Positions 1-64,000 of a stretch of 64,000 nucleotides of DNA are shown here, piece by piece. This DNA is from Isoalcanivorax indicus (lineage in GTDB: Bacteria; Pseudomonadota; Gammaproteobacteria; Pseudomonadales; Alcanivoracaceae). Numbering within the stretch: the first letter of the stretch is position 1; each line of letters opens with the position of its first letter. The DNA is taken from positions 1,116,001-1,180,000 of the forward strand of contig NZ_QGMP01000001.1 of the NCBI RefSeq assembly GCF_003259185.1, in the 5' to 3' direction. A program made the position numbers and the translations under genes. Under the pieces are notes generated by a model. The model did not search any database. It worked only from the letters and a program-made list of their open reading frames with translations, and had not been told where the DNA came from.

Positions 1-537
1 GTTGGTTCTTACAAAGAGCGAAAGCGGGATGCGCCGAACCGGGCCCTTTGGCGTAAAGCTGTAGGTCCAGGTGACACGCGTCAGCTCACCGCCGGGACGT
101 GATTCAAGCTCGAAGCGGCCGATGGCGTATTCAGCGAGGAGGCCTGCCTCATTGGTGAACCCCCAAAGCTGATAGGAAAAGTGCTCGCCAGGTACAACGC
201 TCAGCAGCTGCTCCACCACCTGGTGCCCATCTTCCAATCGGACTCTACGGCGTGTTCCGGGCGTGCCCCACGTGTCGGTAAGCACCTCACTCGTCGCCAC
301 GCCAGGCAAACTGCGATAGGCGAGAAATACATCCTCCAGGGGCACAGTGATGATCCAGTCCAGTAACGCGTCAGCAGGGGCCTGGATATCAACCTCGACG
401 GTATGGATGATGGACGAGCGATCGACCTGTCTTGGCGGCTCCGTACTGAATGACGGGTCGGTTGCCGGTACAGACACGCAGGCGGAAAGGGACAGCAAGG
501 CAATCGGCAGAACCAGGCAAGAGATCGCAGAACGCAT
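1..537 (-). CDS. Lipoprotein with SRPBCC-like domain, C-terminus cut by window edge
   Basis: Reading the minus strand from an ATG at 537 gives an open frame that runs off position 1, so the gene is partial. The first 20 residues form a lipoprotein signal (MRSAISCLVL, then a lipobox LSAC with Cys20). After it comes a segment of the polyketide-cyclase/START-like (SRPBCC) type, with VDIQAPADALLDWI followed by DVFLAYRSLPGV and beta-strand-rich sequence. These folds bind hydrophobic ligands, and the lipobox predicts a membrane-anchored envelope protein. A GGAGAG ribosome site lies 5-6 bases before the ATG. It lies downstream of a MarR gene on the same strand, 90 bases away, with a possible MarR-type operator between them. 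Family assignment is from pattern only. Confidence 0.65.
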   Translation of the reverse strand, partial: MRSAISCLVLPIALLSLSACVSVPATDPSFSTEPPRQVDRSSIIHTVEVDIQAPADALLDWIITVPLEDVFLAYRSLPGVATSEVLTDTWGTPGTRRRVRLEDGHQVVEQLLSVVPGEHFSYQLWGFTNEAGLLAEYAIGRFELESRPGGELTRVTWTYSFTPKGPVRRIPLSLFVRTN

Positions 538-587
538 GATGCTCTCCAGAATATGCGCGACGGGCGCAGTGTCCGAGCATCATAATA

Positions 588-600
588 TACGTAGTTCGTA
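588..600. promoter_or_regulatory. Possible MarR-type operator
   Basis: The sequence TACG-TAGTT-CGTA is a short inverted repeat with AT-rich flanks, in the 90-base gap between the MarR gene end and the lipoprotein start. Position and form suit an operator for the adjacent MarR protein controlling the lipoprotein gene. The arms are only 4 bp, so this is a weak call. Confidence 0.2.
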
Positions 601-627
601 ATATGCAATGGGCGATGTTTCTTTGTG

Positions 628-1089
628 CTATGGTTCTGGCTCTTGTCTGGCCATCGCGAGAGCAATCTTGCCGAACATGCTGATAAAGTGCTGGCGCTCT
701 GAATCGGAGAGCGCCTCCAGCATAAGCCGACAGTCAGCCTCCTGCCCCGCGATAACCTGCTCGGCGATACGCAGGCCCGCTGCCGTCGGCTGGAGCTGCA
801 CAATGCGCCGGTTCGTCTCAGTGCGGCTGCGTGCCAACAGGCCGCTGCGAACCAGCCGGTCTACGATCGCTGATACGGTAGTGGGGACCATCCCCAGGTG
901 CTGCCCCAGATCTGCGCCGATGCAAAGAGGGTGCGCAACCACATAAAGCAGTGCCTGCACATCGGTCTGGCTCAGGGGTTTGCTGAGGTCCGGGTGCTGC
1001 ACGCCCTCACTGACCTTGAATGCGCGTATGAGCGCATCAATGGCGTGCCGGAATGCAGTGATCTGACTCTGCGGAATGGTGTTATTCAT
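628..1089 (-). CDS. MarR-family transcriptional regulator
   Basis: A protein of 153 residues with the MarR winged-helix layout: an N-terminal dimerisation helix, the segment LSQTDVQALLYVVAHP, a recognition region GADLGQHLGMVPTTVSAIVDRLVRSGL, the wing RSRTETNRRIVQLQPTAAG, and C-terminal helices. MarR proteins repress nearby genes and release DNA on binding small aromatic or lipid-like ligands. I chose the ATG at 1089; a TTG at 1125 would extend it by 12 residues and overlap the thioesterase stop. It is the last gene of a minus-strand run with the membrane protein, alcohol dehydrogenase and thioesterase, which suggests it controls that operon or the lipoprotein gene downstream. Confidence 0.88.
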   Translation of the reverse strand: MNNTIPQSQITAFRHAIDALIRAFKVSEGVQHPDLSKPLSQTDVQALLYVVAHPLCIGADLGQHLGMVPTTVSAIVDRLVRSGLLARSRTETNRRIVQLQPTAAGLRIAEQVIAGQEADCRLMLEALSDSERQHFISMFGKIALAMARQEPEP

Positions 1090-1114
1090 CCGTCGGACTA
1101 TACGTTCTTCGCAC

Positions 1115-1561
1115 TCATAAACCAATGGTCAGGCGCTCCAGTGCCATCCGCAAGGCCCCTGGCATTGCCACTGGCCGCCGTGTTTGGCGGTCCACAAACA
1201 CATGGGTAAAGTATCCCTCGGCCACCGCGTCATCGTCGCCCTCACGAAACACCGCCACCCCATACTCCACCGAGGAATTCCCCAGCCGGTTCACCCGCAG
1301 CGCGCCTTCCAGCTTCTCCGGATACGCCACCGCCGCGTGATAGCGGCAGCCGGACGACACCACCAGGCCGATCACCTGGCCGTCATGAATATCCAGCCCG
1401 CCCTCGTGAATCAGGAAGTGATTGGCCACCGAATCGAAGTAGCCGTAGTAGGTCACGTTGTTCACATGGCCATACAGGTCGTTGTCATGCCAGCGCGTGG
1501 TGATCGGCGTGAAATAGCCGTAGTCGCCGCGCACACCACGGCTGCGGTCCGGGTTGGTCAT
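1115..1561 (-). CDS. Acyl-CoA thioesterase, YbgC/FadM (4HBT hotdog) family
   Basis: This 148-residue protein has the 4-hydroxybenzoyl-CoA thioesterase signature near its N-terminus, RWHDNDLYGHVNNVTYYGYFD, where the Asp and following GHVNN form the active site of single-domain hotdog thioesterases. The rest (YHAAVAYPEKLEGALRVNRLGNSSVEYGV) fits the fold and usual length of about 140 residues. It would hydrolyse acyl-CoA esters in the cytoplasm. It starts 12 bases after the alcohol dehydrogenase stop on the same strand and is followed by the MarR gene, so it is probably co-transcribed. The substrate cannot be read from sequence; the context suggests medium or long acyl chains. Confidence 0.85.
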   Translation of the reverse strand: MTNPDRSRGVRGDYGYFTPITTRWHDNDLYGHVNNVTYYGYFDSVANHFLIHEGGLDIHDGQVIGLVVSSGCRYHAAVAYPEKLEGALRVNRLGNSSVEYGVAVFREGDDDAVAEGYFTHVFVDRQTRRPVAMPGALRMALERLTIGL

Positions 1562-1573
1562 GCGAGCGGCTCC

Positions 1574-2719
1574 TTACCAGGCGGCCTGATAGATGGCGAC
1601 AGCGTCAGCTTCGCTGACCTCGCGCGGATTGTTCACCAGCAGGCGCTGCTGCAGCATGGCGTCGGCGGCCAGGCGGGCGATGGCGGATTCCGGGATGTCC
1701 ATGTCGCGCAGGCGCACCGGCAGGTTCACCTTCTCCGCCAGGGCGGCCAGATAGTCGATCAACTGCTCGGCGGGATGGTCCCCCAGAGGGGCGCCCGCAG
1801 GCAGGATGATCGGCGCCAGTTCGGCATAGGCCTCGCGGGCCGCGGGCAGGTTGAAGCGCATGACATGGGGCAGCACCAGGCTGTTACTCAGGCCATGGGG
1901 AATGTGGTAAATGCCGCCCAGCGGGTAGGCCAGGGCATGCACGGCCGCCACCGGGGCGTTGGCAAACGCCTGCCCGGCGAGCATGGCGCCGAGCAGCATG
2001 TCCGAGCGGGCCTGCACCTGCTGGCCGTCATGCACGGCGGTTTCCAGATTGGCCGACAGCAGACGCAGTGCCTCGCGCGCCAGCATGTCCGAGTAGGGGT
2101 TCTTGCGCACCTTGCTGGTGTAGGCCTCGATGGCATGCACCATGGCGTCGATACCCGTGGCTGCCGTGACCGCCGGTGGCAGGCCCAGGGTCAGATGCGC
2201 GTCCAGGATCGCCAGGTCGGGCAGCAACTGCGGCGCCACCACACCCTGTTTGGTGGTCTCGCCGGTGGTGACAATGGCAATCGGTGTGACTTCCGAGCCG
2301 GTGCCCGCCGTGGTCGGCACCTGAATCAGCGGCAGCCGCTGGCCGCGCGCGTTGCCCACCCCGTACACCTGTTGCAGGGTCTGTTCGCCGGTACGCAGCA
2401 GCGCCACCAGCTTGGCGGTGTCCATGGCGCTGCCGCCACCGAAGCCGATCACGCCATCACAGTCGCCTGCCGCAGCCAGGGCTTGCTCTACCACTGATTC
2501 CGGTGGGTCAGCCACCACATCGCTGAAAATGCTCAGGGGCATGCCTGCAGCCTCGAAGGCCTCGCGGACCGGGCCGAGCAGGCCGCTGTTGACGATACCG
2601 CCGTCGGTGACCAGGCAGGGGCGCTGCATGCCCAGTTCGGCCGCCAGGGCGGGCAGGCGCGCGCTGGCGCCGGGTTCACAGATCAGGCTGCGGGTGGTGG
2701 TAAAGCTGAAGGCTGTCAT
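1574..2719 (-). CDS. Iron-containing alcohol dehydrogenase (group III)
   Basis: A 381-residue Fe-ADH with the usual two-domain layout. The N-terminal nucleotide-binding half carries GGGSAMDTAK, the NAD(P)-binding motif, around residue 90. The C-terminal half carries the metal ligands in DAMVHAIEAYTS and in AHALAYPLGGIYHIPHGLSN. Members oxidise primary alcohols or reduce aldehydes in the cytoplasm. The ATG at 2719 (MTAFSF) aligns with the family start; upstream in-frame codons give only a low-complexity extension. It follows the membrane-protein gene by 7 bases and precedes a thioesterase by 12, giving an operon suited to fatty alcohol/aldehyde/acyl-CoA turnover. The physiological substrate is inferred. 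Confidence 0.92.
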   Translation of the reverse strand: MTAFSFTTTRSLICEPGASARLPALAAELGMQRPCLVTDGGIVNSGLLGPVREAFEAAGMPLSIFSDVVADPPESVVEQALAAAGDCDGVIGFGGGSAMDTAKLVALLRTGEQTLQQVYGVGNARGQRLPLIQVPTTAGTGSEVTPIAIVTTGETTKQGVVAPQLLPDLAILDAHLTLGLPPAVTAATGIDAMVHAIEAYTSKVRKNPYSDMLAREALRLLSANLETAVHDGQQVQARSDMLLGAMLAGQAFANAPVAAVHALAYPLGGIYHIPHGLSNSLVLPHVMRFNLPAAREAYAELAPIILPAGAPLGDHPAEQLIDYLAALAEKVNLPVRLRDMDIPESAIARLAADAMLQQRLLVNNPREVSEADAVAIYQAAW

Positions 2720-2726
2720 AGCGTTG

Positions 2727-3068
2727 TTATTCCTCGCGCGTGCGTTCGCGTTCGATTTCGTATTCGCCCTCAATGATAGAGCCCCGACGGGGCGCTTGTC
2801 CGCCCGGTGGGGGCCGGCGTGTAAACGGCGGGGCGTCGTCGGCAGGCTGGCCTTGCTGTTGTGCCTGCCAGGCGCGCATCAAACGGCGGCGAATCCACCA
2901 GACACGCAGCATGAACAGCGCCGACATGATGATCGCCAGGCCCAGAATCACCAGAAACATGATGGCCCCGACAAACAGGGACGCAGCCAGCATGATGATC
3001 CCGCCGACCAGCATCAGCAGGCGCATGATCGGGTTCGCGGGTGGGCCTTGCAGGGGCGGACGATGCAT
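2727..3068 (-). CDS. Small conserved membrane protein
   Basis: A 113-residue protein with two closely spaced hydrophobic segments (MRLLMLVGGIIMLAASLFVG and AIMFLVILGLAIIMSALFML) followed by a basic stretch, a proline-rich region and a charged tail (EYEIERERTREE). It is probably an inner-membrane protein with the C-terminal tail in the cytoplasm. It is first in the minus-strand run that continues with the Fe-ADH 7 bases downstream, so the operon promoter should lie just above 3068, in the region shared with the plus-strand gene at 3190. I do not recognise a function. Confidence 0.75.
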   Translation of the reverse strand: MHRPPLQGPPANPIMRLLMLVGGIIMLAASLFVGAIMFLVILGLAIIMSALFMLRVWWIRRRLMRAWQAQQQGQPADDAPPFTRRPPPGGQAPRRGSIIEGEYEIERERTREE

Positions 3069-3133
3069 GGCTATCGCTCCTGAGCGGAAGTAAGTGGCAT
3101 CGCGCAGGGCGCGGTGTTCAGGCCGGTGTGCCT

Positions 3134-3143
3134 GTACCTCTCA
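3134..3143 (+). promoter_or_regulatory. Shared element copy 1 (one mismatch), within a hairpin
   Basis: GTACCTCTCA lies 46 bases before the ATG at 3190 and differs by one base from GTCCCTCTCA found ahead of the caspase, lipoprotein and CHAT genes. Here it also forms the left arm of an inverted repeat: CTCTCACT pairs with AGTGAGAG about 12 bases downstream. It may be a sigma-factor or regulator site; the function is unknown. Confidence 0.4.
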
Positions 3144-3189
3144 CTCCACAACAGCAAGTGAGAGCCTGCACAGCATACCGGAGGACAAT

Positions 3190-3834
3190 ATGGGGGCAAA
3201 AAAAAGCCTGACAAGGTACGGGCGCGGTGCCCTGGTGGCACTGGGGCTGGGGGTTGCGCTGTCAGCGGCGGCCACGCCGCACAGTCTCGGGATCTGCGAG
3301 GAAGACGACGGCATGTTCCTGGACGGCATGCGCCTGCCGGGGCTGACCGGCCGCAGCGTGCGTGATGACCAGCAGCCGCTGGTCCGTCACCTGGTGGAGC
3401 AGGGCATCCTGCGCGGTGGTGAGCCCTTCTCTGAGCGGGTGATGCAGGCGCACCTTCAGGTGGTCAGCGTCAGCCGCCAGCAGGTGGTGGTGCAACAGTG
3501 GGCCGGTGATGACGACGCCGCCCTCGCCATCGCCAGTCACTGGCGTCTGCTGCCGTATGAAGCGCCGGAACTGATGCATCTGGAGATCGAGTTGCAGGGC
3601 ATGGTGCGTACCTATTCCGATATCTGGTTCGGCAATATGCCCTTGTCACACACCCGCTACACCGAGCGCGCCCATGGCCGCATGCTGCCGCAGTTGCAGG
3701 CGCAGCTGGATCTGGGGCGCCCGCTGATGGTGCGCAATCTGGCCCATGGTCATGAGCGCATCCTGTATCCACAGGACCTGCCGGAGATCATCGCCCGCAG
3801 CGTGGCGGCCTGTGCCACCCCGCCGATCTTCTGA
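3190..3834 (+). CDS. Secreted hypothetical protein, possible caspase/CHAT regulon member
   Basis: The ATG at 3190 follows a GGAGG-like ribosome site and gives 214 residues. The N-terminus (MGAKKSLTRYGRGALVALGL to SAAAT) is a signal peptide. The mature part starts HSLGICEEDDGMFLDGMRLPG and contains a few cysteines (GICEED, VAACATPPIF) that could form a disulfide. No catalytic motif is visible and I do not recognise the family. It heads a plus-strand group with the genes at 3925 and 4410, both also exported. Its 5' region carries a one-mismatch copy of the 10-base element found before the caspase and CHAT genes, which is the main hint that it works with them. Confidence 0.7.
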   Translation: MGAKKSLTRYGRGALVALGLGVALSAAATPHSLGICEEDDGMFLDGMRLPGLTGRSVRDDQQPLVRHLVEQGILRGGEPFSERVMQAHLQVVSVSRQQVVVQQWAGDDDAALAIASHWRLLPYEAPELMHLEIELQGMVRTYSDIWFGNMPLSHTRYTERAHGRMLPQLQAQLDLGRPLMVRNLAHGHERILYPQDLPEIIARSVAACATPPIF

Positions 3835-3924
3835 GCATGATCCCGGAAGCATGGTGTGCGGATTGCGCAGCCGGGCAGGGCGGCTCAGAATCGGTGGCAC
3901 AGGGTATCGGTGGAGGATTGAGGG

Positions 3925-4413
3925 ATGATCGCAAGAAGCGTAATGATCGGGCTGGCCTGCCTGGGTTTGCAGATGGCCCATGCCTATGACGAACCGCATG
4001 ATGCACCGGAAAAACTGGTCTATGTGGATGCCGACGTGTTCCTGATGCAACTGGACTCGCAGTTGCAACGGGGCGGCGATTACGAAGTGGTCTTTGTGGG
4101 CGGCGCGGTGAATGCCAATAACCTGCCTTCGCGCATCAATGAGCTGTTCACCCGAGTGCGTGACGCTGGCGGGGATATCCGCATTCGTGTGGCCAGCACG
4201 CCCGAGGTGCGTGATCGCGGGGTGGACAGTATTACCGGCGGTGTCAGCGACCTGTCGCGCGCCGTGGATGGCCTGGAACAGCTGCTGACCACCCGCGATC
4301 GGGTCAGCCGCATGATGCGCGGCAATCCCTACAAGGGGTATCACATCGAGCTGGATGTGGATGCCGCGGATGCATCGGTGGTGCGTCTGCTGCTGGTGCG
4401 GGACGAAGAATGA
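3925..4413 (+). CDS. Secreted hypothetical protein
   Basis: A 162-residue protein with a clear signal peptide (MIARSVMIGLACLGLQMAHA). The mature region has alternating strand and helix segments, for example YEVVFVGGAVNANNLPSRIN, then AGGDIRIRVASTPEVRDRG and YHIELDVDAADASVVRLLLV. The alternation suggests a small alpha/beta fold, but I recognise no family motif. Its stop overlaps the start of the lipoprotein gene at 4410 in an ATGA arrangement, so the two are translationally coupled and probably act together in the periplasm. A GGAGG ribosome site precedes the start. Confidence 0.7.
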   Translation: MIARSVMIGLACLGLQMAHAYDEPHDAPEKLVYVDADVFLMQLDSQLQRGGDYEVVFVGGAVNANNLPSRINELFTRVRDAGGDIRIRVASTPEVRDRGVDSITGGVSDLSRAVDGLEQLLTTRDRVSRMMRGNPYKGYHIELDVDAADASVVRLLLVRDEE

Positions 4414-4922
4414 TGCGGCGCGGGTGGGGGCCTGCCTGTGCCGTGCTGCTGCTGGCCCTGCTGGGCAGTGTGAGCGGTTGCAGTAGCCGCCCGGACGCCC
4501 CGGGTGCCGCTGCAGGCGAGGCCGTTCGACTGACCTACGTGCGCGAGCAGCAGTTCGATCACGACATGATCGCCCTGGTGCGGGAGCAGCCGGAAAGGGT
4601 GGTGGTGGAATTCCCCGGGCAGCCGGTCAACCTCAGCACCTTGCCGCCGGATCTGGCGCGGCTGCTGGATCTGTCGGCGCAACACGGCAGCGGCATTCGC
4701 CTGGTGGCCTGGGACGAATCGGTGCGCGAGCGTTCCCTGGGCATGCTGGAGATCAAGGCGGCGGTGGAAGGCGCGCGTTACCTGCGCTCGCTCTATGCCA
4801 TGTCACAGCAGGAAATGCAGCGGCGCCGTGAGCGTCGCCTGGGCGACTACGATGTCGACCTGTTGTTTGATCCGCACAGCGGCAATCTGGTGTATCTGCG
4901 CTTCGAACGCAGCGCGCCCTGA
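4410..4922 (+). CDS. Hypothetical lipoprotein, coupled to the upstream gene
   Basis: A 170-residue protein whose N-terminus is a lipoprotein signal (LLLALLGSVSGC, lipobox VSGC), followed by SSRPDAPGAAAG and a mature domain. The mature part has the same general pattern as its upstream neighbour: a strand (VRLTYVREQQFDHDMIALV), a turn with VVVEFPGQPVNLSTLPPDL, and a helix with GIRLVAWDESV. The two may be distant paralogues, one soluble and one membrane-anchored. Start and upstream stop overlap by 4 bases. It ends 5 bases before the convergent FecR-like gene. Function unknown. Confidence 0.7.
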   Translation: MMRRGWGPACAVLLLALLGSVSGCSSRPDAPGAAAGEAVRLTYVREQQFDHDMIALVREQPERVVVEFPGQPVNLSTLPPDLARLLDLSAQHGSGIRLVAWDESVRERSLGMLEIKAAVEGARYLRSLYAMSQQEMQRRRERRLGDYDVDLLFDPHSGNLVYLRFERSAP

Positions 4923-4926
4923 GCGC

Positions 4927-5772
4927 TCAACGCCCGGCAAGATTGGCCAGCACCTGCGCCGCCAGCGGCACCTCATGCTGATGACGCGCCAGCGCCTGCA
5001 CGGCGCCAAACCAGGTTTCCGGGCCGCCGCGCTGTAGCGCCTCAAGCGCCCCGTAAACCGCGTCCACCGCATCCCCCGCGTGATCCGCTGGCGCGGACAG
5101 GTTCAGCACCTGACGGTGGCAGCCGCTGTCAAAACAGATCTCCAGCCGATAATCGCCCGGAGAAAGCGCCTGCACCGGCAGTATCGCCTGTTGCAGCGCC
5201 GGCAACTGAAAGCGCTCGGCCACCAGGGTTTCCGTATTGTCCCCGGCCAGCGCATACAAACGCACGGTTTCCGGCATGGTGTGGCCGCGCCAGACCACAA
5301 ACAACGGATTGCCGAGGTGCGCTTCGCCAGTGATACCCGGCATCAGCCACGGCACAGGATGATCAGCGGTGCTGCGCGATACGGCACCCACCGCACGCAG
5401 CAGGTCATCGTCCCGCCGCACCAGAGTGATGGCCCAGTTGACCAGATTGCTGACCACGCCATCGCCCTGCGGGGCGCTCGCCACGGTATAGGGGCTGTCG
5501 GCGGCACTCAGGTCAACACGCTGGCCATTCAGATCCAGGGTTGCACGGGCATTCCCGGTCAGTATCAGGCGCATGCCTGTGTCCACGGCATCCAGCGGCA
5601 GCAGAGGCTGCCGGGTGCCGTCGTCCCGTTCGGCCAGTAGCGCACCGTCGCCGGGAGACAGCGTCAGCACGTGTCCGGCCTGGGTCTGGGCGTTGGCATA
5701 AGCCGGTACAGCAAGGCTCAGGCCGCACAGCAGCGTGGCCAGCACACGCAGGGAAAAGCGCGCCATCAACAT
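4927..5772 (-). CDS. FecR-like secreted protein coupled to CHASE2 gene
   Basis: A 281-residue protein with a signal peptide (ARFSLRVLATLLCGLSLAVPAYANA) and an early segment typical of FecR-type periplasmic domains: LSPGDGALLAERDDG, then DTGMRLILTGNARATLDLNGQRVDL and DSPYTV. FecR-like domains of this kind often sit beside CHASE2 sensors. The C-terminal half includes RLEICFDSGCHRQVLNLSAP, with two cysteines that may pair, and a helical tail. Its ATG overlaps the TGA of the CHASE2 gene, so the pair is made together. It probably acts in the periplasm as the partner of the CHASE2 protein; a classic FecR anti-sigma role is not supported because no sigma gene is adjacent. Confidence 0.75.
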   Translation of the reverse strand: MLMARFSLRVLATLLCGLSLAVPAYANAQTQAGHVLTLSPGDGALLAERDDGTRQPLLPLDAVDTGMRLILTGNARATLDLNGQRVDLSAADSPYTVASAPQGDGVVSNLVNWAITLVRRDDDLLRAVGAVSRSTADHPVPWLMPGITGEAHLGNPLFVVWRGHTMPETVRLYALAGDNTETLVAERFQLPALQQAILPVQALSPGDYRLEICFDSGCHRQVLNLSAPADHAGDAVDAVYGALEALQRGGPETWFGAVQALARHQHEVPLAAQVLANLAGR

Positions 5773-7115
5773 CAGGGTCTCCTGTACTGCCGGAAGCGGT
5801 GAATCCAGCGATACACCTCAACCGCCAGCAACGGCAGCAGAAAATTCAGCCACACCCCCGAGCGGAAATACAGCAGGCTCAAGGGGATGACCAGTAACAC
5901 AATGCCCGCCAGCGTGCCCAGATTGGCCCACAGCGGCGGCAGGCGCACAAAGCAGAACGACAATACCAGGACCAGCAGGCTGGTGATCAGCGCCGTGGTC
6001 CAGAACGACGGCGGCCTGATCTGGCCAAAACGTTCGAGGGAGTGCAGAGCATTTATCAACACCATGGGCCCGGCCATGCTGCCCAGCGGTGTGGCATGCA
6101 CATCGCCGGATTCCACATGACTGGCGCCGATAATCACAGTGCGCTTGTACACCAGGTGATCCGGCAGGCGCTCCGTTTGCGCAAGGAGCGCCGACACCGG
6201 CAGACGAATGACCAGCGGCCGACTGCCGCCGGACGCCAGGGGCTGATGCGCCCAGCCGCTGGCCGGGGCATCCGGCAAGGTGAACAGTATCCGCTCCCCC
6301 AGGCCGCGCGTGCCGGACTGGCCGGGCAGATACAGCTGCACCGACTGCTCGCCCAGTTGCAGCCGGGGCAGGGCGGGCAGCGTCTCGCCCTCGCAATCGC
6401 CCCCCGGCCAGCGGTCCAGCTGCGCCTGCAGCGAGGCCAACGCGTCCTGTTGGCGCGCCAGGGCCACCAGCTGCACCGAGGGCAACAGTTGCGCCTGCCC
6501 GCCCTGACACACCGGCTCCACCAGACGCCAGCGGCGCACGCGCCGATCCGGGTCCAGAGTGAAGAAGGGCGCCGCCCAGGCCGCGCCTGCGCTGACATCC
6601 TCCAGCACCGTGGCGCGCGGCGTGCCCAGCCCGGCGGGCGTCGGCGCGGGCGTCAGAGTGCGCATCAGCGTCAGCGGTGGCGCGTCGCCACTGGCTTGCC
6701 AGCGCGCCATGACGGCGGCCAGCGGTGCCAGGTCACGCAGGCTGCGGCGGCTCAGGTCGATATCCAGAATGACCTCGTTGGCCCGGGTCTCCACCAACTG
6801 CTCCAGCAACCGCGCCAGCACCTCGGCCGGCACCAGATGCGGCTCACCAAGCGCCACCCAGGAGGGCGTGTCCAGATCGATGAACAGGTACGGGGTGGCG
6901 TCCGCCGGGGCGGGGGTATTGGCGGTCATGCGCATCAGCCAGTCGAGACCGGCGGACTGCTGCCGCGCCAGCAGCGGCTGATGCTGGAACAGTTGCAGGG
7001 TGACCAGCACCACCAGGGCGATCAGCAGATTGACAATAAACTGGCGGGGCAGGGGCGCCAGGGTACGCCAGCGATGGCGACTGGATATCAGGACGCGTTG
7101 CGCCAGCGTTGTCAT
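5772..7115 (-). CDS. CHASE2-domain membrane sensor without an output domain
   Basis: From the ATG at 7115 this gives 447 residues. One N-terminal membrane helix (FIVNLLIALVVLVTLQLF) leads into an extracytoplasmic CHASE2 domain, recognised by YLFIDLDTPSWVALGEPHLV, VILDIDLSRRS and KRTVIIGASHVESGDVHATP. Three C-terminal membrane helices follow (FWTTALITSLLVLVLSFCFV, a middle one, and LNFLLPLLAVEVYRW). In most CHASE2 proteins a cyclase, kinase or GGDEF domain comes next; here the protein stops after the helices. The signal may therefore pass to another protein such as the coupled FecR-like product or the divergent caspase. A gap of about 170 bases separates it from that caspase gene. Confidence 0.85.
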   Translation of the reverse strand: MTTLAQRVLISSRHRWRTLAPLPRQFIVNLLIALVVLVTLQLFQHQPLLARQQSAGLDWLMRMTANTPAPADATPYLFIDLDTPSWVALGEPHLVPAEVLARLLEQLVETRANEVILDIDLSRRSLRDLAPLAAVMARWQASGDAPPLTLMRTLTPAPTPAGLGTPRATVLEDVSAGAAWAAPFFTLDPDRRVRRWRLVEPVCQGGQAQLLPSVQLVALARQQDALASLQAQLDRWPGGDCEGETLPALPRLQLGEQSVQLYLPGQSGTRGLGERILFTLPDAPASGWAHQPLASGGSRPLVIRLPVSALLAQTERLPDHLVYKRTVIIGASHVESGDVHATPLGSMAGPMVLINALHSLERFGQIRPPSFWTTALITSLLVLVLSFCFVRLPPLWANLGTLAGIVLLVIPLSLLYFRSGVWLNFLLPLLAVEVYRWIHRFRQYRRP

Positions 7116-7230
7116 GAGATTCCCGTTTGCGATTACACTTTGCGCTTGAACAGCAAGACAGAGCGTGCCGGTTTGCGCGCGCCGACACAAGAAACAGATA
7201 CCACGGGCCAGGGTTCAAGGGCGGGGTGGC

Positions 7231-7240
7231 GTCCCTCTCA
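7231..7240 (+). promoter_or_regulatory. Shared element copy 2, upstream of caspase
   Basis: GTCCCTCTCA lies 43 bases before the caspase ATG at 7284. Exact copies occur at 9455 and 25890 and a near copy at 3134, all on the coding strand of exported proteins. Its constant place in the 5' region suggests a transcription or translation control site. Confidence 0.4.
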
Positions 7241-7283
7241 CCCGCAGGGCGTCAACACGGGCATCATGATCGGGAGCATCGAT

Positions 7284-9398
7284 ATGCACAGGTTTCTGCG
7301 AGGCAGCACGGCAGCGCTGGTCTTTGTCCTGGCCGGGTTCGGGCTGACGCCTGCGCTCGCCGCCCAGCAGCACGCCCTGCTGGTGGGGGTGTCGGAATAC
7401 CCGGAACTGGCCGCCTCCCTGTCGCTGGACGGCCCGCGCCAGGATATCCCGCGCCTGCGCAGCATGCTGTTGCAGCAGGGCTTCGACGACAAGCGCGTGC
7501 GCGTGCTGGCAGATGGCGTGGAAGGGGCACATGGCCTGCCCACCCTGGCCGCTATCACCGAGGCGGTAGAAGCACTGATCAAGACGGTGGACGCGGGCGA
7601 TCTGGTGTTCCTGCATTTTTCCGGCCATGGCACCCAATCCCCCACGGATGACCTGGAACGTGAGCCCGATGGCCTCGACGAGCTGTTTTTGCCCCGCGAT
7701 GTCAGCAACTGGAATTTCGAACAGAAATCGGTGCCCAACGCCCTGTATGACTATCAGGTGGGCGAGTGGCTGGACGCGCTGCGCGGCAAAGGCGCCCACG
7801 TCTGGATCGTCTTCGACAGCTGCCACGCCGGCACCATGACCCGCAGTGTCAGCGACCAGAGCGTGCGCATGCGCCAACTGACACCGGAAGCCCTGGGCAT
7901 TCCCGTCACCCGCACCCGCAGCGTGACACAGGCCGATGCCACACCCAGCTTTATGCGCCCCGCCGACGCCCCCGGCGATCTGATCGCGTTCTTTGCCTCG
8001 CAAAGCCACGAAACCACCCCGGAAATGCGCCTGCCACTGGGCGACCCGAACGGCGAATTCAACGGCCTGTTCAGCCACACCCTGGTGCGCATGCTCGGCC
8101 AGAACCCGAACGTCAGCTACCGCCAGCTCGCGCAATTGATTATGGCCGAGTACAACGCCCTGCCATGGCGCGCCAGCACGCCCCTGATCGTGGGCACCCA
8201 GATGGACCGCCGCGTGTTCCACCGCGACGGCGAACTGCCCGCCCGTTACACCGTGCGCCGGGACGGCGGCGACCTGATTATCGACGCCGGTCAACTGAAC
8301 GGCTTCGACACCGACGCCGTGGTCGGCCTCTACACCAGCCCCACCGCCGACACGCCCGTGGCGCGCACCACAGTGCGCAGCAGCTCCCTGGTCTCCAGCC
8401 GCGCCCCCCTGCCCGAAGATCTGGGCCGCGCCAGCGTCTGGGCCGCCCTTGAACGCCCCGCCCTGAATGTCAGCCACCGCGTGCGCTGGGCCACGCCGCC
8501 CCCCGACGTGTGGCGCAAGGCGCAGGAGGCGGCGGCGCAGTCCGATCTGCTCAAGCGCACCCTGAACTGGGTGGCACCGGGCGACGATGCCGACCTGCTC
8601 CTGCATGTCAGCGGCGGCCGCCTGTTCTTCATCAATCGCGACGACCGCCTGTCCTGCGACCTGCTCAAGGCGCTGTCCTTGCCCGCAGAAGCCGGCTGCG
8701 AGCAGGCGGACGACACGCGCCTGCGCAGCGTCGCTTTCGAGGGCAACCCGGAAGCGGCCCTGGCCGCCAACCTGCTTAATAACGGCCTGCAACGCTGGGT
8801 GCGCGCCGCCAACCTGCTACGCACCGCATCGGTACTGCAAGGTGGCAGTGGCGCCGCCACCGCACTGGAAACCCGCTTCGAATATCGCCGTGATGGCCGT
8901 GGCGACTGGCGCGCCTATGACCCCGCCGCGCCACTGGCCCTGTACGCCGGTGATGAAGTCCGCCTGAGCGTCACCAACACCGGCCGCACCGATGCCGACA
9001 TCAGCGTGCTGTTTGTCGATAACGCCCACGGCATCTATCAACTGTGGCCCGAGCCCGGCCAGGCCGGCCGCCTTGGCCCCGGCCAGCGCGCCCAGGCCCT
9101 GGCCCCCACCGAAGTCACCAGCGACACCGTTGGCGCCGAACAACTGCTGGTGCTGAACAACCCCACCAGCCGCGGCGGCCCGCCGGTCAACTACGCCTGG
9201 CTGGAACAATCGCCGATGGAATACAGCAGCCTGCGCCACGCCGACGCCGCCATCGCCACCCGCAGCGTCGGCGGCGCCGCCAGCCTGCTCGCCGAAGGCG
9301 TCGGCGACATGCCCCTGACCCGCGGCCTCGGTGCCTCACGCAATAGCACCCCCGAAGCCGGCGCCCACGTCATCCGCTGGGAAACCCGCGCGCGCTAA
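7284..9398 (+). CDS. Secreted caspase-family (peptidase C14) protein with DUF4384-like C-terminus
   Basis: A 704-residue protein. I chose ATG 7284 because GGGAG lies 7 bases upstream; ATG 7266 is a possible alternative. Residues 1-23 are a signal peptide (MHRFLRGSTAALVFVLAGFG). The caspase domain begins at HALLVGVSEY and contains the catalytic His115 in HFSGHGTQSP and Cys180 in WIVFDSCHAG, so the dyad is intact. The middle region has beta-rich segments. Near the C-terminus, GDEVRLSVTNTGRTDADISV with VDNAHGIYQLWPEPGQ matches the DUF4384 type that often follows bacterial caspases. It probably acts in the periplasm or on the surface. It is divergent from the CHASE2/FecR pair and followed by a lipoprotein gene with the same 5' element. 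Confidence 0.9.
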   Translation: MHRFLRGSTAALVFVLAGFGLTPALAAQQHALLVGVSEYPELAASLSLDGPRQDIPRLRSMLLQQGFDDKRVRVLADGVEGAHGLPTLAAITEAVEALIKTVDAGDLVFLHFSGHGTQSPTDDLEREPDGLDELFLPRDVSNWNFEQKSVPNALYDYQVGEWLDALRGKGAHVWIVFDSCHAGTMTRSVSDQSVRMRQLTPEALGIPVTRTRSVTQADATPSFMRPADAPGDLIAFFASQSHETTPEMRLPLGDPNGEFNGLFSHTLVRMLGQNPNVSYRQLAQLIMAEYNALPWRASTPLIVGTQMDRRVFHRDGELPARYTVRRDGGDLIIDAGQLNGFDTDAVVGLYTSPTADTPVARTTVRSSSLVSSRAPLPEDLGRASVWAALERPALNVSHRVRWATPPPDVWRKAQEAAAQSDLLKRTLNWVAPGDDADLLLHVSGGRLFFINRDDRLSCDLLKALSLPAEAGCEQADDTRLRSVAFEGNPEAALAANLLNNGLQRWVRAANLLRTASVLQGGSGAATALETRFEYRRDGRGDWRAYDPAAPLALYAGDEVRLSVTNTGRTDADISVLFVDNAHGIYQLWPEPGQAGRLGPGQRAQALAPTEVTSDTVGAEQLLVLNNPTSRGGPPVNYAWLEQSPMEYSSLRHADAAIATRSVGGAASLLAEGVGDMPLTRGLGASRNSTPEAGAHVIRWETRAR

Positions 9399-9454
9399 CC
9401 GCGTGGGGAAACCACAATATTTGCGCAATTGCGCCCATGCGCTGCGCCATCCCT

Positions 9455-9464
9455 GTCCCTCTCA
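9455..9464 (+). promoter_or_regulatory. Shared element copy 3, upstream of lipoprotein
   Basis: GTCCCTCTCA lies 61 bases before the lipoprotein ATG at 9526. It is followed by a small hairpin (GGGGCCT, 4-base loop, AGGCCCC) and then CACAGCAAGTG; ACAGCAAGTG also follows copy 1. These shared downstream words strengthen the idea of a common 5' control region. Confidence 0.4.
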
Positions 9465-9525
9465 ACGCGTAACCGGGGCCTGCCAAGGCCCCACAGCAAG
9501 TGTTTACGCACCGGGAGGATCACCC

Positions 9526-10581
9526 ATGCACCGTTTAATCCAGCGCGCCGGCATACTGCTCACCGTGCTCTTCACCGCAGTCGGCCTCACCGCCTGCGGC
9601 GGCAGCAGCGACAGCGGCAACAAGGCCCTACCGAGAGCCACCGATCTGCCCGTGATGCAAAGCAACGCCCAGGGCAACATGACCGTGCTCAACACCACCC
9701 AGGACACCCTGATCGTCAGCACCACCCCCAGCTTCCGCCGCGACAACGGCCGCGTCTGGCGCCTGGCCGGCACCTCCGCCACCGTCGACCTGCGCAGCCT
9801 CACCGGCCCCAATGACGTGATCCGCCTGCACGTGACCACCGCCAGCGCCTACCAGCAACTGCGCGACGGCACCCCCACCGCAGAACTGGAGATCATCAGC
9901 TCCCCGGTCTTTATTGCCCGCGAAGGCGGCACCTGGAACCCCTACGGCGCCCTGCGTGACAGCCCCCACGCCAAGACCGGCACGCTGGTGGTGTGCAACT
10001 ACACCGACGACGTGATCGGCATCACCATCGGCAGCTCAATGAACGCGCTGGAAGGCCTGGTTAACCGTGGCGCCTGCAACGTGCCCCTGCGCTTGCCCGC
10101 AGACGGCCTGATGACCGTGTATGCCCTGGAAATGCCTTCCCTCGCCGTGGTACGCCAGGCTGAAGTCGCCATCTTCGAAGGGCAGCGCAGCGAACTGATT
10201 ATCGGCGAACAACAACTGCCGCCCGCACAAGCCACCCTGACGCTGACCTCCAACACCCCCTGGCACGTCAACGTGCGCAACGCCCTGACCGGCCAGCCCT
10301 TGTACAACAGCGCCTGCAACAATTGCAGCACCGTGATGGCAGGCGGCAGCGGCAACTTCATCATCCCCGCCAATATCGAAGTGCAAATCGAAGTGACCAC
10401 CACCGACGGCGTACACCGCGTGCTGTCCCCCATCGTCGCCGTAGCCACCGACGGCCGCGTGGACCTGGTGCTGCGCCGCAACGAGCAGGGCGAGCCGGAA
10501 ATCATCGAAGCCCCGGCCCTCAACTACGGCATGTGTATGCCCGGTGACAGTTACTGGATCAATTACTACTACTGCGGATAG
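9526..10581 (+). CDS. Large hypothetical lipoprotein next to caspase
   Basis: A 351-residue protein from ATG 9526 with a GGGAGG ribosome site. It has a lipoprotein signal with lipobox LTAC, followed by GGSSDSG. The mature region is rich in beta strands and threonine (MTVLNTTQDTLIVSTTPSF, ATLTLTSNTPWHVNVRNALT), suggesting repeated Ig-like or other beta-sandwich domains. Cysteines occur in pairs (SACNNCST, GMCMPGDSYWINYYYCG), which may form disulfides. I do not recognise a family. It lies 127 bases after the caspase gene and shares the 10-base element, so it may be a caspase substrate, inhibitor or surface partner; this is inference. Confidence 0.7.
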   Translation: MHRLIQRAGILLTVLFTAVGLTACGGSSDSGNKALPRATDLPVMQSNAQGNMTVLNTTQDTLIVSTTPSFRRDNGRVWRLAGTSATVDLRSLTGPNDVIRLHVTTASAYQQLRDGTPTAELEIISSPVFIAREGGTWNPYGALRDSPHAKTGTLVVCNYTDDVIGITIGSSMNALEGLVNRGACNVPLRLPADGLMTVYALEMPSLAVVRQAEVAIFEGQRSELIIGEQQLPPAQATLTLTSNTPWHVNVRNALTGQPLYNSACNNCSTVMAGGSGNFIIPANIEVQIEVTTTDGVHRVLSPIVAVATDGRVDLVLRRNEQGEPEIIEAPALNYGMCMPGDSYWINYYYCG

Positions 10582-10612
10582 CACACGAACCCGCATGCCG
10601 AAGGCAGGCAGG

Positions 10613-10635
10613 GGCGGTCAGCCAGGCTGACCGCC
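10613..10635 (+). terminator. Strong hairpin after the lipoprotein gene
   Basis: GGCGGTCAGCC and GGCTGACCGCC are perfectly complementary with one central base, 32 bases past the lipoprotein stop. There is no long T run, so it is either a weak intrinsic terminator or an mRNA 3' stabiliser. Confidence 0.5.
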
Positions 10636-11052
10636 ACTGCTGCGTGGTACGGGGTTGCCATCATATTTCCGGCGGGGCAGTATCAGGGCAGGGTTACTGG
10701 CATGCCGGACAAGCGCCCACCAACAGAGGTGCCGCCGCCACGCTATCAATATGCTGAAAATCATGATGCTCGCCACGCAGGGGATGATGTGTGGGATGTC
10801 GGGTAGGGCGGTAGCGTGTTTGGGTGTCTGGTTTTGCCTATCAGTCTGAGACGCCAGCATGTCTCAAGGCCATCGCGGTTTGGACAATGTTATTGGATTG
10901 GGAAAAGAAGAAGTCACGCGAACAGGTTGTGCTCGATTGGCGCACCCTCTAACAAACTGATTTGTAAGAACTATTTTTTATTATATGAATAAATATATTG
11001 TGATAGGCCGCGTGCGTCGTTATTGGATATAGACGCCGGCGTCTTAATACCT
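10636..11052. other. Non-coding stretch left of the cassette array
   Basis: I see no convincing gene here. Short open frames lack ribosome sites and family features, and no remnant of an integron integrase is recognisable on either strand. Base composition changes about 10900-11000 from GC-rich to AT-rich, marking the edge of the cassette array. CTCTAAC at 10947 could be a degenerate outer core of the first attC or part of an attI site whose inner core is GTTAGGT at 11053. Confidence 0.5.
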
Positions 11053-11059
11053 GTTAGGT
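11053..11059 (+). repeat. First attC/attI core site GTTAGGT
   Basis: This inner core matches GTTRRRY and opens the first cassette; its AGGTGG also serves as ribosome site for the ankyrin gene at 11066. The partner core is unclear (CTCTAAC at 10947 would give a 113-base site), so this could be the remaining attI or a degenerate first attC. Confidence 0.5.
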
Positions 11060-11065
11060 GGCCCT

Positions 11066-11461
11066 ATGGCTAAGCGGTCCAAGCAGAGAATGACCCTTGA
11101 GGAAATTCTTCAGGCTACATCGGATTCTTTATTTCCGGCTGAACGTGGGAAGAGACTGGTTGCGGTTAATTCCACGGATGTGGATGGCGATACTCCCCTC
11201 CATGTCATGGCTGTGCGAGGCGATAGCTTCGCGTGCCAGGCTCTCGTTGACGCCGGGGCCGACGTCAACGCTATCGGAGACATGGGGCAAACCCCGCTTC
11301 ACGTGGCCATCTCTCGGGGTTACATTGAAATCGTTGAGTTGCTGCTGAGGGCGGGCGCTAGAACTGACATTCAGTCCGAGTTTGGCGAAACCCAGCTTGA
11401 GAAAGCAAAGAAGAAAGGTGGGGAAATTGCGCGGCTTGTAGCACGGGCCGAAGCCACCTAA
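11066..11461 (+). CDS. Ankyrin-repeat cassette protein
   Basis: A 131-residue protein with at least two ankyrin repeats: DVDGDTPLHVMAVRGDSFAC through ALVDAGADVNAI, and GQTPLHVAISRGYIEIVELL with LRAGARTDIQSEFGETQLEK. It has no signal peptide and would be a cytoplasmic protein-binding module. It fills the first cassette; its stop lies inside the following attC (outer core from 11456), a normal cassette arrangement. GC content is lower than in the flanking chromosome. Ankyrin proteins are frequent cassette cargo, but the partner is unknown. Confidence 0.8.
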   Translation: MAKRSKQRMTLEEILQATSDSLFPAERGKRLVAVNSTDVDGDTPLHVMAVRGDSFACQALVDAGADVNAIGDMGQTPLHVAISRGYIEIVELLLRAGARTDIQSEFGETQLEKAKKKGGEIARLVARAEAT

Positions 11462-11512
11462 CCAGAAAAGGCGCCCGGACGCCTTCGGCGCCGGTGCTTA
11501 CGGACGTTAGAC
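11456..11512 (+). repeat. attC site 1
   Basis: Outer core ACCTAAC (11456-11462) and inner core GTTAGAC (11506-11512) match consensus. The 43-base interior is palindromic (GGCGCCCGGACGCC facing GGCGCCGGTGC). Total length is 57 bases, the usual lower limit for attC. Confidence 0.85.
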
Positions 11513-11522
11513 GACGAGAAAA

Positions 11523-11909
11523 ATGGAAAATGACTCCGATCAAAATGTGAGACTTGTGAATGCACTCCTTTTGCTTACCGAGAAAGGTGAAGCTGTGTGG
11601 GTGAGGGATGCCGAAGAAGGGTTTATTGTTTGCTCTTTGAAAGAGGATATATTGCATTTCAGGATCCAATCCGGAGAGGATGAGTTTGTAAGTCCAGAGC
11701 ACGAAGAAGTGCTTGCGATCTCAAGCAGTTTCAGAGGGGTTGAGTATCTTTGGCTGCGAGAAACTGGGGGCTGGGATGGCTTGCTAAGCTTGCTATGCGG
11801 CGCGAAGCTAGATGCCGAGCGCTATTATAAGCTGGGTAAGTTGGCGCAGAATGCAAGCCGTGTTGCGATAGAGAGAATGGCAAGTGGTGCAAGATCGTCT
11901 AACAAGTAG
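11523..11909 (+). CDS. Hypothetical cassette protein
   Basis: A 128-residue soluble protein starting MENDSDQNVRLVNALLLLTE. Acidic and mixed alpha/beta in character (AVWVRDAEEGFIVCSLKEDI, then RIQSGEDEFVSPEHEEVLAI), with a basic C-terminal end (RVAIERMASGARSSNK). No known domain is recognised. It is the only gene of the second cassette; it starts 10 bases after the inner core of attC1 and ends within attC2. Codon use is AT-richer than the chromosome, consistent with acquisition as a cassette. Confidence 0.6.
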   Translation: MENDSDQNVRLVNALLLLTEKGEAVWVRDAEEGFIVCSLKEDILHFRIQSGEDEFVSPEHEEVLAISSSFRGVEYLWLRETGGWDGLLSLLCGAKLDAERYYKLGKLAQNASRVAIERMASGARSSNK

Positions 11910-11981
11910 CTCAATCATGTTCCGGCCCTCTCGGGCCTCCACCGGACACGCTTACGCGTGCCGCTTAGCTGGTCGTTAGGA
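11897..11981 (+). repeat. attC site 2
   Basis: Outer core GTCTAAC (11897-11903), inner core GTTAGGA (11975-11981; last base off consensus). The interior contains nested palindromes (CCGGCCCTCTCGGGCC and ACACGCTTACGCGTG). Total 85 bases. The AGGAG in the inner core also serves as ribosome site for the next gene. Confidence 0.85.
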
Positions 11982-11987
11982 GCGAGC

Positions 11988-12314
11988 GTGTTGAAGCATC
12001 CACTTTTTAGTGAGGCCATGGATGACAGGTTTAGCGCCTTCTTCCTGAGAGCTTCTAGATCTCCAGTATGGTTGGCCCTTGGAATTCTGGCTTTAGTTGC
12101 TATTTTGTGTTTTCTCTTTGTGCCACTTGAAAATGGTAGCTTTTTTGAAAAAGCACTAATGGGTTTTGGCGTAACAGGGATTCTATTTACTTGGCTGGCT
12201 GCCCAGGCGAGCGCATACCAAAGGAAGCGAACGCAATGGCTGGTTGCAGTCTTTTTGTTGTGGCCACTTTCTTACTGGTATCTATTGAGTGAAAAATATC
12301 GTGAAATCACCTAA
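11988..12314 (+). CDS. Small membrane cassette protein
   Basis: The GTG at 11988 lies five bases after AGGAG of the attC core; ATG 12018 (MDDRFSAFF) is an alternative. From the GTG it has 108 residues with two or three membrane helices: SPVWLALGILALVAILCFLF, a middle FGVTGILFTWLAAQASA, and WLVAVFLLWPLSYWYLLSE. The short tail EKYREIT is encoded up to the attC3 core. An inner-membrane protein of unknown function; such small membrane proteins are common cassette cargo. Confidence 0.6.
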   Translation: MLKHPLFSEAMDDRFSAFFLRASRSPVWLALGILALVAILCFLFVPLENGSFFEKALMGFGVTGILFTWLAAQASAYQRKRTQWLVAVFLLWPLSYWYLLSEKYREIT

Positions 12315-12383
12315 CAAGCAGCGCCAGTACGCGCCCACTGGGCGCCGGACGCACTTCGTGCGCCACTGCGCAGGTCGTTATGT
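12309..12383 (+). repeat. attC site 3
   Basis: Outer core ACCTAAC (12309-12315), inner core GTTATGT (12377-12383, one base off). The interior has GGGCGCCGGACGCAC with TTCG and GTGCGCC, a strong stem. Total 75 bases. Confidence 0.82.
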
Positions 12384-12396
12384 GGGTGAATACTGA

Positions 12397-12675
12397 ATGG
12401 TGCGGCGAATCATTATAGGGATATTTCTGGCTTCGTTATTGGCGGCCTTGCCGACCATGATTATGGGCTACGAATCTCAGGCCAAGTATATTGCTGCACC
12501 GGCTTTACTCTTGTCAGGTTGGGCCGCAGTTGGCCATTTGATTACTCTGGATGATGACGCATCCGGGGGATGGTCTAACCCAAAAGGTGCTAAATCAATT
12601 TGGCGAAGCTCTATGGTGGAGCTGAGCTTAAAGGTAATAGTTTTTGTGGTGGTCGGCATCATGTTTTATGCGTAA
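12397..12675 (+). CDS. Small membrane cassette protein
   Basis: A 92-residue protein with three hydrophobic segments: IIIGIFLASLLAALPTMIMG, YIAAPALLLSGWAAVGHLIT, and LSLKVIVFVVVGIMFYA at the C-terminus. A short polar loop (LDDDASGGWSNPKGAKSIW) lies between the second and third. It would be an inner-membrane protein. No family is recognised. It occupies its own cassette, 14 bases past attC3. Confidence 0.55.
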   Translation: MVRRIIIGIFLASLLAALPTMIMGYESQAKYIAAPALLLSGWAAVGHLITLDDDASGGWSNPKGAKSIWRSSMVELSLKVIVFVVVGIMFYA

Positions 12676-12677
12676 CC

Positions 12678-12773
12678 ACATAACCAATTGCTTAAGTACA
12701 CTCCGGGCCTGTCGGCCCTCCGTGGGACGCCAAAATCTTGCGCTTTTGTCGCCCCTTAGCAAAGGCGTTAGGC
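12678..12773 (+). repeat. attC site 4
   Basis: Outer core ACATAAC (12678-12684, one base off), inner core GTTAGGC (12767-12773, consensus). The interior holds a stem with CCGGGCCTGTCGGCCC and outer arms. Total 96 bases, the longest intact site here. Confidence 0.8.
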
Positions 12774-12787
12774 ATAAGAGGTGAGCA

Positions 12788-13327
12788 TTGAGGAATTTTG
12801 GGGTTGGCGCTGCGTGCTTCATCGCGTTCCATATCATGGGGGCGCTATTGTATGCGGCGTTGCTGGCTAGTGGCTTCTGGCTTGTTCAGGATCACATCGA
12901 TCCTGTAGAGAAGGCAGACTATCTTTCTGATCTCTTGTCCAATAACAATCTGTGGCTCCTATGCTTTGGGTTCAGTGCTGTAGTTAGTGCCGCTATATAT
13001 GGAGCAAAAGTCAACTCAGCAAGTCGATATGTGCCAACCGCTATATATGCTCTTATTGTAGGGCTTCGAATGGCGCTTGCAGTGGTAGATGAATTTTCCC
13101 ATGCTATTCTCGTTTTCATTTTAGTGGCATTGCTTTGTTTCTTCGCTTCCCAGATGGTCTGGGGGGCGAAAAGAAGAAGCGAGAAACACCCTTATGAAGA
13201 AGAGAATGCGCCTGCGGTATCTTTCCAGGAAAAAGTTAATCAGTTGCGAGCTAGGCAGCGAGAGGCTCGCCAGAAGGTGCCTAACAATTCGCTGAAGTCG
13301 GGGACGCCAGAAAACGGCGCCCCTTAG
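12788..13327 (+). CDS. Membrane cassette protein with attC-encoded tail
   Basis: A 179-residue protein; the TTG at 12788 has GAGGTGA six bases upstream, while an ATG at 12834 (MGALLYAALL) is an alternative. Four hydrophobic segments are visible (GAACFIAFHIMGALLYAALL, LWLLCFGFSAVVSAAIYG, PTAIYALIVGLRMALAVV, ILVFILVALLCFFAS), followed by a charged cytoplasmic tail. The last 17 residues are encoded inside attC5, so the cassette boundary shapes its C-terminus. It is an inner-membrane protein of unknown function. Confidence 0.6.
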   Translation: MRNFGVGAACFIAFHIMGALLYAALLASGFWLVQDHIDPVEKADYLSDLLSNNNLWLLCFGFSAVVSAAIYGAKVNSASRYVPTAIYALIVGLRMALAVVDEFSHAILVFILVALLCFFASQMVWGAKRRSEKHPYEEENAPAVSFQEKVNQLRARQREARQKVPNNSLKSGTPENGAP

Positions 13328-13340
13328 CTCTGCGTTAGCC
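13279..13340 (+). repeat. attC site 5
   Basis: Outer core GCCTAAC (13279-13285) and inner core GTTAGCC (13334-13340) both match consensus. The interior pairs GGGGACGCC with GGCGCCCC. Total 62 bases. Confidence 0.85.
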
Positions 13341-13379
13341 CGCGATCATTAAATAATTTGATATGCAAAGAGAGTGAGA

Positions 13380-14525
13380 ATGGAAAGTGAATCGCTAACT
13401 GACGCACTGGAAAAAATTGACCATATTGCAAAGCAAGCTGATAAATACGTAAGTGATCTGAAAGAGTCTCTTAAAGGAAAAAGGGTCACTGCTAAAGTTC
13501 AAGACCACATAAATACATTTGATGCTCGATATAATGATTATATAAAGGCGTTGGAGTCTGGGTCTGACTACGATCGAGTTACGAAGTCAGCTTCTCAGCT
13601 GGCCACGTATTTAACTGCAATAAGTAATGGCTTAAAGAATGGCTCATCTACGGATGAAAATCTAAAAAATCTTATAGGCAGTCTATCTAGCCTATCTAAA
13701 TCACTAAAGGAGTGCATTGAGGATCGGGAAGTAATATTTGCAGAGTCTGACCGTAAAGAGAGTGAGATAACGTCGAAGCGCAGCCCCGCAGATACTCAGG
13801 CCTTACGCAAAAATATAGAAATTCTGCAGGGTCAACTCCAAGATTCTGAAGATCGCCACGAGAAAAGACAATTAACTATATCTAAAAGGTTGGGTGACAT
13901 TGAATCTTCACTGGACACGATTGAAGAAAATATTCAGTCTCGACTAGAGGCTGTAGATTCACTCTATTCTAGTGCTAAAGAAGAGTTAGAGAAGAAGCAA
14001 AAAGGGGTAGACGACCTACTGGGAACTATTTCGGCGAGCGTTATTGCTGGAGACTATGACACCAGTGCAACATCAGAAAAGAAAATGGCAGATTGGCTCC
14101 GGGCGGGTTCTCTAGGTTGTATGGTTGTTATTGCGGTAGTCGTTGGCTTTTCTTTATATGAAACAACAACTGAAGGATTTAAATGGGAGAATTCACTCTT
14201 CCGATTGATTTTTACAATTCTTCTATCTGTTCCGGCCGCTTATTTGGCGCGTGAATCTGCAAAGCATCGGCAGCAACAGTATGCGCACTTACAAACATCG
14301 CTAGACTTGAAGGCTATCACTCCCTACCTGGCCTCATTACCAATGGAGGAACAGCATAGACTTAAATCAGAAATCGCTAATAGATTGTTTGCTCCCAAAA
14401 GCTATTCATCAAACGCTAGTGATGCGTACCCAGTGAATACCCAAGAAATACTTATGAGGTTGCTAGATAAATTGGAATTCAAATCCAGTAATGAGAGAGA
14501 AGTAAATGCCAGAAAAGATGGCTAA
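13380..14525 (+). CDS. Coiled-coil protein with two membrane helices (cassette)
   Basis: A 381-residue protein from ATG 13380. About residues 1-235 form long charged helices (KIDHIAKQADKYVSDLKESL, then IEILQGQLQDSEDRHEKRQL) predicted to be coiled coil. Two membrane helices follow (LGCMVVIAVVVGFSLYE and LFRLIFTILLSVPAAYLA), separated by a short loop. The C-terminal part (YLASLPMEEQHRLKSEIANR) is soluble. Long coiled coil plus a membrane helix pair recalls bacterial membrane-acting effectors, but no enzymatic motif is present. It is the largest gene of the array and strongly AT-rich. The last codon overlaps the outer core of attC6. Confidence 0.7.
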   Translation: MESESLTDALEKIDHIAKQADKYVSDLKESLKGKRVTAKVQDHINTFDARYNDYIKALESGSDYDRVTKSASQLATYLTAISNGLKNGSSTDENLKNLIGSLSSLSKSLKECIEDREVIFAESDRKESEITSKRSPADTQALRKNIEILQGQLQDSEDRHEKRQLTISKRLGDIESSLDTIEENIQSRLEAVDSLYSSAKEELEKKQKGVDDLLGTISASVIAGDYDTSATSEKKMADWLRAGSLGCMVVIAVVVGFSLYETTTEGFKWENSLFRLIFTILLSVPAAYLARESAKHRQQQYAHLQTSLDLKAITPYLASLPMEEQHRLKSEIANRLFAPKSYSSNASDAYPVNTQEILMRLLDKLEFKSSNEREVNARKDG

Positions 14526-14595
14526 CAAGGCAATTAACTTCGCGCCTGTGGCGCCGGACGCTCGTACCTCGCGCCGGTTATTGCAGGCGTTAGGG
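14520..14595 (+). repeat. attC site 6
   Basis: Outer core GGCTAAC (14520-14526), inner core GTTAGGG (14589-14595), each one base off consensus. The interior includes GCGCCGGACGCTCG and CGCGCC arms. Total 76 bases. It is closely similar to the IS-split site 7 and serves as a template for rebuilding it. Confidence 0.83.
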
Positions 14596-14615
14596 TTCTG
14601 AATTGAGGAGATACC

Positions 14616-14885
14616 ATGAGTGTTTACTGCGTTTCTTATGACTTGAATACCCCTGGCCAAAAATATAACGATCTACATGAGGAGCTTAAAAGCTCTCCAA
14701 GCTGGTGGCACTACTTGACGTCTACATGGCTCATATACACAAATGAGTCCTCTCAGCAGCTCTCTGACCGACTACGAGCTCATCTTGACGATAACGATAA
14801 CTTGATGGTTATACGAGTCACAGCTGACTATGCTGGCTTGTTGCCTGAGGAAGCATGGAAATGGATGAGAGAGCATATTCGCTGA
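14616..14885 (+). CDS. Small ferredoxin-fold-like protein (SinR/Cas2-like size class), cassette
   Basis: An 89-residue protein with a good GAGGAG ribosome site. It starts MSVYCVSYDLNTPGQKYNDL and continues ELKSSPSWWHYLTSTWLIYT and MVIRVTADYAGLLPEEAWKW. The N-terminal strand ending in YDLN, a helix, and a second strand pattern resemble small Cas2/VapD-like ferredoxin folds, and similar cassette proteins are often annotated SinR family. No CRISPR array or other cas gene is near, so a CRISPR role is unlikely. The stop is 8 bases before the outer core of attC7. Function unknown; the fold call is tentative. Confidence 0.6.
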   Translation: MSVYCVSYDLNTPGQKYNDLHEELKSSPSWWHYLTSTWLIYTNESSQQLSDRLRAHLDDNDNLMVIRVTADYAGLLPEEAWKWMREHIR

Positions 14886-14949
14886 CGATCAACCCTAACA
14901 ATGCCATTAAATTCGCTCCCTGCGGTCGCCGGACGCTCGTTCCTCGCGC

Positions 14950-15199
14950 TGATCTGTAACCACTTTCTTGGACAAATATTTCTGTTCATGAGAGAGGTGC
15001 AGCATGGGACACACCCGGAAGAGAAATTACGATCGCTATACCCTGGCCTACAAACTCCAGGCCGTTAAGCTGGCTGATCTGTAACCACTTTCTTGGACAG
15101 ATATTTCTGTTCATGAGAGAGGTGCAGAATGGGACATACCCGGAAGAGAAACTACGACCGCTATACCCTGGCCTACAAACTCCAGGCCGTTAAGCTGGC
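14950..15199 (+). repeat. 125-bp tandem duplication of the IS left end
   Basis: 14950-15074 and 15075-15199 are the same segment with several base differences, each beginning with the inverted repeat TGATCTGTAACC and containing the transposase start region. The divergence of the copies suggests that they came from two related IS copies rather than a fresh duplication. Confidence 0.9.
15004..15084 (+). pseudogene. Truncated orfA start in the outer IS left-end copy
   Basis: The outer copy begins MGHTRKRNYDRYTLAYKLQA and runs 26 codons before reading into the inner inverted repeat, where it meets TAA. It duplicates the start of the functional frame at 15129 and lacks the rest of the helix-turn-helix. 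Confidence 0.75.
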
Positions 15200-15317
15200 C
15201 AATCATCCTGACGTTAGATCGAAGGATGTGGCCGAGTCCCTTGGCATCCACCCGGTGATGCTATACCGGTGGCAGATGGAGTATCGTCGAGGGGAGCTGA
15301 AGGAGAACAAGCAATGA
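15129..15317 (+). CDS. IS3 OrfA, helix-turn-helix part
   Basis: A 62-residue frame with the N-terminal DNA-binding segment of IS3-type OrfA: YTLAYKLQAVKLANHPDVRS, then KDVAESLGIHPVMLYRWQME. It would recognise the terminal inverted repeats. It ends in CAATGA, where the ATG of the next frame overlaps the stop (ATGA). In most relatives OrfA is one frame of about 100 residues including the coiled coil; here it is split by a -1 register change, either natural coupling or an inactivating shift. Confidence 0.8.
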   Translation: MGHTRKRNYDRYTLAYKLQAVKLANHPDVRSKDVAESLGIHPVMLYRWQMEYRRGELKENKQ

Positions 15318-15496
15318 AGCCTGTTGCCCCGTCTCCCAAGCGGCGCCCTGATCGCGCAGATCCTGTGCGTGAGGCCGAGGACAAGCTCGCCGCTGCGGAG
15401 AAGAAGATCAAGAAGCTGGAACGAGAGCTGGCCAGCCGCAACGAGGAGATCGATTTGCTAAAAAAGGCCGAGCGGTTCTTCCAGCGAAAAAAGTAG
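15314..15496 (+). CDS. IS3 OrfA, coiled-coil part
   Basis: A 60-residue frame starting at the ATG that overlaps the previous stop. It starts MKPVAPSPKRRPDRAD and continues EAEDKLAAAEKKIKKLEREL to NEEIDLLKKAERFFQRKK, the leucine-zipper-like oligomerisation helix of IS3 OrfA. It ends at TAG just after an A AAA AAG heptamer, the point where ribosomes shift to the OrfB frame. If the split between the two OrfA parts is natural, this frame depends on re-initiation at ATGA. Confidence 0.75.
   Translation: MKPVAPSPKRRPDRADPVREAEDKLAAAEKKIKKLERELASRNEEIDLLKKAERFFQRKK
15487..15493 (+). promoter_or_regulatory. Programmed -1 frameshift heptamer A AAA AAG (IS3)
   Basis: The heptamer is in the correct register (CGA AAA AAG TAG) for -1 slippage. 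After slipping, reading continues AAA GTA GCG CTC TAC without a stop into OrfB, giving the OrfAB fusion that is the active IS3 transposase. Confidence 0.85.
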
Positions 15497-16350
15497 CGCT
15501 CTACGAGCTGGTTGAGAAGAACCGCGAGCATCGAGATGTACGCAAGCTTTGTGAGTTGCTGGGTATATCACGCAGTGGCTTTTACGCCTGGCGCTCAAGG
15601 GTGGCCAGTGCCAGGCAGAAGCATGACGAGGTGCTGAAGCAGGCCATTCTCGAGATGCACCAGGGCTTCCGTCGCGCCTATGGGGCTCGCCGCGTTCATC
15701 AAGTGCTGCGCCAAAAGGGCTTGCCCTGCAGTGTCCGCCGGGTATCCAGGCTGATGAAAGAGGTCGGCATTTCAGCATCGACAAAGGGACTTTACGTCTG
15801 GAACCCTGGGCGGCATGAGTTCTACACGTCCGCAGGTAATATCCTGGCCCACGAGGAAGCGCCATCCAAAGAAGGCAGGCATTGGGCGGGCGACTTCACC
15901 TACATCAAGACCGGCACGGGGTGGCTGTACCACGCAGTGGTAGTCGACCTGTTCAGCCGCCGTGTGGTGGGCTGGTCGTTCAGCCGTAAGCGCAACAGCG
16001 AACTGACCAAGAGCGCCTTGCGCATGGCGCTGCTGCGCGAGAATCCACCACGGGGTTGTCTGTTCCATTCCGATCAGGGTATTGAGTATGCTGCACATGA
16101 CTACAGGGATGTACTCAGCACGGTGGAAATGCGTCGTAGCATGAGCCGGAAGGGCAACCCACTGGATAATGCGATGGTGGAGTCCTTCTTCCACACGCTG
16201 AAAGCGGAACTTGTTCATCAGCAACATTTCGATAGTGACATCGAAGCCGTTGCAAGAATCGTGGAGTACATCGAGTTCTATAATCGCGATAGACTCCATT
16301 CAGGAATCGGGTATCAGAATCCGCATGAGCATGTGCTGGCCTGTGCCTGA
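15487..16350 (+). CDS. IS3 OrfB transposase (DDE), made by frameshift
   Basis: Read from the slip site, this frame gives VALYELVEKNREHRDVRKLC and then the OrfB body. The HTH-like region contains AYGARRVHQVLRQKGLPCSV. The integrase core carries the catalytic triad: Asp in HWAGDFTYIKTG, Asp in FHSDQGIEYA and Glu in NAMVESFFHT, with 35 residues between the last two as expected for IS3 (D35E). There is no good independent start; internal TTG at 15556 lacks a ribosome site, so expression should depend on frameshifting. The stop is 27 bases before the right end of the IS. The core appears intact. Confidence 0.88.
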   Translation, partial: KKVALYELVEKNREHRDVRKLCELLGISRSGFYAWRSRVASARQKHDEVLKQAILEMHQGFRRAYGARRVHQVLRQKGLPCSVRRVSRLMKEVGISASTKGLYVWNPGRHEFYTSAGNILAHEEAPSKEGRHWAGDFTYIKTGTGWLYHAVVVDLFSRRVVGWSFSRKRNSELTKSALRMALLRENPPRGCLFHSDQGIEYAAHDYRDVLSTVEMRRSMSRKGNPLDNAMVESFFHTLKAELVHQQHFDSDIEAVARIVEYIEFYNRDRLHSGIGYQNPHEHVLACA

Positions 16351-16409
16351 AGTGTCCAATAAAGTGGTAGCAGTTCACGCCGTTTATGGCGGCGTTATAA
16401 GTAAAGATT

Positions 16410-17399
16410 ATGGATTCGTATATTTATATTGATCAAAATACCTTAAGTGATTTAAGAGAGCGAAAGCTTAAGGAATCAGAGGATGGAGGCCTTAGAAAAA
16501 TAAGAGAATTTTGCTGCAAAGATGGTATTCGCCTCGTTTACTCCGAAACCCATCTGCAAGAGATAGCTCAAATTCCTAAGGAGGAATATCGGCAGGAGCA
16601 TATTGAGTTGCTGTCTGAGTTGAGGGGGGTATATATAACTCCAATCACGACAGAGTTAAACGGAAAAGATCCCAATCTAGTTTGGTTGGATTTTTTAAAT
16701 AATGAGAATGAAAACGAAGCTAGTGGTATCAATAAGGTTGTTACGACATTCGATAGATTTAGCAGAAAGTTTTCTGGCCTTCCAATAGAAGAGAGTTTTG
16801 AAGAGCTAAACTCTCAACTCAAGGCGGCCCTTAAAGAAATGCTAGAGAATGCCGAGCGGGAGCTTAACAATTTAGATCCATCTGAACTCCTTGATGGTGG
16901 AGCTGAAGCAATAAAAGAAGCACAATCCCAGATAGCGGGTCAGTTAGAGGCTGTATCAAAAATTTCCGCTATTGATTTAGGGGGTGAGCAGGAGCTAGGC
17001 CCAAAGCCGCTAAGAGATCTTGAAAAGTTAAAAGCACTCCAGCTCGAGAGTCTCCCTGAGGGGCTAGTTATTAGTACAATTGACGAGTTATTTACCTCCG
17101 AAAATAGTGATTTTAATTGGTCAGACTATTTTGACGAAACTGTCCATAATCAAATTGCCAGGTGTTATTCGTTAATGAACTGGGCCGGTTATTATGCAGA
17201 CGATTTTACAAGCACTAAAAAGAGAAAAGACAGATTTAGGGCATCGAACAACGATTTAATGCATGTAAGAAATGCAGCGGGAGCTGCTCTGCTGATATCG
17301 AAAGATATTGCATTCATCAAGAAGGCTAAAGCTTGCTATTCTCATTTAGGCGTAAACACAGTAGTGGTAAATGCTAATGAAGTGGCTAATTACTTATAA
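16410..17399 (+). CDS. PIN-like domain cassette protein (putative nuclease)
   Basis: A 329-residue soluble protein. The N-terminus MDSYIYIDQNTLSDLRERKL and the segment DGIRLVYSETHLQEIAQIPK match the opening of PIN-like nuclease domains, where the first acidic residue follows a YIDQN strand. Near the C-terminus, NDLMHVRNAAGAALLISKDI and VNTVVVNANEVANYL fit the last acidic residue and strand of the fold. The middle is a long helical insertion (LNSQLKAALKEMLENAEREL). PIN-like proteins cut RNA in toxin and defence systems. The gene is AT-rich and starts 10 bases after the inner core of split attC7. PIN assignment is tentative. Confidence 0.6.
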   Translation: MDSYIYIDQNTLSDLRERKLKESEDGGLRKIREFCCKDGIRLVYSETHLQEIAQIPKEEYRQEHIELLSELRGVYITPITTELNGKDPNLVWLDFLNNENENEASGINKVVTTFDRFSRKFSGLPIEESFEELNSQLKAALKEMLENAERELNNLDPSELLDGGAEAIKEAQSQIAGQLEAVSKISAIDLGGEQELGPKPLRDLEKLKALQLESLPEGLVISTIDELFTSENSDFNWSDYFDETVHNQIARCYSLMNWAGYYADDFTSTKKRKDRFRASNNDLMHVRNAAGAALLISKDIAFIKKAKACYSHLGVNTVVVNANEVANYL

Positions 17400-17451
17400 C
17401 AAAGCGCTGCTGACGGACAATGCAGTTCTCCCGTTGTTGGCAGTGTTAGGC
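17394..17451 (+). repeat. attC site 8 (last one seen)
   Basis: Outer core TTATAAC (17394-17400, off consensus) and inner core GTTAGGC (17445-17451, consensus). The interior pairs GCTGCTGACGGACAATG-type arms with CCCGTTGTTGGCAG, a weaker palindrome. Total 58 bases. No further attC follows the next gene. Confidence 0.75.
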
Positions 17452-17467
17452 TTTTGAGAGCGAAGCT

Positions 17468-18229
17468 ATGAGTTATCCAGAACTCTGGCAGATGCACTTT
17501 TCTCTGTACCCAGAGAAAGTGCGTTGGGCGTTGGACTACAAGCGAGTGCCGCACATCCGGCACTCGCTGCTTCCTGGTCCGCATGCTGTGCGATTGATCG
17601 CCCGCTTTGGCCAGAAAGCAATGCCGATATTGCGTCATGAGGGCAACGTACTGAAGACTTCGGCTGCCGTGCTCGACTATGTGGAGCAGACTTGGCCCGA
17701 GTTGCCACTGTACCCGAAAGATCCCGACTCGCGTGCACAAGCGTTGGCGCTGCAGAAATGGTTTGATGACAAGATCGGCCCTGCCGTACGACGGGCCGGG
17801 TTCTATGAAATGTTGCCGCATACCGAATATAGCGCGCGTCGTATCGCCACAGGCTTGCCTGAATGGCAGCAGAAACTGTATGTGTCTGCATTTCCGGCTA
17901 TCCGAGCGATCATGATGCTTGATATGCAGATCAATGCGGCTGGCGCTGAAGCCGGCTGTACGTTGACCCAGGAAGCATTGGATTTTGTTGCGCGAAATTC
18001 TGAGCGGACGGGTTACCTGGTCGGTGATCGCTTCAGCGTTGCAGACCTCACCGCCGCCACCATTTTGTTCCCCACCTGCTTGCCGTCAGAGTACCCGGTT
18101 GATATTCCAAGGCCACTACCGTCCGGGTGGGAGCACTGGCTGGAACGTTGGCGGAATCACCCAGGCTGCGAATACGTAAGGCGCATCTACCGTGAGCATC
18201 GTGGAGTAAGCGCGGCGGTCGGCGGGTAA
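17468..18229 (+). CDS. Glutathione S-transferase family protein
   Basis: A 253-residue protein with a thioredoxin-fold GST N-terminus: SYPELWQMHFSLYPEKVRWA, then the strand-turn GQKAMPILRHEGNVLKTSAA with the cis-Pro before ILRHEG. A helical C-terminal domain contains YLVGDRFSVADLTAATILF, the N-capping motif. GSTs conjugate glutathione to electrophiles or reduce peroxides in the cytoplasm. It begins 17 bases after the inner core of attC8, like a cassette gene, but no attC follows it and its GC is closer to the chromosome. It may be the first chromosomal gene after the array or a last cassette that lost its site. Confidence 0.85.
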   Translation: MSYPELWQMHFSLYPEKVRWALDYKRVPHIRHSLLPGPHAVRLIARFGQKAMPILRHEGNVLKTSAAVLDYVEQTWPELPLYPKDPDSRAQALALQKWFDDKIGPAVRRAGFYEMLPHTEYSARRIATGLPEWQQKLYVSAFPAIRAIMMLDMQINAAGAEAGCTLTQEALDFVARNSERTGYLVGDRFSVADLTAATILFPTCLPSEYPVDIPRPLPSGWEHWLERWRNHPGCEYVRRIYREHRGVSAAVGG

Positions 18230-18440
18230 GTGTTGGACTTGCCTCATTGCAGTGGCCACTTCCAGGTCAGGGCATGGCTGAAGTATTCACGGAAGTGATA
18301 GCAGATAAAATAGTATATTCTCGGTGCTCGACTATCTGAGGCCGGTGGAATGCCAGAAAATGGCAGGGTGAAATGAAGCATGCTCATTTGATTTAGGCGA
18401 ACCAGCGCTGGTCAGCCAGCGGGCGGAGAGGTAGTAAACT
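18230..18440. other. Intergenic region after GST
   Basis: About 210 bases without a gene or a recognisable attC. An AT-rich patch (GATAAAATAGTATATTC near 18303) could be a promoter -10 region, and CCAGCGCTGG near 18401 is a small palindrome ahead of the next gene. Confidence 0.4.
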
Positions 18441-18812
18441 ATGATGGCTCTATATATTGCTGCGGTGTTGATCTTCATGCTCGGTTTGGCGCATTCGGTG
18501 CTGGGCGAGCGCTTTATCCTTACTCGCTTGTTCCGCCGGGACGCGTTGCCCAAGCTCTTCGGTGGCACCGAGTTCACGGCTCGTACCCTTCGCTTTGCGT
18601 GGCACATTACCACCGTCGCCTGGTGGGGTATTGCGTTGCTGCTCTGGTTGGCGGCGTCCGGCGATCTGACGACGGAGTCAGTCCTGGTCGTCCTGGGTTA
18701 CACGGTGGTTATTTCAGGAATCCTCCCGTTAGTGATTACCCGTGGCCGGCACCTGTCCTGGGTTGTCCTGTTTTTGGCGGGAGGTTTAGTGCTGTGGTAC
18801 GCAGGCGCCTGA
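18441..18812 (+). CDS. Small conserved membrane protein
   Basis: A 123-residue protein with four membrane helices: LYIAAVLIFMLGLAHSVLG, TLRFAWHITTVAWWGIALLL, VLVVLGYTVVISGILPLVIT and WVVLFLAGGLVLWYAGA. Histidines in AHSVLGERFI and FAWHITTVAWW lie within or near the helices. It has no known catalytic motif. It is preceded by a purine-rich region (GGAGAGGTAG) that can serve as ribosome site. Chromosomal codon use returns here, so this lies outside the cassette array. Function not recognised. Confidence 0.7.
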   Translation: MMALYIAAVLIFMLGLAHSVLGERFILTRLFRRDALPKLFGGTEFTARTLRFAWHITTVAWWGIALLLWLAASGDLTTESVLVVLGYTVVISGILPLVITRGRHLSWVVLFLAGGLVLWYAGA

Positions 18813-18951
18813 CACATCACTCAGGTTCGCTCAGGCCTTTCCGCGCCGCCCCCTATGCGCCGCTGGCGCCCTCACGGGCGACCCAGTGCGTCAGTGCCTG
18901 GCAGCAATGCTAGAATGCCGCCCATCATCCACTGATCCACAGGCCCCCTCA

Positions 18952-19791
18952 ATGGTACACATCGGTCAATTCAACCGGCTGCCGGTCCTGCGCCATTCCG
19001 ATTTCGGTCTCTTTCTGGATGCCGGTGATGGCCAGAGCATTCTGTTGCCCCGGCGTGATATTCCGACGGATCAGCCCTGCGAGCCGGGTGACCGGCTGGA
19101 GGTCTTTGTCTATCACGACAGTGAAGACCGCCCGGTGGCGACCACGCGCATGCCGAAGGTGCAGGTGGGGGAGTTCGCCAGCCTGAAGGTCGTGGATATC
19201 AACCCCGTGGGCCTGTTTCTCGACTGGGGTTTGCCCAAGGATCTGTTGCTGCCGCATTCGGAAGAAAAGCGCCCGTTGCAGGTGGGCGATTATTGCGTGG
19301 TGTATGTGTTCCTTGATGATCGCTCCGGGCGCATTGCCGCGAGCGCCCGCCTGGATCGCTATCTGGACAAGACCCCGGCGCGCTACCAGGTGGGGGAGCA
19401 GGTGGATCTGTTACTGGCGTCATCCACCGAAATGGGCTTCAAGGCGATCATCAACCACCGCCATTGGGGCCTGCTGCACCGCAACGAACTGTTCCGCCAT
19501 GTGCGCAATGGCATGCGCCTGAAGGGCTATATCAGCGAGCTGCGTACCGATGGCAAGATCAGCCTGAGCCTGCAACCCCCGGGGGACCAGGGGCGCGATG
19601 AACTCTCAGAACAGATTCTCGCCCGCCTGCGGCAGAACGGCGGCCAGTTGCCGCTGAGTGACAAAAGCGCGCCGTCGGCCATCACCGCAGCGTTTGGCGT
19701 CAGCAAGAACAATTTCAAGAAGGCCATTGGCGGCTTGTACAAGCAGGGGCTGATTGTGATCCATGCCGATCGTATTGAGCTTCTGGAGTAA
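18952..19791 (+). CDS. CvfB/YitL-type S1 RNA-binding protein
   Basis: A 279-residue protein. It starts MVHIGQFNRLPVLRHSDFGL and contains successive S1-like barrels: LDAGDGQSILLPRRDIPTDQ, VVDINPVGLFLDWGLPKDLL and a third with YQVGEQVDLLLASSTEMGFK. The C-terminus is a winged helix (KSAPSAITAAFGVSKNNFKK, then AIGGLYKQGLIVIHADRIEL). This order (S1 repeats plus winged helix) is that of CvfB, an RNA-binding regulator first studied in Gram-positive cocci. It would act in the cytoplasm on RNA. It stands alone with its own promoter region. Confidence 0.85.
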   Translation: MVHIGQFNRLPVLRHSDFGLFLDAGDGQSILLPRRDIPTDQPCEPGDRLEVFVYHDSEDRPVATTRMPKVQVGEFASLKVVDINPVGLFLDWGLPKDLLLPHSEEKRPLQVGDYCVVYVFLDDRSGRIAASARLDRYLDKTPARYQVGEQVDLLLASSTEMGFKAIINHRHWGLLHRNELFRHVRNGMRLKGYISELRTDGKISLSLQPPGDQGRDELSEQILARLRQNGGQLPLSDKSAPSAITAAFGVSKNNFKKAIGGLYKQGLIVIHADRIELLE

Positions 19792-19857
19792 CTCGTCCCG
19801 GCGGCTGCCAAGCAGGGTATACAAAGCACGGTACATTATTCCGGTCATGAGGTGCTT

Positions 19858-20100
19858 ATGACACAGCTTCCATCCCTTGGCCAACGCCTGCGCGCAGCCC
19901 GCAAGCGCCGCTTTCCCGGTGATGATCTGCACGCCTTCGCGGTGCGCGTCGGCGTCGCGCGCTCGACCCCGCAGAAGGTGGAGCAGGGCGATCTGAGCGT
20001 TGCCCTGGGCAAGCACCACGAGGCTGCCCGGATTCCGGGCCTTGAGGGAGGCTTCGAGCACCTGTTTGAGGTGGAGGAGAGTCTGTTTGACGACGCGTAA
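19858..20100 (+). CDS. HipB-like antitoxin, HTH XRE family
   Basis: An 80-residue protein with an XRE/HipB helix-turn-helix: TQLPSLGQRLRAARKRRFPG, then DDLHAFAVRVGVARSTPQKV and EQGDLSVALGKHHEAARIPG. HipB binds the HipA kinase and represses the operon. The stop at 20100 overlaps the start of the HipA frame, the usual hipBA order. Because the downstream hipA is damaged, this may be an orphan antitoxin kept as a repressor. Confidence 0.8.
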   Translation: MTQLPSLGQRLRAARKRRFPGDDLHAFAVRVGVARSTPQKVEQGDLSVALGKHHEAARIPGLEGGFEHLFEVEESLFDDA

Positions 20101-21092
20101 GCGCTACGACCTTCACATCAACACGGCTCATACCGGCAGGGTCTTGGCAGCTGAATGCCAACAGTGCTATCGACATGCTGGCCCTGGCGGGCCATAGCCG
20201 TATCGGCGCGCTTAGCATGGTGCCGGCGGGCGATGCGCCGGCCTGGGAGCCAGGTCTATCGCTGGATCTGCTCGACCGGATTGAGGGCGCCGCCCAGCAT
20301 ATCGACGATGCCGATCTCAGCGAGATGGACACCGAGGCGATCAGCCTGCTCTATCTGGCTGACGCCGGGGCCGGTGTTGGCGGCGCCCGGCCCAAAGCCC
20401 TGGTGCATGATGGCAGCCAAGCCTGGCTGGCCAAGTTCAACCGCCTCGGCGCAGACGCCTACAATAACGCCCGGGTAGAGCTGGCCTGCCTGAATATGGC
20501 GCGTGATGTCGGTATCCGCGTGGCGGAAGGGCATATCCGCAGCGGCATCAATGGCCGTGAAGTCCTGTTGCTGGAACGCTTTGATATGGCCCCCAATGAC
20601 GCGCGCCATCACCTGATCAGCGTCAATGCCCTGGTGAAGTCCCAGAGCACCCAGGCCGATCAGGGTGGCGCCTTCAGCTATGACGACATTGCCGAGCTGC
20701 TGAGGCGCCATTCACCGGACATCATTGCTGATCTCGATCAACTGATCCGCCTGATGCTGTTCAACCGTGCGATCAACAACCTTGATGACCATGAGCGCAA
20801 CTTCAGCCTAGTCTGGTCGGGCGAAGGTTATCGGTTTGCGCCCGCCTATGATCTGGTGCCAAGCCTGGTGCAGGGCGGGTATCCGGTGGCTGGTTTCGGA
20901 TACTCACCGTTTCCGCCGCGTCCTTCTGAGTTGTTGGCGGGCAGGAAGACGCTGGGATTGTCGGCGCCAAAGGTGCGTGCGGCAGCGGAGGAGGTTATGG
21001 GTGTGGTGAACCGCTGGCCAGAATACGCGGCCGCAGCAGGCTTGGAGGAGCAGGAGGCGGAGATTGTCGCTGGCTTTTTTTGCGCGCTGTAG
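20087..21092 (+). pseudogene. HipA kinase toxin, internally deleted and frameshifted
   Basis: The frame opening at 20087 gives TTRKRYDLHINTAHTGRVLA, the start of a HipA, but reaches a stop at 20197. From about 20140 the next frame continues WQLNANSAIDMLALAGHSRI and gives the rest: KALVHDGSQAWLAKFNRLGA, LLLERFD, SVNALVKSQSTQADQGGAFS and the kinase loop LFNRAINNLDDHERNFSLVW with YDLVPS. Roughly 65-70 residues of the N-terminal subdomain are missing, together with a frame change. The kinase core (about 305 residues from 20175) is still open. HipA phosphorylates glutamyl-tRNA synthetase in E. coli; this copy is probably inactive or altered. Confidence 0.75.
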
Positions 21093-21235
21093 GAATTTTG
21101 GCTTATTGGGCGCTGGCTAACAACAGTACGATATAATTTCGATATCACCAAATTGGGGATTAGGCCCTAATTGTGCGAACTCTTGGGCCAGTTCGACTCT
21201 GCGTATAGGTTTTACACTTGTATTAAGGTTGTACG

Positions 21236-22246
21236 ATGGAATGGGAGTCATCAGTTACCTGTGAGTTTTCGAGCACTGCCCATGCGAGGCATGCGAAGGA
21301 GACTCTGATCAGGGGGACGTCCGAGGACAGAGCGAGCGATTCTCGGAAAGACGTGGTCCTCAGCTCTGATTCATTCGAGATGCTCTTGCGATCAATGGAT
21401 GGAATTTTGCTTAAGGTTTGTCTTAAGGGAAAGAGACTTATATTGACGCTGTCAAGCCCTGAGGAACCCGAGTGGTTTCATGAAAAGATATGTAGTTCAT
21501 TGGGGCGCTTGGGCGCAGAACGGATTAAGGCAAATGTGAGCTGGGAAAGCGGCACTTCGGCGTATGTCTTCTCGGAAGGAAAGTTTTCCGTCGTTAACTT
21601 TCACGATTCCGAGGATTCGCCCCACTCTGTTATAGAGAATCAACTGAATCATAGTTATGGTGTTGGGGAGGAAGGCTGGAGTTTCGAGGTTGCCAGAGCA
21701 TCGGACTTCCTCCGTTCGATAAAGCGTGATGCCGTTGGCGATATAAACCTTGATCAGGTTTATGCTGCTTTTGAGAAGATAGCCTTGAAAGGCGAGTACC
21801 TTTATCAAGGTGAAGACCCAGTGAGTAAGATCTGGACCTCTATATCGATAACTCGTGATACGCTGTTTGTTAATCGAGTTGTCGCCCTGAAAGCGCCGGG
21901 TTACCCCGCTAGGTCTGATGTGGGCGTTTTTGATATCACTTTGGATGATGTGACCTCATATATGGATCAGGCAGGCTTTCACGCGAGAAAGGAGCATCTG
22001 GAGAAGAGCCTCGATCCGGAGATATACAGATGGTGGTGGCGCTATAAAGAATTTGACTGTTGTGTTAGTTGGAGGCCGGGTGAGCTGGACCAGGAGTTCG
22101 GTTTGTCTCGGTTTCTCTCTTATGATGCCACGCTGACAGAAGGGAAAGCGGAAGATATCAGAACCAGAGAGGAGAAGGTGGCAGATATACTTCGGGAAAT
22201 TAAAGAAGAGTCCGCCCGGCGAGCCCGGATTTCAGATGCCGATTAG
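21236..22246 (+). CDS. Hypothetical soluble protein in lower-GC island
   Basis: A 336-residue protein, acidic and apparently cytoplasmic. It begins MEWESSVTCEFSSTAHARHA and includes FEMLLRSMDGILLKVCLKGK and LILTLSSPEEPEWFHEKICS. Aromatic-rich stretches (YRWWWRYKEFDCCVSWRPGE) stand near the C-terminus, which ends in a charged helix (EEKVADILREIKEESARRAR). No family motif is recognised. GC is well below that of the backbone. It is the first of three unrelated-looking genes between the broken hipA and the anti-sigma gene, and no attC sites accompany them. Confidence 0.6.
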   Translation: MEWESSVTCEFSSTAHARHAKETLIRGTSEDRASDSRKDVVLSSDSFEMLLRSMDGILLKVCLKGKRLILTLSSPEEPEWFHEKICSSLGRLGAERIKANVSWESGTSAYVFSEGKFSVVNFHDSEDSPHSVIENQLNHSYGVGEEGWSFEVARASDFLRSIKRDAVGDINLDQVYAAFEKIALKGEYLYQGEDPVSKIWTSISITRDTLFVNRVVALKAPGYPARSDVGVFDITLDDVTSYMDQAGFHARKEHLEKSLDPEIYRWWWRYKEFDCCVSWRPGELDQEFGLSRFLSYDATLTEGKAEDIRTREEKVADILREIKEESARRARISDAD

Positions 22247-22503
22247 CGGCAGATGGCCGTTAATTAATGGTCTGTCTGCCTCTTGGAAAAAGGAGGGCGG
22301 CTGTAGCTGACTTCTTTTTTCCTGCTGTGGGAGTTTTTGGTGGGGTTGGTTATTTCTAGGGCTATAAAGACATCTATAAGGAATGCTTTGCCCGGTTCAG
22401 CATGGTATCGCGTTAGCTGAGAATTTCGATATTACTAGTATCGATTGTTAGGTTATGATCCTGTTAGTTCCTGGAGATGATTTCGTTAATTAAATGATGG
22501 ATC
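22247..22503. other. Intergenic region in lower-GC island
   Basis: About 257 bases with no gene. It includes an inverted AT-rich word (TTAATTAA at 22260) and TCGATATTACTAGTATCGA near 22425, a near-palindrome that could be an operator for the gene at 22504. No attC cores are seen. Confidence 0.35.
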
Positions 22504-22965
22504 ATGAGTAATATGGCTATTGGGCATGCTCCTTTCTGTCGTCAGACCCTCTCTTCTGAAGCGGGTTGCAATAGAAAGTTTGGTGCAGTAAATCGAGTGC
22601 TGGCTATTTTCGTATTGCCACTCCTGTTCTTTCCCTGCATATCGAGAGCTTCATGGATAGAGTTTTGTGATTTTGTTGGCGAAATTGCTCAAGTCGTGTC
22701 CTTGTCAGAGGCGGGACAATACACTTTGAATTTGATCATCGTTGAAGCTGCTCACAGTGCAGACCGAGGCGAAGGTGGCTATACGGATTGCGCTGCCTAT
22801 GTCGGCGAGTCCATGCAGGTGGTTCTTAAAATTCCCGCCCCTGCTGGATTACCTGTTGCGGGTGATTATGTAGAGTTTTCTCGCTCCGCAGTGGAGTTTT
22901 TCGGCCCAGATGGCCCTGTGGATCTAGGTGTTGAGGTGCAGTTCATATTGCTGCGAGCAGGCTAG
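22504..22965 (+). CDS. Hypothetical secreted protein
   Basis: A 153-residue protein. A long N-terminal region ends in the hydrophobic stretch RVLAIFVLPLLFFPCISRAS, a likely signal peptide, so the true start may be a later codon than the ATG at 22504. The mature part (WIEFCDFVGEIAQVVSLSEA, QYTLNLIIVEAAHSADRGEG, YVEFSRSAVEFFGPDGPVDL) is mostly beta-strand with two or more cysteines. No family recognised. It lies in the lower-GC island with independent flanking gaps. Confidence 0.55.
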   Translation: MSNMAIGHAPFCRQTLSSEAGCNRKFGAVNRVLAIFVLPLLFFPCISRASWIEFCDFVGEIAQVVSLSEAGQYTLNLIIVEAAHSADRGEGGYTDCAAYVGESMQVVLKIPAPAGLPVAGDYVEFSRSAVEFFGPDGPVDLGVEVQFILLRAG

Positions 22966-23078
22966 GAACGGCCTGCCGCGATCAGGTTATGCAAGACAAC
23001 GGCATCGAAGTCCGGCAACAGCCGCGCGTCAGATGTTCAGGCTCCGTAACGGCAACGTTTTAGCAGGTGAACTGTTAT

Positions 23079-23855
23079 ATGGATACAGACATTCTCGTGG
23101 CTCTTATTGGCTTGATTGGCGTCGGCTTGGGGGCATTTCTGTCGGGGGTCGCTTACTTTCTTAAAGTTCGATCTGAAAGGATGAAAACAAAGAATAATAT
23201 CGTCTATCATCTTCTCATGATACGGAAATTGCTTAGATTGCAGTACGTGGATCCGCGGGAGCTATCAAAGCAGTATTTTTCCTGTTGTGAAGTTTACTTT
23301 GAGAAGAAAGGAATAGATTTCAAGAGTGGATTTAGCCCTGAGCTGGAAAGAATTATTCTTGCGCACTTTAAGAGTCTTGTCGATGCCATCAGGCCTCCGC
23401 TGGCGGAGGGCTTTGTAAGCGCACTTAATAATGCGGTGTCTGCACTCGCCTCTGATGACCCGGTTCTTGCTTTTCAGCTAAGCGGTAGAGAGAGGGTGGG
23501 TAACTTGCTGGAGGCTCAAAGTGAGTATCTGAAAGCCCTAAATGCTTTTATGCTTTCAGATGAAGCCTTTCGTGAAACTAGAGACCCATTTTCACACCAT
23601 GTGACGAGGCTTAACTTCGATGCTATATCAATTTTAATGGAAGACATAGATTCTGATATAATGCTCGTTTGTAGAAAAACAGGGTTGTTAAACTTATTTT
23701 CGATAAGAAAAATAATGAAGGATTCTGGAAGGATTGAAGTGAATATTGATCCAAAAGAAGTTTGCCGAGTAATGGATGGTGTTTTCGCTGCCATAAAGGA
23801 TGGCACTAACGAATCAAGCGAGCCGAGCGCCTCGGAAGCGCAAACTTCTGTTTAA
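23079..23855 (+). CDS. Hypothetical membrane-anchored helical protein
   Basis: A 258-residue protein from ATG 23079 (MDTDILVALIGLIGVGLGAF). One N-terminal membrane helix is followed by a basic stretch (KVRSERMKTKNNIVYHLLMI) and a long helical soluble region (ERIILAHFKSLVDAIRPPLA, then LLEAQSEYLKALNAFMLSDE). It is probably anchored in the inner membrane facing the cytoplasm. No known domain is recognised. Low GC, like the two genes before it. The tail is serine- and glutamate-rich. Confidence 0.6.
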   Translation: MDTDILVALIGLIGVGLGAFLSGVAYFLKVRSERMKTKNNIVYHLLMIRKLLRLQYVDPRELSKQYFSCCEVYFEKKGIDFKSGFSPELERIILAHFKSLVDAIRPPLAEGFVSALNNAVSALASDDPVLAFQLSGRERVGNLLEAQSEYLKALNAFMLSDEAFRETRDPFSHHVTRLNFDAISILMEDIDSDIMLVCRKTGLLNLFSIRKIMKDSGRIEVNIDPKEVCRVMDGVFAAIKDGTNESSEPSASEAQTSV

Positions 23856-23992
23856 CGCTGTAGGTCTACAAAGCTGCCTGCCTGTTACATTTGATTTTCA
23901 TCGGTGATTTTCCTTTTAACACGGTGGCTAGAAGTACAATCATCCCCGACTGCCGACTTAAGCCATGGAGCGCATGTTAGTTCGTGGCCCCG

Positions 23993-24880
23993 TCACCGCA
24001 ACGCCTGCAACGCCCACTCCCCCGCCATACACGCACTCTCCAACGCCTCCGCCGGATCCAGCTCCGGCGCGGCCACCGGGGAGCCCGCCGAGACCGCAGA
24101 CCAGCGCGGTGTTAACTCTCGCATCACACTCTGCGCCGCTGCATCGTCCTGTTGCGCACAAATCAGCACACCAAGAAGCGCCAGGCGCCCTGTGTCGGCC
24201 ACGTCGTCCAGTTCGGCGCTGCGCTGGCCGCGATAGCGGTCGCCGGCCTCGTGCAGGCGTTGGCGGTCGATGTCATACAGGTTGCGTTCGTGGTTCAGGG
24301 CATCCAGGCCGTCGTCCAGGCCGCTGGCCAGGGCCAGTTGCCAGGTGTTCCAGGGCTGGGAAGGGGAGCGGCTGACCACGTCCGGCAGGGTGCCCAGGGC
24401 CTGGTGCAGCGCGGCGGTGTGCTGGGCATACAGCTGGTCGATGGGGTCCTGGGTGGCGTCACGGTTCAGGGTGATCACCAGGGCGGTGGCGGCCACGGCG
24501 CCCACCAGCACGGCCGGGCGCCAGCCGGTCAGGCGTTGCCACCAGGTCAGGGTGTCCAGGTCGGTCGTTTCGTCGCCGGTCGCTACGGGTGCGGGGGCGG
24601 GGGCGGGCAGCAGGTCGGCGTGTTCGCTGAGCAGCAGCCACTCTTCATAAAGATCATCGTCTACCAGCAAATAACTGATGACTTGCGCACGGCGGGTCGC
24701 GTCCAGGCTGCCGTCCAGCAGGGCAGCCAGATCCTCACTGTCTGGCGCTGGGCCAGCAGGGTCCCGTTCTGGCAGCACCAGGTCCAGCCCAAGCAGGGCG
24801 CGGAGCTGATCCAGGCGTTGCTGCATGTCGTGTTCAGTCATGTTGGTATCCACGCCATGTTGGAGGGACAGCCGGTTCAT
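23993..24880 (-). CDS. Membrane-anchored anti-sigma-like protein
   Basis: A 295-residue protein whose ATG at 24880 overlaps the stop of the sigma gene (ATGA). The N-terminal cytoplasmic part contains DSEDLAALLDGSLDATRRAQ and VISYLLVDDDLYEEWLLLSE, a helical region like the sigma-binding part of anti-sigma factors, though without the HxxxCxxC zinc motif. One membrane helix follows (RPAVLVGAVAATALVITLN), then a periplasmic helical domain (LYDIDRQRLHEAGDRYRGQR) with ESACMAGEWALQALR at the end. A later ATG at 24841 is possible. The order sigma then membrane protein is the classic sigma/anti-sigma pair. Confidence 0.72.
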   Translation of the reverse strand: MNRLSLQHGVDTNMTEHDMQQRLDQLRALLGLDLVLPERDPAGPAPDSEDLAALLDGSLDATRRAQVISYLLVDDDLYEEWLLLSEHADLLPAPAPAPVATGDETTDLDTLTWWQRLTGWRPAVLVGAVAATALVITLNRDATQDPIDQLYAQHTAALHQALGTLPDVVSRSPSQPWNTWQLALASGLDDGLDALNHERNLYDIDRQRLHEAGDRYRGQRSAELDDVADTGRLALLGVLICAQQDDAAAQSVMRELTPRWSAVSAGSPVAAPELDPAEALESACMAGEWALQALR

Positions 24881-25782
24881 ATTGCATCGTCGCTCTCCCC
24901 GTCGTGTGCGCCGGGCAGCAGGCTGCCCAGGTCGATGCCCGCTGAGCGCAGCGCTTCGCCGATGTCGCGGCAGGCACGCTGGGCGATGCGCGCGGGCTGA
25001 TGGCCGGGCAGGTTCAGGGTGCGGGCAATCTGTTGCCAGGTCTGGCCGTCGACAAAATGCAGCCGCAGCACCAGCAGGGCGTCGTCGCCCAGGTCCAGTT
25101 GCTGGCGGGCCTGCTCCATGGCGTCGGCGTCCAGGGCGGCGAGGGTGGTGTCGCCGCGTCCGGTGCCGCCCAGCCATTGGTCCAGCCACAGCAGCAACTC
25201 TTCATAGCCGCGGCTGCGCCAGTCGTCTTCGTGGTCGTCGGCCAGTTGTTCCAGTGACAGCTCGCTCGCTTCGCTGGCGCCGGCATACAGCAACTGTACC
25301 CGTTCGGTGGAGCTGACTTCACGGCCCCGGCGGCGCAGGCTGTTCTGGTACTGGCGCTGCTGGATCACGCGAATGACTTCGCGCACTTCGGCTTCGCTGT
25401 GGGCGTCGCCGGTGGTCAGTTCGTGGATGATTTCCACCGGGCGCTGGCGTGCCACATTGAGCAGGCGCCAGACGCGCTCCCAGATGGGCGCGCTCTGCTG
25501 CTGAACCCACACCGGCGGTCGCTTCTTGCCGCTGATATGCTTCTGCTTGTATTCGCGGATGATGTTGACGGTGAGGGAATAAAGCCAGGTTTCCGGGCGT
25601 GACTTGCCCTGGAATTTGCGGCACTTCTCCCAATCGTTGTGGGCCAGCGCCTCGATCACATAAAGAATCGCCCCTTCGATTTCGTCGGAGTCAGCGCCCA
25701 GCATGCGTTCGCACAGGGTGCGAACACGGGACTGGTGCAATTCCCCCAGCGCCAGCGGCGCCCAGTCGATCTCACTGGACAT
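24877..25782 (-). CDS. Sigma-70 family (ECF-like) RNA polymerase sigma factor
   Basis: A 301-residue protein from the ATG at 25782, which has GGAAG eight bases upstream; ATG 25796 is an alternative. Region 2 is seen in EIEGAILYVIEALAHNDWEK, then CRKFQGKSRPETWLYSLTVN and IIREYKQKH. Region 4 is DALLVLRLHFVDGQTWQQIA with RTLNLPGHQPARIAQRACRD. A long helical linker, larger than in normal ECF factors, separates them (VREVIRVIQQRQYQNSLRRR). It is coupled to the anti-sigma gene and divergent from the CHAT gene 180 bases away, which is a likely target. Confidence 0.88.
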   Translation of the reverse strand: MSSEIDWAPLALGELHQSRVRTLCERMLGADSDEIEGAILYVIEALAHNDWEKCRKFQGKSRPETWLYSLTVNIIREYKQKHISGKKRPPVWVQQQSAPIWERVWRLLNVARQRPVEIIHELTTGDAHSEAEVREVIRVIQQRQYQNSLRRRGREVSSTERVQLLYAGASEASELSLEQLADDHEDDWRSRGYEELLLWLDQWLGGTGRGDTTLAALDADAMEQARQQLDLGDDALLVLRLHFVDGQTWQQIARTLNLPGHQPARIAQRACRDIGEALRSAGIDLGSLLPGAHDGESDDAI

Positions 25783-25889
25783 GAACGGGGCTTCCATCAA
25801 CAAGGGTGGGCGTGGTCTATTATTGACGCTAACGGTAAGGGGTTTTGGCGTCTGCTGCAATTGTATGGGCCGTTTGCCCGTGCACTGCT

Positions 25890-25899
25890 GTCCCTCTCA
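25890..25899 (+). promoter_or_regulatory. Shared element copy 4, upstream of CHAT gene
   Basis: GTCCCTCTCA lies 63 bases before the CHAT ATG, inside the divergent region with the sigma gene. It is identical to the copies before the caspase and lipoprotein genes, linking the CHAT locus to the caspase locus. Confidence 0.4.
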
Positions 25900-25962
25900 A
25901 GGCAGACAGGCGGGGCAGGTTGCCCGCGACCGGCATGGATCGTAACGGACGGGGCAGGGCAA

Positions 25963-28900
25963 ATGAACGGGGTGAACAGGTTCGTGGTCGGGTTGGCGTT
26001 GCTGGCTGGCATGAGTACGGCAGCGCTGGCCGGGGAAGTCGATACTGCGTCCGCATTGCTGTTCCGTGCCTGGGATCAGGATGATGAGGCGCAGGCCCGT
26101 GTGTTGCTCGATCGTGGCGCGCGGGCGGATGCCGACAATGTGCATGGCCGCAGCGTCTATCACCTGCTGTTGGCGGCCGGGGAAGATGAGCGCCTGCTTG
26201 ATTGGCTGGCACGCAGTGGCCAGGCCGATGTGCTGGATGCACACGGTCATACCCTGCTGCACACCGCGTTGGCGGCGGAGGCCTGGTCGTTGGTGCCGCG
26301 CCTGCTGGAGCAGGGTGTGCCGATGGACGCCGGTGCCCTGATTGATCGCGCGCCGGTAAAGGACGTTATCACTCTGCTGCCCACGGCAGATCTGTTGCCA
26401 GCGGATGCACTGCACCGTGCAGCTGCGCGTGGCGACGCTACGCTGGTCAGCCATCTGCTGGCCCTGGGTACAGACCCCTTTGCTGAAGACGCCGCCGGTT
26501 ACTGGCCTGCCTGGCATGCCATTCTGTATGGCCACGATGCGGCCCTGCAGGCGTTGGTGGCGGCCATGCCTGCACCCGGCTTTGCACAGGCCAGGGACGG
26601 TGCGGTGCACCTGGATATGGGTGCGCCGCGTGTGCGCTGGTGGAGTCTGCTGTTGTGGGCCGGGCGGCATGAGGCGCTGCTGGATGATCTGCGCGGCCAT
26701 CTGGCTGAAGACACGGTGCACCCGCTGGCGGCCTATACCTGGGCGCGCACGCATTTTTTGCGCGGCACGCTGGCGGCGGCGCTGGAGGATGATCGGGTGC
26801 CGGAGCAGCCCCGGCGGCTTGCTCGTTTGGAGCAGGCCTACCGCGACGGTGATACGCGCGCGGTACTCGACATGATGCCGCCCGGCAGTGACGCGCTGGC
26901 GCAGTCGGACCCCTTTACGCTGGATGCCCTGATGCGCAGCGCGCTGCAGCAGGGCGATGACGCGGCCCTGTGGCACTACACCGCCGCGGCCTTGCAGCGC
27001 TGGCCGGACAGCTGGCAAATGCTCTGGTCTCTGGAGGATCGCCTGCTTCAGGCGCCGGCATGGCGAGACCGGGTGGTGGCGCTGGCAGCGGATAACGCCC
27101 TGGCTGGCACCCCCATGGCCCAGGGGTTGGACCGGCGCCTGAACGGGGCCGCCTGGGAAAGCGAAGACACCCTGCAGGCCGCCCGCGACTGGCTGCAACA
27201 GGCGCCCAATGATGTGCGCGCGCTGCACGCTGCGGGCAGTCTGTTACTGACCGCCGGACATGAACAGCAGGCCGCAGACCCGCTGGCGCGAGCGGTGCTG
27301 CTTTATCCGTTTTTCAGCAATCGCGACAGTCTGCCTCGGGTGTTTGTGGACGACCGGGAGCGGGTGGCACGGGTGACCGCATTGATGGCCCGCTGGTACC
27401 AGCACCCGGACGACAGCGCGGTGCTGATCGCGCTGCGCGCGCATCGCTATCACGCGGATGCCTGCCGGGCCGGGGGCGACCACGGCTGCGCCATGGCCCA
27501 GTTGGCGCAGCTCCAGAATGTGCTCGACGCCCAGCGTGATGCCCTGGTGGCGAGCCCCGGCGGGGCCGCAGAAATGCGCCTTGCCTATGGCGCGCTCAGT
27601 CGCGAGGCCGCGCGGCGTCACGACACGGCGCACAGCCGCGAGCTGGCCCGCGAGGCCTTTGCGCTCTCCGATGGCGGCCCGGCAGCGCGCGCTACCCTGG
27701 CTCGGGCGCTGGACCCGGCGGTGCAGCCCGCTGCGGTTCGCGCCCTGCTGGACGAGGTGGCTGAGGCGGTGCGGCTGGAACACCGTGAGCTGGCCGAGCT
27801 GTGGCTTGAGGTGTTGCTGGCGGAACAGGCGCCAGCAGCACAAGGCTGGCTGACCCAACTGCGCCAGCGCTATCCGGACGATGTGGCGCTGCAACGCCGT
27901 GAAGCCACGCTCGCGATCCAGCGCGGTGACCGCAGCGCCACGGCGCCCGCCATGTTGCGCCTGCATCGGCGCCGTCAGTTGACCGATACCCTGTTGCAGG
28001 CCTGGCTCGACAGCAGCGACGGGGCTGCGGCCCGTGATGCCCTGCGCGGTTACCTGATCGATACGCCGACACAGTCGTTCTACTGGCGGCAGGGGGCGGC
28101 CATCTTTGGCGATCAGGTACTGACCCAGGCGCAGCAGGCTTTCCCGCACCAGGTGTGGCCCTGGGCAGATCAGTTCGAGGCGCTGATGAATGCCGGTGAT
28201 CTGGAGGCTGCCCGGACCTTGCTGGATAACACCAAGACGCCGGTGCTGAGCCATGCCGATCTGAGCCCGTCGACGCACAAGTCATGGCACGACAACCATT
28301 ACTGGTGGCTGGCCGAAACCGTGCGCCGGGGGCGTGCCGACCCGGATCAACTGCGCGAGGGGCTGGCCGGGCTGGATCTTTATCTGCAGGCGGGCTGGTG
28401 GCGCGGTACCTGGAACCATTACCGGGATATCCTGCTGGAAGGCCTGGGCGACAACGACGCCCGCGCCCACAACCTGCGGGACTGGGCCGGCTGGCAACGG
28501 GACAGCACCGATATCCTCTGGCGTCTGGTGCGCCTGGGCGACACCCGGCATGACGCCGCCTTGTATGGCGGCCGCATGGTGGCGCGTCAGCCGGACAACA
28601 ACAGCGCCTGGCGCGAGCATGTGCAGTCGCTGATCTACTGGCTGGGGCGGCCGGTGTTCGGTCTTTATCGTGCCGAGCAGGCCCGCGCGCTGGGGCATGA
28701 TATTCCTGACGACTTTGTTGCCCGTGCCCGCGCCCAGGTGGGCGACAACCTGTCCGATTTTCTCGGTTACCGGCATAACACCGCCGTGTCACCGTCGCAG
28801 CGTTACGTGGACTGGTTCAATAGCGCGCGCCGCAACGCGCTCTCCGGGGATGCCCGGCGTGTTTATACGCGCTTTGATGGCGACATACCGGCAGTGGAAA

Positions 28901-31900
28901 TCCTGCTGCCCAACGGCGAAGTCCAGACCCAGCAGGTCGATCCCCGCCATGGCATGGTGATTCGTGCCACCCACGGTTCGGCCACGGCGGAAGCGGATTA
29001 CGATGCGCTCGGGCAGTTGCTGGCTGTTCGGCTGGGTGGCGTCGAAACCCTGCGCCTGGAATACAACAGCGCGCGTCAGATCGTGGCGGCGAAAACCGGG
29101 GAACAACAGCTGGCCATCGCTTACAACGATGCGGGCAAGCCTGCGCGCATTCATGTGCGCGGCCTGGGCGAGATCAGTGTGGAATATGACGAGCAGGGCG
29201 ACATCCTGCGAGTCGTCTCCGATGCGGGCCAGGCCATGGCCTTGCAGGTGACGCAAATATTCCAGCAACTGCTGGCCAGTGTGCGCACGGTGAGTCGGTT
29301 CAGCGATCCGCGCGAACTGCGTGTGCTGGCGGAGGACGATCCTGTGCCCGGGCGCTGGCGCGCTTACGTGTATGCCCAGGCTCCGGGTAGCCTGGCGCAG
29401 CAGGCCGCGCGCCTGGCCGAGGCCGGGTATCTGGCCGGGGCGCGCACCCGGCGCAGCGAGTACGGTGAGCAGGCGGCGCAACGGCTGCTGCAGCTGTTCG
29501 ACGACACGGCGCACCATGACGCCCCCGCTGACCGCGCCACCGCGTTGCTGGCGGTGCAGGCCTGGGCGCAGTTGCACCAGAGCATGCGCCCGCGTGGCCT
29601 CAATGATGACGAGTATGCCACCTGGTCGCAGATGCGCCTGTGGCTGGCGAACACACCGCACCTGCCTGCGCAGCGCCGTGCGGCCTTGCGTGATACGCCA
29701 CTGGCGCGGCTGGAGGATCGTCACGCGCTGCAACGCACGGCGCTGGCCAATGATGGCTACTGGCACCGCTACAGTCGCCGGGAGATTCACGGCAACCGCC
29801 ACGAGGCCCCGCGCCATCAGGCGCTGCTGGTGCGTGACAACGGCGAAGTGCTGCTGGGCACCAGCCATGGCCTGTTTGTGCTGCGCCAGGGCTACTGGCA
29901 GCGTTACGGCTACGATGCCGCGAGTGACCGCCTGGTGCGTGGCAGCGATGCGCTGGATCCCGCGCCAGAGCGGGATATCCTGGCGCTGGCGGAGACGCCC
30001 GAGGGCCTGTGGCTTGGCACGGCATCAGGGCTGATGCTGTGGCACGCGGACGGCCGGGTGCAGCACTGGCGCAGCACCCGGGACGGCTTGCCGTCGCCCC
30101 GTGTCACCGCCCTGCTGGCTGCTGACGACGGCAGCCTCTGGGTGGGGACTGCCGCCGGGCTCACGCTCTGGGCCGAGGGGCGCCTGGCGGTGCCCGCCTC
30201 GGCACCTACTCGGCCCGTTCACCATCTGGTATGGCATGGCGGGCAGCCGGTGGTGAACACCGACACCGGGCTGCGGGTGCTGACGGCGGCGGGGGGCTGG
30301 GCCGCTGTGCCGGGCGCCCCGGGCAGGGCCGTGGAGGCCGTGCTGGCCGACCCGGCCCGGGGCCGTCTGTTGTGGCTGGATGCCGACGGTCTGCATGCCC
30401 AGGCGGGTGAGGCGCGTGCCCAACGCCTTCTGCCCCGGGACGATATTCCCCACAGTCGCCGTATCCATGGGCTGACCTTGTGGCCCCTTCCCCTGGCGGC
30501 GCAGACGACGGGCGAGGTGCACCCGGTGATCCTGACCGACACCGGGCTGGCGCTGCTGCGTAACCATTATCTGGAAACCCTGCCGTTGCCGCTGGCAGGC
30601 CAGCGCGGTGGCCGGGTGCTCGGCCCGCAGCAGGCCGCAGGGAATGGCCGCGACATCTGGCTGGTAGCCGCCGACGGTGTCTACGGCTGGCAGGCCGGGC
30701 AGGTCAGCCACCATGCCCTGGGCGTGGTGCGTGACATGACCACCGACCCTGACGGCGCGATGGCCTGGATTGCTGCCGACAGCGGCATTCATCTGCTTAC
30801 CGAGCAAGCGGGTGTGCCGCACCTGAGCCGCTTCTCCCGCGACCGGGCCCAGGTGGTACGCAGTGACGGGGCAGGCGGGCTCTACACCCATGATGACTGG
30901 GATATCCTGCATTACCCGGCGGGCGCCACGCGCCCGCATATCCTGTTTTCCGCTGAGGGCGGCCATGCCCGCGCGCACTGGAATGGCCCGGTGCGTGACA
31001 TGCTGGCGGCCAGCGACGGCAGCCTCTGGGTGGTCTCGGGGGCCACGCTGTTCCGGTGGCAGCAGGACACGCTGACGCGCTTCGATTATCTGGATGACCC
31101 CGAGCGCTTTCCGTCGCGCAGCCTCATGCTGTTCCGTGTTTACGAGACGCTGGACGGCGAGATTCATGTGGTCGCCTCCAACGAAGGGCATCTGGCTGAA
31201 GCGGGGGTGTACCTGCGCGGCGGGCTGCTGCGTCTGGAGGGGGATCGCTTCGTCAATCTGGGCCAGCCGCCGCACTGGTTCGTCAAGGCCTACACGCCAG
31301 TCAGCGAGCGGTTGGCGATTCTTGGCACCGCAGGCGCCTTTGTGCGCGAGCGGTGGGGCAGCCATGGCAGTGATCGAGACAGCTATGTGCGCCTTGAAGA
31401 CCCGGGCTACCTGGCCATGGGCGAGCGCGCCAGCATGCTGTTTCTCGGCGGGCGCGGGGCGCGGCTGGGCCACAGCGACACCTGGCTGTTCCCCAGTGCG
31501 GGGGGCGTGACCGCCTGGCAGGACGGCGAATGGTTCTACCCCGACCGACTCAACCAGTTGCTGCCCGACGATCAGGCGCTGGGGCAATATGGCGCCCGCA
31601 CCGTGCATGCTGTGGCGGTGGTGGGCGAGGGCCTGGTCCTGGCTGGCACCGACCTCGGGTTGCTGGTCTATCCTGCGGGCAGTGCGGCGGGGTTGCTCAG
31701 CGATCATCAGCGCGGTGCCCGGGCTTTTGTCAGCCAGCAACAGTCACAGCAGCAGGCGGTGGCCGACACCTTTCTGGAGGCGCTGGCCGGTCAGCGTCAC
31801 GCTCAGCGCCACCCGGCGGCCCGGCAGGTGAACGCCATTCGTCGTCTGGGGCAGGACATCGATCAACTGGACGCGGCGCTGATTACCCCGTTGTTGCCCG

Positions 31901-33129
31901 CCCGCTCAGGGCAAGCCGACGGACCCGCTGTGGATCACGAGGCGCTGCGCCGTGAACTGCGTGAACGGGAACGCCAGCGCGAGCAACTGCTGGCCGAGCT
32001 GGAACGGGAACACCGTGGTCTGTTCCAGATGCTGCGCCTGGACCCCCGTGAGGCCAGCGTGCTCGGCAGCGATCTGGCGCCGGGGCAGGTGCTGGTGCAG
32101 TACCTGCCGACCCCGGATCGTCTGCTGATCCATGTGGTCAGTCGTGACGGTGCCGTGTTGCGGGAGGTGCAGGTGCCCGCCGATCAACTGACGCAACGCA
32201 GCCTGCGTGTGGCAGCGGGATTGCGCGACGCGGTGTACCGTCTGCCGGGGGAAGTCCAGCCGCTGCGCTCCCTGGCGCATCGGCGCACCCGGAGCGTTGC
32301 TGACCCGGCCATGGCCGATGCGCTGTTGCAGGAGGACCTGGCCTGGCTTTACGAGCAGCTGCTGCGGCCGGTGGAGCAGGAGCTGGCGGAGGCGTCGCAG
32401 GTCTTTGTCACCCCGGTGGGGGCACTGACCTATCTGCCTTTCCCGGCGCTGCGCCGGGTGCAGCCTGATGGTCGGGGGGAGTATGCCGTGCAGCGTTTCA
32501 ATCTGGGTGTGCTGCCCTCGCTGTACCATCTGAATCTGGTGCTGCGCGAAGACCGCTCTGCCAGTCAGGCGGCGTTGTTTATCGCCGACCCGGACGGCAG
32601 CCTGCCGGGTGCCCGGGCAGAAGTGGAGGCGGTGTCGGCGCTGCTGCCGGGCCGTGTGCTGCGCGGTAACGAGGCCCTGCCTGCCGCCCTGGATGAGGCC
32701 GCCCGGGGCGCCCGCATCCTGCATTTCGCCACCCACGGTGTACTCGATCCGCAGGCGCCGGCAGAGAGCTATCTGGTCATGGGCCATGGCGAGCGCCTGA
32801 CCACGATCGACATCTCCCTGCTGGACCTGACCGACACCGATCTGGTGGTGCTGTCGGCCTGTGAGTCCGGGGTCGGCATCAATGGGCTGGAGTACGCCAC
32901 CCTGGCGCGGGCCTTTGCCCATGCCCGGGTGCCCTCGGTCATCGCCTCATACTGGCAGGTCAGTGATACGGCCACACGGGCCCTGATGGAGCGGCTGTAC
33001 CCGCGCCTGCGGGATCAGGGGGATGTCTACACGGCGCTGGCGGCTGCCCAGCGCGACATGCTGGCGGCGGGCGAGGGCCACGCGCACCCCGCCGCCTGGT
33101 CCGGCTTCGCGGCCTTTGGCCGTCCATGA
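25963..33129 (+). CDS. Giant secreted protein with ankyrin, YD-like, beta-propeller and CHAT protease regions
   Basis: A 2388-residue protein from ATG 25963. Residues 1-23 are a signal peptide (RFVVGLALLAGMSTAALAGE). About 45-200 are ankyrin-like (GHTLLHTALAAEAWSLVPRL). About 220-950 form helical TPR-like repeats. About 1005-1090 resemble YD/RHS strands (LRLEYNSARQIVAAKTGEQQ). About 1275-1910 form regulator-propeller repeats (DDGSLWVGTAAGLTLWAEGR). A coiled coil (LRERERQREQLLAELEREHR) leads to a C-terminal CHAT caspase-like domain with His2258 in LHFATHGVLD and Cys2300 in VLSACESGVG, so the dyad is intact. It probably acts in the periplasm or on the surface. It is divergent from the sigma/anti-sigma pair. 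Confidence 0.9.
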   Translation: MNGVNRFVVGLALLAGMSTAALAGEVDTASALLFRAWDQDDEAQARVLLDRGARADADNVHGRSVYHLLLAAGEDERLLDWLARSGQADVLDAHGHTLLHTALAAEAWSLVPRLLEQGVPMDAGALIDRAPVKDVITLLPTADLLPADALHRAAARGDATLVSHLLALGTDPFAEDAAGYWPAWHAILYGHDAALQALVAAMPAPGFAQARDGAVHLDMGAPRVRWWSLLLWAGRHEALLDDLRGHLAEDTVHPLAAYTWARTHFLRGTLAAALEDDRVPEQPRRLARLEQAYRDGDTRAVLDMMPPGSDALAQSDPFTLDALMRSALQQGDDAALWHYTAAALQRWPDSWQMLWSLEDRLLQAPAWRDRVVALAADNALAGTPMAQGLDRRLNGAAWESEDTLQAARDWLQQAPNDVRALHAAGSLLLTAGHEQQAADPLARAVLLYPFFSNRDSLPRVFVDDRERVARVTALMARWYQHPDDSAVLIALRAHRYHADACRAGGDHGCAMAQLAQLQNVLDAQRDALVASPGGAAEMRLAYGALSREAARRHDTAHSRELAREAFALSDGGPAARATLARALDPAVQPAAVRALLDEVAEAVRLEHRELAELWLEVLLAEQAPAAQGWLTQLRQRYPDDVALQRREATLAIQRGDRSATAPAMLRLHRRRQLTDTLLQAWLDSSDGAAARDALRGYLIDTPTQSFYWRQGAAIFGDQVLTQAQQAFPHQVWPWADQFEALMNAGDLEAARTLLDNTKTPVLSHADLSPSTHKSWHDNHYWWLAETVRRGRADPDQLREGLAGLDLYLQAGWWRGTWNHYRDILLEGLGDNDARAHNLRDWAGWQRDSTDILWRLVRLGDTRHDAALYGGRMVARQPDNNSAWREHVQSLIYWLGRPVFGLYRAEQARALGHDIPDDFVARARAQVGDNLSDFLGYRHNTAVSPSQRYVDWFNSARRNALSGDARRVYTRFDGDIPAVEILLPNGEVQTQQVDPRHGMVIRATHGSATAEADYDALGQLLAVRLGGVETLRLEYNSARQIVAAKTGEQQLAIAYNDAGKPARIHVRGLGEISVEYDEQGDILRVVSDAGQAMALQVTQIFQQLLASVRTVSRFSDPRELRVLAEDDPVPGRWRAYVYAQAPGSLAQQAARLAEAGYLAGARTRRSEYGEQAAQRLLQLFDDTAHHDAPADRATALLAVQAWAQLHQSMRPRGLNDDEYATWSQMRLWLANTPHLPAQRRAALRDTPLARLEDRHALQRTALANDGYWHRYSRREIHGNRHEAPRHQALLVRDNGEVLLGTSHGLFVLRQGYWQRYGYDAASDRLVRGSDALDPAPERDILALAETPEGLWLGTASGLMLWHADGRVQHWRSTRDGLPSPRVTALLAADDGSLWVGTAAGLTLWAEGRLAVPASAPTRPVHHLVWHGGQPVVNTDTGLRVLTAAGGWAAVPGAPGRAVEAVLADPARGRLLWLDADGLHAQAGEARAQRLLPRDDIPHSRRIHGLTLWPLPLAAQTTGEVHPVILTDTGLALLRNHYLETLPLPLAGQRGGRVLGPQQAAGNGRDIWLVAADGVYGWQAGQVSHHALGVVRDMTTDPDGAMAWIAADSGIHLLTEQAGVPHLSRFSRDRAQVVRSDGAGGLYTHDDWDILHYPAGATRPHILFSAEGGHARAHWNGPVRDMLAASDGSLWVVSGATLFRWQQDTLTRFDYLDDPERFPSRSLMLFRVYETLDGEIHVVASNEGHLAEAGVYLRGGLLRLEGDRFVNLGQPPHWFVKAYTPVSERLAILGTAGAFVRERWGSHGSDRDSYVRLEDPGYLAMGERASMLFLGGRGARLGHSDTWLFPSAGGVTAWQDGEWFYPDRLNQLLPDDQALGQYGARTVHAVAVVGEGLVLAGTDLGLLVYPAGSAAGLLSDHQRGARAFVSQQQSQQQAVADTFLEALAGQRHAQRHPAARQVNAIRRLGQDIDQLDAALITPLLPARSGQADGPAVDHEALRRELRERERQREQLLAELEREHRGLFQMLRLDPREASVLGSDLAPGQVLVQYLPTPDRLLIHVVSRDGAVLREVQVPADQLTQRSLRVAAGLRDAVYRLPGEVQPLRSLAHRRTRSVADPAMADALLQEDLAWLYEQLLRPVEQELAEASQVFVTPVGALTYLPFPALRRVQPDGRGEYAVQRFNLGVLPSLYHLNLVLREDRSASQAALFIADPDGSLPGARAEVEAVSALLPGRVLRGNEALPAALDEAARGARILHFATHGVLDPQAPAESYLVMGHGERLTTIDISLLDLTDTDLVVLSACESGVGINGLEYATLARAFAHARVPSVIASYWQVSDTATRALMERLYPRLRDQGDVYTALAAAQRDMLAAGEGHAHPAAWSGFAAFGRP

Positions 33130-33202
33130 CCTTGTCACATAACAACATGACCTGAGCGTTGAGCGTGGTCGTGCGCGGCCCGCGATGTGAGGTATGCTCA
33201 AG

Positions 33203-33227
33203 GGGATCGCTTGGAGTAAGCGATCCC
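33203..33227 (+). promoter_or_regulatory. Hairpin between CHAT and outer-membrane barrel gene
   Basis: GGGATCGCTT and AAGCGATCCC pair perfectly around a 5-base loop, 35 bases before the barrel ATG and 74 bases after the CHAT stop. No T run follows, so it is more likely a 5' leader stem of the barrel mRNA than a terminator. Confidence 0.45.
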
Positions 33228-33262
33228 TTGCTCCTGAGGAGCCCGACACACGGAGAGCGACC

Positions 33263-33769
33263 ATGAAAAAAATACTATACGGTCTGATGATCGGCAGCGC
33301 CTGTACCGTGGCCGCTGCAGACATGAGCGACATTACCCCCTACGGTGGGCTGCAATACGCCTGGACCGACTTCAAACGCGGCGACATCAATACATCACTC
33401 GACAGCATGGTGGTACGCGGTGGCGCCCGTTTCGGGCAGGTGCTGGGTGCCGAGGCGCGCCTCAGTACCGGCATCGGCAGTGGCAGTCATCTGGGTGAGA
33501 AGGTCAAGAATCGCTACAACTATGGCGCCTATGGCCTCGTCAATCTGCCCACCGGTGAGGCCTATACGCCGTACGCGTTGGCCGGGTACACCTACGCGCG
33601 CACGGAGATCGGCGACAGCCGTCAGCGCGATGATGGGCTGTCCTACGGGGCAGGGGTCGACTGGGCGCTGGATGACATCATGAGCGTGAACGTTGAAGTG
33701 CTGCGGTCTGTGCGCAACGACTTCACCAAACAGACGGTGGTGGGGCTGGGCATCGCTTACCGCTTCTGA
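33263..33769 (+). CDS. Small outer-membrane beta-barrel protein
   Basis: A 168-residue protein with a signal peptide (MKKILYGLMIGSACTVAAAD) and alternating amphipathic strands (YGGLQYAWTDFKRG, VVRGGARFGQVLGAEARLST, YGAYGLVNLPTGEAYTPYAL, YTYARTEIGDSRQRDDGLSY). It ends in TVVGLGIAYRF, with the terminal Phe recognised by the barrel-assembly machinery. Length fits an eight-strand OmpA/opacity-type barrel. A GGAGAG ribosome site precedes the ATG. It probably contributes to envelope structure or adhesion; the ligand is unknown. Confidence 0.85.
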   Translation: MKKILYGLMIGSACTVAAADMSDITPYGGLQYAWTDFKRGDINTSLDSMVVRGGARFGQVLGAEARLSTGIGSGSHLGEKVKNRYNYGAYGLVNLPTGEAYTPYALAGYTYARTEIGDSRQRDDGLSYGAGVDWALDDIMSVNVEVLRSVRNDFTKQTVVGLGIAYRF

Positions 33770-33780
33770 CGTTCAGTAAA

Positions 33781-33818
33781 ACGCTGCGCTTCCCTGCCTG
33801 AGCAGCGAAGCGCAGCGT
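33781..33818. terminator. Hairpin between convergent barrel and fadE genes
   Basis: ACGCTGCGCTTC (33781-33792) pairs perfectly with GAAGCGCAGCGT (33807-33818). It lies in the 71-base gap between convergent stops, the expected place for a bidirectional terminator, although a long T run is missing. Confidence 0.55.
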
Positions 33819-33840
33819 GCAGACCGAACGGCGTGCCGTA

Positions 33841-36300
33841 TCAGGCCGCTTCCTCATCACGTCCTACTGCCGCCCGGCGGAAGAACTCCGGTTCGAAGGC
33901 ATCCGTCAGCAGGCAGTCATAGCGCATCTCGTCGTACTCGCGCAGCGGCGTGATGTCCGCTTCGCCAATAATGCCCTGTGCGGCGGCCGAGGCGACCTGA
34001 TCGGCAAAGGTCTCACCGGCCAGTTGCCCCTTGCTGGCGGCACGCAGCACCTTCTGCCAGGCATCATCCACTTCCAGCAGCTTGCGGTAGGTGGTTTCCA
34101 CCCGACCCATGGCATCTTCCCGTTCCAGGGAGATATAGGTGTAGCTGCCCAGGCCCTCGCGCACGCTGGTGGGCTCCATGATCAAGTCGCCCAACTCCCG
34201 GATCAGATCATCCGAGGGTGCCTGCACGGCCCGGCCACCGGGGAAGGCGATGACCTGGATCAGGCGAGCGACCGCGCGCGCCGGGAAGTTGCGATAGAAC
34301 TCGAACAGCGCTTCCTGGGCCTTGTAGAAGGCACGCGTCAGGGCATATTCCGCGTGCGCATCCTGCGCCCGGTCAGACGGCTGTGTGCCGTGGTACTTGA
34401 TGATGCTGGAGGCCAGCATCAACTGGCTGTGGCAGTCACCCAGCCGCGCCGAGAGCAGTTCGCGGCGCTTCAGGTCGCCGCCGAGAATGGCCAGCGTGAC
34501 ATCGGCGGTGACCGACAGGATGGCGCTGAAGCGGTTCAGTTGCTGGTACCAGCGACGGTTGAAGTCGGTGGCGTTGTCGGGCACGGCCGAGAAGCGCGCC
34601 CCGGTCAGGCCGAGCAGCGCCATGCGTACCCCGCGGCTGAGGGTGTAACCCGCATGCTTCATGAACAGCGGATCAAACTGTTGCAGGGCCTTGTCCTTGT
34701 CCTCATGGGTCAGGGTCTGCACCTCGTCATACAGATACGGGTGGCAGCGCATGGCGCCCTGACCAAAGATCATCAGTGACCGGGTCAGGATGTTGGCCCC
34801 TTCCACCGTGATGGCAATCGGAATCGACTGGTAGGGCAGGGCCATGAAGTTGCGCGGCCCCAGCTGGATGGCACGGCCACCGCCCACATCCATGCCGTGA
34901 TTGATCAGGGTGCGCATCATTTCGGTCGCATGGTATTTCGCCATCGACGTCATGACGGCGGGAATGCCGTCTTCCAGCCCCTTGGTCACCAGATGACGCT
35001 GCGATTCCAGGGTATAGGCCAGCGCGGCGATCTCGGCGGTGGCCTCCTGCACGCCCTCGAACTTGCCGACCTCGATATTGAACTGGCGGCGAATCCGGGC
35101 AAAGGCACCGACCATGCGGTATCCCACCTCGCCGCTGGCCGTGGCCAGCGCGGGCAGGGAAATGCCGCGCCCGGCGCCCAGGCACTCGATCAGCATGCGC
35201 CAGCCCTTGCCGGCCATGTCCTGACCGCCAATGATCCAGTCCAGCGGAATGAACACGTCCTTGCCCATGATCGGCCCGTTCATGAACGGCGAACCGGGGT
35301 AATGACGGCGCCCGATCTCGACACCGGGGTGATCGGCGGGGATCAGCGCGCAGGTAATGCCGTATTCGTTCTTGTCCGCATCACCGAGCAAACCGTCGGG
35401 GTCATACAGCTTGAACGCCAGCCCGACGACGGTGGCGACCGGCGCCAGCGTGATCCAGCGTTTGGAAAAATTGAGTCGCAGACCGATGACCTCTTGCCCT
35501 TCGTGCTGGCCCTTGCAGACAACGCCCGAATCCGGAATCGACCCGGCATCGGAACCGGCCTCCGGCCCGGTCAGGCCGAAGCAGGGCAGCTCTGTCCCGT
35601 CGGCCAGCCCTGGCAGCCAGCGCTGCTTCTGCTCATCGGTGCCGTATTTCATCAGCAACTCACCCGGGCCGAGGGAGTTGGGCACCATGGCGGTGACGGC
35701 GGTGGTAATCGAGCGGGTGGCAATCTTGCTCATCACCCGGCTTTGCGCGTAGGGGCTGAACTCCAGACCGCCGTATTCTTTCGGGATGATCAGACTGAAA
35801 AAGCGCTTGTCGCGCAGGTATTGCCAGACCGGCTCGGGCAGATCCTTCAGTTCATGATGGATTTCCCATTCGTCCAGCATGCCGCAGAGTTCTTCGACTT
35901 CGTTGTCGATAAACGCCTGTTCTTCATCCGTCAGTCGAGGCGCCTGAATGTCGGAGAACATCTTCCAGTCCGGCTTGCCGCAGAACAGTTCTTTCTCCCA
36001 CCAGGTGGAGCCGGCTTCCATGGCTTCCTGCTCGGTGGAACTCAACGGCGGCATGACCTTGGCCAACGCCGCAAACACCGGCTTGGTAATCACCAGTTGC
36101 CGCAGGGGTGTGATATTGAGTAATGCGAGTACCAGCAGGAAGGGAATGACGGCCAGCGGATGAATAATGGCAGGGCTGACAAAGCCCAGGGCAAACCAGG
36201 CGACAGCCATGGCGATGGAGCCGGTGCGCAGCGATACCTCGCGATACAGCAGCGCAGCCAGCAGGGCGAGCAGAATCAGTACCGAGACGAGCAGACTCAT
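33841..36300 (-). CDS. fadE: Acyl-CoA dehydrogenase FadE
   Basis: An 819-residue protein close to the 814 residues of E. coli FadE. The ATG at 36300 follows AGGAG. The N-terminus has membrane helices (LLVSVLILLALLAALLY and AVIPFLLVLALLNI). The dehydrogenase core shows DKRFFSLIIPKEYGGLEFSP, the FAD/substrate signature GLTGPEAGSDAGSIPDSG, and KYHATEMMRTLINHGMDVGG. The C-terminal FadE-specific extension follows (AILGGDLKRRELLSARLGDC, ARAVARLIQVIAFPGGRAVQ). It catalyses the first step of beta-oxidation at the inner membrane. It stands alone on the minus strand. Confidence 0.95.
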   Translation of the reverse strand: MSLLVSVLILLALLAALLYREVSLRTGSIAMAVAWFALGFVSPAIIHPLAVIPFLLVLALLNITPLRQLVITKPVFAALAKVMPPLSSTEQEAMEAGSTWWEKELFCGKPDWKMFSDIQAPRLTDEEQAFIDNEVEELCGMLDEWEIHHELKDLPEPVWQYLRDKRFFSLIIPKEYGGLEFSPYAQSRVMSKIATRSITTAVTAMVPNSLGPGELLMKYGTDEQKQRWLPGLADGTELPCFGLTGPEAGSDAGSIPDSGVVCKGQHEGQEVIGLRLNFSKRWITLAPVATVVGLAFKLYDPDGLLGDADKNEYGITCALIPADHPGVEIGRRHYPGSPFMNGPIMGKDVFIPLDWIIGGQDMAGKGWRMLIECLGAGRGISLPALATASGEVGYRMVGAFARIRRQFNIEVGKFEGVQEATAEIAALAYTLESQRHLVTKGLEDGIPAVMTSMAKYHATEMMRTLINHGMDVGGGRAIQLGPRNFMALPYQSIPIAITVEGANILTRSLMIFGQGAMRCHPYLYDEVQTLTHEDKDKALQQFDPLFMKHAGYTLSRGVRMALLGLTGARFSAVPDNATDFNRRWYQQLNRFSAILSVTADVTLAILGGDLKRRELLSARLGDCHSQLMLASSIIKYHGTQPSDRAQDAHAEYALTRAFYKAQEALFEFYRNFPARAVARLIQVIAFPGGRAVQAPSDDLIRELGDLIMEPTSVREGLGSYTYISLEREDAMGRVETTYRKLLEVDDAWQKVLRAASKGQLAGETFADQVASAAAQGIIGEADITPLREYDEMRYDCLLTDAFEPEFFRRAAVGRDEEAA

Positions 36301-36439
36301 GGCGGACTCCTGAACTGTGTGAACCATCATGGTAGCGCACTGTTACGCGCTGTGTATGAAAATGCCGTAAAAGCTGCCCCTGCTGTGCTGGCTGGCGTGA
36401 TGTCGTACAATCGCCGCCATTGTTGAAAGGAGAAAGACT

Positions 36440-37321
36440 GTGCAGTCACCGCAAACCGAGAACTGGATTGTCGATATCACCGAACACAACCTGACCGAGG
36501 TGCTGGAACGCTCCCGCCAGGTGCCGGTGATCGTCGACTTCTGGGCCGACTGGTGCCAGCCCTGCAAGCAGATGGCGCCGATCCTGGAAAAGCTGGTGCG
36601 CGAATACCAGGGCGCCGTGATCCTGGCGAAAGTGAACGCCGACGAACAGCAGATCATCGCCGGGCAGTTTGGCGTGCGCAGCCTGCCCACACTGAAGCTG
36701 GTGTTTCAGGGGCAACTGGTGGCCGAACTCTCCGGCCTGCAGACCGAGGCCGCTCTGCGCGAGTGGCTGGCACCGGTGCTGGGCGGCGAAGAAGACGAAG
36801 CGGCCCAGCAGGAGGCCTTTGTCGAACGCGTTCGCGAAGCCATTGCCGCTGGCCATGGCCAGCAGGCGGAACAGGCCCTGCGCCAGGCCCTGGGCCAGCA
36901 ACCCGAGCTGCACGCCTTGCGCGCCCTGCTGGTGGAATACCTGCTGGGTGAGGGCCGTGTCGACGAAGCCCAGTCCACCCTCGCCGAGATGGCCGAAGAC
37001 GTGGAACCCCTGCGCCCGTTTCGCGCCCGCTTTGCCCTGCTGGAGGAGTTCGGCGACAACGCCCCCATCAGCCTGGGCGAGCTGGCCCAGCGCATCGCCA
37101 CCGCGCCCACCCCGGAAGATCTGTATACCTACGGCCTGCAGGCCGCCGCCGCCGGGCAGTTCCGCGACGGCCTGGAAGCGCTGCTGACCTTGCTGCGCGA
37201 CCACGGCAGCTACCGCGATGGCGTCGCCCGGCAAGCCCTGCTGCGGGTCTTCGAATGCCTGCCGAAGGGCGATCCGCTGGCCAGTGAATACCGCCGCAGA
37301 ATGTTCAATTACCTCTATTGA
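36440..37321 (+). CDS. cnoX: Thioredoxin-like co-chaperone CnoX (YbbN)
   Basis: A 293-residue protein starting at GTG 36440 with an AAAGGAG ribosome site. The N-terminal thioredoxin fold contains VIVDFWADWCQPCKQMAPIL with a CQPC motif at residues 39-42, and the cis-Pro turn GVRSLPTLKLVFQG. The C-terminal region has TPR-like helices (QAEQALRQALGQQPELHALR, ALLVEYLLGEGRVDEAQSTL). This order and length match YbbN/CnoX, which protects proteins from oxidation and delivers them to GroEL and DnaK. E. coli CnoX has lost one Cys; here both are present, so redox activity is possible. Confidence 0.92.
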   Translation: MQSPQTENWIVDITEHNLTEVLERSRQVPVIVDFWADWCQPCKQMAPILEKLVREYQGAVILAKVNADEQQIIAGQFGVRSLPTLKLVFQGQLVAELSGLQTEAALREWLAPVLGGEEDEAAQQEAFVERVREAIAAGHGQQAEQALRQALGQQPELHALRALLVEYLLGEGRVDEAQSTLAEMAEDVEPLRPFRARFALLEEFGDNAPISLGELAQRIATAPTPEDLYTYGLQAAAAGQFRDGLEALLTLLRDHGSYRDGVARQALLRVFECLPKGDPLASEYRRRMFNYLY

Positions 37322-37476
37322 CCTTGGGCCCGACGGGGCGGCTTTGCGGCTATTGCCACTCCCCGGGGGATTCTATAAGGTACAGGAACGTTTCGAACGA
37401 GCGTTTGAAAGGGCGCTCGGAAATCCGGATACAGGCTGGGTGTCGAAGCTCCCACATATTTCGAGGAGAACAGGTA

Positions 37477-37860
37477 ATGAGCGTCGAATTTCTGTCTGAC
37501 GAATGGTTTGCCAAGGTTGACGAGCTGCGCGCGGAAGCGGGCGAGATTGAAGCCCCGGCGGCCCTGGCTGATCTGGTCATCAACATCACCATCAGCGGTG
37601 ACAGCGAGCAGCACATGTCGCTGGTCGGCGGCATGATCGAGAAGGGTCACAAGGACGGCGCGCCGACCACCATGATCCTGCCGGCTGATCTGGCCAAGCG
37701 CATTTTCATCGAAGGCGACCAGTCTGCCGGTATGCAGGGCTTCATGAGCGGCCAGATCCGCATCGAAGGCGACATGAGCAAACTGATGGCACTGCAAACT
37801 GCCCAGCCGACCGCTTCCCAGGTCGAGCTGATGAAAAAGATCGCGGCCATTACTGCCTGA
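37477..37860 (+). CDS. SCP2 sterol-carrier-like protein
   Basis: A 127-residue protein with an AGGAG site ahead of ATG 37477. The single domain matches SCP2: LVINITISGDSEQHMSLVGG, then DGAPTTMILPADLAKRIFIE and GQIRIEGDMSKLMALQTAQP. SCP2 domains bind acyl chains and other lipids in a hydrophobic tunnel. It sits between cnoX and a CoA-transferase gene and ends at a strong intrinsic terminator. In this setting it probably carries fatty acyl groups or alkane-derived lipids in the cytoplasm. Confidence 0.85.
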   Translation: MSVEFLSDEWFAKVDELRAEAGEIEAPAALADLVINITISGDSEQHMSLVGGMIEKGHKDGAPTTMILPADLAKRIFIEGDQSAGMQGFMSGQIRIEGDMSKLMALQTAQPTASQVELMKKIAAITA

Positions 37861-37875
37861 TCTCTTTTCATCCCG

Positions 37876-37906
37876 AAAAAAGGCTCCCTTGTGGAGCCTT
37901 TTTTTT
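37876..37906 (+). terminator. Intrinsic terminator after SCP2 gene
   Basis: AAAAAAGGCTCC, a 5-base loop and GGAGCC followed by eight T residues (37899-37906) form a classic rho-independent terminator 16 bases after the stop. The A run on the left makes it potentially bidirectional. Confidence 0.92.
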
Positions 37907-38010
37907 GCGCAGGCTTTGCGGGCTTTTACAATGGCGCGCTTGCCCAGCCCTTGCCAAGATAGGGTCCATGCGGCAGTGTCGATAACATCGTCACAAGCAG
38001 GGAGCAGATC

Positions 38011-40164
38011 ATGATGCGTGCCGGTCAACCGCTGGATGCCGTGGAGGCCGCTGTCGACGAGGTCATTCGTCGTGTCGGCAAGGATATTCGCCTCGGTATG
38101 CCCCTGGGGTTGGGCAAACCGAATCAGTTCGTCAATGCGTTATACCAGCGCGCCTGCAAGGACAGCAGCCTGCAGCTTACCCTCTACACCGCGCTGTCAC
38201 TGGGCCGCCCCGTCGCAGGCAGCGACCTGGAAGCCCGGTTTCTGAAGCCGTTTGCCGAGCGCGTTTTTGGCGACTACGCTGATCTGGATTATCTCACCGA
38301 TTTGCGCAAGAACCGTCTGCCGGCCAACGTTCGCGTCTGCGAGTTCTTTTTCCAGCCCGGCAGCCAACTGGGCAATGCCCACGCACAGCGCCATTACATC
38401 AGCAGCAACTACACCCACGTGGCCCGCGACCTGAATGCGGCGGGTGTCAATGTGGCCGCGCAGCTGGTGGCCCGCCGTGACGACCAGCCCGGCAAGCTCA
38501 GCCTGGCCTGCAACCCCGAGGTCACCCTCGATCTGATGCCGTTGCTGGAAGCGCGTCGTGCGGCAGGCGAGGTGATCGTTGCGGTGGCTCAGGTGCATGA
38601 CGACTTGCCCTTCATGGGCGGCGACGCCGTGGTCGACAGCAGCACCTTCGACCTGGTGATCAACGACGCGAGCACGCACACCCGCCTGTTCAGTACCCCG
38701 AACATGCCGGTGACCCTGCAGGATCACCTGGTCGGCCTGCATGCCAGCACCCTGGTGCGTGATGGCGGGTTGTTGCAGATCGGCATCGGCGCCCTCGGCG
38801 ATGCCCTGGTGCACCACGCCCTGATGCGCGAGCACGATAATGCCCGTTACCGCGATGTGACGCGCGCGTTTGGCAGCGAGCGTTTCGCTCGCCTGGTCGA
38901 GGCCGAGGGCGGGATGGACCGCTTTGCCGAGGGGCTGTACGGGTGCAGTGAGATGTTTACCCACGGCTTGATGTCGCTGGTGGATGGCGGTGTGATCCGG
39001 CGCCCGGTGTTTGCCGATGAGAATCTCCAGTTACTGCTGAACCAGGGCGCGCTGCGCCCTGAAGCCTCCCTTGAGAGCCTGGATGCCCTGATCGCGGCAG
39101 GGGTGATTGATGCCTGTCTGGAGGATGCCACCCTGGCGTGGCTGCAGCGTTTCGGGTTTGTGCCGCAGGCGCTGCAGTTGCAGGACGATGCCTTGCGTCT
39201 GGGCAGCCAGCAATGGGCCAACAACCTGCACGATGAGGAAACGCGCAAGGCGCTGGCCCCGCATCTGGGCAAGCCGTTGCGGGGCGGCACCATTATGCAT
39301 GGCGGTTTTTTCCTGGGACCAGCGGCGTTCTACGAGCGGCTGCGCAGTTTGCCCGCCGAGCTGGCGGCAGCCATCAACATGACCCGCATCAGCTTTATCA
39401 ATCAGTTGTACGGTGAAGAAGATCTGAAGCGTTTGCAGCGTCAGGATGCGCGCTTTGTGAACACCGCCTTTACCGCGACCCTGCTGGGGGCGGCGGTGTC
39501 GGACCAGCTTGATGATGGCCGTGTCCTGTCCGGGGTCGGGGGTCAGTACAACTTCGTGTGCCAGGCCCATGAACTTGAAGGCGCGCGCAGTATCCTGATG
39601 CTCCGCGCCTGGCGTGAGCGGGGCGGGGAGGCGGTCTCGAACATCGTCTTCAGCTATGCCCACAACACCATCCCGCGCCATCTGCGCGATATCTTCGTCA
39701 CGGAATACGGTATCGCGGATCTGCGTGGCAAAACGGATGCCGAGGTGGTGGCGGCCATGGTCAATATCAGCGACAGCCGCTTCCAGAGCGACCTGCTGGC
39801 GCAGGCGGCCAAGGCGGGCAAGATCAGCGCGGATTATCGTGTGCCGGAGCCGTTCCGTTACAACACGCCTGAAAAGCTGGCGGAAAAGGCCGACGCCTTT
39901 GATCGCCAGAAGGTGTTTCCGTTATTCCCGCTGGGGGCCGATTTCGATGACACCGAGCGGGGGCTGGTCAAGGCGCTTGCCTGGCTCAAGGAAAAGGCGG
40001 GCAGCAAGGATTATCTGGAACTGGGCCGCCGGGCGATACAGCAGGACAGTGATGATGCCCGGCTGCGCCCCTATCTGGAGCGCATGGGCCTGTGGAAGGC
40101 GGGCAGTGTGCGGGAGCGCCTGCAGCGGCGGCTGGTCAGTGCCGCCCTGTCGCAGACGCTTTGA
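38011..40164 (+). CDS. Acetyl-CoA hydrolase/transferase family protein
   Basis: A 717-residue protein, longer than the common 430-550 residues. The first domain contains IRLGMPLGLGKPNQFVNALY, then STFDLVINDASTHTRLFSTP and LHASTLVRDGGLLQIGIGAL. The C-terminal domain contains GGQYNFVCQAHELEGARSIL, NIVFSYAHNTIPRHLRDIFV and TEYGIADLRGKTDAEVVAAM, the hallmark of the acetyl-CoA hydrolase/4-hydroxybutyrate CoA-transferase C-domain. It would move CoA between carboxylic acids. A few extra helices follow (KALAWLKEKAGSKDYLELGR). It has its own promoter region after the terminator. Confidence 0.88.
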   Translation: MMRAGQPLDAVEAAVDEVIRRVGKDIRLGMPLGLGKPNQFVNALYQRACKDSSLQLTLYTALSLGRPVAGSDLEARFLKPFAERVFGDYADLDYLTDLRKNRLPANVRVCEFFFQPGSQLGNAHAQRHYISSNYTHVARDLNAAGVNVAAQLVARRDDQPGKLSLACNPEVTLDLMPLLEARRAAGEVIVAVAQVHDDLPFMGGDAVVDSSTFDLVINDASTHTRLFSTPNMPVTLQDHLVGLHASTLVRDGGLLQIGIGALGDALVHHALMREHDNARYRDVTRAFGSERFARLVEAEGGMDRFAEGLYGCSEMFTHGLMSLVDGGVIRRPVFADENLQLLLNQGALRPEASLESLDALIAAGVIDACLEDATLAWLQRFGFVPQALQLQDDALRLGSQQWANNLHDEETRKALAPHLGKPLRGGTIMHGGFFLGPAAFYERLRSLPAELAAAINMTRISFINQLYGEEDLKRLQRQDARFVNTAFTATLLGAAVSDQLDDGRVLSGVGGQYNFVCQAHELEGARSILMLRAWRERGGEAVSNIVFSYAHNTIPRHLRDIFVTEYGIADLRGKTDAEVVAAMVNISDSRFQSDLLAQAAKAGKISADYRVPEPFRYNTPEKLAEKADAFDRQKVFPLFPLGADFDDTERGLVKALAWLKEKAGSKDYLELGRRAIQQDSDDARLRPYLERMGLWKAGSVRERLQRRLVSAALSQTL

Positions 40165-40194
40165 GAGGCGCAGAGGCTGTGAGGCCGACCTGCT

Positions 40195-40701
40195 TCAGCT
40201 GTCCTCGTCCTTGCGTCGTCGCGCGGCGTCCGGGACCCGGGCGCGGCTGCGCTGGGTGCCCGTGAGTGCTTTCCAGAACGGGATGCGCCGGGTCAGGGCC
40301 GCCATCTCGTCCACCGAGTCACTGATGCCGGACAAGCGGTCCACGGTATCGCGGATGCCCACCAGCTCGTCCACATGTTCGGAGATACGGAACACCACCA
40401 TGTAGAATTCCAGCAGCGCCCGGAGCACCGAGGCCAGCACCAGAAACGTCAGCGGCGCGGCAAAAAACAGATAGAAGATACCGCGCCAGGTGGACTGGAA
40501 AAACGCCTCGAAACACAGGTACAAGAGACCAAAGCCGATGGCCACCAGGGCCAGACCGTACACCCCCGGTATCACCTGGATGATCATGTACTTGTCGAAA
40601 CGGAAGTTGAACAGCTCCTTCCAGTATTGCACTATCCAGATCACGCCCAGACGGAATTTTTCGCGCAGGTTCTGAGGCTGAAAATCGCTTTTTTCTACCA
40701 T
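40195..40701 (-). CDS. DUF4282 membrane protein
   Basis: A 168-residue protein with the DUF4282 pattern: FRFDKYMIIQVIPGVYGLAL followed by VAIGFGLLYLCFEAFFQ, then IFYLFFAAPLTFLVLASVLR and ALLEFYMVVFRISEHV. Two membrane helices are flanked by an N-terminal charged segment and a C-terminal helix with EHVDELVGIRDTVDRLSGIS. The start overlaps the end of the DUF2804 gene by 7 bases, so they are co-translated. The function of DUF4282 is not known; it may organise membrane assemblies. Confidence 0.82.
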   Translation of the reverse strand: MVEKSDFQPQNLREKFRLGVIWIVQYWKELFNFRFDKYMIIQVIPGVYGLALVAIGFGLLYLCFEAFFQSTWRGIFYLFFAAPLTFLVLASVLRALLEFYMVVFRISEHVDELVGIRDTVDRLSGISDSVDEMAALTRRIPFWKALTGTQRSRARVPDAARRRKDEDS

Positions 40702-41741
40702 TTGGCGTACTGCTCCTCGACAAACCCGTACAGGTTTCGAACGCTCAGGGTGCGGCCGTCGTGGAGCCTCAGCGTGCCCTCGAAGCGACCGAACAGTTGA
40801 TTGAAGTTGCTCGCGAACAGACCCAGATTCATCCGCTCCCGATGATTCCCCAGCGGGGTAAAACGCAGGTCCACCTGGCCGTCGTTGCTGGTGACATGCC
40901 AGGGCGTCAGCAGATGGTCACGGTCGTACTCGAACACCGTGGTGTCGACCTTGATCAGAGCGCCGTCCAGCCACAGGCAGTTCTCCGTATGGCTGGTCTC
41001 GTTGACCCCGCAGGACAGGTTCAGGCCCAGATGCTGGCCATTCACCGTGCCGCTCAGGCAGGCCCAGTTCCAGAAGGTTTCCCGGCGCATGTAACCGGCC
41101 GAGAAGTCATGGTGCCCGCAGGCGCCCAGTGATGGCAGGTCCTGCACGGTGTCGTCGCTGCGCAGGCTGCCCTGCACCGGCACACCGGCGACCTTGTTGG
41201 CATAGACCCAGCCATTGACCCCGGTGCGGGTGCACAGCGACATGGGCCTGTAGTCGGCCTCCTCGACCATGCGCGCTTCCAGCGTCAGCCCGGGAATATC
41301 AACCTGCAGGGTCTTCACCAGGGTCTCGCCTTCACGGGCGTAACCCATGCGCAGGTCCACCTTGCCTTGCCGGAAACGGCTCTCACCGGACACAGGGGAC
41401 GCGGACATCTGCAAGGCCCGACCCAGCGGCGACCGCCAGGTAAATTCCCGCAGACGCCCCGTGGCCGGTTCGAAGGTGTAGAAGAAAGCGATGCCGATAT
41501 AGCCGGTATGGGCAAAGGCGCACCCCGCCAGCAGCGCGTCGCTGATGATGCCGAAATACTGGAACTGCTTGTAATGGAAGTGCCGCGCCCAGCGCGAGGC
41601 CGGAGCCCCCATGGGCGTACGGTGGTCACTGTCTCTGCCGTTGATGCGTGGCAGCGTACCGGGAAAAAGGCCGAAACGGACCTGCCCCTGATCGTCCACC
41701 AGCTGTGCGGGCAGGTCTTCCGGATGATGCGAATCTGGCAT
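40695..41741 (-). CDS. DUF2804 family protein
   Basis: A 348-residue protein. The N-terminal part contains GLFPGTLPRINGRDSD and WARHFHYKQFQYFGIISDAL. The middle has WVYANKVAGVPVQGSLRSDD and LGACGHHDFSAGYMRRETFW. The C-terminal part carries LSCGVNETSHTENCLWLDGA and LTPWHVTSNDGQVDLRFTPL, ending NLYGFVEEQYAKW. This matches the DUF2804 family, related to carotenoid-1,2-hydratase/lipocalin-like folds, of unknown activity. It is first in a two-gene unit with DUF4282 and divergent from the GMC oxidoreductase. Confidence 0.85.
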   Translation of the reverse strand: MPDSHHPEDLPAQLVDDQGQVRFGLFPGTLPRINGRDSDHRTPMGAPASRWARHFHYKQFQYFGIISDALLAGCAFAHTGYIGIAFFYTFEPATGRLREFTWRSPLGRALQMSASPVSGESRFRQGKVDLRMGYAREGETLVKTLQVDIPGLTLEARMVEEADYRPMSLCTRTGVNGWVYANKVAGVPVQGSLRSDDTVQDLPSLGACGHHDFSAGYMRRETFWNWACLSGTVNGQHLGLNLSCGVNETSHTENCLWLDGALIKVDTTVFEYDRDHLLTPWHVTSNDGQVDLRFTPLGNHRERMNLGLFASNFNQLFGRFEGTLRLHDGRTLSVRNLYGFVEEQYAKW

Positions 41742-41829
41742 GGCGGGTTCCCTGGCCCGTGGCGGCGTACCGCGTCGCGAACGAAAAACGCCCGCTCAGG
41801 GTGGCCTGGTGGCACACCGTGACCGGGCG

Positions 41830-41901
41830 GTTCACTCACGTGAACATAGACAAAGCCCGCAGTGCAGGCAAGTTGCCATCATCGATTGTCCGACATCGGA
41901 C
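41830..41901. promoter_or_regulatory. Two palindromes in the divergent DUF2804/GMC promoter region
   Basis: GTTCAC-TCAC-GTGAAC (41830-41845) and GTCCGACATCGGAC (41888-41901, near-perfect) lie in the 271-base region between the divergent genes. Either could be a repressor or activator site. No regulator gene is adjacent, so the binding protein is unknown. Confidence 0.4.
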
Positions 41902-42012
41902 GGTATACGTTTGTTGTGTCCATGTTGCCCGGGCTGGGCAAGGGCCAGAGCAGCCGCTAGATTGAAGTGGCTGCAACGTGCCAATGCGCGCAAACAACAA
42001 GATGAGGCCCGG

Positions 42013-43614
42013 ATGACCGATTATCTGATCGTGGGCGGCGGCTCAGCCGGCGCCGTACTCGCCAATCGCCTGTCCACCAATCCCCGCAACCAGGTGATAC
42101 TCCTGGAAGCCGGTCCGCGTGACTGGAACCCGTTTATCCACATGCCAGCCGGCGTCGGTGAACTGCTCAAACGCCGCTGGACCAACTGGTACTTCGATAC
42201 CGCCCCGGAACCACACATGAACGAACGCCGCCTGTACTGGCCCCGCGGGCGCGTGCTGGGCGGCTCCAGTGCCATGAACGGCATGATCTATATTCGCGGC
42301 CACCGCAGTGATTACGACCGCTGGGCCAACCTGCCCGGCTGCGAAGGCTGGGATTACGACAGCGTACTGCCCTGGTTCCGCAAATCCGAGGGCTATGCTG
42401 GCCCCCTCAACGCCGACACCCACCAGTACCACGGCACCGAAGGCGAGCTTGGCGTGTCACCGCCCACCTCCGGCATGTCCCTGTTCGACGTCTTCCTCAA
42501 CGCCTGCGACCAGGCCGGCCTGCCGCGCACCGACGACTTCAACGGCGCCCGGCAGGAGGGCGCCGGCTGGTACCAGGTGACCATCCGCGACGGCATCCGC
42601 CAGAGCACCGGCCGCTGCTTCCTGCCCCCGCCGGTGCGCGAACGCCCGAACCTGACCCTCATCACCGGCGCCCACGTCACGCAGCTGGTGCTGGACGGCA
42701 AACGCGTCACCGGCGTGCGCGCCCGTGTCGGTCGCCGCGAACGGGTATTCAGTGCCGATGAAGTGCTGCTCTGCGCCGGGGCCGTCCAGTCGCCCCAGGT
42801 CCTGATGCTGTCCGGCATCGGTGACCCCGAACGCCTCGCCGCCCACGGTATCCCGGTGCAACATGCCTTGCCTGGCGTCGGCAAGAACCTGCAGGACCAC
42901 CTGGACGTCACCGTGCAGCACCACTGCACCCAGCCCATCACCCTGTTCGAGCAGACCCGCTTCAGCGCCCGCCTGCGCACCCTGTTCCAGTACCTGCGCA
43001 CCCACACCGGCCTGGGCACCACCAACGGGCTGGAAGCCGGGGCGTTCCTGCGCACCCCCCTGGCGAGCGAGATCCCGGATGTACAGCTGCATTTCATCCC
43101 GGCTTTCATGCTCGACCACGCCCGCGAAATGGGCCCGGGCCACGGCTTCATGCTGCACGCCTGCCAGTTGCGCCCGCACAGCCGTGGCGAAATCGACCTG
43201 TGGTCCGCCGACCCCATGGCGGCCCCGAAAATTGCACCGCGCTACCTGAGTGACCCGCGCGATGTGGCCGTGATGGTGGAAGCGGTCAAACTGTGCCGCC
43301 AGATCTTTGCCCAGCCCGCCTTCGATGACTTCCGCGGCGAGGAACACCTTCCCGGCCCCGCCGTGCAGACCGACGACGAGATCGCCGAGTCCGTGCGCCG
43401 CCACGGCGAGACCATCTACCACCCGGTGGGCACCTGCAAGATGGGCGCCGCCAGCGACGACCTCGCCGTGGTGGACCAGCACTGCCGCGTCCACGGCCTC
43501 GACGGCCTGCACGTCATCGACGCCTCCGTCTTCCCCCTCCTGCCGGGCGGCAACACCAACGCCCCCACCATCATGGTGGCCGAGCGTATGGCGGCTCATC
43601 TTGAGGCTGGCTGA
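42013..43614 (+). CDS. GMC-family FAD alcohol dehydrogenase (AlkJ/BetA-like)
   Basis: A 533-residue protein from ATG 42013. It starts TDYLIVGGGSAGAVLANRLS, the FAD-binding motif. The GMC signature RGRVLGGSSAMNGMIYIRG and the second signature GAVQSPQVLMLSGIGDP are present. The catalytic pair is His470 in HPVGTCKMG and Asn514 in LLPGGNTNAPTIMV. It matches both choline dehydrogenase (BetA) and alkanol dehydrogenase AlkJ, which cannot be separated by eye; the lipid-degrading context favours an alcohol dehydrogenase passing electrons to the respiratory chain. It has its own divergent promoter region and is followed by a palindromic repeat. Confidence 0.9.
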   Translation: MTDYLIVGGGSAGAVLANRLSTNPRNQVILLEAGPRDWNPFIHMPAGVGELLKRRWTNWYFDTAPEPHMNERRLYWPRGRVLGGSSAMNGMIYIRGHRSDYDRWANLPGCEGWDYDSVLPWFRKSEGYAGPLNADTHQYHGTEGELGVSPPTSGMSLFDVFLNACDQAGLPRTDDFNGARQEGAGWYQVTIRDGIRQSTGRCFLPPPVRERPNLTLITGAHVTQLVLDGKRVTGVRARVGRRERVFSADEVLLCAGAVQSPQVLMLSGIGDPERLAAHGIPVQHALPGVGKNLQDHLDVTVQHHCTQPITLFEQTRFSARLRTLFQYLRTHTGLGTTNGLEAGAFLRTPLASEIPDVQLHFIPAFMLDHAREMGPGHGFMLHACQLRPHSRGEIDLWSADPMAAPKIAPRYLSDPRDVAVMVEAVKLCRQIFAQPAFDDFRGEEHLPGPAVQTDDEIAESVRRHGETIYHPVGTCKMGAASDDLAVVDQHCRVHGLDGLHVIDASVFPLLPGGNTNAPTIMVAERMAAHLEAG

Positions 43615-43652
43615 CGGGTTTTTGGGGCCATTCTGTTGGGTTGGGTGGTTGT

Positions 43653-43771
43653 GGCCCTCGGGGGGCGGGTAAAGGGTTTCAGGACACGCCGTAAATACGT
43701 CCGTGTAGGCTTGCGTTCGGCATCCATGCCTCTCGACAGTCCTGAAACCCTTTACCCGCCCCCCGAGGGCC
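43653..43771 (+). repeat. Palindromic repeat family A, copy 1
   Basis: Two perfect 33-base complementary arms (43653-43685 and 43739-43771, starting GGCCCTCGGGGGGCGGG) enclose a 53-base loop containing GTTCGGCATCCATGCCTCTC. The same loop length and loop sequence occur in copies 2 and 3 with different arm sequences. The flanks GGTTGTGG and GTCACGCGCAGCCTG are shared with copy 3. It lies after the GMC gene, in a region without genes. Confidence 0.9.
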
Positions 43772-43863
43772 GTCACGCGCAGCCTGATCTTCAAGCTGGC
43801 AGGTGGCCGATGGTTTTGTTCCTCCTGCAGACTCTATAGCCACCAGGCTTGAAATCTCGCTCC

Positions 43864-43976
43864 GGCGTTGAGGCGGGGTGCGCCCTGTAGGGACATCTTT
43901 GGCCAGGGATGGCCAAAGAAAGAGCGCCCATGGACGGCTTGAGCGGTCCCGGAAGGGCGTACCCCGCCTCAACGCC
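43864..43976. repeat. Palindromic repeat family B
   Basis: Arms GGCGTTGAGGCGGGGTGCGC (from 43864) and its complement ending at 43976 pair over 23 bases with one mismatch. A nested stem TTTGGCCA-GGGA-TGGCCAAA lies at 43898-43917, and GGGAC/GTCCC pairs further in. The whole 113-base unit can fold into a branched cruciform. It is non-coding and lies between family A copy 1 and the gene ending at 44045. Only one copy is seen in this window. Confidence 0.75.
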
Positions 43977-44044
43977 TCTCTGCTGGAGGGTGACCCAGTG
44001 GGCTACGGCGAAACTTGCTTTGTCGAACGCAATGGAGGTGGCCC

Positions 44045-44740
44045 TCACGCCTCGGGCCGCAACACCATGGCCGCCATGTAGCGCGTGCTGAGTACGACTT
44101 GCTCGCCCTCCATATCGGCAAACACCCGCCGGATCACCCCATGCGTCGCCTTGCGCGTCGTCTCCATCGCCACATGCGCCATCTTCTTCATGATGGGCCC
44201 GAAACGCAGCAACCGCACCGGCTCCGCCAGATACCAGTGCAACGCAATATCCGTGATCTCGTGCAACGCCGCCGCCAACGTCGCCGCCGCCCTCACCGTG
44301 TCGCCACCCTCCGCCTGATCCCGCGCCCGCTCCAGCTGCCCGGCCAACGCCTCCGGTACCGGAAAAGCCACATACCAGCGCTCCTCACCCTCGCTGCCCG
44401 GCACCATGACACGCATCTGCTCCATGTAATCCGCCGCATCCTTGTGCTGCGGCAACGCCAGCTTGCGCGCCGCCCGCTTGACCACCATGCCCGTGGCCTT
44501 GCTGATGGTGTCCGCCGCCACCCGAATGACCCGCTGCATGCGCGGACTCAGGCCCACAAGCTCCGTCGGTTGCAGAAAGAACGCCGACAGCGATTCATCG
44601 ACGAACACCTCCATGATGGTTTCCAGCGTGTCCGGCTCCGGCCGTGCGTCCGCACGGGCCATACGCCGGATATAGCCATCGGTGGTCTGGTGCAGGTGAT
44701 CGCTGGAGCGGAATGCGATCTGTGGTTGTGGCTGGCTCAT
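44045..44740 (-). CDS. Conserved hypothetical protein
   Basis: A 231-residue protein from ATG 44740 (MSQPQPQIAFRSSDHLHQTT). It is mostly helical: DTLETIMEVFVDESLSAFFL, MQRVIRVAADTISKATGMVV, AATLAAALHEITDIALHWYL, and GPIMKKMAHVAMETTRKATH. There is no signal peptide or membrane helix, so it is probably cytoplasmic. No catalytic motif is recognised. It stands alone, flanked by palindromic repeats on its 3' side. Confidence 0.7.
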   Translation of the reverse strand: MSQPQPQIAFRSSDHLHQTTDGYIRRMARADARPEPDTLETIMEVFVDESLSAFFLQPTELVGLSPRMQRVIRVAADTISKATGMVVKRAARKLALPQHKDAADYMEQMRVMVPGSEGEERWYVAFPVPEALAGQLERARDQAEGGDTVRAAATLAAALHEITDIALHWYLAEPVRLLRFGPIMKKMAHVAMETTRKATHGVIRRVFADMEGEQVVLSTRYMAAMVLRPEA

Positions 44741-44954
44741 GCGGAGCGTCTCCAGATTGTTATTAGCGGGCAATCGTCGCAGAGTAGGGGGCCAGGACGT
44801 TGGCGCCAATGATCGTAACCGACGGTTTCGGCACAGTTCCGGTCAGGGGGTGACCGTAGCGCTTTTCTTCCCCGGCGGAATGCCGGATGATGCGGCCCCC
44901 GGAGAACGGGAAGCGCACCACAGGAAAGAGAGCCACAGGAATAAGGAGCCGCCC

Positions 44955-45434
44955 ATGCAATCCCTGACCGTGCCCGACAGCGAACAGCTGCAGCGCTGGC
45001 TGCGCCAGGCGGATGTGCCCTTTTACCTGTGCAATGACTGCCATGGTCTGCACCTGAGCGAATTGCAGGAGCGAGAAGGCCTGATCGACGCCCGCCTGTT
45101 TGTGGAAGAGCAGGGTGTCATGTTCACCGCCGAGCTGGAAATCCGCCCCTCCAGCCTGCTGATGGTGCATGCGGACCTCAGCCGCCTGAACATGATGTTC
45201 CCGGGCCTCAAGCTGTTTCTCGATATCAACGATGACACCCTGCCGCGTCTGATCGCCTGCGACCTGCTGTTGTGCGGGCAGGGTATCAACGCCGACCAGT
45301 TCGTCCACTTTGTCCAGTTCAGCGTTCAGGAATGCGGCCAGTTGCTGGATGAGTGCAGCCAGGTGGGCTGCCTGCTGTGGCCCGGCGAGGACGACACCCC
45401 GTCCAGCGCCCCTGCAGGAAACGCCCTCCACTGA
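44955..45434 (+). CDS. Hypothetical YbjN-like protein
   Basis: A 159-residue protein with an AAGGAG ribosome site. It begins MQSLTVPDSEQLQRWLRQAD and has a strand-rich core (VPFYLCNDCHGLHLSELQER, LFVEEQGVMFTAELEIRPSS) followed by helices (VHFVQFSVQECGQLLDECSQ). This alternation recalls the YbjN/type III chaperone-like fold, which binds partner proteins. Several cysteines are present (CNDCH, CDLLLC, CSQVGC) without a clear metal motif. It is followed 13 bases later by a 2-oxoglutarate oxygenase gene and may be in its operon. The fold call is tentative. Confidence 0.6.
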   Translation: MQSLTVPDSEQLQRWLRQADVPFYLCNDCHGLHLSELQEREGLIDARLFVEEQGVMFTAELEIRPSSLLMVHADLSRLNMMFPGLKLFLDINDDTLPRLIACDLLLCGQGINADQFVHFVQFSVQECGQLLDECSQVGCLLWPGEDDTPSSAPAGNALH

Positions 45435-45447
45435 ACCGATACCGCCA

Positions 45448-46107
45448 ATGATCCCGGTCACCCCCGCCGACCCGCACGCCAGTCCGGTGGAACAGCTCGT
45501 GGCCGGCCTGGCCGGCAACGGCTACGCCGCGATCCCCGCTTTCCTGCCCCCGGTACTGGTGCGTGCCCTGCGCCGCGAAGCGCTGCTGCGCGACCGGCGC
45601 GGGGAGTTCGTCGAGGCCGCCATTGGTGGCCCGGGCGAGCGGCAGCGTGATGCCAGCATCCGTGGCGATCGCACCTGCTGGCTGAACGGGACGACGGGGC
45701 CACAGCAGCGACTGCTGTCGCTGCTGGAGGACCTGCGGGTGCAGATCAATCGCGAACTGTTTCTGGGGCTGTTCGATCTGGAAGCCCATTTCGCGCTCTA
45801 TCCGCCAGGCGGTTTCTACCGCCGCCACCTGGATGCTTTCAAGGGCAACAATGCCCGGGTGGTGTCCATGGTCCTGTATCTGAATACCGGCTGGACGCCG
45901 GAAGACGGCGGCCAGCTGCGCCTCTGGCCAGACCCCGAGACACGCCTGCATGTTCTCGACGTGGCGCCGCGCGCCGGCACCCTGGTCTGTTTTCTCAGTG
46001 AACGCATTCCCCACGAAGTCTTGCCCGCCCGCCATGACCGCCTGAGCATCGCCTGCTGGTTCCGCCGCAACCAGCCGGACCTGCCGCTGGCTGTACTGGC
46101 CCCTTGA
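45448..46107 (+). CDS. 2-oxoglutarate/Fe(II)-dependent oxygenase (prolyl 4-hydroxylase type)
   Basis: A 219-residue protein from ATG 45448. The double-stranded beta-helix contains the iron ligands His127 and Asp129 in FYRRHLDAFKGNNARVVSMV and His189 in SERIPHEVLPARHDRLSIAC, with an Arg after it suited to 2-oxoglutarate binding. VLYLNTGWTPEDGGQLRLWP is typical of P4H-type enzymes. They hydroxylate proteins or small molecules in the cytoplasm. It follows the YbjN-like gene closely. The substrate is unknown. Confidence 0.88.
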   Translation: MIPVTPADPHASPVEQLVAGLAGNGYAAIPAFLPPVLVRALRREALLRDRRGEFVEAAIGGPGERQRDASIRGDRTCWLNGTTGPQQRLLSLLEDLRVQINRELFLGLFDLEAHFALYPPGGFYRRHLDAFKGNNARVVSMVLYLNTGWTPEDGGQLRLWPDPETRLHVLDVAPRAGTLVCFLSERIPHEVLPARHDRLSIACWFRRNQPDLPLAVLAP

Positions 46108-46110
46108 ACT

Positions 46111-46138
46111 CTTGAAAAAAAACCGGCCGCCACCATCT
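46111..46138 (+). promoter_or_regulatory. Candidate heat-shock (sigma-32) promoter for hsp20
   Basis: CTTGAA (46111-46116) and CACCATCT (46131-46138) are separated by 14 bases. They match the sigma-32 consensus -35 CTTGAA fully and -10 CCCCATNT at seven of eight positions, with correct spacing. It lies about 125 bases before the small heat-shock gene. Confidence 0.6.
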
Positions 46139-46211
46139 TCCTCCCTGTGACCAGAACAGCCGGCTGAAATGTCACACGACAGCTTTGATGACACAGGTTT
46201 AATGACAAATG

Positions 46212-46258
46212 TTGCTTGCGCCATGGGTGCCTGACGGGCCTGTGCGCGTAGAGGAGGA
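46212..46258 (+). promoter_or_regulatory. Possible ROSE-like RNA thermometer
   Basis: The hsp20 leader holds TTGCT (46212-46216), the ROSE signature that pairs with the ribosome site, and a strong AGAGGAGG site just before the ATG at 46265. A fold through GC-rich bases between them is possible. ROSE elements control ibpA-type genes in many proteobacteria; folding was not computed. Confidence 0.3.
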
Positions 46259-46264
46259 TGGATC

Positions 46265-46720
46265 ATGAATACCGAGTTTTCTCTGGCGCCGCTGTTTCGC
46301 CATACCGTAGGCTTTGACCGTTTCAATGAACTTCTGGACAGCGCGTTGCGCGCCGACCAGAGCAGCACGTTTCCGCCGTATGACATCATCCGCGAGGGTG
46401 AGGATCGCTACCGTATCGTGATGGCGGTGGCGGGCTATCGCCGCGAGGATCTGGAAATCGTGACGCGCGAAAATCAGTTGACCGTGCGTGCGCAGCAGGT
46501 CAAGGACGATGAGGCAGACGTGACGTGGCTGCATCGCGGTATTGCGCGGCGCAATTTCGAGCGTAATTTCCGCTTGGCTGATCATGTCTTTGTGGAGGGC
46601 GCGGACTTGCGTGACGGGTTGCTGGAGATTCGCCTGAAGCGCGAAATTCCTGAGGCGCGTCGGGCGCGGGTTATTCCCATTGATGGTGACGTGTCTGCTG
46701 GGCAGGATATCGAGCACTAA
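46265..46720 (+). CDS. Small heat-shock protein Hsp20 (IbpA family)
   Basis: A 151-residue protein. The N-terminal arm contains FSLAPLFRHTVGFDRFNELL, typical of IbpA/IbpB. The alpha-crystallin domain is YDIIREGEDRYRIVMAVAGY followed by LEIVTRENQLTVRAQQVKDD and FERNFRLADHVFVEGADLRD, ending with the strand GLLEIRLKREIPE. It would hold unfolding proteins in the cytoplasm for DnaK/ClpB. A sigma-32-like promoter and a possible ROSE thermometer lie upstream. It is bounded downstream by palindromic repeat copies 2 and 3. Confidence 0.93.
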   Translation: MNTEFSLAPLFRHTVGFDRFNELLDSALRADQSSTFPPYDIIREGEDRYRIVMAVAGYRREDLEIVTRENQLTVRAQQVKDDEADVTWLHRGIARRNFERNFRLADHVFVEGADLRDGLLEIRLKREIPEARRARVIPIDGDVSAGQDIEH

Positions 46721-46748
46721 GTTTTTTCCATCCTGATTGTTCGGTGGT

Positions 46749-46865
46749 GGCCCGCAGGGTCGGGCAAGGGCTTTCTGGACACCCCGTAAACCCGTCCCTG
46801 GGGGCTCTCGTTCGGCATCCATGCCTCTCGAAGGTCCAGAAAGCCCTTGCCCGACCCTGCGGGCC
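46749..46865 (+). repeat. Palindromic repeat family A, copy 2
   Basis: Perfect 32-base arms (46749-46780 and 46834-46865, starting GGCCCGCAGGGTCGGGCAAG) enclose a 53-base loop with GTTCGGCATCCATGCCTCTC. The loop resembles copies 1 and 3, but arm bases differ at many positions, always with matching changes on the other arm. It lies 29 bases after the hsp20 stop. Confidence 0.9.
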
Positions 46866-46987
46866 GTCACGTTCAGTGAGATTAACGAATTGCTTGCCAG
46901 CTGCTGGTTTGGTTCTTGCTCAACCCAGCCTACGAGGCGAACAAAACTTTCGGTTGGCTGAACGTTGTTAACCAGGCTGCGCGTGAC

Positions 46988-47106
46988 GGTCCTCGGGGGG
47001 CGGGTATGGGTTTTCTGGACCTTCGAGAGGCATGGATGCCGAACGAGAGCCTACATGGATGTATTCACGGCGTGTCCAGAAAACCCATACCCGCCCCCCG
47101 AGGACC
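46988..47106 (-). repeat. Palindromic repeat family A, copy 3 (inverted)
   Basis: Perfect 33-base arms (46988-47020 and 47074-47106, starting GGTCCTCGGGGGGCGGG) enclose a 53-base loop that, read on the minus strand, contains GTTCGGCATCCATGCCTCTC. It points the opposite way to copy 2, 122 bases away, and shares flanking words with copy 1 (GGTTGTGG and GTCACGCGCAGCCTG). Confidence 0.9.
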
Positions 47107-47314
47107 ACAACCACCACACCCCGAAAGAATGGACCACAACCACCGGGCTAATAACCCCCAGCTATGACCAAAATCTGATTATTCCAAACTGATCTAAAGC
47201 CACGCAGGCGTTTCACCCCACCTTGCCCCTACACTGGATCATGCTGAAGCAGTAAGCCTGCTGGCAGCCGTGCAGTCGCCCCCAGGCCAGAACCACACCA
47301 AGGAGGCGCTACCC
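47107..47314. other. Intergenic region before the 47315 gene
   Basis: About 208 bases without a gene. It contains an AT-rich patch (CCAAAATCTGATTATTCC near 47170) and CAAGGAGGCG as ribosome site for the next gene. No further palindrome copy is seen. Confidence 0.4.
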
Positions 47315-47833
47315 ATGAAACGGTTTTATTACATGACCAAATCGCTTTCCAGCGTGCTCGGTATTCATCGGGATCTTGAGGAAGTGGGCATCGGCTACAA
47401 CCGCATGTACGTGCTCGGCAAGAACCACACCGTGCTGGAAGAAGCGCACGTGCACACCACCACCCCCTGGGAAGAGACCGACATCATGCACAGCGGTTTT
47501 GTCGGGGCTATCGGCGGCCTCGTATGCGGTCTGCTGCTCGGGCTGATTCTGGTGGCGGTCGCACCGTTCGGTGTGCCGCTGGGCACGGTGGCGCTGATTG
47601 CCAGTACCGCCTTTTTTACCTGTCTGGGCGCCTGGTTCGGCGGCCTGATCGGTATTTCACGGCGCAACCACCACCTGGAACGTTTCCTGCCCGATGTCGA
47701 GCGCGGCGAATATCTGGTGATGGTGGATACCGATGACGGCAATCAGGAGCGCAGCGTCCGCCGCATCATGACCGAGCGGCATCGGGAAGCGCGCATGGCG
47801 GCCGAAGAAGACGGTTACAGTCCGTTCTTCTGA
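47315..47833 (+). CDS. Conserved membrane protein
   Basis: A 172-residue protein with an AAGGAGG ribosome site. The N-terminal cytoplasmic part begins MKRFYYMTKSLSSVLGIHRD and contains IGYNRMYVLGKNHTVLEEAH. Two membrane helices follow (FVGAIGGLVCGLLLGLILVA and LGTVALIASTAFFTCLGAWF), then a second soluble segment ERFLPDVERGEYLVMVDTDD and a charged end. Soluble ends on both sides of a hairpin membrane pair suggest a small regulatory or stress protein; the function is not recognised. It overlaps the convergent GAPDH gene by 19 bases at the 3' ends. Confidence 0.75.
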   Translation: MKRFYYMTKSLSSVLGIHRDLEEVGIGYNRMYVLGKNHTVLEEAHVHTTTPWEETDIMHSGFVGAIGGLVCGLLLGLILVAVAPFGVPLGTVALIASTAFFTCLGAWFGGLIGISRRNHHLERFLPDVERGEYLVMVDTDDGNQERSVRRIMTERHREARMAAEEDGYSPFF

Positions 47834-48837
47834 TCCAGCTGTGCCAGATGCAGGGCGACATCCAGCATGCGCTGGGTGAAGCCCCATTCGTTGTCGTACC
47901 AGGCGATCACCTTGACCTGATCGCCGATCACCCGGGTCTGGGTCAGATCGGCGATGCTGGAGTGCGGGTCCTGGTTGAAATCCGAGGACACCAGCGGCTC
48001 GTCGTTGACGGCGAGAATGCCTTTCAGCGCACCCTCGGCGGCGTGTCGCAACGTGGCGTTGATGGCGTCGCGGTCGGCAGGCTTTTGCAGCACACAGTGC
48101 AGATCTACCAGGGAGACATTGAGCAGCGGGACGCGCACGGCCATGCCGTCCAGACGGCCATCCAGGTGGGGCAGGACCTTGCCGACGGCACCGGCGGCGC
48201 CGGTGCGGGTGGGGATCATGTTCACGGCGGCAGCGCGGGCGCGGTACAGGTCGCCGTGGGCCTTGTCGATCAGGTTCTGGTCGTTGGTGTAGGCGTGGAT
48301 GGTGGTCATCTGCCCGGACACCAGGCCGAAGGCGTCGTCCAGAACCTTGACCAGGGGCGCCAGGCAGTTGGTGGTGCAGCTGGCATTGGAAATCAGGGTG
48401 TGGTCGCTGTGCAGCGTGTCGTGGTTGACGCCGTAAACGACCATGGCATCGGCATCGCTGACCGGGTAGGCGGCCAGTACGCGGCGGGCACCGGCCTGGC
48501 GATGCCCGGCGAGTTTGGCGGCGCTCTTCAGGCGGCCGGAGCATTCCAGCACCAGGTCCACCTGCATGGCCTGCCAGGGCAGGGCGGCGGGGTCGGTCTC
48601 GGCCAGGCAGCGTACCGGGGCGCTGTCGCCGATCTGCAGCATGTCGTCCTGTTGCGTCACCGGCACGCGGAAGCGGCCATGGGTGGTGTCATGGCGCAGC
48701 AGATGGGCCAGCATCTCGGGGGATACCGGGTCGTTGATGGCCACCAGCTGCAGTGAATCCTGCAGGCCGCGCTCATGGATGGCCCGCACCAGGCAGCGTC
48801 CGATCCGTCCGAATCCATTGATGGCTATACGTGTCAT
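47815..48837 (-). CDS. Type I glyceraldehyde-3-phosphate (or erythrose-4-phosphate) dehydrogenase
   Basis: A 340-residue protein from ATG 48837 (MTRIAINGFGRIGRCLVRAI, NAD-binding). The catalytic Cys154 lies in SNASCTTNCLAP. TTIHAYTNDQNLIDKAHGDL and NMIPTRTGAAGAVGKVLPHL are as in GAPDH, while AHLLRHDTTHGRF and VYGVNHDTL are reminiscent of Epd. C-terminal VKVIAWYDNEWGFTQRMLDV is conserved. It would oxidise glyceraldehyde-3-phosphate or erythrose-4-phosphate with NAD(P). The neighbouring gene is convergent and the 4.5S RNA is divergent, so it is likely monocistronic. Confidence 0.9.
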   Translation of the reverse strand: MTRIAINGFGRIGRCLVRAIHERGLQDSLQLVAINDPVSPEMLAHLLRHDTTHGRFRVPVTQQDDMLQIGDSAPVRCLAETDPAALPWQAMQVDLVLECSGRLKSAAKLAGHRQAGARRVLAAYPVSDADAMVVYGVNHDTLHSDHTLISNASCTTNCLAPLVKVLDDAFGLVSGQMTTIHAYTNDQNLIDKAHGDLYRARAAAVNMIPTRTGAAGAVGKVLPHLDGRLDGMAVRVPLLNVSLVDLHCVLQKPADRDAINATLRHAAEGALKGILAVNDEPLVSSDFNQDPHSSIADLTQTRVIGDQVKVIAWYDNEWGFTQRMLDVALHLAQLDQKNGL

Positions 48838-48965
48838 GCGGGTCTCCTCCAGTGACCTCCATCCTGCGACGCGCCCCCGGCGCTTGCAACCTGCGCGTCC
48901 ATTCGCCACAATGCCGCCCGCTTGTCCCAGGGTCGCAAGACCGCAGTCGGTGGCAGGCGTTTAAT

Positions 48966-49075
<110 letters not shown>

Positions 49076-49136
49076 TCCATTTCAGGGCCCTGCCCGTGGT
49101 AGCATTGGCGTTTGCTATTCGACACGGCCGCTGTTC

Positions 49137-51005
49137 ATGACCTATCAGGTACTTGCCCGTAAATACCGCCCCCGGACCTTCGACGAGTTGATCGGTCAGG
49201 AGCATGTCTCGCGTGCGCTGTCCCATGCGCTCGATCAGGACCGCCTGCATCATGCCTATCTGTTCACCGGCACCCGTGGCTGCGGCAAGACCACCATTGC
49301 CCGCATCCTGGCCAAATGCCTGAACTGCGAGCAGGGCGTCAGTGCCCAGCCCTGCGGTGTCTGCGACAGTTGCCGGGAAATTGCCGAGAATCGCTTTGTC
49401 GATCTGATCGAGGTGGATGCCGCCAGCCGGACCAAGGTGGAGGACACCCGCGAGTTGCTCGATAACGTCCAGTACGCGCCGACGCGCGGCCGCTACAAGG
49501 TCTACCTGATCGATGAAGTGCACATGCTCTCGGCGCACAGCTTCAATGCACTGCTGAAGACGCTGGAAGAGCCGCCGCCGCATGTGAAGTTCCTGCTCGC
49601 CACCACTGATCCGCAGAAGCTGCCGGTGACCATCCTGTCGCGTTGCCTGCAGTTCAACCTCAAGGCGCTGCCCGCCGAACGCATTGCCACGCACCTGCAG
49701 GCGTTGCTGGAACGGGAGATGATTCCGTTCGAGGCGCCGGCCCTGAGCCAGATCGGTCGTGCGGCGCGCGGTTCCATGCGCGACGCCCTGAGCCTGACGG
49801 ACCAGGCCATTGCCTTCAGTGGTGAGCAGCTCAGTGAGACCGCCGTCAGCCAGATGCTGGGTACCGTGGACCGCGCCCATGTGCTGACACTGCTGCGGGC
49901 GCTCGCCGCCGGGGAGGCAGCGGGGCTGCTGGAGGCGCTGGATACCGTGGCCGAGCAGAGCCCGGACGAATTGTCGTTGCTGGATGAACTGATCAGCACC
50001 CTGCACCGGCTGGCGGTGGCGCAGGTGGTGCCCGGCCGCGAGACCGAGGCCGCCGTGAGCGAGCTGGCCAGCCAGTTTCAGGCGGAGCCATTGCAATTGT
50101 TCTACGATGTGGCGGTGCGTGGCCGCCGTGATTTGCCCGAGGTGCCGGACGCCCGTGCCGGGCTGGAAATGATCCTGTTGCGTATGCTGCTGTTCAGCCC
50201 GCAGGGGGTCATCGGTGACGGGCCAGCCGAGGCGGTGCCTGCGGCAAAAAAGCCCACTGAGCCGGCGCTGAGCGCCGCCGCCCCGGCTCAGGCGTCACCG
50301 CAGGCTCAGGCGCCCTCGGCGCCCGCACAGACGGCGTCTGCCATGCCTGCCACGGCGGCGATGCAGCAGGCGCCCGTACACGGCGCGGCGCAGGCGGACG
50401 TCCAGGTTGCCCCCCGGGAGCACGACGCCGATACCCGTCCTGTGGCCCGCGCCCAGGCTGACGGCCGCGCTGACAACCGTGCCGAGACCCGGACAGCGCC
50501 TGCGGCAGCGGCGCTGTCCGTGGCGGAGGCCTCACCGCATGAGGCCCCAGCGGCCCAGGCGCTGGAGAATGCCAGCGGCGGTGCGGCGCGCAAGGATCCG
50601 GCCGCCTGGTGGGCGCAGTTGGTGGAACGTCTGGATATCGAGGGCGTGGTGCGCAATCTGGCCCGCAACTGCGTGCTGGTGGGGCGTACCGAGAATCGCT
50701 GGCATATGGCGCTGCGCTCCGGGCATCAGGTGCTGGCCAGCCGTGAACGCATTGCCTCACTGGAGGCGAGCCTGACGGATTACCTGGGCCGCCCGGTCAG
50801 CCTGGATATCCAGGTGGACGACGGCGCCAGCGATACGCCCGACGAGCTGGCCGCCCGGCGCCAGCGCAAGCGCCTGGAAGACGCTCGCGAGGCGCTGCAT
50901 AACGACGCCATTGTGCGTGAACTGATGACAACCTTTGCCGCGCGGCTCGATGATGATTCCATCGAGCCCGCCGCCCCGGCCCAGGAGAGCCCCCATGGAC
51001 TTTGA
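49137..51005 (+). CDS. dnaX: DNA polymerase III subunits tau and gamma
   Basis: A 622-residue tau protein. It begins [20 protein letters not shown]. Walker A is GTRGCGKT at 45-52, zinc ligands are in [19 protein letters not shown], and Walker B is [20 protein letters not shown], with the sensor [20 protein letters not shown]. An alanine/proline-rich linker follows residue 370, then the tau-specific domain ([20 protein letters not shown]). A slip site in the linker gives the shorter gamma. It loads the beta clamp and links polymerase to helicase. ybaB begins inside its 3' end and recR follows. Confidence 0.96.
50246..50252 (+). promoter_or_regulatory. Programmed -1 frameshift site in dnaX (gamma subunit)
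   Basis: A AAA AAG occurs in frame (GCA AAA AAG). After -1 slipping the reading is AAA GCC CAC TGA, so a gamma protein of about 374 residues ends at 50260. The same heptamer makes gamma in E. coli. A short stem GGCGC-TGA-GCGCC follows at 50264-50276. Confidence 0.85.
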
Positions 51006-51315
51006 CATGAACAACCTGATGAAACAGGCGCAGGCCATGCAGGAACGCATGAAGCAGATGCAGGAAGAGGTGGCGCGCGCCGAAGTCACCGGTGAAGCCG
51101 GTGCTGGCATGGTCAAGGTGACCATGAATGGGCGCCATGATGTGCGCAAGGTCGAGATCGACCCGTCGCTGATGACGGAAGACAAGGACATGCTGGAAGA
51201 CCTGCTCGCCGCCGCCGTCAACGACGCCGTGCGCCGGGTGGAATCGCAGCAGCAGGAAAAGATGTCCAGCCTGACCGCCGGGATGCCGATTCCGCCCGGT
51301 TTCAAACTGTTCTGA
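50995..51315 (+). CDS. ybaB: YbaB/EbfC family nucleoid-associated protein
   Basis: A 106-residue protein beginning [20 protein letters not shown] and continuing [20 protein letters not shown], with [20 protein letters not shown] and [18 protein letters not shown] at the end. This is the complete YbaB/EbfC pattern. It binds DNA as a tweezer-like dimer. The ATG at 50995 lies within the last codons of dnaX, and recR starts 10 bases after the stop, the standard dnaX-ybaB-recR order. Confidence 0.95.
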
Positions 51316-51325
51316 GCCGCTCCCC

Positions 51326-51928
51326 ATGAAGCACGCGCCGCTGGTCCAGCAACTCATCACCGCCTTCACCTGCCTGCCGGGTGTGGGGCCGCGTTCGGCC
51401 CAGCGGATGGCCTACAGTCTGCTGGAGCGCAATCGCGAGGGCGGCCTGCAACTGGCCGAGGCGCTCACCGGCGCCATGGAAGGCGTGCAACAGTGCCGTC
51501 GCTGTCGCAATTTTGCGGAAGACGACCTGTGCCCGGTATGCACCGACGAGCGCCGTGATCAGGCGCTGGTGTGTGTGGTCGCGTCGCCCGCGGACGTGCT
51601 GGCCATCGAGCAGGCCGGGGAATATCGCGGCCGCTATTTCGTCCTGATGGGGCACCTGTCGCCCATCGACGGCATCGGCCCGCGCCAGATCGGTCTGGAC
51701 CTGCTGGAACAGCAGATCCAGAGCGGTGAGATCAGCGAAATCATCCTTGCCACGGGCACCACGGTGGAGGGTGAAGCTACCGCCCATTACATTCTCGACA
51801 TGGTCGAAGGCACCCCCATCGTTGTCACCCGCATCGCCCAGGGCGTACCCATGGGCGGCGATCTGGAGTTTGTCGACGGCGCCACTCTGGCCCACGCCCT
51901 GCGTGGCCGCCGCCAACTCGAACGTTGA
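51326..51928 (+). CDS. recR: Recombination mediator RecR
   Basis: A 200-residue protein of the usual length. It has the N-terminal helix-hairpin-helix ([20 protein letters not shown]), a four-Cys zinc finger (C57, C60, C69, C72 in [18 protein letters not shown]), a Toprim domain ([37 protein letters not shown]) and the C-terminal strand [20 protein letters not shown]. It works with RecO and RecF to load RecA on gapped DNA. Last gene of the dnaX operon. Confidence 0.96.
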
Positions 51929-51971
51929 GTCCTCCCTGAAAACAACCGTGGCTGTACTCTCGGGTCTTGCT

Positions 51972-51991
51972 TACCAAGCGCTTGCTTGGTA
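51972..51991. promoter_or_regulatory. Imperfect palindrome, candidate TetR-type operator
   Basis: TACCAAGCGCTTGCTTGGTA, 28 bases before the acyl-CoA dehydrogenase start, has complementary outer arms TACCAAGC/GCTTGGTA. Such CAAGC/GCTTG palindromes are common TetR-family operators ahead of fatty-acid genes. The matching regulator is not in this window. Confidence 0.5.
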
Positions 51992-52018
51992 GCGTTCCCT
52001 CATTCTTTGGGAGGACCC

Positions 52019-53167
52019 ATGACAACAGCACTCGACTACTTCAACGATACCCACCGCATGGTGCGGGAAACCGTGCGCCGCTTTGTAGAGCGCGAAATAC
52101 TGCCGTTCATTGACGAGTGGGAAGAGGCGGGCAGCTTCCCCCGCGAGCTGTATGGCAAGGCGGCTGAGGCCGGTCTGCTGGGCATCGGCCACCCGGAAGC
52201 GCTGGGCGGTGCCGGCGAGCAGGATGTGTTCATGAAAGTGGCCGCCTCGGAAGAGCTGATGCGCTGCACCTCCGGGGGGCTGGTGGCCAGCCTGGGCTCA
52301 CTGGACATCGGCCTGCCGCCGGTGTGGAAGTGGGGCAGCGAGGAAATGAAGCAGCGCGTGGTGCCGGAGGTGCTGGCCGGGCGCAAGATTGCCGCGCTGG
52401 CGATTACCGAGCCGGGCGGTGGCTCGGATGTGGCCAACCTGCGTACGCGCGCCGTGCGTGACGGCGACCATTATGTCGTCAATGGCAGCAAGACCTTTAT
52501 CACCTCCGGCGTGCGTGCCGATTACTACACGGTCGCCGTGCGCACCGGCGAGCCCGGCTTCGGCGGCGTCAGCCTGCTGCTGATCGAAAAGGACACCCCG
52601 GGGTTCACGGTGGGCCGCAACCTGAAGAAGATGGGCTGGTGGGCCAGTGATACGGCCGAGCTGTTTTTCGAGGATTGCCGTGTACCGGAGGCCAATCTGA
52701 TCGGCCCGGAGAACGGCGGCTTTTTCTGCATCATGACCAACTTCCAGATGGAGCGATTGATGCTGTGCGTGATGGCCAACACCACCGCCCAGCTGGCGCT
52801 GGACGAAGCCATGGCCTGGGCCAAGGACCGCAAGGCGTTCGGTCGCAGCCTGAGTGGCTTCCAGGTGACCCGCCACAAGCTGGCGGAGATGGCCACCCAG
52901 GTGGAAATCAGCCGTGAGTACACATACCGCATTGCTGCCCGTATCCAGAACGGGGAAAACGTGATCCGGGAAATTTCCATGGCCAAGAACTTTGCCACCA
53001 ATGTCTCTGACAAGGTGACCTATGATGCCGTGCAATTGTTCGGCGGTATGGGCTTCATGCGCGAGAGCAAGGTGGAGCGGCTGTATCGCGACAACCGCAT
53101 TCTGTCCATTGGCGGCGGCACCTATGAAATCATGAATGAGGTGATTGCCAAGCAGATTGGCCTGTAA
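52019..53167 (+). CDS. Acyl-CoA dehydrogenase, short (FAD-dependent) type
   Basis: A 382-residue protein with GGGAGG before ATG 52019. It contains LDYFNDTHRMVRETVRRFVE, the signature ALAITEPGGGSDVANLRTRA for FAD binding, WWASDTAELFFEDCRVPEAN and the second signature QLFGGMGFMRESKVERLYRD. Length and motifs place it among short- to medium/long-chain acyl-CoA dehydrogenases that pass electrons to ETF. Unlike FadE it has no membrane anchor. A palindrome upstream suggests control by a TetR-type regulator, and a strong terminator follows. Confidence 0.93.
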   Translation: MTTALDYFNDTHRMVRETVRRFVEREILPFIDEWEEAGSFPRELYGKAAEAGLLGIGHPEALGGAGEQDVFMKVAASEELMRCTSGGLVASLGSLDIGLPPVWKWGSEEMKQRVVPEVLAGRKIAALAITEPGGGSDVANLRTRAVRDGDHYVVNGSKTFITSGVRADYYTVAVRTGEPGFGGVSLLLIEKDTPGFTVGRNLKKMGWWASDTAELFFEDCRVPEANLIGPENGGFFCIMTNFQMERLMLCVMANTTAQLALDEAMAWAKDRKAFGRSLSGFQVTRHKLAEMATQVEISREYTYRIAARIQNGENVIREISMAKNFATNVSDKVTYDAVQLFGGMGFMRESKVERLYRDNRILSIGGGTYEIMNEVIAKQIGL

Positions 53168-53183
53168 CGCGCCAGCCAGGCAT

Positions 53184-53216
53184 AAAAAAACGCCGGCATT
53201 CCTGCCGGCGTTTTTT
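53184..53216. terminator. Bidirectional intrinsic terminator
   Basis: AAAAAAACGCCGGCA, a 4-base loop and TGCCGGCGTTTTTT form a strong stem with A and T runs, in the gap between the convergent acyl-CoA dehydrogenase and solute-binding genes. Confidence 0.95.
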
Positions 53217-53237
53217 CGGGTCTTGTCGGAACGGACT

Positions 53238-54245
53238 TTATTCGACGGGGTTGGTGCACTCCCCGCGGGTATTATCAAAACGACAGCGAATACGGCGCTG
53301 CAAGGTCAGCATTTCCGGGCTGTAGTGGCCTTTTTCCCGCAGATCAATGCGCGCTTCCTGCATCATGTCCTCGTACTCGGCCTTGTCTTCCTCCGGAATT
53401 TCCACAAACCATTTCGGGTCGATGGCTGAGGCCTCGGCATTCAGCACGTCAAGAATGGCATCGAAGTTATCGAAAAAATACTCGCGGGATTTCTGCGCAA
53501 TGTCTGCCGGGATACGGCTGCTGCGGGCCACCAACTGCACGGTGATCTGTGCCAGCGGGTAGTTGATGATGCCGCCATCGGGTGACAGGCCGCGATACAG
53601 CTCCAGAGCGCTGTAGGTGGCCAGGGGCGCGGCGATGACATCCACCACACCGTTGTTGAAACGGTTGGAGAAGTTGGTCAGGTCCGACAGGACCGGCGTA
53701 GCGCCGATCTGGCTGACCAGCTCGGCCTGGGTGGGGTCGAACTCCAGCACCGCGACCCGTTTGCCAGCGGCTCGCGACAGCGTGTTGATCTCGCGATCAT
53801 TGACGAACACATAGGCCGCCCCGGCCGGAGCGACACCCATGACGGTGTAGCTGCCCGTTGCCATTCTTTCGGCACTGCTCGGGTGCGCCAGCACCTGCAT
53901 GACCATGCGCATATGCTCGAAATCGGGGATGCCGCCAATGGAGTCCACGGTGCCGGCGAAGCGGTTGAAGTTGCGTGTGCGGATGCCGGTAATCAGGCCG
54001 GCATCACAGATTCCGGCCTGGAGGTCCTCGGACACGATGGCTTCGTTGGTGTAGGGCACCAGTTCGGCACGCAGGCCCCAGCTCAGGGCGTCGGTGCGCC
54101 AGTCGCGCATGGCCTGCATGATGGGGCCGGCATTACCGGCGATATCGAAAACGCAGATTTTCCGGGTGATGGGCTCGTTGGCGGCCGCCGTCATGGTCGT
54201 GCTCACCAGAAGCAGGCCCGCCAGGGCACTGAATACCTTTTTCAT
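53238..54245 (-). CDS. Periplasmic solute-binding-like protein
   Basis: A 335-residue protein with a signal peptide (KKVFSALAGLLLVSTTMTAA). The mature part has a periplasmic binding-protein pattern: RKICVFDIAGNAGPIMQAMR, LVPYTNEAIVSEDLQAGICD, then GVAPAGAAYVFVNDREINTL and RVAVLEFDPTQAELVSQIGA, with DVIAAPLATYSALELYRGLS. It resembles TRAP DctP-like or putative solute-binding (DUF6091) proteins. No transporter subunits are adjacent, so it may act alone as a lipid or small-molecule carrier. The C-terminus has a likely disulfide (RCRFDNTRGECTNPVE). Confidence 0.75.
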   Translation of the reverse strand: MKKVFSALAGLLLVSTTMTAAANEPITRKICVFDIAGNAGPIMQAMRDWRTDALSWGLRAELVPYTNEAIVSEDLQAGICDAGLITGIRTRNFNRFAGTVDSIGGIPDFEHMRMVMQVLAHPSSAERMATGSYTVMGVAPAGAAYVFVNDREINTLSRAAGKRVAVLEFDPTQAELVSQIGATPVLSDLTNFSNRFNNGVVDVIAAPLATYSALELYRGLSPDGGIINYPLAQITVQLVARSSRIPADIAQKSREYFFDNFDAILDVLNAEASAIDPKWFVEIPEEDKAEYEDMMQEARIDLREKGHYSPEMLTLQRRIRCRFDNTRGECTNPVE

Positions 54246-54377
54246 GGGGCTGTTGTCCTTATAGGGTGTTCAATTCAGCATAGCGCCTGATGTGCGGGCG
54301 GGCGAGGGCTGTACTGACACAAAGCGCCGGCGCAATGGGCAGTCGCGGTCAATGAGTGGGGCGGGCATCGGGAAGGG

Positions 54378-54408
54378 GGCAGGCCGCCCCGGGGGGGCGC
54401 GGCCTGCC
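54378..54408. terminator. Hairpin downstream of lipase 1
   Basis: GGCAGGCCGC (54378-54387) pairs perfectly with GCGGCCTGCC (54399-54408), 15 bases past the minus-strand lipase stop. Its position suits a terminator for lipase 1, though no T run is seen. Confidence 0.5.
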
Positions 54409-54422
54409 GTCAGGCGAAAGGA

Positions 54423-55346
54423 TCAGAGGCCGGCGTTACGCAGGCGGTTGGCCTGCTGGCGGAACACGGCCACAGGGCTGGTTTCAAAGATATGCCGCAG
54501 CCCCAGCAGGTGATTGACCTCGTCCAGGTGGTTCATGCGGTAGTCGTCACGAATCACATGGCCGATGCGGCTGGAGCAGCTGGCCACCAGGCCGTCATTC
54601 TTCTCACCCAGGAACACCACGGACAGCGCCGCCATGAAGGGGTCGGTCACGTCCAGCACGTTGGTCAGTGTGCGGCCGCCGCTCCAGGAGTAGTAGCGCA
54701 CGCCATTGGGGCCAACGGCCGCGCCGTTGCCGCAGTAGCTGGACGGCATGCCCTCCGGATAGTCGTTATTGAAGCGTATCGTTTCGGCGGTGGTCAGTGA
54801 GCGCAGGGCCGCGTTGATGTTCTGCGGCTGGCCGCCACCGGAAATCAGGTTGATCAGGCCGGAAAAGCTGTTGCCCAGGCCAGCGATCACGCTGCTGCTG
54901 AGCGGGATATGGTCGGACACGCCCTGGAGGATATCGGCCATGGGGGCCCCCCAGTTGACGCCCGCGACAGAGGAGACAGACGCGACCATATTGGGGTAGA
55001 CCGAGGCCACGTAACGAATGGTCGGGCCGCCATGGCTGTGGCCCATCAGGTTCACACGGCTGGCGCCGGTGGCCGCCAGAATGTCTTCCACCTGACGTGC
55101 CAGTTGCTCGCCGCGCACTTCGGTGCTGTTGGCGGCAGAGACCTGGGCGACGAAGACGGTGGCGCCGTCGCGGCGCAGTTCTTCGGGGATGCGATAGAAA
55201 TAATCGACCCCGGCAATGCTGTCGAAACCGAACAGCCCGTGGACCAGTACGATGGGGTATTGTGTCTGCGTATAGCTGGCCTGCGTGGCAAAAGGCAGTA
55301 ATGCCAGCAATGTCGTTAATAACAATTTTCGAAAGACTCCGAACAT
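54423..55346 (-). CDS. Secreted triacylglycerol lipase, family I (copy 1)
   Basis: A 307-residue protein from ATG 55346 with a signal peptide (FRKLLLTTLLALLPFATQAS). The oxyanion motif VLVHGLFGFDSIAGVDYF and the nucleophile elbow GHSHGG (Ser104) are typical of Pseudomonas-type true lipases. The Asp is likely in GEKNDGLVASC and the His in DYRMNHLDEVNHLLG. A Cys pair (SSYCGNG and ASCSSR) fits the conserved disulfide. These lipases need the membrane foldase Lif and leave by type II secretion. It is divergent from the lif gene 139 bases away and is a close paralogue of the lipase at 56589. Confidence 0.93.
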   Translation of the reverse strand: MFGVFRKLLLTTLLALLPFATQASYTQTQYPIVLVHGLFGFDSIAGVDYFYRIPEELRRDGATVFVAQVSAANSTEVRGEQLARQVEDILAATGASRVNLMGHSHGGPTIRYVASVYPNMVASVSSVAGVNWGAPMADILQGVSDHIPLSSSVIAGLGNSFSGLINLISGGGQPQNINAALRSLTTAETIRFNNDYPEGMPSSYCGNGAAVGPNGVRYYSWSGGRTLTNVLDVTDPFMAALSVVFLGEKNDGLVASCSSRIGHVIRDDYRMNHLDEVNHLLGLRHIFETSPVAVFRQQANRLRNAGL

Positions 55347-55485
55347 AGTGATGCTCTCCCTGGAGTTATTATTCGGTTTTTGCTTTAGTGTTGTAGCCAC
55401 CAAATAAGAACAGTGCCCGCAACGTGAATACAACGGGTCATTTGGCATTTTCAGACAAAAGGCCTTTCTGGCCGGGAGAATAATA

Positions 55486-56541
55486 ATGCGCAGGGTATGG
55501 ATAGCCGGTTTTTCGGCGCTCGTTGTCGCCATTCTGGCATTTGTTTTTATCGGTTTACCTGAAAAACCGGGCAGGGAAAGCAATGACCTTTCAGTCAGTA
55601 CTTATCAGTCAGAGACGGGTCGTTCACCCACCGGGCGTGATGTTACAGGCGGTAACGCTGAGGGTAACGATTTCGGTAACGAAGAGCGGTTTGCCTACTA
55701 CCTGAACCTGGCGGATGACCTGCCGCCGATGCCACGTTCACTGGACGGCACACAGGTGGACGGTGAATTACGCGCTGATGCCCATGGCAACCTGATTATC
55801 GAGCCGGACATACGGCGCGTCTTTGATTACTTCCTTTCCACCGTGGGTGAAGACGATATCGAGCAGGTGAAGGCGCGTATCGCGCTGCACCTTGCGGAGA
55901 CCCTCCCCGACAGTGCCGCGCGCCAGGCCTGGGAACTGTTCGAACGCTACGAAGCCTATGGCGCTGCCCTGGAGGCGCTGCCACAACATGATGGCACCGT
56001 GGCTGGTATGGGCGAGTCCCTCAAGCAGCGCCAGCAGCTGAGGCAGGAGTGGCTGGGTCAGAACGTGGCCGAGGCCTTCTACAGCTTCGACGATGCCTTC
56101 GATAACTACACCCTGGCGCGCATGGCGGTGCTGGAGAACGACAGCCTGGATGCCGACGAGAAGGCGGCACGCCTGCAGGCGCTGGAGGATGATCTGCCCG
56201 CGCCCCTGCGGGAGGTGCGTGAGCGCGCCAACCAGCCGGTGCGCGTGAGCCAGGATGTCGCGGCATTACGGGAGGCGGGTGCTTCCGAATATGAGATCCG
56301 TGCGGTGCGTGAGGCGGCGCTGGGGCGGGAAGCCGCTGAACGTCTTGAAGCGCTGGACCGCCAGCGTGAGCAATGGGACCGGCGTTACGCGGATTACCGT
56401 CGGGCGGTGGCCGAGATTGCCGCCAGTGGCCTGGCGCAGGAGGATCAGGAAAGGGAGGTGGCGCGCCTGCGTGAGGCGACGTTTGACGAGCAGGAACAGC
56501 GGCGCGTACAGGCGCTGGATCGAATGCAGGACGGACAGTAA
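55486..56541 (+). CDS. lifO: Lipase-specific foldase Lif
   Basis: A 351-residue protein. One N-terminal membrane helix (VWIAGFSALVVAILAFVFIG) anchors it in the inner membrane, followed by a variable linker. The conserved Lif motif RRVFDYFLSTVGE lies at residues 110-122. The rest is helical (ARIALHLAETLPDSAARQAW, LKQRQQLRQEWLGQNVAEAF), the clamp that wraps around the lipase. It folds family I lipases in the periplasm. Unusually it lies between two lipase genes and on the opposite strand to both, rather than downstream in a lipase-lif operon. Confidence 0.93.
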   Translation: MRRVWIAGFSALVVAILAFVFIGLPEKPGRESNDLSVSTYQSETGRSPTGRDVTGGNAEGNDFGNEERFAYYLNLADDLPPMPRSLDGTQVDGELRADAHGNLIIEPDIRRVFDYFLSTVGEDDIEQVKARIALHLAETLPDSAARQAWELFERYEAYGAALEALPQHDGTVAGMGESLKQRQQLRQEWLGQNVAEAFYSFDDAFDNYTLARMAVLENDSLDADEKAARLQALEDDLPAPLREVRERANQPVRVSQDVAALREAGASEYEIRAVREAALGREAAERLEALDRQREQWDRRYADYRRAVAEIAASGLAQEDQEREVARLREATFDEQEQRRVQALDRMQDGQ

Positions 56542-56588
56542 TCAGATGGCGGGAACGTTCCCCGAGACGCTCCCGCCGCATGCGGCCC

Positions 56589-57545
56589 TTACAGGCCGGC
56601 GTTCTTCAGGCGGTTGGCCTGCTGACGGTACACGGTCAGCGGGTCAGTGCTGAACCAGGCCGTCAGGCCCAATGCCTGGTTGACCTCATCGAAGTGATTC
56701 TGGTTGTAGTCCGTGCGCAGCACGCGCCCCAGGTGTGCCGAGCAGGCTGCCACCAGGCCGTCATTCGGTTCATCGAAAGCGGTGGCGGTGGCCAGTACCA
56801 GATAATCGAACGGGTCGAACGGGTTGGTGTAGATACCCGTGCCGCTCCAGGAGTAATAACGCACGCCGTTTGCGCCCACTTCCTGCCCTTCACCGCAATA
56901 CTCGGTCGGCATGCCTTCCGGGTACTGGGCGTTGAACGCCAGTGAACCGTCGGTGCTCAGATCATGGATGCTGGCGTCCAGGTCCTGAGGCAGGTCGCTG
57001 CCGCCGGCTGCCCAGCTGATCATGGTGGCAAAGGCTTCACCGATCCCCTTCACGAATGGATCGGCTGCGCCGCCCTGAATGTATTCGATGTAATTGTCGG
57101 CCACCGGGGTGCCCCAGTTGACGCCGGCAACACTGCTCACCGAAGCGACCATTTGCGGATACACGGACGCCACATAACGCGCGGTGGGGCCACCGTGACT
57201 GTGGCCGATGATGTTGACACGTTGTGCGCCGGAGGCAGCCAGAATGTCCTCGATCTGACGTGCCGCCTGTTCACCACGAATCTCGGTGCTGTTCAGCGCC
57301 GACACCTGCAGCGTATAAACCTCGGCACCACTGCTGGCCAGTTCCTCGGCAACCTTGTAGAAATAATCGACGCCGAGAATATTGTCGAAACCGAACATGC
57401 CATGCACCAGCACGATCGGATACTGCGTCTGGGTGTAGGTGTCGCGGCCGAACAGGCGATCCCAGAAACTCGCATGGGCCGACAGACTTGTCATGGCCAC
57501 TACCAGCGCAATCATGCTGGCGATCAAACGTGATGTCATTTTCAT
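56589..57545 (-). CDS. Secreted triacylglycerol lipase, family I (copy 2)
   Basis: A 318-residue protein from ATG 57545 with GAGGA upstream. Signal peptide RLIASMIALVVAMTSLSAHA. The oxyanion motif is VLVHGMFGFDNILGVDYFYK, and the nucleophile Ser116 lies in IIGHSHGGPTARYV. Asp and His are likely in EPNDGLVAACSAH and YNQNHFDEVNQALG, and Cys residues match copy 1. It is closely similar to the lipase at 54423 throughout, including the C-terminal VYRQQANRLKNAGL, so the two arose by duplication. It is convergent with lif. Confidence 0.93.
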   Translation of the reverse strand: MKMTSRLIASMIALVVAMTSLSAHASFWDRLFGRDTYTQTQYPIVLVHGMFGFDNILGVDYFYKVAEELASSGAEVYTLQVSALNSTEIRGEQAARQIEDILAASGAQRVNIIGHSHGGPTARYVASVYPQMVASVSSVAGVNWGTPVADNYIEYIQGGAADPFVKGIGEAFATMISWAAGGSDLPQDLDASIHDLSTDGSLAFNAQYPEGMPTEYCGEGQEVGANGVRYYSWSGTGIYTNPFDPFDYLVLATATAFDEPNDGLVAACSAHLGRVLRTDYNQNHFDEVNQALGLTAWFSTDPLTVYRQQANRLKNAGL

Positions 57546-57688
57546 ATCAGAATGTCCTCGTTATTCCTGTTATGGGGTGTCTTTCGACTACACCATGCTA
57601 GAAACAGAGGCGTCGAAAAGCATTCGGGATAATGTCTTAAAAATTCGGCATTTCTGAACAATAAAATGAACTGAAATAACAAGGATTA

Positions 57689-58681
57689 TTACTTTCTGGC
57701 CTCTTGTCGTCTTATCCGGCCAGGTGAGGTGCCTGTCCAGGTGCGAAAGGCCTTGGTGAAGCTCGCCTGGTCGCTGTAGCCAAGTCGTTCGGCAATATCG
57801 GCGATGCTCATTTTCCCGTCACTGAGATACTGGCGCGCCAGTCGCGTGCGTACTTCATTGCGCAATTCGCTGAACTGCAGGCCGGCGTCCTTGAGGTGCC
57901 GGCTGATGGTGCGATTGGTGCTGCCCAGACTTTCGGCCACCCGGTCCAGTGTGCATTCCCGCCCGGGCGCCTGTTCGATGCGCTGGCGAATCCGGGCGAC
58001 GATGCGCAGTGCCGCCTCTGATTGCGGCCGATGTTCGCAGTGTTCATGGTGGCGCGCTCCGGCACGGCGCGGCGGTCTGCTCACCAGCAGGCCGTCATGG
58101 GCTTCGCCCAGCCTGACTTCGCAACCAAACAGTTTTTCGTACAAGGGCAGCAGATGAGTGTGGCGTTGCCGCATGTGCACCTGATGGCAACGTGTCATCG
58201 ACGAGGCGACGCGGCACATGCTGCCCAGATAGGCCTGGGCAATGAAATCCCGCCAGCGCCCCAATGGCCAGATATCCTGCAGCCGTATCATGGCGTTTTC
58301 GCCCTGGCTGGCCAGGCGCAGCCCCATCAGTGGCGTGCGCGCGTTCAGGAACTGCACGGCTTTCCAGGTCAACTCGCCCCGGTTATGGGTGTTCAGCAGG
58401 GAGAATGCCTGCAAACCATGTACTGATAGATCAAGCTCCAGACCGTACCGCACGCCCAGGGCATCCTGTTGTGCCCAGCGTTCGCTGGAGGTCACCAGCC
58501 GGAAGAAATCGCGCACCGAAATGTAGGCTTCGGGATTGTCCAGAAGCGCCTCTTCGAGATGGCACTCTGCCAGCATCCGACGCCGTTCCTGAGCATTCTG
58601 GCACGCCAGTCTTGAAAGTACACGAGCGTACACAACCGGAACGAGGGGGGCGTCCGCCAGAAGGGAGGTTTCGAACTTCAT
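57689..58681 (-). CDS. AraC-family transcriptional regulator
   Basis: A 330-residue protein. The N-terminal ligand-binding half has the arabinose-binding-like (OruR/ArgR-type) pattern, with RRMLAECHLEEALLDNPEAY and GLRYGLE-like GVRYGLELDLSVHGLQAFSL. The C-terminal AraC DNA-binding domain contains LDRVAESLGSTNRTISRHLK and MSIADIAERLGYSDQASFTK, then AFRTWTGTSPGRIRR. Proteins of this group control lipase, fatty acid or amino acid genes. It is next to lipase 2 on the same strand, upstream of it, and divergent from the biosynthetic operon at 58937, so either could be its target. Confidence 0.9.
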   Translation of the reverse strand: MKFETSLLADAPLVPVVYARVLSRLACQNAQERRRMLAECHLEEALLDNPEAYISVRDFFRLVTSSERWAQQDALGVRYGLELDLSVHGLQAFSLLNTHNRGELTWKAVQFLNARTPLMGLRLASQGENAMIRLQDIWPLGRWRDFIAQAYLGSMCRVASSMTRCHQVHMRQRHTHLLPLYEKLFGCEVRLGEAHDGLLVSRPPRRAGARHHEHCEHRPQSEAALRIVARIRQRIEQAPGRECTLDRVAESLGSTNRTISRHLKDAGLQFSELRNEVRTRLARQYLSDGKMSIADIAERLGYSDQASFTKAFRTWTGTSPGRIRRQEARK

Positions 58682-58936
58682 CGCTGTTAACCTCTTTATT
58701 TTAGCTGTTATTGTTTTATGTGATGTTCCTCACACTCTTCCTGTGAGCAGTGGTTCAGTTATTTTTCATGTGAATATTTGTACACAAAATATGGCGCAAA
58801 TGGCAATCGGTATTAGGTATTAGGTTTGTCGGGAAATAACAACAAAGTGGCGCCGACTATCCTTCTGTGCGGAGGGTGGCTTGCATAATGTGGCACCTCC
58901 GTTGTGTTCCTGCTGCACGTTAGGAAGGTTTTTGTG
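58682..58936. promoter_or_regulatory. Divergent promoter region, AraC regulator / biosynthetic operon
   Basis: This AT-rich 255-base gap lies between the divergent AraC gene and the operon at 58937. Direct repeats GGTATTAGGTATTAGG occur at 58809, and GGAGGGTGGC near 58871 can pair with GCCACCTCC-like sequence near 58892, a possible leader stem. No gene is seen. Confidence 0.5.
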
Positions 58937-59752
58937 ATGAGTGATACGAGACGGGCGGTAATTTCGCACTATCGCCCCATAAAAAAAATAACGCCCCTGG
59001 ATATCCAGCAGATGTACGAGATATTCAGGAAATACTACGCCAATACCACCCTGGAGATATTCCTGCGCGACCTGGGCAAGAAACAGGGGCTGTTTCTGAT
59101 CCGTGATCGCGACACCCGCCGCATCGTCGGCTTTTCCACCGTCACCAACATGCCGCTGCAATACGGCAAACGAACGGTGCGCGGTGTGTTCAGTGGCGAC
59201 ACCATTATTGAAAAGGAGTACTGGGGCTGTCGGGCCCTGAACAAGCTGTTCTTCCTGTATATGCTGCGCACCCGGCTGCGCTACCCGATGACGCCGCTGT
59301 TCTGGTTGCTCATTTCCAAGGGCTACAAGACCTATCTGTTGCTGGCGAATAACTTCCCGCGCTATTACCCCCATCCGGAAGGCCGCTATGACCGGTATGC
59401 GCCGATGGTCCGGCAATACTGCGATACGCTGTTTCCCGGCACCTTCGATCCGCAGCGCCAGCTGCTGGATTTCGGCGACAGCTATCAGCACCTGGAGGGT
59501 GACGTCGCTGAAATCACCCCCGAGATGCGTCGCAAGTCAGCGAAGATCGATTTCTTCGAGCGCAGTAACCCCTCCTGGCGGCAGGGCACCGAGCTGCCCT
59601 GCATCGGTCAGGCCGGGTACCTCGATTTCGTGCTGTATGTCTGGCAGCGGCTGTTTCGCCGTGGCAGCGCCCCCGGGCCTGCCGTGACGGCGCGGCCGCA
59701 GGACCACGACACCGAGGTCAATGGCGCGGCGACACAGCAGGGCACCTCATGA
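58937..59752 (+). CDS. Hypothetical GNAT-like protein, first gene of biosynthetic operon
   Basis: A 271-residue protein from ATG 58937 (MSDTRRAVISHYRPIKKITP). YEIFRKYYANTTLEIFLRDL precedes a GNAT-like core: GLFLIRDRDTRRIVGFSTVT, then RGVFSGDTIIEKEYWGCRAL and NKLFFLYMLRTRLRY. The long C-terminal part includes YKTYLLLANNFPRYYPHPEG. It may be an N-acyltransferase, but the acyl-CoA binding loop is not clear. Its stop overlaps the GH3 start (ATGA), so it is made with the adenylating enzyme. Function inferred from context only. Confidence 0.65.
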   Translation: MSDTRRAVISHYRPIKKITPLDIQQMYEIFRKYYANTTLEIFLRDLGKKQGLFLIRDRDTRRIVGFSTVTNMPLQYGKRTVRGVFSGDTIIEKEYWGCRALNKLFFLYMLRTRLRYPMTPLFWLLISKGYKTYLLLANNFPRYYPHPEGRYDRYAPMVRQYCDTLFPGTFDPQRQLLDFGDSYQHLEGDVAEITPEMRRKSAKIDFFERSNPSWRQGTELPCIGQAGYLDFVLYVWQRLFRRGSAPGPAVTARPQDHDTEVNGAATQQGTS

Positions 59753-61410
59753 GTGTATCCCACCGCATCGGGCACGGTTTGCTGCGTGCCCTGGTGAACC
59801 CGGCGGGGCGGCGTTTCCGGGCTGGCTTGCAGGATGTCGAGGCGGTACAGCGGGCGGCGTTGTCCCGGTTGTTATCCCGGGTGGCTGGCGCCCCGCGCGA
59901 TCAGGTGCTGCCGCCGGTGGACGCCGACTGGCGCTGGGAGCAGTTTGCCGAGGCGTTGCCGGTGACGGGCTACCAGGACTGGCAACAGGTCATCGAACGG
60001 CAACGCAGTTTCGGTGAAGGCGCGCTGATCCGTTCCCCGGTGGCCCGCTACCAGCCGACCAGTGGCTCGACCTCCGGGGTCAAGTGGCTGCCCTATACCG
60101 ACCTGTTCCTGCATCAGTTGAACAGCGCCATCGGCGCCTGGCTGTATGACCTGTACCGGCAATACCCGCGCATGGCGGGCGGCTCGCATTACTGGTCGGT
60201 GTCCTGGCTGCCCAACGACATGCGGCGGCTGGCGGATGCGCATATCAACGATGACATGAAGCTGTTGTCTTCCGGGCGACGCCTGCTGGCCTCACTGACC
60301 CAGGCGGCGCCCGAGTCGATTTCACTGGCGGGCACCTCGGAAGATGCCCAGTTTGCGACGCTGGTCTATCTGGTGGCCGATTCCCAGTTGTCGGTGCTGT
60401 CCGTATGGAGCCCCAGCTTTGCACTGACCCTGTTCGACCGACTGTTTGACTGGCGCGATGAGCTGGTAGAGGTCTTGCGCCAGGGACAGTGGGGCCGCCG
60501 CGGGGATTCCTTGCGCCATCTGCCCTGTCCACGCAGCGTCCGTGCCGCGGCCATTCTGCACGAGTGGCAGGGCGTGCCCGACTCGACTCTGTTTGCCGCG
60601 CTGTGGCCGAAACTCGCGTTGATCAGTGCCTGGGACACGGCGGCCTCGGCCACCTGGGCGGAGGCGCTGAAGGCGCTGCTTCCGCATGCCGCGTTTCAGG
60701 GCAAGGGCCTGTGGGCCACCGAAGGCGTGGTGACCTTTCCCTGGCAGGGCGAGACGCCACTGGCCTATCAAAGTCATGTGTACGAATTCGAGGATCTGGA
60801 CAGCGGTCGCATCCTGCCGCCCTGGGCCCTGCGCACCGGCCAGGAGGTGCAGCCGCTGCTGAGTACCGGCACCGGCCTGCTGCGGTACCGCATGCAGGAT
60901 CGTGTGCGGGTGAGCGGTCATCTGGGCAGTGTGCCGTGCCTGACCTTTCTCGGTCGTGATGACGGCGTCGACATGGTCGGTGAAAAGCTCAGCGCCGTGT
61001 TCGTCCAGCAGGTGCTGGACGGGCTGCCCCTGGATGAAGGCCAGCGGGTGGTGACGCTGCTGGCCGCGCAGGACAGTGACGGCCAGGGCAGGGCGGGTTA
61101 CCTGTTGCTGCTCGACAGTGACCAGCCCCGGACGCCGGACAATACGGTGCGGCTGGCCGAGGCGCTGGATGCTGCCCTGGGCAAACAGTTCCACTACACC
61201 CTGGCCCGCAATCTGGGTCAGCTGGCCCCCGCCAGAGTGCTGTGCCGCATGCACATGCGCGAACGTTATCTTGGCCTGTGCCGCGACCTGGGCATGATCG
61301 AAGGCAATATCAAGATAGAGCCCCTGCGCCTCTGGCCCGGCACATTGCCGGTGGCATTGCGTGACGTGATGGCGGCAGCGCCGGGGGAGGCCGACCGATG
61401 CGCTGTGTAA
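59749..61410 (+). CDS. GH3-family acyl-adenylating enzyme
   Basis: A 553-residue protein. Motif 1 for ATP is YQPTSGSTSGVKWLPYT (residues 101-117). Motif 2 is seen in ISAWDTAASATWAEALKALL with FQGKGLWATEGVVTFPW, and motif 3 in LLSTGTGLLRYRMQDRVRVS followed by LTFLGRDDGVDMVGEKLSAV. This matches GH3 proteins of the ANL fold, which adenylate a carboxylic acid and join it to an amine or amino acid. No carrier-protein gene is near. It overlaps its neighbours by 4 and 13 bases, inside a five-gene operon that ends in an RND exporter. Confidence 0.82.
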   Translation: MSVSHRIGHGLLRALVNPAGRRFRAGLQDVEAVQRAALSRLLSRVAGAPRDQVLPPVDADWRWEQFAEALPVTGYQDWQQVIERQRSFGEGALIRSPVARYQPTSGSTSGVKWLPYTDLFLHQLNSAIGAWLYDLYRQYPRMAGGSHYWSVSWLPNDMRRLADAHINDDMKLLSSGRRLLASLTQAAPESISLAGTSEDAQFATLVYLVADSQLSVLSVWSPSFALTLFDRLFDWRDELVEVLRQGQWGRRGDSLRHLPCPRSVRAAAILHEWQGVPDSTLFAALWPKLALISAWDTAASATWAEALKALLPHAAFQGKGLWATEGVVTFPWQGETPLAYQSHVYEFEDLDSGRILPPWALRTGQEVQPLLSTGTGLLRYRMQDRVRVSGHLGSVPCLTFLGRDDGVDMVGEKLSAVFVQQVLDGLPLDEGQRVVTLLAAQDSDGQGRAGYLLLLDSDQPRTPDNTVRLAEALDAALGKQFHYTLARNLGQLAPARVLCRMHMRERYLGLCRDLGMIEGNIKIEPLRLWPGTLPVALRDVMAAAPGEADRCAV

Positions 61411-62480
61411 TTCGTCCGGCCACGGCCGAGGACGACGGCGCGATCCTGTCGCTGGTGCGGCAGACGCCGCAGCCCGGTCGTGTGTTGCTCAATTTCGAGC
61501 GTGAGCCCAGCTATTTCCACGGCAGCAGTATCAGTTGCCAGCAGGATGATGTCTGGATAGCCCGCGCGCCCGATCATGACAACCAGGTGCTGGCGGTGGT
61601 CAATATCGGCCGTCGGCAGGTGTACCTGAATGGCACGCCCACCGCAGTGCGCTACGCCCACGATCTGCGTCTGGCGCCACAGGCGCGCGGCTCGCGTCTG
61701 CTGCTGCGTCTGTTTCGCGAACTGGAAAAGGTACTGGCGCCGGGCGAGTGGATGTCCACCGTGATCCTGCGTGACAACGATATTTCTCTCGCCACCGTGG
61801 GCAGTGGCCGCGCCGGGTTGCCAACCTATTACCCGCACGGCGATATCACCACGCACCTGTTGTTTGCGCCGCCGCGCGGTCGTCAGCATGGCCCGCGTGT
61901 CAGCCGTGCCCGCGATGCCGATGTGCCGGCGTTGCGGGAATGGCTGCGGGAGCAGGCGCCCCGGCGTCAGTTTTTCCCGGTCTATCGTTTCAACGCACTG
62001 CTCGCCGGATCGCCCTATTACCGTGGCCTGTCGCTGTCGGATTTCTTTCTGGCCTGGCGCGGCCAACGCCTGGTCGGCGTGGCAGGCCTGTGGAACCAGA
62101 AGGGCTTCAAGCAGACCCGGGTGCTGTCCTATCCCGCCGGGCTGGGCTGGCTGCGCCATGCCTGGAACCTGAACAGCCGTTTGCGCGGTGGCCTGCGTCT
62201 GCCGCCCGCCGGGGGCACCCTGGATTATCTGATGTTGCACACGCTGCTGGTGGAGGATGACGACCCGGCGATTGTCGACGCCCTGCTGCGACGCATGCTC
62301 GAGTGGCGTGAGGTGCCCGCCATCAGCACCGGCTTTTTCGATTGCGACCCGGCGGGGGAGGCGGTGCAGGGATACCGCCGCCAGAGCCTGGGCAGTTGTC
62401 ACTATCTGGTCAGCTACGACGAGGACCCCCGCAGCCAGCTGGATGGCCGCCTGCCCTATGTGGAGGTCGCCCGGCTATGA
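61398..62480 (+). CDS. GNAT-like acyltransferase, two-domain size
   Basis: A 360-residue protein that starts MRCVIRPATAEDDGAILSLV, a typical GNAT opening. LAVVNIGRRQVYLNGTPTAV leads to YAHDLRLAPQARGSRLLLRL, which resembles the acetyl-CoA pyrophosphate loop (RxxGxG-like). A second similar half begins VSRARDADVPALREWLREQA and contains FFLAWRGQRLVGVAGLWNQK. So it may have two GNAT folds, one possibly inactive. It probably N-acylates a product of the GH3 enzyme. It overlaps the GH3 gene by 13 bases and the next gene by 4 (ATGA). Confidence 0.75.
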   Translation: MRCVIRPATAEDDGAILSLVRQTPQPGRVLLNFEREPSYFHGSSISCQQDDVWIARAPDHDNQVLAVVNIGRRQVYLNGTPTAVRYAHDLRLAPQARGSRLLLRLFRELEKVLAPGEWMSTVILRDNDISLATVGSGRAGLPTYYPHGDITTHLLFAPPRGRQHGPRVSRARDADVPALREWLREQAPRRQFFPVYRFNALLAGSPYYRGLSLSDFFLAWRGQRLVGVAGLWNQKGFKQTRVLSYPAGLGWLRHAWNLNSRLRGGLRLPPAGGTLDYLMLHTLLVEDDDPAIVDALLRRMLEWREVPAISTGFFDCDPAGEAVQGYRRQSLGSCHYLVSYDEDPRSQLDGRLPYVEVARL

Positions 62481-63571
62481 TCCGCTCCCCTTTGCGCCCT
62501 GATAACGCCGCTGCGCCGAAGGCGCTGGCGCCTCTGCGTATGCACCGGGATGGTACGGCCCCCTGGTTCCGGGCTCGCGATCCGCTGGGCATTTCCAGTG
62601 AAATCCGCGTCGCCTGGGTGGCCCCAGGTACCGGCAACATCCAGTGGGAACTGCTTTCGCACAAAGAGGTGGATGGTCTTGGGGCCATCGCGCGGCTGGC
62701 CCGTTGTCACGGCATCCGCATCCTGGAGCAGCCGCAGGCGGTGGCCCAGCCGATTCCCTCCTTCAGCCGTCTGGCCTGGTCGCGCTGGCGCGGCCAGACC
62801 CCGGCCACGCCCGTGCCGTTCAGCCGCTGGGCAACCCCGGCCAACGGCGGCAGCAATGAGGTGTCGGTGGGCTGGTTCAGTGTCGCCGAAACCCTGGCGC
62901 TGAAGCAGGCCGCGCGCCAGCGTGGCGTACCGCTGAGTGCCCTGTTGCTGGCGGCCCTGCATGACATGGTCATGACCCGGCTCGCGGCTCCCGGCAGCAC
63001 AGCGGGCGCCTGGCTGTTCCCGGTCAGCCTGCGCGGCAGTGTGGCGCTGACCGACCCGGAGGCCAATCACCTGAGCGGTTTTTACCTGCCGCTGCCTGCC
63101 GCCGCCGATGCGGCCACGGTGCAGCAGGCAGTGCGTGCGCGATTGCGCGCCGGGGATCACTGGTGGCTGTGGCACCAGGGTCGCTGGGCCAGCCTGTTGC
63201 CGCAGGCGTGCATCAATCTCCTGTACCGCGCTCTGCTCGGCCGCAGCAGCTACCTGGGTTCGTTCAGTTATCTGGGTGAATGGTGGCTGGATTACCGCGA
63301 CAGTGACCTGCCGGCGCGGACACTGCTGGCGTTGTGTGGCCCCGGCAGTCCCAACCATCCGGTGGCCAACGGCATTCTGATCTGCAATGGCGCCCTGACA
63401 CTGAGTCTGCGCCTGGACCCGGCGCTGGGCTGCGACGACCGCGCCCGCGAGGCCTGTCTGGGGGCCTGGCAGGACAACCTGCTGGCCCTGTTGCCGGCCT
63501 CTGCCCGGGGGCCGGGAGGTGAGCAGCGTCGCCAGTTGGCCCCGGACACGCTTCTGGAGACCCGTCTGTGA
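62477..63571 (+). CDS. Condensation-like acyltransferase (HxxxDG)
   Basis: A 364-residue protein. HKEVDG at residues 62-67 matches the HxxxDG motif of condensation-type and wax ester/CoA-dependent acyltransferases. NEVSVGWFSVAETLALKQAA, then RQRGVPLSALLLAALHDMVM and WLFPVSLRGSVALTDPEANH with LSGFYLPLP fit the second half of the two-lobed fold, but the protein is shorter than NRPS C domains (about 450). It may join an acyl group to an amine or alcohol. Coupled by ATGA to the gene before and overlapping the RND adaptor start. Confidence 0.78.
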   Translation: MIRSPLRPDNAAAPKALAPLRMHRDGTAPWFRARDPLGISSEIRVAWVAPGTGNIQWELLSHKEVDGLGAIARLARCHGIRILEQPQAVAQPIPSFSRLAWSRWRGQTPATPVPFSRWATPANGGSNEVSVGWFSVAETLALKQAARQRGVPLSALLLAALHDMVMTRLAAPGSTAGAWLFPVSLRGSVALTDPEANHLSGFYLPLPAAADAATVQQAVRARLRAGDHWWLWHQGRWASLLPQACINLLYRALLGRSSYLGSFSYLGEWWLDYRDSDLPARTLLALCGPGSPNHPVANGILICNGALTLSLRLDPALGCDDRAREACLGAWQDNLLALLPASARGPGGEQRRQLAPDTLLETRL

Positions 63572-64000
63572 CAAGACCCCTCATGCGCTGGCAGCTTGTG
63601 GCGGCTCTGACCGTGCTGGCGGCGTTGATCGTGGCGTTGTGGCTGTTGCAGCAACGCCCTGTACCCGAGGCGCGCGAGCCGGCGCGCGAGCGAACGGTTG
63701 CGGTGGATGTGATCACGGTGCAACCGGGTGTGCGGGCTGTGCCCGTGACCAGTCACGGTGTCGTGCAATCGGCCCGGCAGGTGGTGCTGGTGGCGCGCGT
63801 CAGCGGCGCTGTGGTGGAGGCCAACCCGGCCTTCCGCGATGGCGGCATGGTGACCGAAGGTGAGTTGCTGCTGAGCCAGGACCCGGAACCCTACGAACTG
63901 GCGTTGGCGCGACAGCGTCACGAGGCCAGCGCGGCACGCTTGCATCTGGCAGATACCCGGGCCCGCGCCCAGGTGGCCCGCCGGACCAATGGCGAACAGG
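63568..64000 (+). CDS. RND efflux periplasmic adaptor (partial, C-terminus off window)
   Basis: The frame begins at GTG 63568, overlapping the previous stop, or at ATG 63583. One membrane anchor is seen (WQLVAALTVLAALIVALWLL), followed by VAVDVITVQPGVRAVPVTSH and the lipoyl-like hairpin region QVVLVARVSGAVVEANPAFR with DGGMVTEGELLLSQDPEPYE, then a coiled-coil helix (LALARQRHEASAARLHLADT). This is the standard start of an RND/HlyD membrane fusion protein. The gene runs off the window. Its place suggests that an RND pump exports the product of the upstream enzymes. Confidence 0.9.
   Translation, partial: MTRPLMRWQLVAALTVLAALIVALWLLQQRPVPEAREPARERTVAVDVITVQPGVRAVPVTSHGVVQSARQVVLVARVSGAVVEANPAFRDGGMVTEGELLLSQDPEPYELALARQRHEASAARLHLADTRARAQVARRTNGEQ

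What the first reader, a model, noticed from the sequence alone, without database searches (positions are those of the whole stretch)
43653..47106. Palindrome family with conserved 53-base loop and co-varying arms
Three copies (43653-43771, 46749-46865, 46988-47106) each have perfect arms of 32-33 bp around a loop of exactly 53 bases. Loop sequence is conserved (copies 1 and 3 differ at about 7 of 53 positions), while the arms differ between copies yet stay perfectly complementary. Compensatory change points to selection on a hairpin, or to arm-to-arm conversion. The flanks GGTTGTGG and GTCACGCGCAGCCTG are shared by copies 1 and 3. Copies 2 and 3 face each other 122 bases apart. This could be a non-autonomous mobile element, a single-strand recombination target or a structured RNA; I do not recognise it as a named family.
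Basis: seen in the sequence. Interest (0 to 1): 0.78.

Follow-up and report, generated by a model that had tools for sequence, protein, structure and literature searches.

The report
Scattered RNA hairpins displaying paired CsrA-type sites
The three palindromes are copies of a widely scattered bacterial RNA element, a long stem holding up two small hairpins that look like landing sites for the global regulator CsrA, so the genome may carry dozens of built-in decoys for that regulator.

Summary
The copies belong to a dispersed structured-RNA family: 68 cores in this 3.44-Mb genome, plus a sister subtype that includes a fourth window copy at 43864-43976. On one strand the loop folds into two small hairpins with GGA in each loop, 23 nt apart; hairpin 2 always reads CANGGANG, the CsrA/RsmA site, and only its two N positions vary (47 of 47 aligned copies). 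Stems covary strongly. In other gammaproteobacteria the arms differ entirely between genera, and G-U outnumbers A-C on the GGA strand (114:36 without selection of rows), which points to selection on RNA of that strand. One genome copy passes Rfam TwoAYGGAY, whose clan also holds CsrB; CsrA binding was already proposed for TwoAYGGAY (PMC4333381). New here: high copy number, divergent pairs, 3'-end placement, empty sites in sister species, free arms, and a breadth that Rfam misses (0 of 38 loci). CsrA binding and transcription are inferred, not shown. Best reading: dispersed CsrA-binding 'sponge' hairpins carried by slowly mobile intergenic repeats.

The parts
43628..43652 (.). outer flank of composite element 1, CCATTCTG...GGTGGTTGT type
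   Evidence: sequence; similar motifs flank other type-A copies in the genome
43653..43771 (-). type-A hairpin, copy 1: 33-bp stem, 53-nt loop; the GGA-bearing strand is the minus strand
43721..43728 (-). CANGGANG site in hairpin 1 of copy 1 (CATGGATG)
43698..43705 (-). CANGGANG site in hairpin 2 of copy 1 (CACGGACG)
43772..43863 (.). spacer of composite element 1 (92 nt, with its own inverted repeats)
43864..43976 (+). type-B hairpin: 31-bp imperfect stem; Rfam TwoAYGGAY match below gathering (33.5 bits, gathering 43, match 43857-43983)
43904..43911 (+). CANGGANG site 1 of the type-B hairpin (CAGGGATG)
43929..43936 (+). CANGGANG site 2 of the type-B hairpin (CATGGACG)
46728..46748 (.). outer flank of composite element 2, left
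   Evidence: sequence
46749..46865 (-). type-A hairpin, copy 2: 32-bp stem, 53-nt loop; GGA strand is minus
46816..46823 (-). CANGGANG site in hairpin 1 of copy 2 (CATGGATG)
46793..46800 (-). CANGGANG site in hairpin 2 of copy 2 (CAGGGACG)
46866..46987 (.). spacer of composite element 2 (122 nt, with its own inverted repeats)
46988..47106 (+). type-A hairpin, copy 3: 33-bp stem, 53-nt loop; GGA strand is plus
47031..47038 (+). CANGGANG site in hairpin 1 of copy 3 (CATGGATG)
47054..47061 (+). CANGGANG site in hairpin 2 of copy 3 (CATGGATG)
47107..47132 (.). outer flank of composite element 2, right (ACAACCACC...AGAATGG)

Best explanation
Each palindrome encodes one copy of a dispersed structured RNA. 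The long outer stem, whose sequence is free, closes a 53-nt cap that folds into two small hairpins; their loops show GGA in the CsrA/RsmA setting (hairpin 2 always CANGGANG, hairpin 1 mostly), 23 nt apart, so that one CsrA dimer could clamp both. When the GGA strand is transcribed (by read-through from a neighbouring gene or from a promoter inside the element), the stem should make the RNA nuclease-resistant and the cap should bind CsrA, so the copies together act as a distributed CsrA sponge or as CsrA-recruiting 3' UTRs. In this genome hairpins come largely as divergent pairs in composite elements (about 375 and 405 bp in the window) that sit just behind stop codons and spread slowly, with exchange of hairpins between sites. 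Shown: structure, covariation, strand bias, motif, distribution, placement, empty sites. Inferred: CsrA binding, transcription, the sponge role, the way of spreading.
For: GGA is invariant in both hairpins of 47 of 47 aligned type-A copies; hairpin 2 is CANGGANG in 47 of 47 with only the two N columns variable, hairpin 1 is CATGGATG in 38 and CA-GGA without the N in 9. All 9 aligned type-B copies hold CANGGANG twice. SELEX consensus RUACARGGAUGU, ANGGAN hexaloop, dimer bridging at 10-63 nt, best above 18 nt: PMC7652899 passages. Covariation in G000: 34 of 46 pairs changed on both sides, 99.4% of cells paired. Across gammaproteobacteria: 64 copies, 94.3% paired, 8 of 8 hairpin-1 pairs and 25 of 28 arm pairs doubly changed. 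Arms on the GGA strand, 79 sites not selected by stem and scored symmetrically: G-U 114, A-C 36, p 1e-10; without Xanthomonas 66 and 29, p 2e-4. TwoAYGGAY and CsrB share Rfam clan CL00106; a G000 copy passes the TwoAYGGAY cut-off. All 18 core-positive genomes of 398 carry csrA, 220 of 398 do overall. None of the 68 G000 cores has a GGA mismatch although 2 mismatches were allowed. Empty sites in sister species.
Against: No binding or expression data. The csrA association is confounded by phylogeny (within the class 104 of 137 genomes have csrA; p 0.005 without correction). The strand bias is weaker by distinct sequence contexts (53 to 32, p 0.03); an earlier count of 123 to 13 used rows picked by a stem score that tolerated G-U but not A-C. 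In G000 itself there is no bias (5 G-U, 6 A-C). The minimum-energy fold of copy 1 alone does not form both small hairpins, nor does that of the type-B hairpin cleanly. In the wider set the downstream gene runs against the GGA strand at 43 of 62 sites, so many copies would need their own promoter, and I identified none. 6 of 84 non-truncated wide-set copies lack GGA in hairpin 1 (list, counted by eye). Alcanivorax dieselolei already has other candidate CsrA sRNAs (CsrR1, CsrR2; PMC9788540 passages).
Confidence: 0.62

Rival explanations
1. The element is a selfish non-autonomous mobile DNA (MITE or REPIN-like pair of hairpins). The hairpins serve a transposase or single-strand recombination, and any CsrA binding is incidental or helps it persist.
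For: High copy number, two inverted hairpins per composite (20 of 20 pairs divergent; 22 of 22 two-core elements), presence/absence between sister species, exchange of hairpin subtypes and a collapsed hairpin at orthologous sites, no strand bias inside G000.
Against: Conservation sits in RNA-like features (two GGA loops, compensated inner stems, G-U over A-C), while the arms, which a transposase would have to recognise, are unrelated between genera. None of 9 Y1-transposase loci of the genus has a core. No target-site duplication recognised at the sites compared.
Confidence: 0.2
2. The hairpins are bidirectional 3'-end formers: transcription terminators or stem blocks against exonucleases between convergent genes, as proposed for BIME/REP repeats (recalled).
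For: In G000 23 convergent, 19 tandem, 4 divergent of 46 elements with both neighbours called; 30 of the 42 convergent or tandem ones start within about 35 nt of a stop codon; in other organisms 24 convergent and 3 divergent of 62. Very stable stems (-85.9 to -92.7 kcal/mol on the GGA strand of copies 1-3).
Against: No U-run after the stem in the window copies. A terminator or exonuclease block does not need invariant GGA loops or a conserved 53-nt cap, and would act on both strands, against the strand bias.
Confidence: 0.11
3. The cap binds a protein other than CsrA, and resemblance to CsrA sites is coincidental.
For: Binding was not measured. The 3' part of the cap (YTYRCRGCG in G000) is also conserved, which CsrA does not need.
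Against: The variable positions of hairpin 2 fall exactly on the N positions of CANGGANG, TwoAYGGAY shares the CsrB clan, and an independent motif scan matched CsrA sites in TwoAYGGAY (PMC4333381, passages).
Confidence: 0.07

Closest known systems
Rfam TwoAYGGAY RNA (RF01731)
   Same: Two adjacent small hairpins with GGA loops on a longer stem; found in Gammaproteobacteria (PMC2864571 table row); one copy of this genome scores 51 bits against a gathering score of 43; the AGA/GAA internal loop in hairpin 1 of G000 type A fits the tandem-GA feature mentioned for it in PMC4333381.
   Different: The window copies and 38 further loci (37 of other genomes) do not reach the gathering score. Loops here are ANGGAN rather than AYGGAY; long perfect arms of free sequence; tens of copies per genome; divergent pairs. 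I saw none of these described in the passages read.
CsrB/CsrC/RsmX/RsmY/RsmZ CsrA-sequestering sRNAs
   Same: GGA motifs in short hairpin loops, paired for a CsrA dimer; CsrB is in the same Rfam clan as TwoAYGGAY (CL00106; the other members were not checked).
   Different: Those are single sRNA genes with many sites each (about 18 CsrA subunits per CsrB, PMC7652899 passage); here two sites per copy, spread over many loci.
RsmU of Xanthomonas (PMC7694677)
   Same: RsmA-binding RNA from a 3' UTR with GGA motifs and no Rfam homologue (passages read).
   Different: Reported as one locus, over 90% conserved and limited to Xanthomonas, four GGA motifs; not a dispersed repeat. I did not compare its sequence.
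REP/REPIN and BIME repeats (recalled)
   Same: Dispersed intergenic palindromes, often as inverted doublets at 3' ends of genes.
   Different: Longer stem, conserved two-hairpin cap, no Y1 transposase neighbour found, arms of free sequence.

Membership tests
TwoAYGGAY RNA (RF01731) | covariance-model score at or above gathering (43 bits) | tested here: not met
   Window copies: best 33.5 bits, at 43857-43983. In G000 1 of 7 reported matches passes. 0 of 20 loci (19 of other genomes, 1 of G000) and 0 of 18 loci of named genomes.
TwoAYGGAY RNA (RF01731) | two neighbouring hairpins with AYGGAY-like loops | tested here: met
   consensus structure and counts; loops are ANGGAN, so broader than AYGGAY; the single-sequence fold of copy 1 does not show both hairpins
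CsrA/RsmA-binding RNA | ANGGA in the loop of a short hairpin | tested here: met
   hairpin 2 CANGGANG in 47 of 47 type-A rows; hairpin 1 CATGGATG in 38 of 47, CA-GGA in the other 9; stems supported by covariation
CsrA/RsmA-binding RNA | two sites spaced for one dimer (10-63 nt, optimum above 18; PMC7652899) | tested here: met
   GGA to GGA 23 nt in type A (columns 47 and 70), 25 nt in type B (columns 44 and 69)
CsrA/RsmA-binding RNA | genome encodes CsrA | tested here: met
   one csrA in G000; 18 of 18 core-positive genomes
CsrA/RsmA-binding RNA | RNA is transcribed and binds CsrA | not testable with these tools
   needs RNA-seq, CLIP or band shift
REPIN / RAYT system | linked Y1 (RAYT) transposase gene with matching hairpins | tested here: not met
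   0 of 9 PF01797 loci in 7 genomes of the genus carry the core within about 1.5 kb; genomes without R1 matches have Y1 genes as well
MITE | terminal inverted repeats with target-site duplication | tested here: inconclusive
   outer flanks CCATTCTG/AGAATGG recur, but no duplication was recognisable at the sites compared by eye

The most novel reading that the evidence does not exclude
A mobile, REP-like repeat family has turned into (or lives by being) a genome-wide CsrA buffer: dozens of separate 3'-end loci each emit nuclease-proof two-site CsrA decoys, so that total transcription, not one Csr sRNA gene, sets free CsrA. Hairpin arms are rewritten in both strands at once while the CsrA-binding cap is kept.
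Probability: 0.33. Interest if true: 0.86.

Novelty: new variant of a known kind. Interest (0 to 1): 0.67.

Why it matters
CsrA control is usually described through one or a few sRNA sponges. If tens of dispersed hairpins also bind CsrA, models of CsrA titration in Alcanivorax relatives, Marinobacter, Microbulbifer, Stenotrophomonas, Xanthomonas and others miss many binding sites, and a class of 'junk' palindromes becomes part of a regulatory network. The family is nearly invisible to Rfam 15 in the loci scanned, so it is also an annotation gap, and its arms give a natural experiment on how long palindromes keep perfect complementarity.

Tried and rejected
Plasmid collection by blastn with copy 1: no match. 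Rfam microRNA names are sub-gathering hits that long hairpins give, and were ignored. PrrB_RsmZ model in G000: nothing near the cut-off (best 20 bits, gathering 44; 8 of 14 control genomes also ring), so it says nothing. Y1 transposase link: rejected. Target-site duplications: none recognised. Promoter in the spacer: looked at by eye only, none convincing. Paper searches meant to find a dispersed CsrA-binding repeat: searches returned no paper; some searches returned lists (6, 1 and 275 papers, 6, 1 and 8 shown) in which I saw none. TwoAYGGAY occurs in 7 papers, 5 listed, of which I saw passages of three. Counts are lower bounds (32 candidates scored per genome). My gene calls come from a simple codon or length score, not a gene finder. 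Rows dropped: A1 used 47 of the 57 hairpins, A2 used 9 of the other 10 (one with a 30-nt loop call left out); A3 used 64 of 86 sites (truncated or stem score under 15 left out); one search assessed 70 of 86 sites (16 too near a locus end); A1 arms were trimmed to at most 33 nt.
Full report
1. The observation. The three hairpins are present at the stated coordinates with arms of 33, 32 and 33 bp and loops of exactly 53 nt. A fourth relative, with a 31-bp imperfect stem and a 51-nt loop, lies at 43864-43976 and scores 33.5 bits with the Rfam TwoAYGGAY model, whose gathering score is 43. The window is C1:1116001-1180000 of an unnamed 3.44-Mb genome, G000.

2. A genome-wide family. BLAST with the loop returned 40 places, all it scored. 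A degenerate core pattern allowing 2 mismatches found 68 places, 67 without a mismatch and 1 with one; the reversed control found 0. The first segments fetched held 57 hairpins: 47 of type A (including the A' form with a 50-52 nt loop), 9 of type B, and one with a 30-nt loop call. In 20 of 20 adjacent pairs the strand bearing GGA points outward, away from a spacer of 60-192 nt; with the later segments 22 of 22 two-core elements are so arranged and 31 show one core. So copy 1 plus the type-B hairpin, and copies 2 plus 3, are two composite elements of one architecture.

3. Structure and motif. In the alignment of 47 type-A copies (A1) GGA is invariant in both hairpins. Hairpin 2 reads CANGGANG in 47 of 47, and only its two N columns vary. 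Hairpin 1 reads CATGGATG in 38; the other 9 lack the N (CA-GGA). Flanking stem pairs swap in concert, for example TACA..TGTA with CCCA..GGG. Counting on a stated structure gave 99.4% paired cells, 34 of 46 pairs changed on both sides, 381 doubly changed cells, 3 singly changed cells and about 11 unpaired cells; slid structures gave 34-50% paired. RNAalifold's own consensus shows the same two hairpins, but the minimum-energy fold of copy 1 alone does not show both. The 9 aligned type-B copies each hold CANGGANG twice. According to passages of a CsrA review (PMC7652899) the SELEX consensus is RUACARGGAUGU, the bound loop is ANGGAN, and one dimer bridges sites 10-63 nt apart, best above 18 nt. 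The spacing here is 23 nt in type A and 25 nt in type B.

4. Other genomes. The covariance model R1 matched 40 of 114 genomes, G000 included (per-genome counts are lower bounds). In the 30 loci fetched with it the hairpins have long arms, of different sequence in different genera, and the same two-GGA cap. Of 86 sites in them, 64 have a stem score of 15 or more, and 73 have (A)N(0-1)GGA in hairpin 1; of the 13 others 5 still have GGA after another base, 2 are truncated and 6 lack it (by eye). Arms are alike within Xanthomonas and unrelated between genera. In 64 aligned copies (A3) 94.3% of cells pair, and all 8 pairs of hairpin 1, of which the inner three never vary in G000, covary. Hairpin 2 and TTCACGGCGTGTC were part of the search pattern, so their conservation in A3 is imposed; hairpin 1 and the rest of the arms were not.

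5. Which strand matters. A first count in the arms of A3, read on the GGA strand, gave 123 G-U pairs and 13 A-C mismatches, but those rows had been chosen with a stem score that tolerates G-U and not A-C. Repeated on 79 of the 86 sites without stem selection, with symmetric scoring and the inner 22 pairs, it gave 114 G-U and 36 A-C (p 1e-10), 66 and 29 outside Xanthomonas (p 2e-4), and 53 and 32 by distinct sequence context (p 0.03). A purely DNA-level constraint would treat both alike, so the stem seems to be selected as RNA of the GGA strand; the signal is real but weaker than first counted. In G000 the count is 5 to 6: its arms are almost perfectly Watson-Crick, and 32 distinct arms among 47 copies differ by 30% on average against 15% for loops. 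Together with the near absence of singly changed pairs this points to joint rewriting of both arms (recombination between copies or template switching; inference). At orthologous sites of G005 arms or inner hairpins are exchanged as wholes.

6. Placement and movement. Of 53 G000 elements, 23 lie between convergent, 19 between tandem and 4 between divergent genes, 7 were at edges; 30 of the 42 convergent or tandem ones start within about 35 nt of a stop codon. In other organisms 24 are convergent, 19 tandem with both genes against the GGA strand, 16 tandem with it, 3 divergent, 3 appear inside a called gene and 5 at edges. The window elements follow a GMC oxidoreductase gene and an Hsp20 gene; the convergent gene at 44045-44740 has no Pfam match. 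Both elements are absent from sister species: behind hsp20 in G001, G004 and G006, which keep the same next gene, and in G002, which has another; and between the oxidoreductase and the convergent gene in G001 and G003. G001 and G003 carry the family elsewhere, while G002, G004 and G006 gave no R1 match. In the closest relative G005 element sequence was matched at 15 of 17 G000 sites tested, one site (762620) lacks it and one gave no match; hairpins were seen directly at 9 of 13 sites compared.

7. Link to CsrA. G000 has one csrA, about 3.3 kb left of the window. The core pattern hit 18 of 398 Pseudomonadota genomes, all 18 among 137 of the same class and 0 of 261 outside it. All 18 are csrA-positive, against 220 of 398 (p 1.7e-5; within the class 104 of 137, p 0.005). 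These p values ignore phylogeny. Rfam places TwoAYGGAY and CsrB in one clan, CL00106. Gardner and Eldai (PMC4333381, passages) already proposed that TwoAYGGAY RNAs bind CsrA. Weinberg et al. 2010 (PMC2864571, passages) list TwoAYGGAY as a probable RNA, probably not cis-regulatory; Rfam types it Cis-reg.

8. Membership. One G000 copy passes the RF01731 cut-off (51 bits), but the window copies and all 38 loci scanned at gathering (37 of other genomes) do not. I therefore call it a TwoAYGGAY-like, CsrA-site-bearing family and not a member by Rfam's own rule.

9. Verdict. A structured RNA element is very likely; CsrA as ligand is likely; a sponge role and slow mobility are reasonable inferences. 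The dispersed, paired, 3'-end architecture is the new part; I saw no paper describing it in the lists.

Noticed in passing
L012:1764, L023:1489, L039:479 (G000) and L078:2309 (G005): Four copies at different sites, of both subtypes A and A', carry nearly the same insert of about 90 nt in the GGA loop of hairpin 2 (GTGAGACAAGCGTCTTGCGACGCATGCG...). Either a second element that targets this hairpin or an extended RNA variant spread by conversion; G000 lacks it at the hsp20 site where G005 has it.
   Followed up: partly
L296 (G008 C1:94441-95606): Six cores in direct tandem with a period of about 227 nt on one strand, like a natural multi-site CsrA RNA.
   Followed up: partly
G060: A genome with 22 core matches has 9 csrA matches; amplification of both may be linked.
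   Followed up: no
G000 C1:755273 region and L023:1680-1710: Partner hairpins collapsed to bare arms without the loop, as expected from hairpin deletion during replication.
   Followed up: no
G000 contigs C2, C3 and C6: Cores lie within about 160 nt of contig ends (C2:8, C3:123, C6:104, C6:12414 of 12518), so the assembly seems to break at these repeats.
   Followed up: no
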